Assembly (NCBI GenBank): GCA_026388545.1
Contig: JAPLJS010000072.1
Location: forward strand, 1 to 35,192
Length of the DNA: 35,192 nt
Direction: 5' to 3'
Source of the DNA: Deltaproteobacteria bacterium
Lineage (GTDB): Bacteria; Desulfobacterota; Syntrophia; Syntrophales; UBA2185
Each line of letters begins with the position of its first letter. Position 1 is the first letter of the stretch. Under the pieces are notes generated by a model. The model made no database searches. It worked only from the letters and a program-made list of their open reading frames with translations, and had not been told where the DNA came from. Both the position numbers and the translations under genes were made by a program. Below, piece after piece: positions 1 to 35,192 of the stretch.

Positions 1-1
1 G

Positions 2-76
2 ATTACCGTGGTGCATGAAATCGCGCATTTTCTTGGAATTACTGAGGAAAGGCTTGCTGAACTCGGATACGGTTGA
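2..76 (+). CDS. Zincin-like metallopeptidase, C-terminal fragment
   Basis: The window opens inside a reading frame that ends at a TGA at 74-76. The readable tail is ITVVHEIAHFLGITEERL followed by AELGYG. It contains the HExxH zinc-binding motif (HEIAH) and the downstream LGI.EERL.ELG pattern typical of the small zincin-like metallopeptidase family (PF06262/DUF1025). These are cytoplasmic proteins of about 120 residues with the motif close to the C-terminus. Only about 24 codons are visible, so the start, full length and partner genes are unknown. The family call rests on the motif and its position near the stop. Another short zincin family is possible. Confidence 0.7.
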   Translation: MTVVHEIAHFLGITEERLAELGYG

Positions 77-91
77 CAGGAAAGCAATTGG

Positions 92-125
92 AAAAAAAGG
101 GCGGTTGAAGAAATCTCCAACCGCC
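92..125 (-). terminator. Rho-independent terminator of the OsmC gene
   Basis: On the minus strand an 8-bp perfect stem GGCGGTTG/CAACCGCC (plus-strand arms 118-125 and 100-107) encloses a 10-nt loop. It is followed directly by C and seven T residues (92-98 on the plus strand are A). It lies about 40 nt past the stop of the OsmC-family gene and so fits as its intrinsic terminator. On the plus strand the A-run precedes the stem, so it would not terminate the upstream peptidase gene. Confidence 0.85.
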
Positions 126-166
126 TGGAAAGCCACTCAATTGAGTATGTTTCTGACAAAAGAGTA

Positions 167-604
167 TTACAAGAGTTCCACTTTTACAGGAGTCGTGTTG
201 GCAATATTATCTGAAACCGGGCACCTGCTCTCTATTTCTTCTACAAAAGCTTCCTTTTCTTCCTTTGACATCGCCGAGTCGATAGTTAAGGTAACTTTTA
301 TGCCTGTAAGTCCCGGTCTGTTTTCCTTGCTTTTGCCGAGTATGATCTCCGTGTCAAATGCCCCTTCAATTTTCATGTCCATGCCATTTAAGTTGATTCT
401 CTTCTGGTTTGCGATGATTCTTGCCACTGTGCCAATGCAGCCTGCAAGAGATGCGAAAAGATACTCAATGGGGTTTGGTCCCGCATCAGTCCCCCCACCT
501 GCCTGTGGTTGATCAACATAAAGAGTATGATTCCCTGCTTTTACTTCAACTTTAAATTTGTCACCTAGCTTTGCCTCAATGCTTACTGTTTTCATTTTTG
601 CCAT
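167..604 (-). CDS. OsmC-family peroxiredoxin-like protein
   Basis: A 145-residue protein of the OsmC/Ohr fold, whose members reduce organic or fatty-acid hydroperoxides with a pair of cysteines. The two expected cysteines are present: C56 in FASLAGCIGTV, preceded by GPNPIEYL, and C128 in SRCPVSDNIANTTPV near the C-terminus. Length and motif order match the YhfA/OsmC-like branch rather than Ohr. The start is well supported by an AGGAGG Shine-Dalgarno sequence just upstream of ATG at 604. It appears monocistronic: a strong terminator follows, and the next minus-strand gene upstream (PfkB kinase) is about 190 bp away. The exact substrate cannot be read from the sequence. Confidence 0.9.
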   Translation of the reverse strand: MAKMKTVSIEAKLGDKFKVEVKAGNHTLYVDQPQAGGGTDAGPNPIEYLFASLAGCIGTVARIIANQKRINLNGMDMKIEGAFDTEIILGKSKENRPGLTGIKVTLTIDSAMSKEEKEAFVEEIESRCPVSDNIANTTPVKVELL

Positions 605-713
605 CGTATTTCCTCCTGAAAGTATTTTCCTTTATCCCTTTGATGTGCTGATAGTGATAGTTTGATAAAAAATTTTCTATGACAATGTTGTTTCGATTAC
701 TGCCCTTGAATCC

Positions 714-735
714 GCAGGGATCGAAGATTCCCTGC
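714..735. repeat. Perfect 7-bp hairpin in the OsmC/kinase spacer
   Basis: GCAGGGA (714-720) and TCCCTGC (729-735) form a perfect stem around the loop TCGAAGAT. It is followed by a second GC-rich dyad around CTGCTGCGGGGAGC (about 739-752). There is no T-run on either strand, so it is not a standard intrinsic terminator. It looks like a degenerate REP-type palindrome or a weak 3' hairpin for the kinase mRNA, which ends at 793. Confidence 0.45.
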
Positions 736-792
736 AGCCTGCTGCGGGGAGCTTCAATTCATACAGAACGCTTTCAATAAAGCTGACGCCTA

Positions 793-1722
793 TCAGCAGT
801 GCCCGTTCAGCCTTTCGTCGAATTCATTGGGGCTGAACCTGTATTCCTGAGTTCCGTAACACTCTACTGCAAAGGAAGCGCATACGCTGCCCCTCCTCGC
901 GCACTGCTCGATGTCCATGCCTCGGACTATACCGCTGATCAGCCCGCCTCTGTACGCATCGCCGGCGCCCGTAGGGTCCTCTACCTTCTTTGGCTTAACA
1001 ACAGGAATTCTTATTTCACCGTCCGGCAGGAAGACCTGCGACCCCTGTTCACCCAGGGTGACAATGATAGCCTTGGCCCGTTTTTTCAAGTCTTCTTTGT
1101 TTAACCCGGTCTTGCTCATAATAAGATTGAGTTCATAATCATTGGAGATCAGAATCCGGCACCCCTCTAGGGCATCGAGCAGGTCTTTTGCATCCAGCAC
1201 GGGCAGAGATTGTCCGGGGTCAAAAATGTAGTCTATTCCCCTGGCTTTACAGGCGCGAGGGTAATTTATCATGTCCTCAAGATTACCGGGGGAGACGATG
1301 ACAATGGTATCCTCAGGATTGAGTTTGTCGAAATCCAGACAGGAAGAATGTTTCATGGCGCCCGGGTTGAACCCGGTGATCTGGTTGTCGGCAAGGTCCG
1401 TGGTTATGTAGGCGCTTGCAGTGAATTCTTCTTCTATGATTTTGATGGTTTCGGTAGAAATCCCATTCTTTGCCAGCCATGCGAGGTATCTATGATAATC
1501 ATGGCCGATAGTAGCCGAAATCATAGGCTTTTCACCCATTAGGGTGAGCGCGTAGGCAATATTGCCTGCGGTGCCGCCGAATTTCTCCCTCATGCCATTC
1601 ACCTGGAAGCAGACGTTCAAAACATGTATCTTATCGGGCAGGATATGATCCGAGAAGTGTCCCGGGAAATCCATAATCCTGTCGTATGCAAGTGACCCGG
1701 AAACAATGATATTCATATTCAT
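793..1722 (-). CDS. PfkB-family carbohydrate/nucleoside kinase
   Basis: A ribokinase/adenosine-kinase-type protein that phosphorylates a sugar or nucleoside with ATP in the cytoplasm. The N-terminal strand IIVSGSLAYDRIM, the GGTAGNIAYALTLMG substrate-site motif and the C-terminal signature DPTGAGDAYRGG (anion hole and catalytic Asp) are all present, so the enzyme should be active. The open frame extends to an ATG at 1755, but the family normally begins directly at (M)NMNIIVSGS. An AAGAG sequence precedes the ATG at 1722, so I place the start there (309 residues). It is a single gene between the OsmC gene and a divergent methyltransferase. The substrate is unknown. Adenosine-kinase-like members of this type are common in Geobacter and related bacteria. 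Confidence 0.85.
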   Translation of the reverse strand: MNMNIIVSGSLAYDRIMDFPGHFSDHILPDKIHVLNVCFQVNGMREKFGGTAGNIAYALTLMGEKPMISATIGHDYHRYLAWLAKNGISTETIKIIEEEFTASAYITTDLADNQITGFNPGAMKHSSCLDFDKLNPEDTIVIVSPGNLEDMINYPRACKARGIDYIFDPGQSLPVLDAKDLLDALEGCRILISNDYELNLIMSKTGLNKEDLKKRAKAIIVTLGEQGSQVFLPDGEIRIPVVKPKKVEDPTGAGDAYRGGLISGIVRGMDIEQCARRGSVCASFAVECYGTQEYRFSPNEFDERLNGHC

Positions 1723-1796
1723 AGATCTCTTAAATGAGTTCAAAATCACCTTCATTGACGCAACGTAACCAGTCGTGTGCGCCGTGTTTAGTCGAA

Positions 1797-1825
1797 AAAG
1801 TAAATAATATGCCTATGAATGTCAA
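1797..1825 (-). promoter_or_regulatory. Candidate sigma70-type promoter for the PfkB kinase
   Basis: On the minus strand TTGACA (plus 1820-1825) is followed after 17 nt by TACTTT (plus 1797-1802). The -35 is perfect and the -10 matches 3 of 6 positions. It would start transcription near 1790, about 70 nt before the chosen kinase start. The -10 is weak, so this is tentative. Confidence 0.4.
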
Positions 1826-1965
1826 GGGCTATTTGGGAACATCAGTTTCACAGGACATGGATCTTCATAAAAACTAAACAAAATTGACCACCTTTGGAAA
1901 AAGTGATAACAATTCACCATCATGTCATTAATCTTTTTACCCGACGCGGGAGGAATTATTTATCC

Positions 1966-2646
1966 ATGACGAAAAAAACTGCTCTTTTCGACGAATGGCC
2001 TGAAAAGTATGATCAATGGTTCACAACCCCTATCGGTTCCCTCGTAAGAAAATATGAAAGCGAACTGATTCTCGACCTTTTGAAACCGGTTCCCGGCGAA
2101 ATGGTGCTGGACGCGGGCTGCGGCACGGGAGTGTTCACCCATGATATCCTCTCTTCGGAATCACAGGTTGCGGGGCTCGATATATCTTTTCCGATGCTTC
2201 GGCGGGCACGGGAAAAATCCGGAAGGTATCCCTTCTCTCCAATAGTGGGTGATATATCAAAATTGCCCTTTCAAGACGGTTCCTTTGACAAGACCCTTTC
2301 GATTACTGCAATTGAGTTTATAGAGGATGCGAAAGGAGCTGTGGCCGAATTATTTCGCGTGACTAAAAAAGGAGGGGTCGTTGTTGTGGCAAACCTGAAC
2401 AGCCTCAGTCTTTGGGCGGCGCGCAGAATGGAGAATGCAAAAAAAGGAGATTCCATATTCCGTAAGGCGATTTTCAGATCCCCTGATGATTTGCGTTCCC
2501 TTTCACCTATGGAGGGTGTAGTGAGAACAGCTATCCATTTTCTGAAAGAAGATAAACCGGAAAAAGCCATTGAAATCGAGCGCGAAGGCCGGATCAAGGG
2601 ATGGATGACAGGCGCTTTCGCTGCCGTGCAATGGTTCAAGCCTTAA
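1966..2646 (+). CDS. Class I SAM-dependent methyltransferase
   Basis: A 226-residue protein with a Methyltransf_11-type Rossmann fold. Motif I is MVLDAGCGTGVF at about residues 46-57. The acidic residue after strand 2 sits in VAGLDISFPML, and the motif IV region is FDKTLSITAIEFIED, followed by GGVVVVANLN. The N-terminal FDEWPEKYDQWF is characteristic of small-molecule (UbiE-like) methyltransferases. An open frame reaches back to a TTG at 1894, but GGGAGG lies about 12 nt before ATG 1966 and family members start near this point, so I chose 1966. The gene is isolated and converges with the phosphate transporter gene. The methyl acceptor is not predictable from sequence. Confidence 0.85.
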   Translation: MTKKTALFDEWPEKYDQWFTTPIGSLVRKYESELILDLLKPVPGEMVLDAGCGTGVFTHDILSSESQVAGLDISFPMLRRAREKSGRYPFSPIVGDISKLPFQDGSFDKTLSITAIEFIEDAKGAVAELFRVTKKGGVVVVANLNSLSLWAARRMENAKKGDSIFRKAIFRSPDDLRSLSPMEGVVRTAIHFLKEDKPEKAIEIEREGRIKGWMTGAFAAVQWFKP

Positions 2647-2703
2647 GAATAAAACTTATTTCTTTGAGTTTCTCCCGTATGCTCCTCCACAAACACCAAA
2701 CGA

Positions 2704-4317
2704 TTATCCATGATTAAAATTTTTCATATCTTCAACATAGTCTGCAATATTCTGGCAGTGATCAGAAATTCTCTCCAGATTAATGAGCATTTCAATAAAA
2801 ATAGGACCCGCCTGGACGTGGCAGACCCCCTTACAGAACCGTTCCTGATGTCTTTCTCTTGATTCTTTTACCTTCTGATCAACCATCGCCTCACGCTCTG
2901 TGATATTCCTTATTTTCTTCTCCTCACCTTCCTCCATGAGAGAAATGGCGTCGCTGATATTGTCTGCAACCAGTGCCGCAATCTCATTCAGTTCCTCACG
3001 GCCCCACTTTGAAAATGAAATTTTCCGATCATATTTCTGGTGAATCAGGTTGACCAGATTGACAGCGTGATCGGCAATCCTTTCAATATCATCGACCATG
3101 GCTGAATAGGAAAAAAAGGCCTTCGACAAATCCGCTGAAAGAGGGTCATTGGGAATCCTGCACAGATAACTGCCTACTTCTTTCCTCAGATTATTGACCA
3201 CCAGTTCGACATAGAGGATATCCTTTCTGATCCCCTCCTTGAACTCCCTTACCAGATCCATTGTCTTCAAAAACATACTTTGGGCAAGCACCAGTTCTCT
3301 CCTCAGTTCTTTCCGTACGCATTCCAGCGCTTCTTCTGCCTTTGGTAAGCACTTTTCATCGAGAAATTCCGGCCAGATCGGCAAGATATCCGTCTTGCCG
3401 GGAAGGAGATATTCGATCAGATAGGAAAAGGGTTTGAGCAGAAAAATAAAGACAACAGCGATCACCACATTAAACAGGAGGTGTCCATAGGCGATCTGCT
3501 GGGGTACATCGGCTGTAAAGAGTTTCAACACCTCAATGAATACCGTCATCGCCAAAATGCAAATCAGCGCTCCAAAAAGTTTAAAGAGAAAATGAGAAAG
3601 GGCGCACCTCTTTCCATTGACATTTGCCACGAGGCCCGCCATGAGGGCCGTTACAGCGGTTCCGATATTGGCGCCGTAAACAATGGGCAGGGCATTATCA
3701 AGGGCGATTAAGTTCTGCTGGGCCATAATCACCAGAATACTGATGGGAATTGCGGAAGAGTGGACCAGAAAGGCAAAAAGAAGCCCAATTAAAAGACCTG
3801 TTACCGGATGTCTTGTTTCCTGAGAAAAATGAAGAAAAGCCGGGCTGTTTTTCAGAGGTATTGCTGCCTCGGACACGAGGCTTAAACCAAAAAAGAGCAA
3901 ACCGAAATAAAAGATCCCCTCACCATACGCCTTCCATTTCTCCTTCCCGGAAGACCACAAAACTCCGCCGATCATGATGAAAACCGGCGCTGCATCGGTA
4001 ATCTTCCAGACCACCAATTGAACGGTAAAAGTTGTCCCGATATCGGCTCCCAGGATGATCCCCAGAGAGCGATAAAAGCTCATCAAACCGGCGCTGACCA
4101 TCCCTACTGTTAAAACGGATGTGGCCGTACTGCTCTGGAAGAGAACGGTAGTTACAATACCGGTGATCAATCCATAAATCGGATTTTTGACGGCAAGCTG
4201 GAAGTACTCACGGATCCGGACATCGCTGAATCGTTGCTGCACCTCCGTACTTAATCGGATCATTCCGTATAAAAACAGGGATACACCGGTAATAAAAAGC
4301 AGAATCCCTTTCACCAT
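2704..4317 (-). CDS. Na+/phosphate cotransporter (NptA family) with PhoU-like domain
   Basis: A 537-residue inner-membrane protein. The N-terminal ~310 residues hold two Na_Pi_cotrans repeats with the characteristic QSSTATSV (repeat 1) and HSSAIPISI (repeat 2) signatures and GADIGTTFT / GANIGTAVTAL motifs. About 8-9 hydrophobic segments are apparent. From about residue 335 onward the protein is a soluble helical PhoU-like domain (VDDIERIADHAVNL ... LINLERISDHCQNIADYVED). The E/D-rich helices are known in PhoU to bind metal clusters. This architecture matches YjbB/NptA-type Na/Pi symporters that export or import inorganic phosphate. No pst/pho genes lie nearby. Start at ATG 4317 with AGAGAG upstream. 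A GTG one codon later is also possible. Confidence 0.9.
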   Translation of the reverse strand: MVKGILLFITGVSLFLYGMIRLSTEVQQRFSDVRIREYFQLAVKNPIYGLITGIVTTVLFQSSTATSVLTVGMVSAGLMSFYRSLGIILGADIGTTFTVQLVVWKITDAAPVFIMIGGVLWSSGKEKWKAYGEGIFYFGLLFFGLSLVSEAAIPLKNSPAFLHFSQETRHPVTGLLIGLLFAFLVHSSAIPISILVIMAQQNLIALDNALPIVYGANIGTAVTALMAGLVANVNGKRCALSHFLFKLFGALICILAMTVFIEVLKLFTADVPQQIAYGHLLFNVVIAVVFIFLLKPFSYLIEYLLPGKTDILPIWPEFLDEKCLPKAEEALECVRKELRRELVLAQSMFLKTMDLVREFKEGIRKDILYVELVVNNLRKEVGSYLCRIPNDPLSADLSKAFFSYSAMVDDIERIADHAVNLVNLIHQKYDRKISFSKWGREELNEIAALVADNISDAISLMEEGEEKKIRNITEREAMVDQKVKESRERHQERFCKGVCHVQAGPIFIEMLINLERISDHCQNIADYVEDMKNFNHG

Positions 4318-4751
4318 CTCACATTCTCTCTTTTAGGGCTGGAAGCGCCGATAAATTCCCTGAAGTACCGGTCTTCGGTCCCTCCGTTGATTTTCTTTAC
4401 CATATATAATGACGATTCTTAATCTTTAATAGTACAAATTCTCTTATTTCATTATAATGGAATATAAAAGAAAAAAATTGAAATAATATTTCAGTAATCG
4501 TTAACGTCGACGAACTATGTATTCTAAAGGCTGAACGGTAAAGTCAATACATTCCTGCCATAAAATAATTTTAACATTCGATCTCAGAAAATTCTTTTTG
4601 CTCTTTCCCGTAATTCTCGTAGGCAATAACTTATAAAATAGTGTATATAGCAGCTTGAAATAAGGGCATTCTATGTATTTCCTGGTTTAAATGGCGGTAT
4701 ATATTTACAATAATCTCTATACGCTCAATGACTTCCTGTAAGGAATAAATT
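4318..4751. other. 434-bp AT-rich divergent spacer
   Basis: This non-coding spacer lies between the minus-strand phosphate transporter gene and the plus-strand cheX gene, so it must hold divergent promoters. It is AT-rich with many TATA-like tracts (for example 4403-4410 and 4444-4465). I see no clear -35/-10 pair, no Pho-box-like direct repeats, no terminator and no ORF with a ribosome site. A short perfect palindrome CATTATAATG occurs within 4450-4465. Confidence 0.5.
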
Positions 4752-5213
4752 ATGGATATTAAATTTATCAATCCGTTCCTGGCTGGAACGGTGAATGTTT
4801 TGAAGACAATGGCTTTTGTCGATCCAAAGCCTGGAAAGCCTTATCTTAAAAAAGACAACTTAGCTGTTGGTGATATTTCTGGAATCATAGGGTTGACGGG
4901 AGCTGCAAAAGGATCGATGGCCGTGAGTTTTAGCGAGAAATGCATCTTAAAGATCGTTTCCAATATGCTGGGTGAAGAACTCAAGGCAATTGATAAAGAT
5001 ATTGAGGATGCGGTCGGTGAAATTACCAATATGATTTCAGGTAATGCAAGAAAGTTTCTTGAAGCGGAGGGTTACACTATTACAGCAGCTATTCCTACAG
5101 TCGTTTCCGGGAGAAACCATAAGATTAAGCACGTCCTGGGGGGGGCCAGTATAATAATTCCGTTTGAGATTGATGGAGAGCCTTTCGTAGTCGATATCTG
5201 CCTGGCAGTATAA
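4752..5213 (+). CDS. cheX: CheX-family chemotaxis phosphatase
   Basis: A 153-residue CheX-like domain that would dephosphorylate CheY-type response regulators in the cytoplasm. The family hallmark ExxN is visible as E90-I-T-N93 within DAVGEITNMISGNARKFLE, the helix that inserts its Glu and Asn into the CheY-P active site in characterised CheX/CheC proteins. The N-terminus (INPFLAGTVNVLKTM) and the GxIGLTGAAKGSMAVSF segment also fit. TAAGGA lies 8 nt before the ATG. The gene stands alone on the plus strand and converges with a HAMP-like membrane protein gene (5343-5969). No CheA, CheY or CheW gene is present in the window, so its partners must be elsewhere. Confidence 0.88.
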   Translation: MDIKFINPFLAGTVNVLKTMAFVDPKPGKPYLKKDNLAVGDISGIIGLTGAAKGSMAVSFSEKCILKIVSNMLGEELKAIDKDIEDAVGEITNMISGNARKFLEAEGYTITAAIPTVVSGRNHKIKHVLGGASIIIPFEIDGEPFVVDICLAV

Positions 5214-5342
5214 ATTATATGTGAATTCCGGTGATAATTAACGAATTCGAAAACCATGGTCGGCAAAGTGCTGCAGCATGAATTGGTCAAGAGCGAAAAA
5301 GAGAATAATGACATGAAGTTCATGCGGGTGAGGTTATTTTTC

Positions 5343-5969
5343 CTATTGAGAGGATGTCCCGGGTGATTGAGTATCCTCTTCTAACTTGAAAACCGACATG
5401 GTATTCGCGACATAATGCACTTCATTGTTGAGAATTTCCAGGGAGCATTGGATATTTTCTCTCGTATCAATATCCTCAACACGCATCATAATATCTTCGA
5501 GTTTCAGAATAAGTTTTTTGTGATCTTCTATGAGGCGCCTCAAGATACCGGACAAGCCATCGATCATGTCATTGATTTTATCACATTCCCTTTTTAAATA
5601 ATCCCCCTGCCGGAGATAAATTTTTCGTGTTAAATCTCCTTCAGCGAGCCTTTTAAAGGTATGAGAGAAATTAACAAGAGGTCCACAGATTTTATGGGTT
5701 ATTATTATCTGATGCACCGTGAACAACACCAATACCACAATAATAGCAGGGATCAATCGTTTTACTAAAACGAGGAAGGTCTGGGCGGATTGATATTGGA
5801 CATCCAAATTTGTTGAGAAGACCATATCGTATATAAGAGGAGACAGAATCACACCTACCGTAATGAGCACAATAAAAAACATATATATCAGGCTCTGACT
5901 GATAATTCTGAACTGAAGGTCCCAATCAACAATATAGTTTGTCCATTTCCTTTTATATTTCTGTGCCAT
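5343..5969 (-). CDS. Two-TM HAMP-like membrane protein without output domain
   Basis: A 208-residue protein with two hydrophobic segments (about residues 24-46 and 68-90), separated by only about 20 residues. A HAMP-like linker follows (GPLVNFSHTFKRLAEGDLTRKIYLRQGDYL), then a helical coiled-coil-prone segment to about residue 190 and a Ser/Thr-rich end. The organisation is that of the membrane half of a chemoreceptor or sensor kinase, but no MCP signalling, kinase or cyclase domain follows. It starts 3 nt after the prepilin gene's stop, so the two are almost certainly co-transcribed, and it is the last gene of the 9797-5343 run. It could transmit envelope signals through a separate partner. 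The neighbouring cheX is suggestive but on the other strand. Confidence 0.75.
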   Translation of the reverse strand: MAQKYKRKWTNYIVDWDLQFRIISQSLIYMFFIVLITVGVILSPLIYDMVFSTNLDVQYQSAQTFLVLVKRLIPAIIVVLVLFTVHQIIITHKICGPLVNFSHTFKRLAEGDLTRKIYLRQGDYLKRECDKINDMIDGLSGILRRLIEDHKKLILKLEDIMMRVEDIDTRENIQCSLEILNNEVHYVANTMSVFKLEEDTQSPGTSSQ

Positions 5970-5972
5970 CTT

Positions 5973-6464
5973 TTATTCATCCTTCACAATCGTTTGACTC
6001 GTTGAAAAATCATAAATACATTTTGCCTTTGATTTTTTATGACTGGCTTGGGCTTTGAACGGGGAGCCGGGGTCATTCGGGTTTGCACCATCACCGGAAA
6101 TAATTTCGATTCTAACTCCTTCCGATGGTTTAAATTTGAATTCCGGTATACTTAACGTGCCGGTAGGGGGATTGCCAGCTTCAATAAAATCACCGGTAGC
6201 GCCGAGATACCTCTGATAATCAATGTTGTAATTATACTGGGCTTTGACGAAGGAATTTAAATCATGCATGATTGTAATATTATAAGCTTTTTTTGTATAA
6301 AACTGGAAAGTTCCAACAGCAATGGACGCTATAATACCCAGTACAATAATAACCACAAGTAATTCAATGAACGTGAATCCATGTGTGCCGGATATTCTAT
6401 AGGGGGTAAAACGCCCATTTTTTGATGGATAAATATCTTTCAGGAGCATGATTATTTCATTCAA
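5973..6464 (-). CDS. Type IV prepilin-like protein
   Basis: A 163-residue protein with a class III (prepilin) signal. A 29-residue leader ends in glycine, cleaved as THG|FTFIELLVV, with the conserved Glu at +5 (E34). A single hydrophobic helix (about 30-53) follows, and then a soluble domain of about 110 residues. Such proteins are processed by PilD and form the core of type IV pili or type II secretion pseudopili. The leader is long, so translation may begin at the internal Met6. The C-terminal domain contains SGDGANPNDPGSPFKAQASH, typical of small Geobacter/Desulfobacterota pseudopilins. No pilus assembly genes (pilB, pilC, pilD) are nearby. Its place in a run with MCE transporter genes is unusual. 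Confidence 0.85.
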   Translation of the reverse strand: MNEIIMLLKDIYPSKNGRFTPYRISGTHGFTFIELLVVIIVLGIIASIAVGTFQFYTKKAYNITIMHDLNSFVKAQYNYNIDYQRYLGATGDFIEAGNPPTGTLSIPEFKFKPSEGVRIEIISGDGANPNDPGSPFKAQASHKKSKAKCIYDFSTSQTIVKDE

Positions 6465-6481
6465 AAAACATTCAATTTATT

Positions 6482-6847
6482 TCAGGCAGTAGCGAATCTT
6501 CGGGTTTGTTTTTTTAAGTGACTTATACGACGACGGAGAAAATCACTTTTTTTCTTTTTATTTGTTGCCTGGGCTTCTTTTTTTTCTTCCTTTAACTTTT
6601 TAATCTTTCCTTTCATCTCACTTTTAGTCAATTTTATCTTCTTTACAATCTTTTTCTCAGCCCTAACGGGTTCTTGATCCCTAACGCCCCTTACTTCTTT
6701 GATAAAAGCTATGAGTTCATCCTTCTTCATGTCATGAACTGCAAATGATCTTGGCATTTCCATGGCTATTGCCCTGAGTTCCTTGACCGTCATTTTTTCT
6801 AACGATTTTTCTTCTTTCCGTTCCTTTTTCTTCGTCTCCTCTACCAT
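6482..6847 (-). CDS. Small basic Rho_N (SAP-like) domain protein
   Basis: A 121-residue, very lysine-rich protein. Residues about 16-53 (LEKMTVKELRAIAMEM ... HDMKKDELIAFIKE) match the Rho termination factor N-terminal helical domain (Rho_N/HeH, SAP-like), a nucleic-acid-binding module. The remainder is a highly charged K/E/R-rich helix ending in RRRISHLKKQTRRFATA. No RNA-binding OB fold or ATPase follows, so it is not Rho itself. It likely binds DNA or RNA. A strong GGAGGAGA ribosome site precedes ATG 6847. A 119-bp gap separates it from the upstream lipoprotein gene, and 17 bp separate it from the prepilin gene, so it may have its own promoter. Confidence 0.75.
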   Translation of the reverse strand: MVEETKKKERKEEKSLEKMTVKELRAIAMEMPRSFAVHDMKKDELIAFIKEVRGVRDQEPVRAEKKIVKKIKLTKSEMKGKIKKLKEEKKEAQATNKKKKSDFLRRRISHLKKQTRRFATA

Positions 6848-6966
6848 TGTTCTCCTCCTGCATCTCGGTATCCTAATGGTTTGTATTGCATTGCTTCCTG
6901 CTGCCGCTAAGGTGAAAACGCAACCCTCAAAACATCCGGAGGGGATTGCATTTTTTAATAAGGCGG

Positions 6967-7629
6967 CTATTTTTTTATGAGCTGGATTTTCTGTTTTATA
7001 TTGGCCGCCTTTTGGGTTTCCTTTTTCATTTCGTAAAAAGATTGGAGTTTATCCAGATAGACTAAAAGAGCCTTTTTCCACCCATTGTGTGAAGCGGTAT
7101 CAATGGCAATTTTCAAAATTCCTTCATCATATGTATTTTTTTGAACAAGAAGACCAATGGCAATCAGTTTTGACAGGGGGTCTTCCATCCTTGAAATTTC
7201 ATTTGAAATGTCCTCAATTTTCCCCTTTCGGCATGCCCTCATGAAACCATCATATTGCTGCGGGAGCAGTTTTTCATCCACCGTATCAAAGGAACCTTTC
7301 AAAAAACTGTAAAAATTCCTGTTTTGCAAAACCGGTTGAATGGCATCGATCCTAAGGTATTCTCCATCATCAAAATCCTCGAGGACGGCGACGTGAGCAG
7401 CATATTTTGTCAGGTAGACCCTTGCGAGAATTTCCAGGTCCCCACTCTTCTTGATCTCATCGATAGCTTTATTAAAATATAACTCAGCACTCTGTTCTTT
7501 GCCACTCAAATAATTTTTCTTGTAATTTTCCAATTGATTAAAAGAAGCTTTTGTCCAGTCGGGTACTTGTTTTGAACCGCAGCCCAGCAATAAAATACTG
7601 AAAGTTAATAAATAAACAATGTTTTTCAT
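6967..7629 (-). CDS. Lipoprotein of the MCE transport cluster
   Basis: A 220-residue predicted lipoprotein. It has a short signal peptide with a lipobox ending LLLGC (C17), so the mature protein would be lipid-anchored, with GSKQ after the Cys making inner-membrane retention by an Asp+2 rule unlikely. The rest is predicted mostly helical (DWTKASFNQLENYKKNYLSG, SAELYFNKAIDEIKKSGD, ILKIAIDTASHNGWKKALLVYLDKL), reminiscent of TPR-type repeats. It does not resemble the auxiliary ABC lipoprotein PqiC/MlaB families. Its start overlaps the mlaD stop by 4 nt (ATGA-type coupling), so it very probably works with the MCE protein, perhaps as an outer-membrane or periplasmic partner. No family name is recognised. 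Confidence 0.75.
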   Translation of the reverse strand: MKNIVYLLTFSILLLGCGSKQVPDWTKASFNQLENYKKNYLSGKEQSAELYFNKAIDEIKKSGDLEILARVYLTKYAAHVAVLEDFDDGEYLRIDAIQPVLQNRNFYSFLKGSFDTVDEKLLPQQYDGFMRACRKGKIEDISNEISRMEDPLSKLIAIGLLVQKNTYDEGILKIAIDTASHNGWKKALLVYLDKLQSFYEMKKETQKAANIKQKIQLIKK

Positions 7630-8537
7630 GGGAGTTTTATTTCCGGTTCTTTTTTAGATGGTAATATTTTATCAATATCATTGACAAGCTTGCCGATTGA
7701 ATTGACTGTAGTATCGATCTCTGTTCTCAATAATTTTAAATCCTTTGTTGAATCGGACGCATCCGCACTGATTTTTACTACGTTATCGAGGGCCGTATTG
7801 ATTTTTTCCAGCTTTAAAATAATATCCTTGAGAATTTTTCTGACTAATGGAAGGGCGCCATCATTGCCGTAAACCTGATCATCAGTTTTTGCAAGAAGAT
7901 CTCTAATCTTTTTGAGGGACTCATTGACAGATTTAGCGCTTTCCGGGGTTCCGGTCGCCATCTCAATAATCGTATCTTTTTTCGCCAGGTTTCCTGTAAG
8001 TTTCTCCGAGTGGCTCAAAATCTTGTTAACATTACCCTGGGGATCAGCAAGATTTGCGGTAATTCTTTCAATATTAGTAACTACCTTATCCACCTTTGCA
8101 AGGGTAGGCTGGACTTTTTTTATCGTCTCATTGATGTCATTGACCATCACAATCTCAGGGATAGTCTTTGGCGACAATGCCGGGCTGTTCAAATTCTCCG
8201 TGGCAATAATAAGTCTGGAAGAACCTATGAGGGGTTTATAAAGGCTGAAAGTGCTGTTAGACCTGATCCATTTTGAATGCTGTTCCGGTATCCTTATTTT
8301 TATAAGGAGTATCCCCTGATCGTTGAGTTCTAACGTTTCTACCCTTCCAATTTTATAACCGGAAAAGAGGACAGGCATCCCCTCGGTCAGATCCTCACCG
8401 GATTTTGACGAGAGTGTATATATGTATTCTCTTGTAAAGAAACCTTTGCTGTAAGCCAGGTATAGTACAGACGCAATGATCAATACCGATGTGATTACCA
8501 CAAATAATCCGACTTTGACTTCAACCTTTTTCGACAT
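7626..8537 (-). CDS. mlaD: MlaD/MCE-domain lipid transport substrate-binding protein
   Basis: A 303-residue protein with one N-terminal transmembrane helix (about 9-28), a single MCE domain (about 38-115, with SKSGEDLTEGMPVLFSGYKIGRVETLEL) and a long helical, heptad-like tail (about 130-290). MCE proteins form hexameric rings in the periplasm that shuttle phospholipids or other lipids for an MlaE/MlaF inner-membrane transporter. The tail could form a coiled-coil barrel as in PqiB/LetB-like systems. It overlaps the upstream ATPase-like gene by 17 bp and the downstream lipoprotein gene by 4 bp, indicating tight co-expression. Confidence 0.9.
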   Translation of the reverse strand: MSKKVEVKVGLFVVITSVLIIASVLYLAYSKGFFTREYIYTLSSKSGEDLTEGMPVLFSGYKIGRVETLELNDQGILLIKIRIPEQHSKWIRSNSTFSLYKPLIGSSRLIIATENLNSPALSPKTIPEIVMVNDINETIKKVQPTLAKVDKVVTNIERITANLADPQGNVNKILSHSEKLTGNLAKKDTIIEMATGTPESAKSVNESLKKIRDLLAKTDDQVYGNDGALPLVRKILKDIILKLEKINTALDNVVKISADASDSTKDLKLLRTEIDTTVNSIGKLVNDIDKILPSKKEPEIKLP

Positions 8538-8964
8538 CGATCATCCTGTACCTGTCTTTAAACCATGTATAATCAAATATGTGGCATTCTTTAAATGAAT
8601 CATAAATGATATTCAATGCATTATATATAAATCGGTCATCCGGAACATCCGGTATGATCTTGAAAGGTCTATCAATAACAATAATGGAATCCATAACCAT
8701 TGCAGCCCTTAGAAGCATCGCAAAGAATCGCTCTTTATTGGTTAGAGCGGAGGTTCGCTTGTTGGCAATATGTTCCAGACCGTATCCTCGCAGATATTGA
8801 AGAACCAGGAGTTCTGCTTTGTCATCGGGTAAGTTCTGGTGATACTGCTTGATCAGTGCAATATTAACCCACACATTCAGGTTTGAGATAAGCGGGACAT
8901 CGAGAGAAACCAGCCCCAGGTTTTGTTTGTTTTTCGCAGCGAAGTTTTTCAGCTCTTTATCCAA
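8521..8964 (-). CDS. Shortened, degenerate MlaF-like ABC ATPase
   Basis: A 147-residue protein between MlaE and MlaD, in the position of the MlaF ATPase. It aligns by eye only with the second half of such an ATPase. GLVSLDVPLISNLNVWVNIAL (17-37) resembles the region just after the Q-loop (LFDSLTVYENVAF), ALTNKERFFAMLLRAAMVMD (73-92) replaces the LSGGQ signature helix, and SIIVIDRPFKII (93-104) replaces Walker B DEP. There is no Walker A/P-loop, the signature is not LSGG, and the catalytic Glu after the Walker B Asp is Arg. The frame is closed by a TGA 18 codons upstream of the only usable start (TTG at 8964), so no N-terminal half is hidden here. It may be a structural relic, or it may need a separate ATPase. 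Confidence 0.65.
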   Translation of the reverse strand: MDKELKNFAAKNKQNLGLVSLDVPLISNLNVWVNIALIKQYHQNLPDDKAELLVLQYLRGYGLEHIANKRTSALTNKERFFAMLLRAAMVMDSIIVIDRPFKIIPDVPDDRFIYNALNIIYDSFKECHIFDYTWFKDRYRMIDVEKG

Positions 8965-8987
8965 TATGACTTCGTCTTCAAATAGAC

Positions 8988-9797
8988 TTAAATAAAGCTT
9001 AGAATTAATGACAGCACCTCAATAAGAACAATAGCTATAAAGACATCAACCATACCATTCAGAACCGCTATAGGAATACTGGTCAGATCATTTGTTGCGT
9101 GCAAGCCGAACCGTATCGGGATTAATGTAATAAAAAAGCCAAAGGCGCAACATTTTACGAGAGATATTACTATATCATAAAAATTAGCCGAATTTAATAA
9201 AACATTTGAATAGGTATCCAAACTCATTCCAAACATGAGCTTTGAAAATATCAGGCCGCTCGTCAAAGTCAGGATGGAAAAAAGAGCACTGAGTAAAACA
9301 ACAGATATAACACCATTTATGACCCTCGGTAAAAAAAGGTAGTCGATCACGTCAATATTGAATTTATCTAATGTGTTCAATTCTTTATTAACTTTCATTA
9401 CGGCAATTTCGGCATTTATGGCAGAACTGGAACGAAGGGCAATTAAAAGCACCGTAACGAAGGGCGACAACTCCGTAACGACTAAACCCATCAGAATTCG
9501 GCCCAAATATTCGGCAAGCCCCAGGGTCTTTATGATTTGAAAAACAATACTAATAAGGAGAGAGCCAAGTATTATTGAAATCCCAATAAATAAAGGTAAA
9601 ATCTGCACAGAAGTAAAATATATCTGGTTAATGAGAACCATCCGTGTAGCACTGCTATATGAATTTTTACTAAACATCCTCAAAATGATCGTGAAGGCAA
9701 AAGAAAGGGTATCACGGAATGATCCGGTCGCATTCATGCTGGTTTTGCCAATGCGTTCAATAATATCAATCATAGGGATGTCTTTCTTGCCTGACAA
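8988..9797 (-). CDS. mlaE: MlaE-type ABC permease
   Basis: A 269-residue inner-membrane permease of the MlaE/YrbE family (PF02405), with about five hydrophobic segments after an N-terminal interfacial helix (TLSFAFTIILRMF). The family region ELSPFVTVLLIALRSSSAINAEIAVMKV, with its conserved E and coupling helix, corresponds to the GRxGSAxxAEIGTM stretch, although the glycines are replaced by S/N. It is the first gene of the cluster that continues with the degenerate ATPase (23 bp away) and mlaD. The start at TTG 9797 has GGAAG about 8 nt upstream. ATG at 9773 (MIDIIERIG) is the alternative. It lacks an adjacent intact MlaF. Confidence 0.85.
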   Translation of the reverse strand: MSGKKDIPMIDIIERIGKTSMNATGSFRDTLSFAFTIILRMFSKNSYSSATRMVLINQIYFTSVQILPLFIGISIILGSLLISIVFQIIKTLGLAEYLGRILMGLVVTELSPFVTVLLIALRSSSAINAEIAVMKVNKELNTLDKFNIDVIDYLFLPRVINGVISVVLLSALFSILTLTSGLIFSKLMFGMSLDTYSNVLLNSANFYDIVISLVKCCAFGFFITLIPIRFGLHATNDLTSIPIAVLNGMVDVFIAIVLIEVLSLILSFI

Positions 9798-10164
9798 TGG
9801 ACGCTTCCACTCATATGACAGATTAACTCCGGGAGATTGTGTCCGTTATTAATATCCTATGAATCGTTACAAACCCTTCTCATCCGCCCATAAAATGGGC
9901 AATACGAACATTATCTCCGTCGGGGTCGGCAAAGATAATGTTTGAGTTTTGCAAGACTCTCACTATAATAACAATAAATGATAACATACTGTAAGTGGAA
10001 GTGCAAATATTGTATATATTCCTATTTGGAAAGATATGGTACTAAGCCCGCATGCACCGTGGGGTACCACGAATCAGGAGAATGATCAATTTGTCGTTCC
10101 CGCGCAGAGACTGTGTCGCAATTCGAAAAAGAGGTGAAAAAACATATGCTTCAGGAGAAAAACT
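9798..10164. other. 367-bp spacer between mlaE and the FAH-family gene
   Basis: The spacer holds divergent upstream regions for mlaE (minus) and the FAH-family gene (plus). Apart from the VOC-like fragment at 9880-9960, I see only AT-rich sequence (9960-10025) and no convincing promoter pair, terminator or complete gene. AGGAG just before 10165 is the ribosome site for the plus-strand gene. Confidence 0.5.
9880..9960 (-). pseudogene. Fragment resembling a VOC/glyoxalase C-terminus
   Basis: On the minus strand a short frame ending at TGA 9880-9882 reads RVLQNSNIIFADPDGD followed by NVRIAHFMGG. The FxDPDGN-x-(I/V)-x(2) pattern is the classic last strand of glyoxalase/bleomycin-resistance (VOC) domains. 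The frame extends only to an ATG at about 9984 through sequence with no domain similarity, and the rest of a VOC domain (about 100 residues) is absent. I read it as the remnant of a deleted gene. The match is short and could be coincidence. Confidence 0.45.
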
Positions 10165-11034
10165 ATGAAACTTATTCGATTCCTTTCTAAGGAAAATCAA
10201 GTCCTGTGCGGACTGTATGAACCGGAACTCCAGGATCAAGCCAGGATCATTCGGGGAGACATTTTTGGAAAGTTTAAAGTAACGTCGAAGTCAGCAACAA
10301 TTCATTCTGTCCTGCCACCTGTTTCTCCATGCAATATCCTGGCACTTGGGCTCAACTACAGGAAACATGCCGACGAAACAAACGTGTCGTATCCCGAAAT
10401 ACCGGTAGTTTTTATTAAAGCAACGACAAGCGTAATTGGGCACATGTCGCCTATTCTCCTTCCCACAGCAGGGCCGGAAAATGTCGATTATGAGGCAGAG
10501 CTCGCTATCATTATTGGCAGGAAGGTCAAAAATGTTCCTCCCTCCGAAGCAATGGACTGTATTTTAGGCTACACGTGCGCCAATGACGTCAGTGCCCGCG
10601 ACTGGCAGATTGAAAAACAAAAAAAGCAATGGGCCAGGGGAAAGAGCTTTGATACGTTCTGTCCTATGGGACCCTATTTGGTTACGCGGGAGGAAATACC
10701 TGACCCCCAGAATCTCCGTATCCGCACGATATTAAATGGTAGAACCGTCCAGGATTCTAATACCTCCGACATGATTTTCGATATCCCTTCAATTGTCAGC
10801 GACCTTTCAAGATCGATGACATTGCTGCCTGGTACGGTGATTTTGACCGGTACACCGGAGGGTGTCGGCTTTACCCGACAACCCCCTGTATTCCTTCAGG
10901 ACGGTGATAGTGTTACCATAGACATAGAAAAAATTGGTCAATTAAAGAACCCTGTCAAAAGAGAAGAGCAGAGAGAGAACATTATTTATTTAGGAAGAAG
11001 AGGGGTTCAAAAACCGCTGGTTTTAGGTGATTAA
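10165..11034 (+). CDS. Fumarylacetoacetate hydrolase family protein
   Basis: A 289-residue FAH-family enzyme. Members cleave or decarboxylate 1,3-diketo acids, or isomerise hydroxy-heptadienedioate, using a divalent metal. The family motifs are all present: ILALGLNYRKHADE, the metal ligands in VDYEAELAIIIGRK, CANDVSARDWQ, the KSFDTFCPMGPYLV loop, NTSDMIFDIP and the closing GTPEGVGF. It is a complete protein of normal length with an N-terminal lid domain of about 65 residues. CAGGAG lies 7 nt before the ATG. It is followed at 266 bp by the giant activase. Whether it takes part in aromatic or acyl catabolism is an inference, because this family is functionally broad (also oxaloacetate decarboxylase or acylpyruvase). 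Confidence 0.9.
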   Translation: MKLIRFLSKENQVLCGLYEPELQDQARIIRGDIFGKFKVTSKSATIHSVLPPVSPCNILALGLNYRKHADETNVSYPEIPVVFIKATTSVIGHMSPILLPTAGPENVDYEAELAIIIGRKVKNVPPSEAMDCILGYTCANDVSARDWQIEKQKKQWARGKSFDTFCPMGPYLVTREEIPDPQNLRIRTILNGRTVQDSNTSDMIFDIPSIVSDLSRSMTLLPGTVILTGTPEGVGFTRQPPVFLQDGDSVTIDIEKIGQLKNPVKREEQRENIIYLGRRGVQKPLVLGD

Positions 11035-11300
11035 CAGGTCTGTAAAAGTACCGTCTCATTATTGACAAACAGACAACGGCGTATATATTAACAGTCAAAA
11101 TAAGGATATGGTATGACTAAGGGCATCCTTTCATTAATACGCTTGCACTGCAGTCATTTCGGTGAACTGAAGCACCGAGCGTATTGTGGGGCACAGCGAC
11201 GTACGTAATGAATAGAGAATATTAAAAGATATCTCCCTTCGGTCGAGATGATGTTGAATGAATGTTACGCTAACCGCTACAACTAGTTGAGGGTAAGAAG

Positions 11301-14300
11301 TTGAAAAGTCTTGGTATTTGTATAGGTGCGTCAACATTATCAGCAGTCGGTATTACGAGAGATAAAGACGGTCAAATTCATAAGACATCCATAAATGTCA
11401 GGCCCCACCATGGCAATCCGCGAGAAGCCCTCCTGGAAACCCTAATAAATTTAGGTGTTGACGGCTATGACAGAATAGCTGTAACGGGAAGAAAATTCAG
11501 GCATGCCGTAAATCTTTCCTCTATTTCAGAGCCGGAAGCGGTCGAATCTGCGCTTTTTCATTTAAACGGCAATGGGCAGAACCTTGATGCTGTCATTAGT
11601 GCCGGAGGGGAAACCTTCATGGTTTATGTCATGGGAAAAGATGGAAGAATTTGCTCGGTTCAGACCGGGAATAAATGTGCATCGGGAACGGGAGAATTTT
11701 TTGTTCAGCAGCTCAACCGAATAGGGATATCCGTTAGCGAAGCAATTCATCATGCTGACGAAGAAAGACCTTATAAGGTCTCGGGTCGATGCAGTGTATT
11801 TTGTAAAAGTGATTGCACTCATGCGACAAATAAGGGGGTTCACAAAGGAAAAATTGTCGCAGGGCTTTGCAAGATGATGGCCGGTAAAATCATCGAAATT
11901 ATCAAGCAAATTCCCAGGAATGACATTATGATTATCGGGGGAACCGCACAAAATCCGGTTATGGTCAGCTATCTTCAAAAAGAGATAAAAAATTTGATTG
12001 TTCCGGAAGAAGCCCCTTATTTCGAAGCCCTGGGATCTGCATTATGGGCGCTCGATCACGAAACGGTTAAGTTGCCGGAAAAGAAAAGGCTCTTCAAAAA
12101 AGGCGGGAATTCTTTTTCCATCCTGCCGCCGTTGAACAGCGCACTCGGCATGGTCGATTTCAAAACGGCCGAGAGGGGGGTCGCGCAGGAAAATGACCGT
12201 TGTGTGATCGGACTCGACGTGGGGTCAACAACAACAAAGGCGGTAATCCTCAGGCTGCAAGACGATAAAGTCTTAGCGTCTGTATACCTGCGGACAAAAG
12301 GTAATCCTGTTCAAGCGTCAAGAGAATGTTACGCTGATCTTTATGCTCAGTTGGGCGAACTCGGAGAAGAAATAAAAATAGTTGGATTGGGTGTAACAGG
12401 CTCCGGCAGGCAGATAGCAGCGTTGCATGCCATGACAGGCGGTATTATAAATGAAATTATCGCCCATGCTACCGGGGCATTGTTTTTTGATCAGACTGTA
12501 GACACGATCTTCGAGATTGGCGGCCAGGACGCCAAATATACCTATATTAAAAATGGCGTACCATCGGACTATGCCATGAATGACGCCTGTAGTGCAGGTA
12601 CGGGATCTTTTCTGGAGGAAGCCGCAAAAGAGACGATGGGGATTGAGATGGAGGACATCGGCAGTATAGCAATTCAGGGACAGAATCCTCCAAATTTCAA
12701 TGACCAGTGTGCGGCTTTTATAAGCAGTGATATTAAGAATGCCTCTCATGAAGGCATGACGAGAGAAGATATTGTAGCCGGTCTCGTATATTCTATATGC
12801 ATGAACTATGATAATCGGGTCAAGGGAAACAGACCTGTAGGCGACAACATATTTATGCAGGGTGGCGTCTGCTATAACAAGGCGGTGCCGGTGGCAATGG
12901 CAGCCCTTACAGGGAAGCGAATTGTCGTCCCGCCGGAATCGGGACTGATGGGTGCCTTTGGGGTCGCACTCGAAATAAAAGGCATGTTACAGCTAAATCT
13001 CCTCCGGGAAAAAGATTTTTCTCTTAAAACATTAAGAGATAGGACCATCGCATACGGAGAACCATTTATCTGTAATGGGGGCAAAGAGAAGTGTGACCGT
13101 AAATGTGAAGTGGCGCGGATTGTCATAGAAGGGACAATTTATCCGTTCGGCGGAGCTTGCAACAGATGGTATAATCAACGCTTTAATATTCACGTTGATA
13201 CAGAAAACCTGAACCTTGTCAAAATGCACGATAATCTCACCTTTAATAAGTATATTCCTCAGCCGGAGGAACTGGGAGTTAAAGAAATTTCGAAAACAAT
13301 CGGGATTAATAAATCTTTTTTGGTAAATACGTATTATCCGCTGTATTACCACTTTTTTTCCCGGATTGGTCTTCGCGTCCTCATTTCAGACCTTTCAGAA
13401 CAGGAAGGTGTTGACCGTCAGAGAGCGCCCTTCTGCTATCCCGCGGAAATTTCGCATGGCTACCTTCAGAATCTCTTAAAGAAGAAACCGGATTATCTTT
13501 TTCTGCCTCAGTTAAAAGGCGATTACGCGGAAAACGGAGATAGAAAAGGCATAACCTGCCCCCTCTCACAAGGAGAACCCTATTATCTGTCAAGCGCCTT
13601 TAAGGATATGGAGATATTTGGAAAACTGAAGGAAGAAGGTAAAATCATAATGCCTGTTATTGATTTTTCCGGAGGATATGAGGCGGCAGAAGATGCTTTT
13701 ATATCCACAGCAAGAAAGCTTGGCTGCCGGAAGAATGCGGCTCGCAAGGCATTCTCTGAAGCGGTCAAAGTTCAAACAGGCATTCATAAAGAAATGAAAG
13801 AGGCGGGTTTGCGTTTTCTACGTGAGCTCGAAGAGGATCCTGATCGTACCGCTGTGGTTATCTTGGGAAGATCATACAATGCCTTTGTACCAGAGGCGAA
13901 TATGGGAATTCCTCATAAATTCGCATCCAGAGGCGTGCCCGTAATTCCCTTTGATTTTCTTCCGTTAGAAAAAGAGCCGGTCAATGATAATATGTACTGG
14001 TCAACAGGGCAGTCGATTCTCAAAGGAGCAACGTTTATAGAAAAACACCCGCAACTCTTTGGCTGCTATATTACCAATTTCTCCTGTGGTCCTGATTCAT
14101 TCCTTGTAGGGTACTTCCGCACTATTATGGGGAAAAAGCCTTTTTTAATCCTTGAATTGGATTCTCACGTGGCCGATGCGGGACTGGAAACGAGAATCGA
14201 GGCATTCATGGATATCATAAAAAATTACCGAGAATTGGGAAAACGGGAACAACATAGACGTGTTACACATTATTCTTCACCAAAAGCGGCGCATTTTGAT

Positions 14301-15578
14301 TATAGGAAACAGGAGTTCATCGATTCAAAGGGGAGAGGTTACCCATTCCATCACCCCCGGACGCATCTCATTATTCCGTCCATGGGGCGTTTCCTGAACG
14401 ATGCAACCTCTGCCGTATTCAGATCGATAGGTATCCGCGCATCGGTACTTCCACCCGCAGATGATCAAGTTCTCAAACTCGGAAGGGGCAACACAACCTG
14501 TAAGGAATGCCTGCCGCTGTTGCTTACCGTTGGCAGTCTCCTGAAATATTTGAAACAAAGGGGTGATTCGGACGAACTTTTAGTCTACTTCATGCCGACA
14601 GCATCCGGTCCCTGCCGGTTCGGCCAATACTCTCCCTTTATCAGTCAACTTATTGCCCGAAACGAGATAGAAGACGTCGCCGTATTTTCCCCTCAAGCCG
14701 AAAATAGTTACACCGAGTTAGGCGGCAACGAATTCACCTTGAAACTATGGTCGTGCCTGGTTATAGCTGATATCATGCAGGATATTTATTCAATTCTTCT
14801 GACAAACGCTGTGGACAAAGATCTGGCCCTGGAGATTTATAATAAGGAATCGAAAAGAATCATTGAGGTCTTTGAACATTCGCCCAATTTTAGAGACCTT
14901 CAAAAGACCCTCAAGACTGTAGCAAAGAACTTTCAGAAGATACCTGTAAAAAGGCATGTGAATGAAACTCCTACTATTCTCCTTACGGGTGAGATATTTG
15001 TCCGGCATGATGATATTTCAAGACAATTCCTCGTTGAGAAACTGGCCCAGCAGGGATTTGCAACCAAGGTTTCCAGTGTGATGGAATGGATTTATTACAC
15101 AGACTGGTGCTTCGAAAAGGGTTTATCGGCGGATATGCCTAATTTCCAAAAACGGGTTTCCCTTTTTCTGAGAGCGACCTGGATGAGAAGATATGAGAAA
15201 ACATACAAGAAAATCATGGTACAGTCAGATTTGTTCCAATATCGGCTGGAGAATGTCGATCATCTTATCAGTAATATCCAGCACTTGATCAATCCGGAAC
15301 TGACCGGTGAGGCTGTATTGACCGTAGGGGCGGCAATAACCGAGATTTTCTACCAGTATTGCGGAGTTATAGCCATCGGCCCCTTCGGTTGTATGCCCAA
15401 TCGTCTGTCGGAAGCCATCCTGTCAAGAGAGATGGGCACAGAGCTTCCCTTTCTGGCCATTGAAAGCGACGGGAATCTTTTCCCGCAGATTATCACGGCA
15501 AAATTGGAGGTGTTTATATTACAAGCATTGAGGTTACAGAGAAAAATGATGTACTCAAACAGGAAGAGTACTCACTGA
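11301..15578 (+). CDS. Giant activase / 2-hydroxyacyl-CoA dehydratase-like fusion protein
   Basis: A 1425-residue protein. Residues 1-255 and 300-565 are two tandem BcrA/BadF/HgdC activase modules (ASKHA ATPase fold). Each has the two Cys that ligate the bridging [4Fe-4S] cluster in HgdC: C126/C164 (NKCASGTG, GRCSVFC) and C430/C470 (NDACSAGTG, DQCAAF). The second has a canonical IGLDVGSTTTKAVI phosphate loop, the first a weaker GICIGASTLSAV. From about 590 comes a DUF2229-type region (YPFGGACNRWYNQRF, FCYPAEISHGYL), then further HgdB/dehydratase-like segments (FSCGPDSFL, CKECLPLLLTVGSLLKYL, FGPFGCMPNR-like IGPFGCMPNRLSEAI). Such proteins couple ATP hydrolysis to low-potential electron transfer. 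Their substrate is unknown. TTG start with GAGGG 8 nt upstream. No dehydratase partner genes adjoin. Confidence 0.88.
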   Translation: MKSLGICIGASTLSAVGITRDKDGQIHKTSINVRPHHGNPREALLETLINLGVDGYDRIAVTGRKFRHAVNLSSISEPEAVESALFHLNGNGQNLDAVISAGGETFMVYVMGKDGRICSVQTGNKCASGTGEFFVQQLNRIGISVSEAIHHADEERPYKVSGRCSVFCKSDCTHATNKGVHKGKIVAGLCKMMAGKIIEIIKQIPRNDIMIIGGTAQNPVMVSYLQKEIKNLIVPEEAPYFEALGSALWALDHETVKLPEKKRLFKKGGNSFSILPPLNSALGMVDFKTAERGVAQENDRCVIGLDVGSTTTKAVILRLQDDKVLASVYLRTKGNPVQASRECYADLYAQLGELGEEIKIVGLGVTGSGRQIAALHAMTGGIINEIIAHATGALFFDQTVDTIFEIGGQDAKYTYIKNGVPSDYAMNDACSAGTGSFLEEAAKETMGIEMEDIGSIAIQGQNPPNFNDQCAAFISSDIKNASHEGMTREDIVAGLVYSICMNYDNRVKGNRPVGDNIFMQGGVCYNKAVPVAMAALTGKRIVVPPESGLMGAFGVALEIKGMLQLNLLREKDFSLKTLRDRTIAYGEPFICNGGKEKCDRKCEVARIVIEGTIYPFGGACNRWYNQRFNIHVDTENLNLVKMHDNLTFNKYIPQPEELGVKEISKTIGINKSFLVNTYYPLYYHFFSRIGLRVLISDLSEQEGVDRQRAPFCYPAEISHGYLQNLLKKKPDYLFLPQLKGDYAENGDRKGITCPLSQGEPYYLSSAFKDMEIFGKLKEEGKIIMPVIDFSGGYEAAEDAFISTARKLGCRKNAARKAFSEAVKVQTGIHKEMKEAGLRFLRELEEDPDRTAVVILGRSYNAFVPEANMGIPHKFASRGVPVIPFDFLPLEKEPVNDNMYWSTGQSILKGATFIEKHPQLFGCYITNFSCGPDSFLVGYFRTIMGKKPFLILELDSHVADAGLETRIEAFMDIIKNYRELGKREQHRRVTHYSSPKAAHFDYRKQEFIDSKGRGYPFHHPRTHLIIPSMGRFLNDATSAVFRSIGIRASVLPPADDQVLKLGRGNTTCKECLPLLLTVGSLLKYLKQRGDSDELLVYFMPTASGPCRFGQYSPFISQLIARNEIEDVAVFSPQAENSYTELGGNEFTLKLWSCLVIADIMQDIYSILLTNAVDKDLALEIYNKESKRIIEVFEHSPNFRDLQKTLKTVAKNFQKIPVKRHVNETPTILLTGEIFVRHDDISRQFLVEKLAQQGFATKVSSVMEWIYYTDWCFEKGLSADMPNFQKRVSLFLRATWMRRYEKTYKKIMVQSDLFQYRLENVDHLISNIQHLINPELTGEAVLTVGAAITEIFYQYCGVIAIGPFGCMPNRLSEAILSREMGTELPFLAIESDGNLFPQIITAKLEVFILQALRLQRKMMYSNRKSTH

Positions 15579-15722
15579 GTTCGGTCCTGCGGACGATCAG
15601 TTTCAATGGAGTGTCCGTAAATGAAAAATAATGGTATTTTGAAAATATATATGCTAATTCCTCACTAAATTGAGGTTCTCACCTAAAGTGTTTGAACGCA
15701 GAGGAGGTTAATAAATAAAAAA

Positions 15723-17186
15723 ATGGAAAGTAAAAACAGAAAAACCTTTATCATGTTTCTGCTGGCTTTTCTGATAGCGTCTTTTATCGTTTCTCTTGTG
15801 GAGGTATTGAGGTCATCTTTTATTCCTGTTGGACCTGATGTTCAGACAGTATCGGCGGTTTCATCAGCGGATAATCCTCGTTCACCGGGATCGTTTGCTG
15901 ATCTGGCTGAGAAATTGAAACCGTCCGTTGTAAATATCAGTACAACGAAAACAATCCGCTCCGGCCGTGGAGGACAATCCAGATCGCCTTTTGACCGATA
16001 CTTTTGGGGAGATGATTTCTTTGATAGATTTTTTGGCGACATACCCAAGAGAGAATTCAAACAGAGGAGTCTCGGTTCCGGTTTTATCATTAGTCATGAC
16101 GGCTATATTTTCACGAACAATCACGTTGTTGAGCAGGCCGACAAGATACTGGTTAAACTTTCAACGGGAAAGGAGTATGAAGCCAAGGTCATTGGCAGGG
16201 ATGCAAAAACGGACCTCGCTCTTATAAAAATTAAACCGGGCGAAAGTCTACCTGTTGCTGAAATAGGCGATTCCGAGAAATTGCGTGTCGGCGACTGGGT
16301 TCTTGCCATCGGAAACCCCTTCGGCCTTGAACAGACGGTAACCGCGGGCATTATCAGCGCTAAGGGCAGGGTGATAGGCGCTGGACCCTATGATAATTTC
16401 ATTCAAACGGACGCCTCCATCAATCCCGGGAATAGCGGGGGGCCTCTTTTTAATATGGAAGGTAAAGTGATAGGCATTAATGCGGTAATTATAGCCCAGG
16501 GACAGGGCATCGGGTTTGCTATACCGATTAATATGGCCAAAACCGTACTGCCTGACCTCAAATCAAAAGGGAAAGTTACCCGTGCCTGGCTTGGCGTTTC
16601 TGTCCAGGATGTCACCGACGATATAGCCAAGAGTTTTAAACTTAAAGAGAGTGGTGGTGCATTGGTATCCGAAGTATTCAAGGGAGATCCAGCCGACAAG
16701 GCCGGTCTGAGGACAGGGGATCTCATAACCGAGGTGAATGGCAAAAAAATAAAAGATACCCACGAGTTGTTGCTTACGATCGCCTCTTTTCATGTCGGGG
16801 ACAAGGTTGAGATCAAAGCCCTGCGGGATGGTCAGGAAAAGACTTTTCGCATTGTTGTAACAGAAAGAAGGGACCAGCCGGAAGTGGCATCGGCAGAAGA
16901 GACTGCACAAAACTTTGGGATGGTCATACAGGATATCACTCCTGAGATTGCCCGATATCTTGGAATTGCAAGCAGAAGAGGTGTAATTGTTGTTGATGTT
17001 AAAGACGGAAGCACTGCCGATGAGAATGGTATTCAGCCCCAGGACATCATCCTGCAGGTTAATAACGTGAAAATTTCATCCATGAAAGAATACCTGAGGG
17101 AAACATCGAAGAAAAGTGCAAAAAACAGCGTTCTTCTCTTAATCAAGCGGGGCAAGGCAACGTTTTTTGTAAGTCTGCGCAAGTAA
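15723..17186 (+). CDS. degP: Do/HtrA-family periplasmic serine protease
   Basis: A 487-residue DegP/DegQ-like protease for envelope protein quality control. A membrane anchor or signal (about 8-30) precedes a trypsin-like domain with the full catalytic triad: H134 (TNNHVV), D164 (AKTDLALIKI) and S238 (NPGNSGGP). Two PDZ domains follow (about 285-375 and 395-480), each with a recognisable GLRTGDLITEVNGKKI / NGIQPQDIILQVNNVKI core. A GGAGG ribosome site lies about 14 nt before the ATG. It lies 144 bp after the activase gene and 13 bp before the truncated glycosylase gene, so it could be the first gene of the run leading into sufCB. No stress-type promoter was recognised upstream. Confidence 0.93.
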   Translation: MESKNRKTFIMFLLAFLIASFIVSLVEVLRSSFIPVGPDVQTVSAVSSADNPRSPGSFADLAEKLKPSVVNISTTKTIRSGRGGQSRSPFDRYFWGDDFFDRFFGDIPKREFKQRSLGSGFIISHDGYIFTNNHVVEQADKILVKLSTGKEYEAKVIGRDAKTDLALIKIKPGESLPVAEIGDSEKLRVGDWVLAIGNPFGLEQTVTAGIISAKGRVIGAGPYDNFIQTDASINPGNSGGPLFNMEGKVIGINAVIIAQGQGIGFAIPINMAKTVLPDLKSKGKVTRAWLGVSVQDVTDDIAKSFKLKESGGALVSEVFKGDPADKAGLRTGDLITEVNGKKIKDTHELLLTIASFHVGDKVEIKALRDGQEKTFRIVVTERRDQPEVASAEETAQNFGMVIQDITPEIARYLGIASRRGVIVVDVKDGSTADENGIQPQDIILQVNNVKISSMKEYLRETSKKSAKNSVLLLIKRGKATFFVSLRK

Positions 17187-17199
17187 TGAATGGTTCTGT

Positions 17200-17730
17200 A
17201 TGTATAGGGGCCATTATCTGCTTGCGATATATGAAACACTGAATGCTCATTTCGGTGACCTCCACTGGTGGCCTGGTGATTCCCCTTTTGAGGTGATTGT
17301 CGGAGCAATACTCACCCAGAATACGGCATGGAGAAATGTTGAAAGTGCCATATCAAAACTGAAAACGAAAGGCATCCTTTACCCCGAGGGGATTTTCAAA
17401 ACAGATGACCAAACACTTGCTGATCTTATTCGACCATCGGGATATTACAACATTAAGACCCAGAGATTAAAGTCATTTATACGGTTTCTCTATGAGGTGT
17501 ATAATGGCAACCTGGACAGCATGTTTGCGGAAGACCTTTGGCGCCTGAGAGGAAAGTTGCTTACGGTCAAGGGTATTGGAGAGGAGACTGCCGACAGTAT
17601 ATTGCTTTACGCGGGAAACAAGCCCATATTCGTTGTTGATGCATATACAAGAAGGATTTTGCAGAGACATGATATTATCCGAAGAGATACCACATATACG
17701 GAGAGGTTTTTGAATGTTACTCGCAATTGA
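17200..17730 (+). CDS. HhH-GPD DNA glycosylase, C-terminally truncated
   Basis: A 176-residue endonuclease III-like protein of the MagIII/HP0602 branch. WWPGDSPFEVIVGAILTQNT, the helix-hairpin-helix LLTVKGIGEETADSILLYAG and the catalytic Asp in FVVDAYTRRIL (the GPD element) are all present. Members of this branch usually run about 215-225 residues and end with a helical segment, often with a Cys-containing iron-sulfur loop. Here the protein stops about 25 residues after the catalytic Asp, and the end overlaps the start of sufC by 17 bp. The missing tail does not appear in another frame, so a deletion is likelier than a frameshift. It may be inactive or partly active. No good Shine-Dalgarno is seen before ATG 17200. 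Confidence 0.75.
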   Translation: MYRGHYLLAIYETLNAHFGDLHWWPGDSPFEVIVGAILTQNTAWRNVESAISKLKTKGILYPEGIFKTDDQTLADLIRPSGYYNIKTQRLKSFIRFLYEVYNGNLDSMFAEDLWRLRGKLLTVKGIGEETADSILLYAGNKPIFVVDAYTRRILQRHDIIRRDTTYTERFLNVTRN

Positions 17731-18442
17731 GAATTTGTCAGTCGAAATTGCCGAAAAAGAAGTACTTAGGGACGTTAATCTGGCAATCGGCCAAGGAGAA
17801 ACCCACGTCCTTTTCGGAAAAAACGGATCGGGAAAGACAACCCTGTTGATGGCTATTATGGGATTTTCCGGGTGCCGCATCACGGGTGGAAAGATAACAT
17901 TTAAAGGTGTGGATATTACCCATCTTCCCATTAATGAAAGGGCAAAACTGGGTATAGGGATGTCATTTCAGCGGCCCCCGACCGTACGAGGGCTCAAGGT
18001 GCATGATCTTATCAGGACATTCAACAATAACAGTGAAGAAACCATTGAACAGGTCGCAGGCAGCCTGAACTTTACAGAATTCATGGAGCGGGATATCAAC
18101 CTCGGTTTTTCCGGCGGTGAAATAAAAAAATCCGAACTCCTTCAGCTTATCGTCCAGAACCCGGAACTGATCCTCCTGGACGAACCGGAATCGGGAGTTG
18201 ATCTGGAAAATATCAAAATCATCGGAAGGGTCATTAAAAAGCTGCTTCAGAAAAATCTCAGGAGACAGCGCTTTAAGTCGGGCCTCGTTATCACCCACAC
18301 GGGACTTATCCTGAATTACCTTGAGGCGGACAAGGGCCACCTCATGCTCAACGGCAGGATTACATGCGAGGGCAATCCCAGAGAGATGTTTGAGACCATT
18401 GAAAGCCGCGGTTACGAGGAGTGCGCCAGATGTCAAAGATAG
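17714..18442 (+). CDS. sufC: SufC-type Fe-S cluster assembly ATPase
   Basis: A 242-residue cytoplasmic ABC ATPase that drives Fe-S cluster building on SufB-type scaffolds. Walker A GKNGSGKTT, the Q-loop SFQRPPTV, the SufC-style signature GFSGGEIKKSELLQ and Walker B LILLDEPESGVDLENI are intact. SufC family features (FSGGE.KK.E and LDEP.SG.D) separate it from transport ATPases. GAGAGG lies about 7 nt before the ATG, inside the end of the truncated glycosylase gene. The stop overlaps the start of sufB by 13 bp, so the two are translationally coupled. No sufS, sufU, sufD or sufA is adjacent, so this is the minimal two-gene arrangement. Confidence 0.93.
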   Translation: MLLAIENLSVEIAEKEVLRDVNLAIGQGETHVLFGKNGSGKTTLLMAIMGFSGCRITGGKITFKGVDITHLPINERAKLGIGMSFQRPPTVRGLKVHDLIRTFNNNSEETIEQVAGSLNFTEFMERDINLGFSGGEIKKSELLQLIVQNPELILLDEPESGVDLENIKIIGRVIKKLLQKNLRRQRFKSGLVITHTGLILNYLEADKGHLMLNGRITCEGNPREMFETIESRGYEECARCQR

Positions 18443-19644
18443 ACGAAAAAGCGAGAACTGCCCTGAAAAAGAAATCACTCTATGGGCCTGATATTGATCT
18501 TGACTGCTTCAGGAGTGAGGCCGTTTCTCATGAATATGATCCCGACTTATCCAACTTTTCCGAAGGAGAGAAAAAGCATATCGAGGGGGTCGGGTTCCTC
18601 ACATCACATGGGGAAAGGACGGGAAGCTTTGTGATGAAGGATCACTCTCCCGTTCAATGCTCTATCCGCCAGGATGGAGTTGAGCTGCTTTCCATGAATG
18701 ATGCCCTGAAGAAATATTACGGACTAACGGACTACTGGTGGAAAGCCGTTGATATTGATGCAGACAAGTACACCGCCCAGGCGGCAGTCGCATTTCATGA
18801 CGGCTATTTCATTCGGGCCAGGGCGGGAATAAAGGCAGAGTACCCAGTACAGGCCTGCCTCTACATCAGTAGCGAGGGCATTGCCCAGAACGTACACAAC
18901 ATGGTTATCGCTGAGGAAGATTCGGAACTTCATATCATCACAGGATGTACAACAGCGCCCCATCTAAAAAAGGGTTTACATGTCGGTGTATCGGAATTCT
19001 ACATTAAAAAGGGTGCAACGGTTACATTTACGATGCTCCATACCTGGGGTGAAGAGATTGTTGTAAGACCGAGAACCTCCGTCTGGGTAGAAGAGGGGGC
19101 GACGTTCATGTCAAATTATGTGTGCATGAAAATGGCTAAATCCGTGCAGATGTACCCCTCGGTCAGATTAAAGGGGAGAAATGCGGTTGCAAGAATCAAC
19201 ACAATCCTCGTTGCCCCGAAGGGATCAGATCTGGATATAGGGGGGCGTGTCTCTCTCGAAGCGCCGGGGACAAAGGCGGAAATTATATCGAGGGCTATTA
19301 CCAGGGGAGGTAACATTATAGCCAGAGGACTCCTCATAGGGCAGGTAGCGGATGTGAAAGCCCACCTCGAATGCAACGGGCTTATCCTATCCGAAGAAGG
19401 CCGCATTCGTGCGATCCCGGAGCTTGACGGGTGGGTCGCCGGAGTGGAAATGTCCCATGAAGCCGCTGTCGGCAAGATATCTCAGGACGAAATAGAATAT
19501 CTCATGTCGCGTGGCTTAAGTGAAGACGAGGCGACAGCTCTGATCGTGAGAGGATTCCTGAACGTCAAGATGGAAGGGCTTCCCAAAGAACTTCAGGACG
19601 AGATCGAAAGGATCGTTTACGAAACCGGCAGCAGCGTCTTCTAG
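18430..19644 (+). CDS. sufB: SufB/SufD-type Fe-S scaffold
   Basis: A 404-residue SufB/SufD-family protein, the scaffold partner of SufC. The beta-helix core is followed by the conserved C-terminal block with HLECNGLILSEEG, AIPELDG, MSHEAAVGKIS and the helix LMSRGLSEDEATALIVRGFL. A Cys (in LECNG), the PELD acid and the HE pair are candidate cluster ligands. The Cys equivalent to E. coli SufB C405 appears absent by eye. It resembles the shorter archaeal/anaerobe scaffold (SMS system) more than the ~490-residue E. coli SufB. The start is set at ATG 18430, with GAGGAG 8 nt upstream. An in-frame GTG at 18421 is less likely. Confidence 0.88.
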   Translation: MSKIDEKARTALKKKSLYGPDIDLDCFRSEAVSHEYDPDLSNFSEGEKKHIEGVGFLTSHGERTGSFVMKDHSPVQCSIRQDGVELLSMNDALKKYYGLTDYWWKAVDIDADKYTAQAAVAFHDGYFIRARAGIKAEYPVQACLYISSEGIAQNVHNMVIAEEDSELHIITGCTTAPHLKKGLHVGVSEFYIKKGATVTFTMLHTWGEEIVVRPRTSVWVEEGATFMSNYVCMKMAKSVQMYPSVRLKGRNAVARINTILVAPKGSDLDIGGRVSLEAPGTKAEIISRAITRGGNIIARGLLIGQVADVKAHLECNGLILSEEGRIRAIPELDGWVAGVEMSHEAAVGKISQDEIEYLMSRGLSEDEATALIVRGFLNVKMEGLPKELQDEIERIVYETGSSVF

Positions 19645-19660
19645 AGACTATTAAAGCAAC

Positions 19661-19686
19661 ATCCCTAAACTCTATGTTATAGGGAT
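19661..19686 (+). promoter_or_regulatory. Hairpin enclosing the ribosome site of the PHP gene
   Basis: ATCCCTA (19661-19667) pairs perfectly with TAGGGAT (19680-19686) around a 12-nt loop. The right arm contains AGGGA, the only Shine-Dalgarno-like element for the GTG at 19692. When folded the hairpin would hide it. It could also be a weak stem after sufB, but no T-run follows. Confidence 0.4.
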
Positions 19687-19691
19687 ACGCT

Positions 19692-20783
19692 GTGCCGGTC
19701 ATCAATCAGGTTCCCATGTCTTACCTATACGATTATACGGGCGTCATTCACATCCACTCAGCCTACTCATTCGACGGTCGGACTTCTATGCCGGATATTT
19801 TGGAAGCGGCAAGGAGAAACTCCCTCGATTTTGTCATGCTTACCGATCACTCCAACCTGCGGGCGAGGGAAGAAGGCTTTGAGGGCTGGAACGGCGATAC
19901 ACTGCTTATCGTCGGACAGGAAATTGCCCCCCGATTCAACCACTACATTGCCTTCGAGACCAATACGCCCGTGATTTTTCCGGAGGACGAACAGGATATT
20001 AACCCCCAGATATACATCGATCATGTTCGGGCACAGGGAGGGATCGGCTTCATCGCCCACCCAGACCATGAAGGAACGAATATGTTTCACGTGAAACATT
20101 TCCCCTGGTTAGACTGGACAGCAACCGGTTACACAGGGATTGGGATATGGGACTTTATGTCGGATTGGCAAAGTACCCTGAATGGATACATCGGGGCCCT
20201 CTTCAGTTATTTCTTCCCTGCCTTTTTCCTCAGAGGACCAAAAGAAGAAACCTTACAGCGATGGGATCGATTGAACCAGAGCTCTAAAGTGGTTGGTATC
20301 GGTGAACTTGACAATCATAACTCCATAGTAAAGGCGTTGGGTTTCAATTTTTCCGTTTTTCCCTTCGCGAAGGCATTTAAATTTTTGAGAACTCATGTGA
20401 TAACGGAAACACCTTTTGCCAAAGATAAAAAAAGGGATATTGAATTATTACTATCTGCCCTTAAACAGGGAAGGGTATATATAGCGGGAGAATATTACCA
20501 GGAAGCCAAGGGTTTCTCCTTTGTTTTAACAGATAACAAACGGAACGCGACTATGGGTGATGACTTTATGCTTGATGGAGAAGCTTGCCTTGCCACCATG
20601 CTACCCGTGACCGCGAAGGTCCGCATCATCAAAGACGGGATGCTTTTCATTGAAGAAACTACCCATAACCTGACGTGCCACATCCGCCAGCAGGGAGTTT
20701 ACAGAGTCGAAGCCTATCTAAAAGTCTTTGGCAAATACCTGCCCTGGATATTTTCGAATCCTATTTATGTAAAAAGCGGTTGA
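19692..20783 (+). CDS. PHP-domain metal-dependent phosphoesterase-like protein
   Basis: A 363-residue protein with an N-terminal PHP domain, a metal-dependent phosphoesterase fold. The metal-site motifs are visible: HIHSAYSFDG (HxH), LTDHSNL, the Glu in VGQEI, FIAHPDH and the late GIGELDNHN. The region after about 255 is a beta-rich C-terminal domain (YIAGEYYQEAKGFSFVLTDN ... GVYRVEAYL), often found in PHP proteins of anaerobes. The substrate is unknown. The start is GTG 19692, with the internal ATG 19716 possible. The gene lies 47 bp after sufB and 10 bp before the DUF374 acyltransferase. It contains a perfect parS palindrome at 20083-20098, read as codons for the stretch MFHVKH. Confidence 0.85.
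   Translation: MPVINQVPMSYLYDYTGVIHIHSAYSFDGRTSMPDILEAARRNSLDFVMLTDHSNLRAREEGFEGWNGDTLLIVGQEIAPRFNHYIAFETNTPVIFPEDEQDINPQIYIDHVRAQGGIGFIAHPDHEGTNMFHVKHFPWLDWTATGYTGIGIWDFMSDWQSTLNGYIGALFSYFFPAFFLRGPKEETLQRWDRLNQSSKVVGIGELDNHNSIVKALGFNFSVFPFAKAFKFLRTHVITETPFAKDKKRDIELLLSALKQGRVYIAGEYYQEAKGFSFVLTDNKRNATMGDDFMLDGEACLATMLPVTAKVRIIKDGMLFIEETTHNLTCHIRQQGVYRVEAYLKVFGKYLPWIFSNPIYVKSG
20083..20098. promoter_or_regulatory. parS site (ParB/Spo0J binding centromere)
   Basis: The sequence TGTTTCACGTGAAACA is a perfect 16-bp palindrome and identical to the well-known bacterial parS consensus bound by ParB/Spo0J. It lies inside the PHP gene, as in other bacteria where parS sites occur within coding regions. 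ParB loaded here spreads on flanking DNA and recruits SMC/ParA for chromosome segregation. No other full match was noticed in the window, and parA/parB are not present. Confidence 0.9.
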
Positions 20784-20793
20784 AACGAACCAT

Positions 20794-21480
20794 ATGATCA
20801 AACACCTGTCACGATTCGCTTTGAAATATGGCCTCATCCCATGTGCTCATTATCTCATTCGTTTATACTTTTCTCTGGTAAGAATCAGGACCATTAATGA
20901 GGATATTATTTTTAATCACCTCAAAGGCGGCAAAAAGGCGATAGTCGCGATCTGGCATCAGCGTATCATGCTGATCTTGAGCTATGCCGGAAGGTTTGGC
21001 GGTTACAAGCCTTCCGTTATGATCAGCCAGAGCCGTGACGGGGAAATAATTGCCAGGGTGGCAAACCGTCTCAACTTTCGACCCGTCCGGGGATCAAGTT
21101 CTCGTGGCGGAAAGGGAGCCCTGAGTAGTATGATCACAGACTTGGCCCAACACCCTTTAGCTGCCCATGTTCTGGATGGCCCAAGCGGACCCAGGGGTGT
21201 CATAAAGCCCGGTTTGATTGTAATGGCCCGATCATCCGGAGTCCCGATTTTCCCGGTCTATATTTCAGTCGACCGGGCATGGGTGCTGAATAGCTGGGAT
21301 CGCACTCTGATACCAAAACCTTTCAGTACAATCACTGTGCGCTGGGATGATCCCATAGTGGTCCCGGAGGATATTGATGAGGAGGCATTTGAGAGCACAC
21401 GGAAACAGATTGAGCAGCACATGAAGGAGGATCAGAACAAAGATGATGCGGAGAAGGGATGGAGATCTCCTTTGTTATAA
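20794..21480 (+). CDS. DUF374 lysophospholipid acyltransferase-like protein
   Basis: A 228-residue protein of the DUF374/LpxL-like acyltransferase superfamily, predicted to act at the inner membrane on lipid A or a lysophospholipid. Family landmarks are IVAIWHQRIMLI (WHQ), MISQSRDGEIIARVANRL, the RGSSSRGGKGAL motif and the VLDGPSGPRGVIKPGLIVMARSSGVPIFPV block. The N-terminal helix (about 1-30) could be a membrane anchor. The C-terminus is charged. It follows the PHP gene by 10 bp and is probably the last gene of the plus-strand run. It ends 9 bp before the convergent glutamine cyclotransferase gene. The exact acyl acceptor is not evident. Confidence 0.87.
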   Translation: MIKHLSRFALKYGLIPCAHYLIRLYFSLVRIRTINEDIIFNHLKGGKKAIVAIWHQRIMLILSYAGRFGGYKPSVMISQSRDGEIIARVANRLNFRPVRGSSSRGGKGALSSMITDLAQHPLAAHVLDGPSGPRGVIKPGLIVMARSSGVPIFPVYISVDRAWVLNSWDRTLIPKPFSTITVRWDDPIVVPEDIDEEAFESTRKQIEQHMKEDQNKDDAEKGWRSPLL

Positions 21481-21489
21481 AAATGCCAT

Positions 21490-22359
21490 CTATTTCTGAG
21501 CTTCTAAACGGATCTCAAATAATTTTGGCCAGAACTTTCCTGTTACGAATAAACGGTTATTTTTTGTGTCATACGCGATGCCGTTGAGAACATCGACCCT
21601 TTTGCCATTATCGACCAATCGATATAATCCCCGAAGATCGATCCATCCTAACACCCGCCCTGTCTGCGGTGAAATTCTGGCGATGTATCCCGTATCCCAG
21701 ATATTGGCGAAGATTTCACCTTTTATATATTCGAGCTCGTTGAGGTAAGGTATGGGTCTGCCGCGATCCTTGACCTCGATCTGCTTCACCATGGTAAATT
21801 TCCGGGGATCAAGGAAGCGCAGGATAGCGGTACCATCACTCATGATGAGGTTGTTGCCGTCGCAGGTGATTCCCCAGCCTTCCGTCGGGTAGGAAAACGT
21901 TCTCAGGAGGCGGAACGATTGAAGGTCATAAATAAAACCGGTATGCGATTGCCATGTTAGTTGTATCAGCTTGTTCTGCCATATGGTGATTCCTTCACCG
22001 AAGTATTCTATCGGCAGACGATGACTCTTTAAAATCCCGCCCGTCTTCAGTTCAACTTTGCGCAGGGTCGAGTGTCCATGGCGCCCCGTACCTTCATAGA
22101 GGTATCCCTTATGGAATACAAGTCCCTGTGTGAAGGCTTCGGGATCGTGGGGATAGGTATTTATTATACGGAAACCGTGAATGGTCGCTCCTGTCGTGTC
22201 GATGGGTGCAAGGTTCGGCTCCGCATAAAGGGAAGACGCGTTTCCCCAAGAAGCTTGACCGATCGACAAAAGAGACTCCTCGGAAACAAGAGAAAGTGCG
22301 CCTGATGCATGAAACAAAGCAACAATAATGATGAAGAAGTATTTTCTCAAAGCTACCAA
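21490..22359 (-). CDS. Glutaminyl-peptide cyclotransferase (glutamine cyclotransferase)
   Basis: A 289-residue exported protein of the plant/bacterial glutamine cyclotransferase family (PF05096), a five-bladed beta-propeller that converts N-terminal Gln to pyroglutamate. It has a signal peptide (about 1-30, LRKYFFIIIVALFHASGALS). The hallmarks are YPHDPEAFTQGLVFHKGYLYEGTG, LPIEYFGEGITIWQNKLIQLTW, YPTEGWGITCDGNNLIMSDG, LNELEYIKGEIFANIWDTGYIARI and LNGIAYDTKNNRLFVTGKFWPKLFE, all intact. The start is TTG, either at 22359 or three codons later at 22350, overlapping or abutting the fabD stop at 22353, so it appears coupled to fabD. A functional link to fatty-acid synthesis is not expected. Confidence 0.9.
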   Translation of the reverse strand: MVALRKYFFIIIVALFHASGALSLVSEESLLSIGQASWGNASSLYAEPNLAPIDTTGATIHGFRIINTYPHDPEAFTQGLVFHKGYLYEGTGRHGHSTLRKVELKTGGILKSHRLPIEYFGEGITIWQNKLIQLTWQSHTGFIYDLQSFRLLRTFSYPTEGWGITCDGNNLIMSDGTAILRFLDPRKFTMVKQIEVKDRGRPIPYLNELEYIKGEIFANIWDTGYIARISPQTGRVLGWIDLRGLYRLVDNGKRVDVLNGIAYDTKNNRLFVTGKFWPKLFEIRLEAQK

Positions 22360-23303
22360 CCGCTCTTTGCGAATGTTCTTTCAGCCGTCGAAAAAGTAGT
22401 AATCGATGTACAGCTAATATTCATTGACTTAAAGAAATCACGCAGAGGCCGACCGGGGCCGACCTCATAGATGGTATCCGTCTGTGAAGCAAGACTCTTC
22501 ATATTATCCACCCACAGGACGGAGTTATTCAACTGAGACACGAGATTGTAAATAAGGTCATCATACAGGCCTGAATGAAATCCTCCCCGATAATTTGAGG
22601 TCACCGTTATTGACCTTTCGTGATCTATTCCCTTACCGACCACCCGCAGCGTATCTCCGAACGGTTCGACAATTGTACTCATAAAACGACTATGGAACGG
22701 TGCGCTCACATTAAGCGGTATAAATCGAAAAGGTTTATCTTTTGCCAGCGCCTCCTGCAGCCGTGACTCTGCAACGGACATCGCCATGGCGTCACCGCTG
22801 ATGACCACCTGATTGGCTGAATTTATATTCGCAACGTCAATGGGAAGATCCTTCAATGCTATGTGAACCATTTCCATATCCACATTGTCGGAAATAACAG
22901 CAGCCATAGCCCCGACACCGACCGGAACGGCCTCCTGCATCAATCTGCCACGAATCTGGACAATTCGAACAGCCTCGGATAACGGAAGGGCGCCGGCAGC
23001 AACCAGGGCCGTAAATTCGCCGAGGCTGTGACCGCCGAAGAGAGCCGGCGAAAATCCGAAAAGCATTTGCAAACTGCGGAGCATGGCAACTTCAGTAGTA
23101 AGAATGCATGGCTGGGTAAACTCTGTCAGGTTGAGGCGTTCATCCTCCCCGAAACACATAGCGGCAATGTCCCATCCTGCCGCCTGCGAAGCCTCTTCGT
23201 ACACCTCACGGCTGACGGGAACGTTCTCATAGAAGTCCTTCCCCATACCGGGCCGCTGAGCCCCCTGACCCGGAAATACAACAGCAATCTTATCCTTCTC
23301 CAT
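22353..23303 (-). CDS. fabD: Malonyl-CoA:ACP transacylase
   Basis: A 316-residue FabD that transfers malonyl from CoA to acyl carrier protein for type II fatty acid synthesis. The oxyanion/active-site elements are present: VVFPGQGAQRPGMGKD at the N-terminus, the nucleophilic Ser in GGHSLGEFTALV (S93), the Arg in VQIRGRLMQEAVP, and the catalytic His in NVSAPFHSRFM. The length is normal. The open frame allows a TTG start at 23312, but ATG 23303 has AGGAG at a more natural distance. Other fab genes are absent from the window. The enzyme stands with glutamine cyclotransferase only, and a ~440-bp repeat-bearing spacer lies upstream. A PKS-type acyltransferase is less likely because of the stand-alone format. 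Confidence 0.92.
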   Translation of the reverse strand: MEKDKIAVVFPGQGAQRPGMGKDFYENVPVSREVYEEASQAAGWDIAAMCFGEDERLNLTEFTQPCILTTEVAMLRSLQMLFGFSPALFGGHSLGEFTALVAAGALPLSEAVRIVQIRGRLMQEAVPVGVGAMAAVISDNVDMEMVHIALKDLPIDVANINSANQVVISGDAMAMSVAESRLQEALAKDKPFRFIPLNVSAPFHSRFMSTIVEPFGDTLRVVGKGIDHERSITVTSNYRGGFHSGLYDDLIYNLVSQLNNSVLWVDNMKSLASQTDTIYEVGPGRPLRDFFKSMNISCTSITTFSTAERTFAKSGW

Positions 23304-23312
23304 AATGAACAA

Positions 23313-23748
23313 ATTCTCCTGTATTTCGTTTATTCAAACGTGTTGTCATAACTATAACAACAACCTCCGCTATCCCCACTTTAGTAAAGGGGGCTGGGGG
23401 ATTTGTTCGGCTATTCAAACAAAAGCGAACCCGATAAATACACGTCTCCGTTTTGTATAGCAAGGGTCTTTTTCTGTTATAAATAGTGTCGGGCGGGATT
23501 CCCAATCTACCCAATGGTGAACATTTGCCTTGCTGGTAAAGAACAACGGGAGGACAGGCGTCCCGCCTGTCCGTAATATGAATGAAATGAAAATGATCAT
23601 CACTTTACCCGCCAGTATAGAGCAAGGACGCAGCAATGACGACGTATATTATGAAAATACTTGTAATTTTCTAAAAAAATAGTATTTTAACATTCGCGGA
23701 TCAATATAAATCAAAAAATTCGTATATTAACTTTCTGATTGACATATC
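23313..23748. other. 436-bp spacer with palindromic repeats
   Basis: Upstream of fabD. It contains the G/C block CCCCACTTTAGTAAAGGGGG (23376-23395), continuing into a GGGGGATTT tract that resembles the element at 34430-34462. It also holds a 9-bp perfect hairpin GGACAGGCG/CGCCTGTCC at 23552-23572, then AT-rich DNA. A 74-residue minus-strand frame here reads through these repeats and shows no domain, so I do not call a gene. The fabD promoter must lie in this region, but I could not define it. Confidence 0.55.
23552..23572. repeat. 9-bp perfect inverted repeat
   Basis: GGACAGGCG (23552-23560) and CGCCTGTCC (23564-23572) flank TCC. It has no T-run after it, so it is unlikely to be a terminator. 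It looks like a dispersed intergenic palindrome. Confidence 0.6.
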
Positions 23749-23928
23749 ATGAACAGACAACTCTTTCAAAGTGTTACAAAGTTGCGGGTCCAAGAAGCTA
23801 AACTGAAGGCTTTGAAAATTCCGATGCCTCAATATTCCGACAAGGAATATGCCTTTCCTGATGACGTCGTAACAAAAACGGCGATAATCAAGGTGGTTAT
23901 TGCTCGTATAACCGGGAAGAACGCGTAA
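23749..23928 (+). CDS. Small hypothetical protein upstream of the pyrimidine-dimer glycosylase
   Basis: A 59-codon frame from ATG 23749 to TAA 23926-23928, closed by a stop three codons upstream of the ATG. It begins MNRQLFQSVTKLRVQEAKLK and ends KTAIIKVVIARITGKNA. Composition looks protein-like and basic with amphipathic helices, but no domain is recognised. No clear Shine-Dalgarno precedes the ATG, which lowers confidence. It lies 30 bp before the glycosylase gene on the same strand, so it could be a co-transcribed leader gene or the remains of a longer one. Confidence 0.4.
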   Translation: MNRQLFQSVTKLRVQEAKLKALKIPMPQYSDKEYAFPDDVVTKTAIIKVVIARITGKNA

Positions 23929-23958
23929 ACATATTCGGGAATAATGGGGGTATGGTCA

Positions 23959-24387
23959 GTGCGGTTGTGGAGTTTACATCCCGGTTATCTTGACGCTAAG
24001 GGCCTTCTCTCGCTTTGGCGGGAAGGTTTGCTTGCCCGGAAAGTTCTGCAAGAGCAGACAATAGGCTATAAGAATCATCCTCAATTGGATAGGTTTAAAG
24101 TCCATTTGCAGCCGCTGGCCGCAATAGAATGTTATCTCCGGTACGTATACAAAGAAGCTGTCAAGCGTGGATACCGGTTTGATTCGGATAAGCTTGGTCC
24201 AGGGCAACGGTGTTCAAAAATCCCGGTAACAGAGGGTCAACTTGAATATGAGTTGAATCATTTAAAAACGAAATTGAAGTTGCGGGATCCGGCGCAATAT
24301 CAGAAAATTTGTGCCGTTCTGAAACCGGAAGCTCACCCGATCTTCAGGGTAGTAGAGGGTGGCATTGAATCCTGGGAGAAGAGATAA
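23959..24387 (+). CDS. Pyrimidine-dimer DNA glycosylase (T4 endonuclease V family)
   Basis: A 142-residue protein of the Pyr_excise family (PF03013), related to T4 DenV, which cuts DNA at UV-induced cyclobutane dimers. Family features are RLWSLHPGYLDAKGLLSLWR at the N-terminus, VLQEQTIGYKNHPQLDRF, the Tyr-rich AIECYLRYVYKEAVKRGYRFD, and the end HPIFRVVEGGIESWEK. The open frame begins at ATG 23944, but relatives start at (M)RLWSLHP, which corresponds to GTG 23959 with GGGGG about 8 nt upstream, so I use that. It overlaps no neighbour and is followed 37 bp later by the TIGR04076-like gene. Two glycosylase-type genes occur in the window (see 17200). Confidence 0.85.
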   Translation: MRLWSLHPGYLDAKGLLSLWREGLLARKVLQEQTIGYKNHPQLDRFKVHLQPLAAIECYLRYVYKEAVKRGYRFDSDKLGPGQRCSKIPVTEGQLEYELNHLKTKLKLRDPAQYQKICAVLKPEAHPIFRVVEGGIESWEKR

Positions 24388-24424
24388 CAATATAACTTCA
24401 CAAATTGAACTATGGAGGCGCCTT

Positions 24425-24871
24425 ATGAGTATGGACAATACAATGTGGGAAACCATGAAGTGGCAGATAATGCAAAACCGGTTGGGATATAACGATGAGG
24501 AAATGAAAATATTTCGGGAAGATCCTCGAAATGAGGACATCTTATCCAAGGTGCCTGGGCTGGTGAACAAGACAATCATTGCGGAAGTAGTAGCTTCGCA
24601 TGGATGTAACAGTCAGCACAAGGTTGGTGATACGTTCCATTTTGACAGTGCGGGGAATCTTTTAACCGCACTCTGTCCGAAAAGGATATGTGTCTATGCA
24701 TTGAGTGCGATTACGTCCCAGATTTTCACGGCAACTGAGTTTCTTTATGCCGGTGTTGATCCAAACCAGATGAGATTCAAGCGGGCTGCCTGCTTTGACG
24801 TCGGCGTAGAGTGTGGAGGATGGGGGCGCGTCGTGATGGAAATCAGAGTGGAAGATCGGAAGAAATCCTGA
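24425..24871 (+). CDS. TIGR04076-like protein of anaerobes
   Basis: A 148-residue protein of unknown function. The region VVASHGCNSQHKVGDTFHFD, then LCPKRICVYALSAI, CFDVGVECGGWGRVVMEIRV matches by eye the pattern of the TIGR04076 family (a Cys, HKVGD.F, CP...Y.L and a closing hydrophobic strand). Relatives are widespread in strict anaerobes. The several Cys suggest metal or redox chemistry, but this is inference. GGAGG lies 7 nt before ATG 24425. An open frame extends upstream to 24359 inside the previous gene but is not needed. About 265 bp of non-coding sequence with no recognised gene follows. Confidence 0.7.
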   Translation: MSMDNTMWETMKWQIMQNRLGYNDEEMKIFREDPRNEDILSKVPGLVNKTIIAEVVASHGCNSQHKVGDTFHFDSAGNLLTALCPKRICVYALSAITSQIFTATEFLYAGVDPNQMRFKRAACFDVGVECGGWGRVVMEIRVEDRKKS

Positions 24872-25090
24872 AAAAGCGTTCGATAGATATAGGCGATAAG
24901 GCACGTTTCTTTGCTCTGGAGCAAAAGGATATCAAAAGACATCCATTTGCGGTGTTCGTTGTTGTCCTATGGGAACGGGCTTCATGGGTCCGATATGCAT
25001 AACGTTTGGAAGGAGAAGAATCTATTCTCACGAATGCCGTAAAGGAACATCACAAAACCCGCTCCGCTCACTTTTTTCACGCGAACACGC

Positions 25091-25110
25091 TGCAAAATCC
25101 ACCTTTTGCA
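25091..25110. repeat. Hairpin downstream of the HoxU-like gene
   Basis: TGCAAAA (25091-25097) pairs with TTTTGCA (25104-25110) around a 6-nt loop, 27 nt past the stop of the minus-strand HoxU-like gene. No T-run follows on the minus strand, so its role as a transcript 3' end is only possible. Confidence 0.35.
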
Positions 25111-25136
25111 AAGAAGAGTGAGAAGGATCTCAATTG

Positions 25137-25835
25137 TCAGAACTTCTCTTGGGAATAACGCGCGCACTGGAAGCTTTTGCCCAGTTCACACCACACACAG
25201 GAATCCGGCACCGTTTCCGCCATGGAAAGTTTCGATTCGCACTTGCCGCAGAGGCGTTCCTCGCCGTGTTTCATCGGCCCGTCACATGGCGTTACGGACA
25301 TCGGGCAGAGCAAGATGCATGAGTTGCAGTGCTTGCAGGATTCCGTACGGTCTCCAAGGGGATAGTCAATATGGCGCTCATTGCCGCGTCCCACAAATCC
25401 AAGGGCTTTTGCCCTCCAGATTTCCGTACAGACGCGCACACATCTCCCGCACAGAACGCAATTGCTATTTCTGAAGGGATAGCGGACTTCCTTCACGCCG
25501 CAGCGTACGGCTATGTCCTGGATAGCACGCGAGTTGGGCGCCTGGGAGACCAGAAGTTCTGCGATGTTGCGTCTCAGCCTTTTAATCTTATCCGTATTAC
25601 TGAGAATTTCCATGCCTTCTTGCACAAGTAAAGTACATGAAGTCGTAATCTTTGAAGCGCCGTTTACTACATGTTCTACAATGCAGAGTCTGCAGGCGGC
25701 GATGTCATGTAAGCATGGAACATGACACAGATGTGGAATACAGATACCGTATTCGATAGCGGCATCAAGCACACTGGTTCCCTTTGAAGCCCGTATATTG
25801 GCACCATCAATTTTTAATGTAACATATTGTTGCAT
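25137..25835 (-). CDS. HoxU/NuoG-N-terminal-like iron-sulfur subunit
   Basis: A 232-residue electron-transfer subunit. The N-terminal part is a [2Fe-2S] ferredoxin domain (GICIPHLCHVPCLHDIAACRLCIVEH). A middle region carries two [4Fe-4S] motifs, NCVLCGRCVRVC and CKHCNSCILLCP. The C-terminal tail adds four more Cys (LCGKC ... SCVWCELGKSFQC), suggesting an extra metal site. It corresponds to the HoxU/HndD N-terminal segment or the start of NuoG but lacks a large catalytic domain. It lies 11 bp downstream of the NuoF-like gene and belongs to one operon with NuoE-like and NuoF-like genes, forming a diaphorase module. The catalytic partner (hydrogenase, formate dehydrogenase or similar) is not in the window. 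Confidence 0.85.
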   Translation of the reverse strand: MQQYVTLKIDGANIRASKGTSVLDAAIEYGICIPHLCHVPCLHDIAACRLCIVEHVVNGASKITTSCTLLVQEGMEILSNTDKIKRLRRNIAELLVSQAPNSRAIQDIAVRCGVKEVRYPFRNSNCVLCGRCVRVCTEIWRAKALGFVGRGNERHIDYPLGDRTESCKHCNSCILLCPMSVTPCDGPMKHGEERLCGKCESKLSMAETVPDSCVWCELGKSFQCARYSQEKF

Positions 25836-25846
25836 ATCTCACCTCA

Positions 25847-27703
25847 TCAATTGGCATTTATTGCTTCAAATTTGCAGTCGCTCGCACAGATGCCGCATTT
25901 ACGGCATTCCTGAAAGTTGATGATGTGCGCCTGCTTTTTCTTTCCTTCAATGGCTCCGTGAGGACATGCTTTTATACATACGCCGCAGCCAGTGCACTTT
26001 TTCGGATCGATTGCGTATGTAATCAACGCGCTACACACGCCGGCGGGACAGTGTTTTTCCTTTATGTGTGCAATGTATTCCCCGGAAAAATATCGCAATG
26101 TTGAAAGGACCGGATTTGCTGCCGTCTTACCCAATCCGCAGAGAGATGTTTCGCTCACTGTTTCTGCCAAATCCTTGAGGAGTTCAATCTGCTCGGGACG
26201 GCCGCGTCCTTCGGTGATATCGGTAATGATCTCCAGCATACGGTCGATCCCCAGGCGGCAGGATACACACTTGCCGCATGACTCGTCCTGAAGGAATGCC
26301 AGGAAGTACTTAGCCACATCCACCATGCACGTAGCCGTGTCCATTACAACCATACCGCCGGAACCAACCATTGAACCCGCCTCATACAGAGCGTCAAAGT
26401 CTACAGGAAGATCGAATTTTTCTACAGGCAGACATCCCCCGGACGGCCCTCCGGTTTGCACGGCTTTTACGGGTTTGTCTTTATTGTCTCCCCCCCCTCC
26501 GATATCAAACACAATGGTATGCAAAGATGTTCCCATCGCTACCTCGACAAGACCCGTGTTCTTGACGTGACCCGTGAGAGCGAGAATTTTGGTTCCCTTG
26601 CTGCCTTTAGTTCCCTTGGAAGCAAACCATTTTGCACCATTGAGAATAATTGATGGCACATTGGCCCATGTTTCCACGTTGTTCAGGACAGTCGGCTTGT
26701 TCCACAGACCCTCCTGAACGGTGTGAACGTCCTTGGGCCGAGGTTCACCGACTTTGCCTTCCAGTGAGGCCATGAGAGCCGTGGACTCGCCGCAGACGAA
26801 CGCCCCGCCGCCTCTGGCGATTTCCACGTCAAAGGAAAAGCCCGATCCCAGGATGTGCTCTCCCAGAAGCCCGTACAGCCGCGCTTGCTGTACGGCAAAT
26901 CTTGCATGTTGCACAGCAAGGGGATATTCCTTACGTACGTATATATAGCCCTGACGTGCGCCAATGGCCCATGCTCCAATCAGCATACCTTCAATAACGA
27001 GGTGCGGATTACCCTCGAGGACGCTGCGATCCATGTATGCTCCCGGATCGCCCTCGTCTGCATTGCAGATGACGTATTTCTCGTCGCCGGGCGCAGCCTG
27101 GCACTCAACCCATTTGCGGCCGGTCGGGAAGCCTCCACCTCCACGCCCCCTCAAACCGGAATCCGAGATTTCCTTGATGACTGTTCTTGGCGCCATTCGG
27201 GAGAGGGTTTTTCCCAAAGCCGTGTACCCTCCAATTGCTATATAGTCCTCAATGGAGCAGGGATCGACCAGCTTGTTATATGACAGCAACTGTCTATCCT
27301 GAGCCCGGTAGAAAGGGATCTCCGCCTCCGTACGGATTTTCTTGCCGGAGACCGGGTCCGTGTAAAGCAGCCGCTCGATAATTTCGCCGTTGCGGATTGT
27401 TTTTGTTACAATTTCACCGGCATCCTTCGGTGTCAGGTGACAATAAAATGTGTTTGCCGGCTCGATAACCATGAGTGGCCCCTGTTCGCAGAACCCATGG
27501 CACCCTGTGGTGCGTACTTGAACATTTTTTACCAATTTCTGCTTTTTCAATTCGCTCCTGACCGCATCAATTACAGACGTTGCCTGTGATGCCTCGCAAC
27601 CAGTTCCGCCGCACATGATAATGGTTGAACGGATATCCTCCCGCTTTTTCTGAAGCTGCTTGCGCAGGGCTTCAAGGTCTTTTGTGTGATTAATCTTACG
27701 CAT
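25847..27703 (-). CDS. nuoF: NuoF/HndC-type NAD(P)H-binding flavo-iron-sulfur subunit
   Basis: A 618-residue NuoF-like subunit. N-terminal thioredoxin-like [2Fe-2S] domain (about 25-110: MCGGTGCEAS ... TTGCHGFCEQGP). Flavin/NADH-binding core with GLRGRGGGGFPTGRKW and CNADEGDPGAYMDR. The N3-type [4Fe-4S] site is SCGKCVSCRLG plus SLCGLG. The C-terminal bacterial ferredoxin domain has two 4Fe-4S motifs (KKCTGCGVCIKACP and QECRKCGICASDC). This layout is known from NADP-reducing/bifurcating hydrogenases (HndC), HydB and BamH-type subunits. The ATG at 27703 overlaps the nuoE-like stop by 8 bp. The module would pass electrons between NAD(P)H and ferredoxin-type carriers or an unseen catalytic partner. 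Confidence 0.92.
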   Translation of the reverse strand: MRKINHTKDLEALRKQLQKKREDIRSTIIMCGGTGCEASQATSVIDAVRSELKKQKLVKNVQVRTTGCHGFCEQGPLMVIEPANTFYCHLTPKDAGEIVTKTIRNGEIIERLLYTDPVSGKKIRTEAEIPFYRAQDRQLLSYNKLVDPCSIEDYIAIGGYTALGKTLSRMAPRTVIKEISDSGLRGRGGGGFPTGRKWVECQAAPGDEKYVICNADEGDPGAYMDRSVLEGNPHLVIEGMLIGAWAIGARQGYIYVRKEYPLAVQHARFAVQQARLYGLLGEHILGSGFSFDVEIARGGGAFVCGESTALMASLEGKVGEPRPKDVHTVQEGLWNKPTVLNNVETWANVPSIILNGAKWFASKGTKGSKGTKILALTGHVKNTGLVEVAMGTSLHTIVFDIGGGGDNKDKPVKAVQTGGPSGGCLPVEKFDLPVDFDALYEAGSMVGSGGMVVMDTATCMVDVAKYFLAFLQDESCGKCVSCRLGIDRMLEIITDITEGRGRPEQIELLKDLAETVSETSLCGLGKTAANPVLSTLRYFSGEYIAHIKEKHCPAGVCSALITYAIDPKKCTGCGVCIKACPHGAIEGKKKQAHIINFQECRKCGICASDCKFEAINAN

Positions 27704-28178
27704 GTTCAATTTCCCCCCTTTTCGTTCTGCGGGCTGAATCGATTAATGTGCGAAGTTTGCCGGGGGTTATGTGGTGGCGATACGTTCCATTTTGCACAAC
27801 AATAGGTCCGAGGGCACAGGCCCCAAGACAGTTGACACGTTCAACCGTGAAAAGACCGTCAGCTGTCGTATTACCCGGCTTCACATTAAGTTGGCCTGAA
27901 ACCTGATCGAGGAGCTGCTTGGCGCCACGGACGTGACACGCCGTACCCATGCATATTGTGAACACGTTTTTCCCGCGCGGCTTCAAGGTAAAAGCCTTGT
28001 AGAAACTGGCAACGCGATACACATCTATGAGGGGTACCCCTAGCTCTTTTGAAACGGTTCTCATGGCCTCTTTGGGAATGTAGCCGTAGTAGTCCTGCAC
28101 ATCATGGAGCACTTCAACAAGCTGGTGCGGCTGACTCCGGCGCCCTTTTAAAATTGAGTCAAGTGTGAATGAGTACAT
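27696..28178 (-). CDS. nuoE: NuoE/HndA-type [2Fe-2S] subunit
   Basis: A 160-residue thioredoxin-like [2Fe-2S] protein of the NuoE family. The four ligands are C76 and C81 (ICMGTACHVRGA) and C117 and C121 (NCLGACALGP). The N-terminal helical part (VLHDVQDYYGYIPKEAM) is also typical. It is the first gene of the nuoE-nuoF-hoxU-like operon, with GGAGG upstream of ATG 28178. The promoter region is shared with the divergent LuxR-type regulator. It serves as a small electron-transfer partner of the NuoF-like subunit in the cytoplasm. Equivalent trios belong to Hnd hydrogenases and the Bam complex. Confidence 0.92.
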   Translation of the reverse strand: MYSFTLDSILKGRRSQPHQLVEVLHDVQDYYGYIPKEAMRTVSKELGVPLIDVYRVASFYKAFTLKPRGKNVFTICMGTACHVRGAKQLLDQVSGQLNVKPGNTTADGLFTVERVNCLGACALGPIVVQNGTYRHHITPGKLRTLIDSARRTKRGEIEHA

Positions 28179-28207
28179 CTATGTATCCTCCATTTCAGAG
28201 TTTTTCA

Positions 28208-28236
28208 TTGACATGCGTTTTTTTAAATGATATGGA
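28208..28236 (+). promoter_or_regulatory. Sigma70-type promoter for the LuxR-type regulator
   Basis: TTGACA (28208-28213), exactly 17 nt, then TATGGA (28231-28236). This is close to the consensus and points toward the plus-strand regulator gene. Transcription would begin near 28243, before the dyad at 28260-28311. Confidence 0.55.
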
Positions 28237-28259
28237 AAAATATGTAAATGCGGTAATAA

Positions 28260-28311
28260 TGCACTCAAATTACCCATATAATATATGCATAAATGATACT
28301 ATTTAAGTGCA
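28260..28311. promoter_or_regulatory. Spaced inverted repeat in the nuoE/regulator intergenic region
   Basis: TGCACTCAAAT (28260-28270) and ATTTAAGTGCA (28301-28311) are inverted copies matching 10 of 11 positions, centred about 41 bp apart, in the divergent promoter region. The layout suits a regulator-binding pair, possibly for the adjacent LuxR-type protein. The right arm overlaps the candidate GTG start of that gene. Confidence 0.4.
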
Positions 28312-29317
28312 TATAGACTGCCCATTCATTATTGGTATAAGCACAGATATTGCGATGGCTAAAACTCACTCTGCTATACCGGGGACTGCTTCTCCGGAGA
28401 AACACAATCCTCTGGAAGAGTTGTCCTTCTTCTGGCGAATTCCCCTGACTAATGAAACAGACCCCACAAAAGTCGGAGTTGCTCTCCGTGAACGCATCAA
28501 GGAACTGAATTGCCTCTATGGAATATCACAATTGGCTGAACGCTATCACGATTCCATTGATGATCTGCTGAAAAGTCTTGTTAATTTTCTTCCTCTTTCC
28601 TGGCAATACCCGGAAAGTACGTGTTCGAGAATAGTGTTCGAGGGAAAAACATACAAAAGCAGGGATTTCAAAGTTACTCGGTGGCGGCAGTCGTCACAGA
28701 TCCTTATGTACAACGAGCCAGTGGGTGAAGTTGAAATATTTTACTGCGAAGAACAGCCGGCGTCCGATGAAGGGCCTTTTCTCAAAGAGGAACGCATTTT
28801 GCTGGACGCCGTGGCCGAACGAATCGGCGCCATTGCTACGCGTATTTCTTCTGAGCGTGAACTTCAGGAGATTAACAGACAGCTTAACGTGGAGCGAACG
28901 GCGCTGCAAGAGACAAACGCAGCACTGCGTGCCATTCTGGCGAGAATCGAAGAAGAGAAGATAGGTATTTACAAAGACATCCAGGCTAATATTGAGAAAA
29001 TCATAATGCCTGTTTTACATGCATTAGCCCTGGAACTGCCGAGAGCTCAGAGGAAATATATAGAGATGCTGATTACCAGCATAGAGGAAATCACATCTCC
29101 TTTCATCAACCAGTTGTCTCATGAATACCACTCCTTGAGCCCGACAGAGATCACAATCTGTAATATGATCCGCAATGGACTGCGCACCAAAGAAATAGCT
29201 CAGCTCAGGGGTGTTTCCATGGCTACCATCAACCGCCACCGGGAACATATCCGCCGAAAGCTCAAGATCACTAACAGTGAGGTAAACCTCACTACGTATC
29301 TACAATCGGTCAGATGA
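28307..29317 (+). CDS. LuxR-type transcriptional regulator with GAF-like sensor region
   Basis: A 336-residue regulator. Residues about 60-180 form a GAF/PAS-like region (ELNCLYGISQLAERY ... ERILLDAVAERIGAIATRI). A coiled coil follows (about 182-225). The C-terminal HTH (about 270-330) is LuxR/FixJ-type: LSPTEITICNMIRNGLRTKE, IAQLRGVSMATINRHREHIR and RKLKI. There is no phosphoacceptor receiver domain, so it is likely ligand- or redox-responsive. It diverges from the nuoE-nuoF-hoxU-like operon with a shared 128-bp spacer and may control it. The open frame starts with GTG 28307. ATG 28355 (MAKTHSAIP) is an alternative. Neither has a clear Shine-Dalgarno. Confidence 0.8.
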   Translation: MHIDCPFIIGISTDIAMAKTHSAIPGTASPEKHNPLEELSFFWRIPLTNETDPTKVGVALRERIKELNCLYGISQLAERYHDSIDDLLKSLVNFLPLSWQYPESTCSRIVFEGKTYKSRDFKVTRWRQSSQILMYNEPVGEVEIFYCEEQPASDEGPFLKEERILLDAVAERIGAIATRISSERELQEINRQLNVERTALQETNAALRAILARIEEEKIGIYKDIQANIEKIIMPVLHALALELPRAQRKYIEMLITSIEEITSPFINQLSHEYHSLSPTEITICNMIRNGLRTKEIAQLRGVSMATINRHREHIRRKLKITNSEVNLTTYLQSVR

Positions 29318-29345
29318 ACGAAGGACAGAAATTCGTCTTTTACAT

Positions 29346-31538
29346 CTATGATGAAATCCCCTCAATATCCAGCCAGCGTTTGTATGAATACATTCCGGCA
29401 AGCGCCCTTACAGCGCGCTCCGGTGTGAGGAAGGCAACCCCTTTATAGAGACTCCCCTCGATATCCGTAATGGTACGGGTGCTCTCATCGGAAAGGAGGC
29501 AGACCCCCAATACCGGTTTGTTATACTTTTCCATCAAACGAACCACGTGTTCATTATAACTGAGTTCAAACTCGACCATCCGACGCGGGATTTTTTCAAA
29601 AAACTGACGGTCACACGTCTGATCAACCATGAGAGAGGATTCAATCATTCGTTTTATAAAGATCTGCCTGCCAAGAATGCCCAGGTGAATTACCGCATCA
29701 CACCCGTCCCACTTCACTAACTCCTCCACCAGAATCATCGGAACAGAGAGATCCATCTCTGCAACCAGGTCGACGGGATTGGAGCGGCTCCAGTACGGTG
29801 GAAGAACTTGATCAATTCGCGATATTATATTCGTTGAAAGTTCAGGCACCTCCAGCCCATATTCGACGCACAGGTCTGCTGTAATGACCCCCCAGCCTCC
29901 ACCTAAGGTCATGATGGCAATCCGCCTGCCCTTCGGCAAAGGCAGTGATGAAAATGCAGCAGAGAGATCAAGAAGGTCTATGGATGTTTCACCAAGTACA
30001 ACTCCTGCCTGGCGGCATGCGGCTTTGAAGACTTTGATATTGGAAGCCATTGCACCTGTATGGCTGGCGGCAGCGCGGTCTCCTTCGCGGGTACGACCTC
30101 CCTTAAGCAAAATAACCGGTTTTTTACGGGCGACCCTTCTGGTTGAGTCAAAAAAACGCCTGCCGTCTTTTACACTCTCTATGTATAAAACGACCGTTTT
30201 CGTCAGGTCATCAAATTCGAGAATTTCCATGTAGTCTTCAATTGTGATCATCCCCTCATTTCCCGACCCTATGAATGCACGTATACCGATTCCCTCACCC
30301 TCGGCAAATGCTAAAAGCTGTGTTCCCAGATTCCCCGATTGGGCAACCAGCGTTGTCGAACCGGGCTTTGGCCGCACGTTCTGATATGTGCAGAATAAAT
30401 TTTCATGAGGGTTACATATCCCCATTGTATTGGGTCCAAGAATAGTAATTCCGGCCTTATGCGCCTCTTCCACCAGCCGCTCCTCTAAACGCAGCCCTTT
30501 TTTCCCTGTCTCACTGAAACCTGATGTAACTAAGAGCATACTTTTAATATTCTTTGCCTTGAATTGAGGAATCAGGTCGATGACCTTTGCTGCGGGGACT
30601 ATTACCACGGCAAGGTCTATAGGAGCGGGAATATCTGCCACAGATTTGAATACAGGCCTCCCTGCGATCTCACCACCCTTCTGATTGACCAGATAGATTT
30701 CCCCTTTGAAATTCCCGGCAACAATGTTGGTGAACAGTGTGTACCCCCATTTGCCGAAGGTGGAAGATGCACCGACAAGTGCAATTGACCGGGGACAGAA
30801 GAGGTTCCGCAGTGCCTTGATGTCAATTGGCAGCCGGGCGGACTTTTTCAAAGACATATCGCCAATAATGACCAGCGCATCCACAGCAGTCACCTGGCCA
30901 TCCGGGCCGACAAGCAGGGGATTGACATCAACCTCTCTTACTTCCGGATGCTCAATACCCAGACGGGATAAACCAACAAGGGTGCGTACAATCAGTTCAC
31001 GATTGACTGACTGCTCACCGCGAAACGGTCCCAGCAAGTCAAATGCCCGAATTTTATTTATCATATCGTGTGCATGTGTTTCATCGAGGGGTGCGATTCG
31101 AAACACCACATCTCCCAGCGCCTCGGCAAAGATACCGCCCAAACCGAACATGATAACCGGCCCGAATTGGGCATCATGAAACAGCCCGGCCATGAATTCT
31201 CGTCTGCCCTCAACCATATGGTATACAAGAAATCCTTCAAGGTCATCACCTGCCGCCCCGGTAATTTCATCGGCAGCTTTTCGGACATCATCAGCGCTTT
31301 TCAAATTCAGCTTAACAAGCCCGCGTTCCGTCTTGTGTGTCAGCCGGGCGCCGAGACCTTTCAGAACCACGGGAAAACCTGCAGCCTCGGCCTGTACTAC
31401 GGCCTCTTCCAAACTGGAAGCGACGACTTCATCAACCACAGGCACGCCGTAATTTTTGAGCAGCGCTTTCGATTCCGCCTCTGTCAGGGCAGTTCTCCCT
31501 TCTGATTTTGCTTTCCTGATCAGTTCAGCAGCTTTCAT
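29346..31538 (-). CDS. ADP-forming acyl-CoA (acetyl-CoA) synthetase, beta-alpha fusion
   Basis: A 730-residue NDP-forming acyl-CoA synthetase that makes ATP from an acyl-CoA with ADP and phosphate, or runs the reverse reaction. Residues about 1-225 are the ATP-grasp (beta) part (PVVLKGLGARLTHKTERG, REVDVNPLLV). From about 240 come the CoA-binding fold (FCPRSIALVGASSTFGKWG, GPNTMGICNP) and the ligase region with the phosphohistidine loop AAASHTGAMASN. The order beta-then-alpha is the reverse of the single-chain alpha-beta form seen in many archaeal and bacterial homologues. GAGAGGT lies 5 nt before ATG 31538. It converges with the LuxR-type gene. The natural acyl group is uncertain. Confidence 0.92.
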   Translation of the reverse strand: MKAAELIRKAKSEGRTALTEAESKALLKNYGVPVVDEVVASSLEEAVVQAEAAGFPVVLKGLGARLTHKTERGLVKLNLKSADDVRKAADEITGAAGDDLEGFLVYHMVEGRREFMAGLFHDAQFGPVIMFGLGGIFAEALGDVVFRIAPLDETHAHDMINKIRAFDLLGPFRGEQSVNRELIVRTLVGLSRLGIEHPEVREVDVNPLLVGPDGQVTAVDALVIIGDMSLKKSARLPIDIKALRNLFCPRSIALVGASSTFGKWGYTLFTNIVAGNFKGEIYLVNQKGGEIAGRPVFKSVADIPAPIDLAVVIVPAAKVIDLIPQFKAKNIKSMLLVTSGFSETGKKGLRLEERLVEEAHKAGITILGPNTMGICNPHENLFCTYQNVRPKPGSTTLVAQSGNLGTQLLAFAEGEGIGIRAFIGSGNEGMITIEDYMEILEFDDLTKTVVLYIESVKDGRRFFDSTRRVARKKPVILLKGGRTREGDRAAASHTGAMASNIKVFKAACRQAGVVLGETSIDLLDLSAAFSSLPLPKGRRIAIMTLGGGWGVITADLCVEYGLEVPELSTNIISRIDQVLPPYWSRSNPVDLVAEMDLSVPMILVEELVKWDGCDAVIHLGILGRQIFIKRMIESSLMVDQTCDRQFFEKIPRRMVEFELSYNEHVVRLMEKYNKPVLGVCLLSDESTRTITDIEGSLYKGVAFLTPERAVRALAGMYSYKRWLDIEGISS

Positions 31539-31643
31539 AGATACCTCTCATGGTGATTATCACAGATTAATTGAGACCGATGCTTATCATACGTGATCAT
31601 GGAGTGCAAATATCATATCGAAAAACAGAGCGAAACCAATAGA

Positions 31644-31672
31644 TTGACATTTTCTTAAAAAAAATCTACATT
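31644..31672 (+). promoter_or_regulatory. Candidate promoter of the phasin-like gene
   Basis: TTGACA (31644-31649), 17 nt, TACATT (31667-31672). The -35 is perfect and the -10 matches 4 of 6. It would start transcription about 120 nt before the phasin-like ATG. The hairpin at 31705-31732 would lie in the leader. Confidence 0.5.
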
Positions 31673-31704
31673 TAACTATAGTGAATTCGTAATAGTTTTT
31701 AAAG

Positions 31705-31732
31705 TTACCCTCTGTCCTATCGGGGAGGGTAA
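31705..31732. repeat. 8-bp perfect hairpin in the phasin gene leader
   Basis: TTACCCTC (31705-31712) and GAGGGTAA (31725-31732) form a perfect stem with a 12-nt loop. A G-run follows, not a T-run, so it is not an intrinsic terminator. It may be a dispersed palindrome or an mRNA-stabilising stem. Confidence 0.45.
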
Positions 31733-31796
31733 GGGGGAATGAGAGTTTTATTTTTTGCAATCATCAAATATCACCAAAAACAGAGGAGGGATAGCG

Positions 31797-32099
31797 ATGT
31801 TTGATTTTGTCAGGAAGATGACATTGGCCGGTGCAGGGTTGGCCATTATGACGACGGAAAAAATTCAGGAAATTATGAATGAACTCGTAAAAAAAGGAGA
31901 GATGACAGAGAAGGAAGCGCGCGAGGCCGTTGATGAATTTGTAGAAAAATCAAAACAGGCAAAAAATGACTTGGAAAAGAAGATGGAACAATTTGTGACC
32001 GGTTTCCTGAACCGTATGAACATCCCGACACGAAAAGAAATCGAGGCAATTAAAGAAAGACTTGCGCGGTTAGAAAAGGCCGATGAATCCAAGGAATGA
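31797..32099 (+). CDS. Phasin-superfamily small helical protein
   Basis: A 100-residue protein, almost wholly helical: a hydrophobic N-terminal helix (MFDFVRKMTLAGAGLAIMTTEK), then EIMNELVKKGEMTEKEAREAVDEFVEK and a charged coiled-coil tail ending IKERLARLEKADE. This is the pattern of the short phasin-like (COG3937) proteins tied to polyhydroxyalkanoate granules or to lipid and membrane surfaces. No PHA synthase gene lies in the window, so a granule role is unproven. An open frame extends upstream to a TTG at 31755, but AGGAGGG 7 nt before ATG 31797 fixes the start. It is followed 135 bp later by the MBL-fold gene. Confidence 0.78.
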   Translation: MFDFVRKMTLAGAGLAIMTTEKIQEIMNELVKKGEMTEKEAREAVDEFVEKSKQAKNDLEKKMEQFVTGFLNRMNIPTRKEIEAIKERLARLEKADESKE

Positions 32100-32234
32100 A
32101 GACTTCACAAAAAGTCCGTCAGTGAGTTAAAAAGTATGGCAAAACAAAAAACATAAGTTTCAAGGCAAGCGAATCCTGGTTTTTTTAACAAAGCCTGTCC
32201 CGGGAGGCAAGTTCAGCAATAGGAGGGAGAATGT

Positions 32235-33131
32235 ATGCGATTTCGAAAGGCGGGAAAGATAACGGACAATCTCTGGTACTTAGGCCGTGAGGAGGCGGGT
32301 GTTTATATCCTCGAGGGAAGAGACGGCGCGATCATGATCAACGGGGGGTTCAGTTACATAATCCACGACGTACTTCAGCAGATGAAGACGTTCGGGATCG
32401 ATGCGGAAAAGATCGGGAAGCTGCTGATTCTCCATTCGCATTTCGATCATGTAGGAATCGTCCCATACTTCAAGCGGACCTTTCCCGATATAGAAATATA
32501 TGCCTCGGCGCCGGCCTGGAAGATTCTCGCCATGCCCAAGGCCATAGAGATTATCAACAGCTTCAGCCGGTTAAGCGCAAAACAGATGGGGGTCGAGAAT
32601 GCTCTGAATGCTTATAATATCGAATGGCGCGATGACATCTCCGGCGTCACTTTGGCCGAAGGGGATACAATAGACCTGGGTGATGTTCGTCTGTTGATTT
32701 TAGATACCCCCGGCCACTCAAACTGTTCAATTACCGCCTACGAACCCAACATGAGAACCATGTTCGCCTCCGATGCCGCAGGTATCCCCTACCAGAACTT
32801 CTGTTTCCCCTCCATGAATACAAATATCACACAATATCTTGAAAGCCTTGAGAAATTAAGACCTTTGCCGGTTTCCTTCCTCTGTGGGGACCATTACGGC
32901 TATATCACCGGGGATGAGGCGGGCCGGTTCATTGATCTGACCTTCGAAGAAGGCCGCAAATGGAAAGGCATCATGGAGGATGTATACCGCAGGCATGACG
33001 GGGATATCGACGCTGCTGGAAAGGCCATCACTGATTATTTCTATCAACAGATGCCTGATTATTTTATTGCGAGGGACATTCTCGAAGGGGTCTTTAAGCA
33101 GATAGTCAAGTTTATCGCTAAAAACCTGTAA
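32235..33131 (+). CDS. Metallo-beta-lactamase-fold hydrolase
   Basis: A 298-residue MBL-fold hydrolase. The metal motifs are HSHFDHVG (HxHxDH), the next His in DTPGHSNCS, the bridging Asp in FASDAAG and the last His in CGDHYGY. The set is complete, so a dinuclear metal site is expected. The C-terminal ~90 residues form an additional helical region (RFIDLTFEEGRKWKGIMEDVY). It lacks a signal peptide, so it is cytoplasmic. Substrates of this superfamily vary widely (thioesters, lactones, phosphodiesters), and none can be assigned. GGAGGG lies 8 nt before the ATG. It sits alone between the phasin-like and YidD-like genes. Confidence 0.87.
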   Translation: MRFRKAGKITDNLWYLGREEAGVYILEGRDGAIMINGGFSYIIHDVLQQMKTFGIDAEKIGKLLILHSHFDHVGIVPYFKRTFPDIEIYASAPAWKILAMPKAIEIINSFSRLSAKQMGVENALNAYNIEWRDDISGVTLAEGDTIDLGDVRLLILDTPGHSNCSITAYEPNMRTMFASDAAGIPYQNFCFPSMNTNITQYLESLEKLRPLPVSFLCGDHYGYITGDEAGRFIDLTFEEGRKWKGIMEDVYRRHDGDIDAAGKAITDYFYQQMPDYFIARDILEGVFKQIVKFIAKNL

Positions 33132-33241
33132 AAAAGCCACAGAGACAGTAATTCCCGTATTCATTCATTATCGGCAATAAATATAAGTCGTTAACTAATG
33201 AAATGTGCCCTAATGCAAAAGCATTTTCAAGGTAGTTGCCT

Positions 33242-33688
33242 ATGCTGAAAAGAGAAGTATCCGTTATTGTAATTCTGATACCGCTATTTTTGCTCTGTTT
33301 TATAGGCCTTTGTTATTGCGGCGACGAAAGAGAATTCATTCCGTGGGATTATACTAATCAAAAGGGTGAAGAAAACGTAAATCAAAACAATAACGATATA
33401 TCATCACCCATGGCCTTTCTTTTGATGAAAGGGATTACGATATTTCAAGAGTATATATCCGTCGTGGATGGAGATCGCTGCCCGCTGAAGCCGACATGTT
33501 CAACATACGCTCTCCAAGCGATAAAGAAACATGGTTTTTTTATCGGTGCTATAATGACTGTCGATAGACTGATTCATGAAAGTGATGAAATTCGATATGC
33601 TCCCGTCATTGTACATGGTGAAAGCATACGTTTCCATGACCCTGTCAGCAATAATGATTTTTGGTTTGACAAAGATAAGCGTCATTAA
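33242..33688 (+). CDS. YidD-like protein with N-terminal signal/anchor
   Basis: A 148-residue protein. Residues about 5-25 are a hydrophobic signal or anchor (VSVIVILIPLFLLCFIGLCYC, possible lipobox ending in C). Residues about 55-110 are the YidD (PF01809) domain: MKGITIFQEYISVVDGDRCP, PTCSTYALQAIKKHGFFIGA and MTVDRLIHE. Canonical YidD is a ~85-residue cytoplasmic-side factor beside yidC, rnpA and rpmH. Here the domain lies behind an export signal and with none of those neighbours, so it is a paralogue with an envelope role. The open frame includes a TTG at 33236, but ATG 33242 with AAGG upstream is preferred. The C-terminal tail is polar. Confidence 0.82.
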   Translation: MLKREVSVIVILIPLFLLCFIGLCYCGDEREFIPWDYTNQKGEENVNQNNNDISSPMAFLLMKGITIFQEYISVVDGDRCPLKPTCSTYALQAIKKHGFFIGAIMTVDRLIHESDEIRYAPVIVHGESIRFHDPVSNNDFWFDKDKRH

Positions 33689-33781
33689 GGAGGGGTTGTG
33701 GGTAAAGGTATGTCCTTGACTTCGTAGTATAATGCGATTAAATCGTTCATACAAGAACACGTTGACAAAAGGAGAGTGATC

Positions 33782-34366
33782 ATGAAGGTTGTGGCAATAA
33801 ATGGAAGCGCGAGAAAAGACGGCAATACAGCGATTCTGCTTAACCTTGTGCTGGATGAGTTGAAGAAGGAGCGCATACAGACGGAGCTGATTCAGCTGGC
33901 AGGGCATTCAATGGCCGGTTGCAGGGCCTGTTACAAGTGCTTCAAGAATAAGGACCGTCGTTGCGCAGTTAAAAAAGACATCCTCAATGACCTGCTGACA
34001 AAGATGGATGAGGCAGACGGTGTCCTTCTGGGATCACCCACCTACTTCTCAGATGTTTCGGCAGGAATGAAGGCTTTTATTGAGCGATGCGGTTTAGTTG
34101 CACGCGCCAACGATTATATGTACAAACGAAAAGTGGGAGCTTCGGTCGTCGCAGTCAGACGTGCAGGGGCCATTCCCGCGTTCAATTCCATGAATCTTTT
34201 TCTGCATTATATGCAAATGGTCATGCCCGGTGCAAGCTACTGGAGTATCGGAATCGGCAGAGACCCCGGTGATGTGTTGAAAGATGAAGAAGGCGTTCAG
34301 ACAATGAAAACACTCGGCGAGAACATGGCATGGCTTCTGAAAAAACTCCATTCAAAGAAGGCTTAA
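33782..34366 (+). CDS. Iron-sulfur flavoprotein / NADPH-dependent FMN reductase family
   Basis: A 194-residue flavodoxin-fold protein. The N-terminal FMN phosphate loop is INGSARKDGNT. The Cys run C-RA-C-YK-C-FKNKDRR-C (residues about 47-60) matches the compact CX2CX2CX4-7C motif of iron-sulfur flavoproteins (Isf), which bind a [4Fe-4S] cluster next to FMN. The SPTYFSDVSAGMKAFIERC segment is the second flavin-contact motif. Such proteins handle electrons or reduce oxygen/peroxide in anaerobes. GGAGA lies 6 nt before ATG 33782. It is transcribed in the same direction as the YidD-like gene (93 bp gap), but no operon link is certain. Confidence 0.88.
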   Translation: MKVVAINGSARKDGNTAILLNLVLDELKKERIQTELIQLAGHSMAGCRACYKCFKNKDRRCAVKKDILNDLLTKMDEADGVLLGSPTYFSDVSAGMKAFIERCGLVARANDYMYKRKVGASVVAVRRAGAIPAFNSMNLFLHYMQMVMPGASYWSIGIGRDPGDVLKDEEGVQTMKTLGENMAWLLKKLHSKKA

Positions 34367-34394
34367 ATTTTACAGACGATTAATACTGAAACCC

Positions 34395-34540
34395 CAATGT
34401 CGTTGACTTAAGAATATTATCTCTTTCAAGTCCCCCTTTGTAAAGGGGGATTCAGGGGGATTTTAATTGCATTCCGTAAAATCTCCCCAAACCCCTCTTT
34501 AGAAAAGAGGGGGGTCAAAGTGCTTAAGTCAATGTCATTG
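34395..34540. mobile_element. MITE-like element 1 with 18-bp inverted ends
   Basis: The left end CAATGTCGTTGACTTAAG (34395-34412) is matched by the inverted right end at 34523-34540 (16 of 18 positions). The interior carries two stem-forming blocks: CCCCCTTTGTAAAGGGGG (34432-34449) with a trailing GGGGGATTT, and CCCCTCTTTAGAAAAGAGGGG (about 34494-34514). The right end belongs to a perfect odd palindrome of 11-bp arms (34524-34546, centre 34535), so a second copy of the end lies directly beside it. There is no ORF, so it would be non-autonomous. Confidence 0.65.
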
Positions 34541-34642
34541 ACTTAAACCCGATATTAAACAAAGACCTCCTGCTAAAAAATGATGTTAATAGCCCGACGG
34601 TTCTCCAGAGAGTCTGTACAGGCTTTTTTTGAAATCGAGTCT

Positions 34643-34776
34643 TGACGCCTTCGTAAAAAGTCCGAAAATCCCTACTTTGTCATTCCGGACTTGATCCGGA
34701 ATCCAGTTCTTTCCAGTAGTTACATAACTCTGGATTCCGGCTTTCGCCGGAATGACGACTTTTTACGGGTTCGTCA
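34643..34776. mobile_element. MITE-like element 2 with 20-bp inverted ends and 4-bp target duplication
   Basis: A 134-bp element. Left end TGACGCCTTCGTAAAAAGTC (34643-34662) and inverted right end 34757-34776 match at 16 of 20 positions, with the inner 11 identical. The interior has two hairpins, ATTCCGG.../CCGGAAT (about 34682-34702) and CTGGATTCCGG.../CCGGAATGAC (about 34730-34756). The flanking bases are GTCT on both sides (34639-34642 and 34777-34780), a 4-bp target-site duplication. No ORF is inside. Confidence 0.75.
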
Positions 34777-34873
34777 GTCTTTCTTCCTTAAATATTTCTT
34801 GCACTATATATTGTATTATGGTAGTAGATAGCCACAATATGTTGTGTTTAGATTGATTTGAGGAGGTTCGGTT

Positions 34874-35098
34874 ATGGGAATCAAGACACTCAGAGCAAAT
34901 GATATTATTATCGCAAAATTGGAATTTCGGGGATTCAGATCAAAAGGAAAACTTTTGAAGAAATTTAGGCATTTCATTGAAAACAGTAACTGGGATGAAT
35001 ATCTGCTGAAGTATGAAAAATGGATAGACGTGTGTTCCGTTATCGTTATTGCAGCGGCTGTATTATTTTTTGTTCCTGTTGCTCTATCTGTGCTATGA
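34874..35098 (+). CDS. Small single-TM membrane protein, unknown function
   Basis: A 74-residue protein with a basic N-terminal half (AKLEFRGFRSKGKLLKKFRH) and one hydrophobic helix at the C-terminus (about 53-73, VCSVIVIAAAVLFFVPVALS). No domain is recognised. A strong GAGGAGG ribosome site lies about 7 nt before the ATG, which makes expression likely. It could be a regulatory small membrane protein tied to the next gene, whose start lies 60 bp downstream on the same strand. The MITE-like elements sit just upstream. Confidence 0.7.
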   Translation: MGIKTLRANDIIIAKLEFRGFRSKGKLLKKFRHFIENSNWDEYLLKYEKWIDVCSVIVIAAAVLFFVPVALSVL

Positions 35099-35157
35099 GC
35101 GATTAATAATCAGTGGATGTCCCCAATACGTCATTATGTTACGAGGAGGTTACAGGT

Positions 35158-35192
35158 GTGAAAGCAAAGGATATCAGCCAAACCGTTGGCAA
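35158..35192 (+). CDS. Start of an unidentified gene, cut by the window end
   Basis: GTG at 35158 follows a GAGGAGG ribosome site and opens a frame reading MKAKDISQTVG before the window ends. The site strength and the 60-bp distance from the small membrane protein gene support a real gene, possibly in the same transcript. The beginning faintly resembles the first strand of CBS-domain proteins (KAKDIM), but eleven residues are too few to name it. Confidence 0.6.
   Translation, partial: MKAKDISQTVG

Follow-up and report, generated by a model that had tools for sequence, protein, structure and literature searches.

The window, by which we mean the whole 35,192-nucleotide stretch that was analysed, is a contig (C72) of a Syntrophales genome of 3,276,582 bases in 128 contigs (G000), and carries on its forward strand, at 19692..20783, a PHP-domain gene encoding a protein of 363 amino acids. 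Positions 20083..20098 within this gene form a perfect 16-bp palindrome, TGTTTCACGTGAAACA, which is an exact match to the consensus of chromosomal parS and contains the 14-bp parS core GTTTCACGTGAAAC at 20084..20097. The palindrome lies in frame and occupies codons 131–136, encoding (M)FHVKH. The PHP gene is preceded on the same strand by genes for an HtrA/DegP-type protease (15723..17186) and an HhH-GPD DNA glycosylase (17200..17730), both of them parS neighbors across the order, the glycosylase gene being kept whether the PHP gene is present or absent. Genes for SufC (17714–18442) and a SufB/D-core protein (18421–19644), together spanning 17714..19644 on the forward strand, separate the glycosylase gene from parS, but only in certain lineages. 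On the other side of parS lies a forward-strand gene for a DUF374 protein (20794..21480), and next to it, on the reverse strand, are genes for a glutamine cyclotransferase and a FabD-like acyl transferase (21490..23312), which also flank parS where the PHP gene is absent. Farther upstream, at 11301–15578, the window encodes a protein of 1425 aa that contains a DUF2229 domain, a BadF/BcrA-type ATPase of the type of the 2-hydroxyacyl-CoA dehydratase activators.

The first-pass annotation had reported the exact consensus match and judged its chance occurrence in the window to be very unlikely. Both statements held, with the site present letter for letter and an exact 16-mer expected by chance (4^-16, by arithmetic) only 8 × 10^-6 times per window and 8 × 10^-4 times per genome. 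No other match to TGTTTCACGTGAAACA was detected in the window with up to three mismatches allowed, and a count of parS sites, which the annotation had also proposed, yielded no further exact copy in the 3.28-Mb genome. The next-best parS-like sites, one each on contigs C28 and C53, had two mismatches each and were rejected as additional parS sites, being non-palindromic and about as numerous as expected by chance (0.9 by arithmetic). In a sample of 60 genomes of the order Syntrophales, parS with at most one mismatch was present in 50, exactly once in 44 of them, while a reversed control pattern gave zero matches. A single site considered without experimental data might be a functionless chance palindrome, but with 8 × 10^-4 copies expected per genome against this recurrence across the order, such a reading is vanishingly improbable. 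Three more genomes contained the 14-bp core with at most one mismatch, and the core was absent at this threshold from the remaining 7 of 60. The latter include two genomes (G054 and G058) that encode ParB and have a called completeness of 97–100%, pointing to assembly gaps or a diverged site.

Pfam analysis assigned the host gene to the PHP domain (PF02811), and its product scored 94 bits against the NCBIfam model for CehA/McbA-type proteins (NF038032), above the cut-off of 80. The PHP metal motifs HxH, DH, HPDH, and DNH were invariant, identifying the product as a PHP metallohydrolase. The predicted structure (mean pLDDT 93) had its best PDB matches among PHP phosphoesterases, e.g. 2anu, and places the parS-encoded peptide in a loop following the HPDH metal-binding motif, where residue changes may be easily tolerated. 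To collect homologs, 84,980 species genomes were scanned with two conserved peptides, neither overlapping parS, yielding 80 PHP homologs, of which 70 were from Syntrophales and 10 from Elusimicrobia or Planctomycetota. Most of their genomes bear the label Syntrophaceae, Syntrophus, Smithella, or Syntrophales, which indicates that the window belongs to this order; one locus labelled Bacillota (L112), which has parS and a Syntrophales-like gene, is probably mislabelled and was counted as Syntrophales. The core GTTTCACGTGAAAC was present without variation at the same codons in all 70 Syntrophales homologs, whereas the 10 outgroup homologs differed from parS at 6–13 of the 16 positions. Correspondingly, Syntrophales members read FHVK[HQP] at this position, where F[DGE]VK or other residues stand in the outgroups. 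In more distant PHP homologs of the window's own phylum, parS was not found.

Next, we examined codon usage in the 70 Syntrophales genes, defining as conserved those columns in which at least 95% of the proteins agree. Only 4 of the 84 conserved columns used a single codon, and all four lie under parS (TTT, CAC, GTG, and AAA, each in 70/70). Elsewhere in these columns the share of the commonest codon had a median of 51% and reached at best 87%; other conserved phenylalanine and histidine columns used one codon in 53–66% and 57–69% of cases, respectively. At codon 131, the last base was always G, supplied by eight different codons. No invariant stretch of bases in the gene was longer than the 14-bp core, the next reaching only 5. 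One might suppose that FHVKH is a functional PHP peptide and its likeness to parS a by-product, as the FHVK peptide is invariant in 70 homologs and follows a metal-binding motif. We consider this highly improbable, since synonymous positions are frozen only under parS, the palindrome extends into codon 131, where the amino acid varies and the last base is fixed, the outgroup enzymes lack FHVKH, and the sequence persists inside pseudogenes and, in at least 17 genomes, where there is no PHP gene at all. No sign was seen that the enzyme needs FHVK[HQP]. Codon freezing and survival of the site without the gene both point to selection at the DNA level that is independent of coding. As judged from these comparisons, parS is a selected site with the constraint acting on DNA rather than on protein, in support of the earlier suggestion that the PHP coding sequence is constrained by a segregation function.

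The genome encodes the cognate proteins on contig C78, in the order dnaA, parB, parA, and rsmG. When its ParB was aligned to ParB and Noc structures, arginine and glycine were found at the positions equivalent to R173 and G201 (Caulobacter numbering), which separate readers of parS from readers of the Noc-binding site, NBS (PMC7383237). The aligned ParB-family chains 7bnk and 7bnr likewise have R/G, and the Noc chains have Q/R. The protein also contains GERRWRA, a CTP-patch motif of the form GERRxRA (PMC7333895). The first-pass annotation had named a ParB with a different recognition sequence as evidence against its reading; the residues found here are of the parS type, and a standard reader, predicted to bind the site, is present. 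In two genomes of one genus (g16), the partition genes are in disrepair. In G019 (L233, G019:C6:16500-22500), parA and parB beside dnaA are truncated and broken while parS is perfect. In G035 (L234, G035:C187:1-9000), neither partition gene was seen next to dnaA, a genome search detected no parB, and no parS core was found within one mismatch. ParABS is apparently being lost from genus g16, a pattern that, although confined to one lineage in draft assemblies and no proof, runs in the direction expected if parS exists for ParB.

Noc sites read TATTTCCCGGGAAATA. A further possibility is that the palindrome is bound by a Noc-type ParB-like regulator, or is an operator of the PHP gene, instead of serving segregation. 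The genome's ParB does score well against the Noc model TIGR04285, although at 256.6 it falls below the cut-off of 315, and ParB at some parS sites represses neighboring genes in Pseudomonas aeruginosa (PMC7022226). However, the sequence is that of parS and differs from the Noc site, the protein has R/G and is not of the Q173/R201 type, and a site that occurs once per genome, near the origin, and is kept without the PHP gene fits a PHP operator poorly. We therefore regard a regulatory site of either kind as very unlikely.

The position of parS relative to dnaA was examined in relatives. In a genome of the same family (G003), a 288-kb contig holds the counterparts of both most of the window (49–71 kb) and contig C78 (174–198 kb), with parS and dnaA 136 kb apart. 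The counterpart of the window's first 2.6 kb is at another place on the G003 contig (229–232 kb), indicating that some rearrangement exists. The window contig ends short of dnaA, and by this synteny its parS probably lies about 136 kb from the gene. Across 22 Syntrophales genomes with parS and dnaA on one piece, the two were 8–136 kb apart, including 100 kb in a closed 3.18-Mb genome (G042). Among 50 draft genomes, 14 had the site and dnaA on a common contig, compared with 2.1 expected for a random position (P ~ 4 × 10^-9); for this calculation, dnaA contigs lacking a known length were assigned 150 kb, and the genomes were assumed to be independent, although they are not entirely so. In a further set of 12 genomes, seven had parS and dnaA on a shared contig, at distances of 23–53 kb. 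These data support the origin-proximal location proposed in the first-pass annotation. In Pseudomonas and Caulobacter, the zone that tolerates additional parS sites measures roughly 600 kb (PMC7333895), and the distances seen here fall inside it.

To examine how closely parS is tied to its host gene, we compared the distribution of the two in the sample of 60 genomes. A full-length PHP gene was present in 30, and in all 30 of these parS lay inside it, with a central mismatch in one (G021). Another 23 genomes have parS and no PHP gene. Seventeen of these 23 keep parS beside its usual neighbors, with the HtrA protease and HhH-GPD glycosylase genes on one flank and those for DUF374, glutamine cyclotransferase, and a FabD-like or ATP-grasp protein on the other; the remaining six (G012, G026, G042, G047, G053, and G056) have moved or different sites. 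SufC and SufB genes stand between the glycosylase and PHP genes in the window and in G001, G005, G015, G036, and G048, and are absent from that place in G003, so that genes have been inserted or lost beside a fixed parS. Five families (f1, f2, f13, f14, and f15) each mix genomes with and without the PHP gene. Within f1, G001 and G002 must have lost the gene separately, given that G005, which shares a genus with G001, retains it. Parsimony applied to this distribution suggests at least six losses of the PHP gene.

Three loci preserve a PHP pseudogene around an intact site. In G001, about 60 bp around parS align at 86% to a PHP gene of the same genus, with a one-base gap adjoining the site; the 16-mer is perfect, and further fragments of the PHP gene persist. 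In G061, in-frame stops and a frame change interrupt a nearly full-length PHP copy; in G068, some 60 codons remain and end in a stop. The core is intact in both. These loci are in draft, mostly metagenome, assemblies, in which single frame changes could be errors, while large deletions could not easily be. A scan for PHP relics that covered all 17 loci lacking the gene in the first sample gave one clear case (G001) and one suggestive case, a fragment of the gene start in G051 (28.1 bits, compared with control maxima of 26.9 for shuffles and 27.7 for the reverse strand), the rest being at background.

The PHP gene is missing from about half of the sampled genomes, most of which have parS in the same place, as might be expected had an intergenic parS been ancestral and had the lineages with a PHP gene acquired it later, by recombination, together with a parS of its own. 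Several observations make this late arrival unlikely. PHP homologs outside the order carry no parS to bring, the relics around intact sites are those of loss and not of gain, and the insertion of a 1.1-kb gene would have had to place the site exactly at codon 132. In addition, the PHP gene and its neighbors diverge together. Across 42 loci, PHP protein distances correlated with those of the HtrA protease (r = 0.78) and the glycosylase (r = 0.87); the yardstick, the correlation between the two neighbors themselves, was no higher, at 0.73, so that PHP inheritance looks vertical. The correlation favors birth in place and later loss over late arrival of the gene.

Collectively, these observations make it very probable that the site is an ordinary ParB–parS centromere that was born by mutation inside the PHP gene at the base of the Syntrophales and outlives its host gene. 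ParB, which judging from its family would act as a CTP clamp, would load at parS, and ParA would then pull the newly copied origin region apart; both the segregation role and ParB binding are predicted here from sequence. We propose that parS arose, at or near the base of the order, by point mutation within the PHP-hydrolase gene, in the loop after HPDH. Selection on DNA would then have frozen TTT CAC GTG AAA (FHVK) and the preceding G. As ParB requires the DNA rather than the protein, the PHP gene could later have been lost in several lineages with parS staying in place. This direction, with the site born in the gene and the gene lost afterwards, is suggested by parsimony and the outgroups rather than by a dated tree. 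It is likely, too, that a few point mutations in an unrelated enzyme gene sufficed to make a centromere, which locked a stretch of the protein and served as a fixed anchor through repeated gene loss, in several cases with pseudogene stages.

The molecular function is canonical, and the evolutionary behavior is the interesting part. The system shares with chromosomal ParABS of Bacillus, Caulobacter, Pseudomonas, and others the 16-bp site (TGTTTCACGTGAAACA), parAB beside dnaA and rsmG, the GERRxRA motif, DNA-reading residues of the ParB type, and a position near the origin. It differs in that a single site is usual in Syntrophales and lies in the PHP gene, away from parAB. parS sites within coding sequences are known, e.g. 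in spo0J of Bacillus subtilis. Like the spo0J site, the Syntrophales site is a centromere site that doubles as codons; unlike it, the site is usually single, has the same host gene order-wide, and persists after the host has decayed or been lost. Species with a single site are also known, such as Xanthomonas campestris, and why parS sites cluster and what drives the clustering is a question that has been raised (PMC7333895). Our literature search found no paper joining parS, ParB, and the PHP domain, nor a relevant one joining parS and Syntrophus, although an earlier notice of the locus is possible. How parS originates, moves, and is retained near the origin is an open question, for which the Syntrophales give a readable record, consisting of site-less outgroup genes, an order with a codon-frozen site, pseudogene intermediates, and clean losses that leave parS behind. 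This makes it possible to test by comparison how a bacterial centromere is born and persists. The locus is also a clear example of a DNA-level function dictating protein sequence, in which FHVKH could mislead as an enzyme motif.

Some lineages have parS sites in other places. In family f19 (G042, G026, and G053; L020–L022, L200, and L205), the PHP gene is absent and parS sits elsewhere, near a sigma-factor gene in two cases, so that parS can move. Family f17 (G040 and G024; L006 and L007/L197) has an extra parS just upstream of hisH-hisF in addition to the one in the usual place. In G066 (L209, positions 1501 and 2315), the neighboring HtrA gene contains another parS, 814 bp from the PHP-borne site and in a different frame, where it encodes VSRET; this second copy may be an emerging site.
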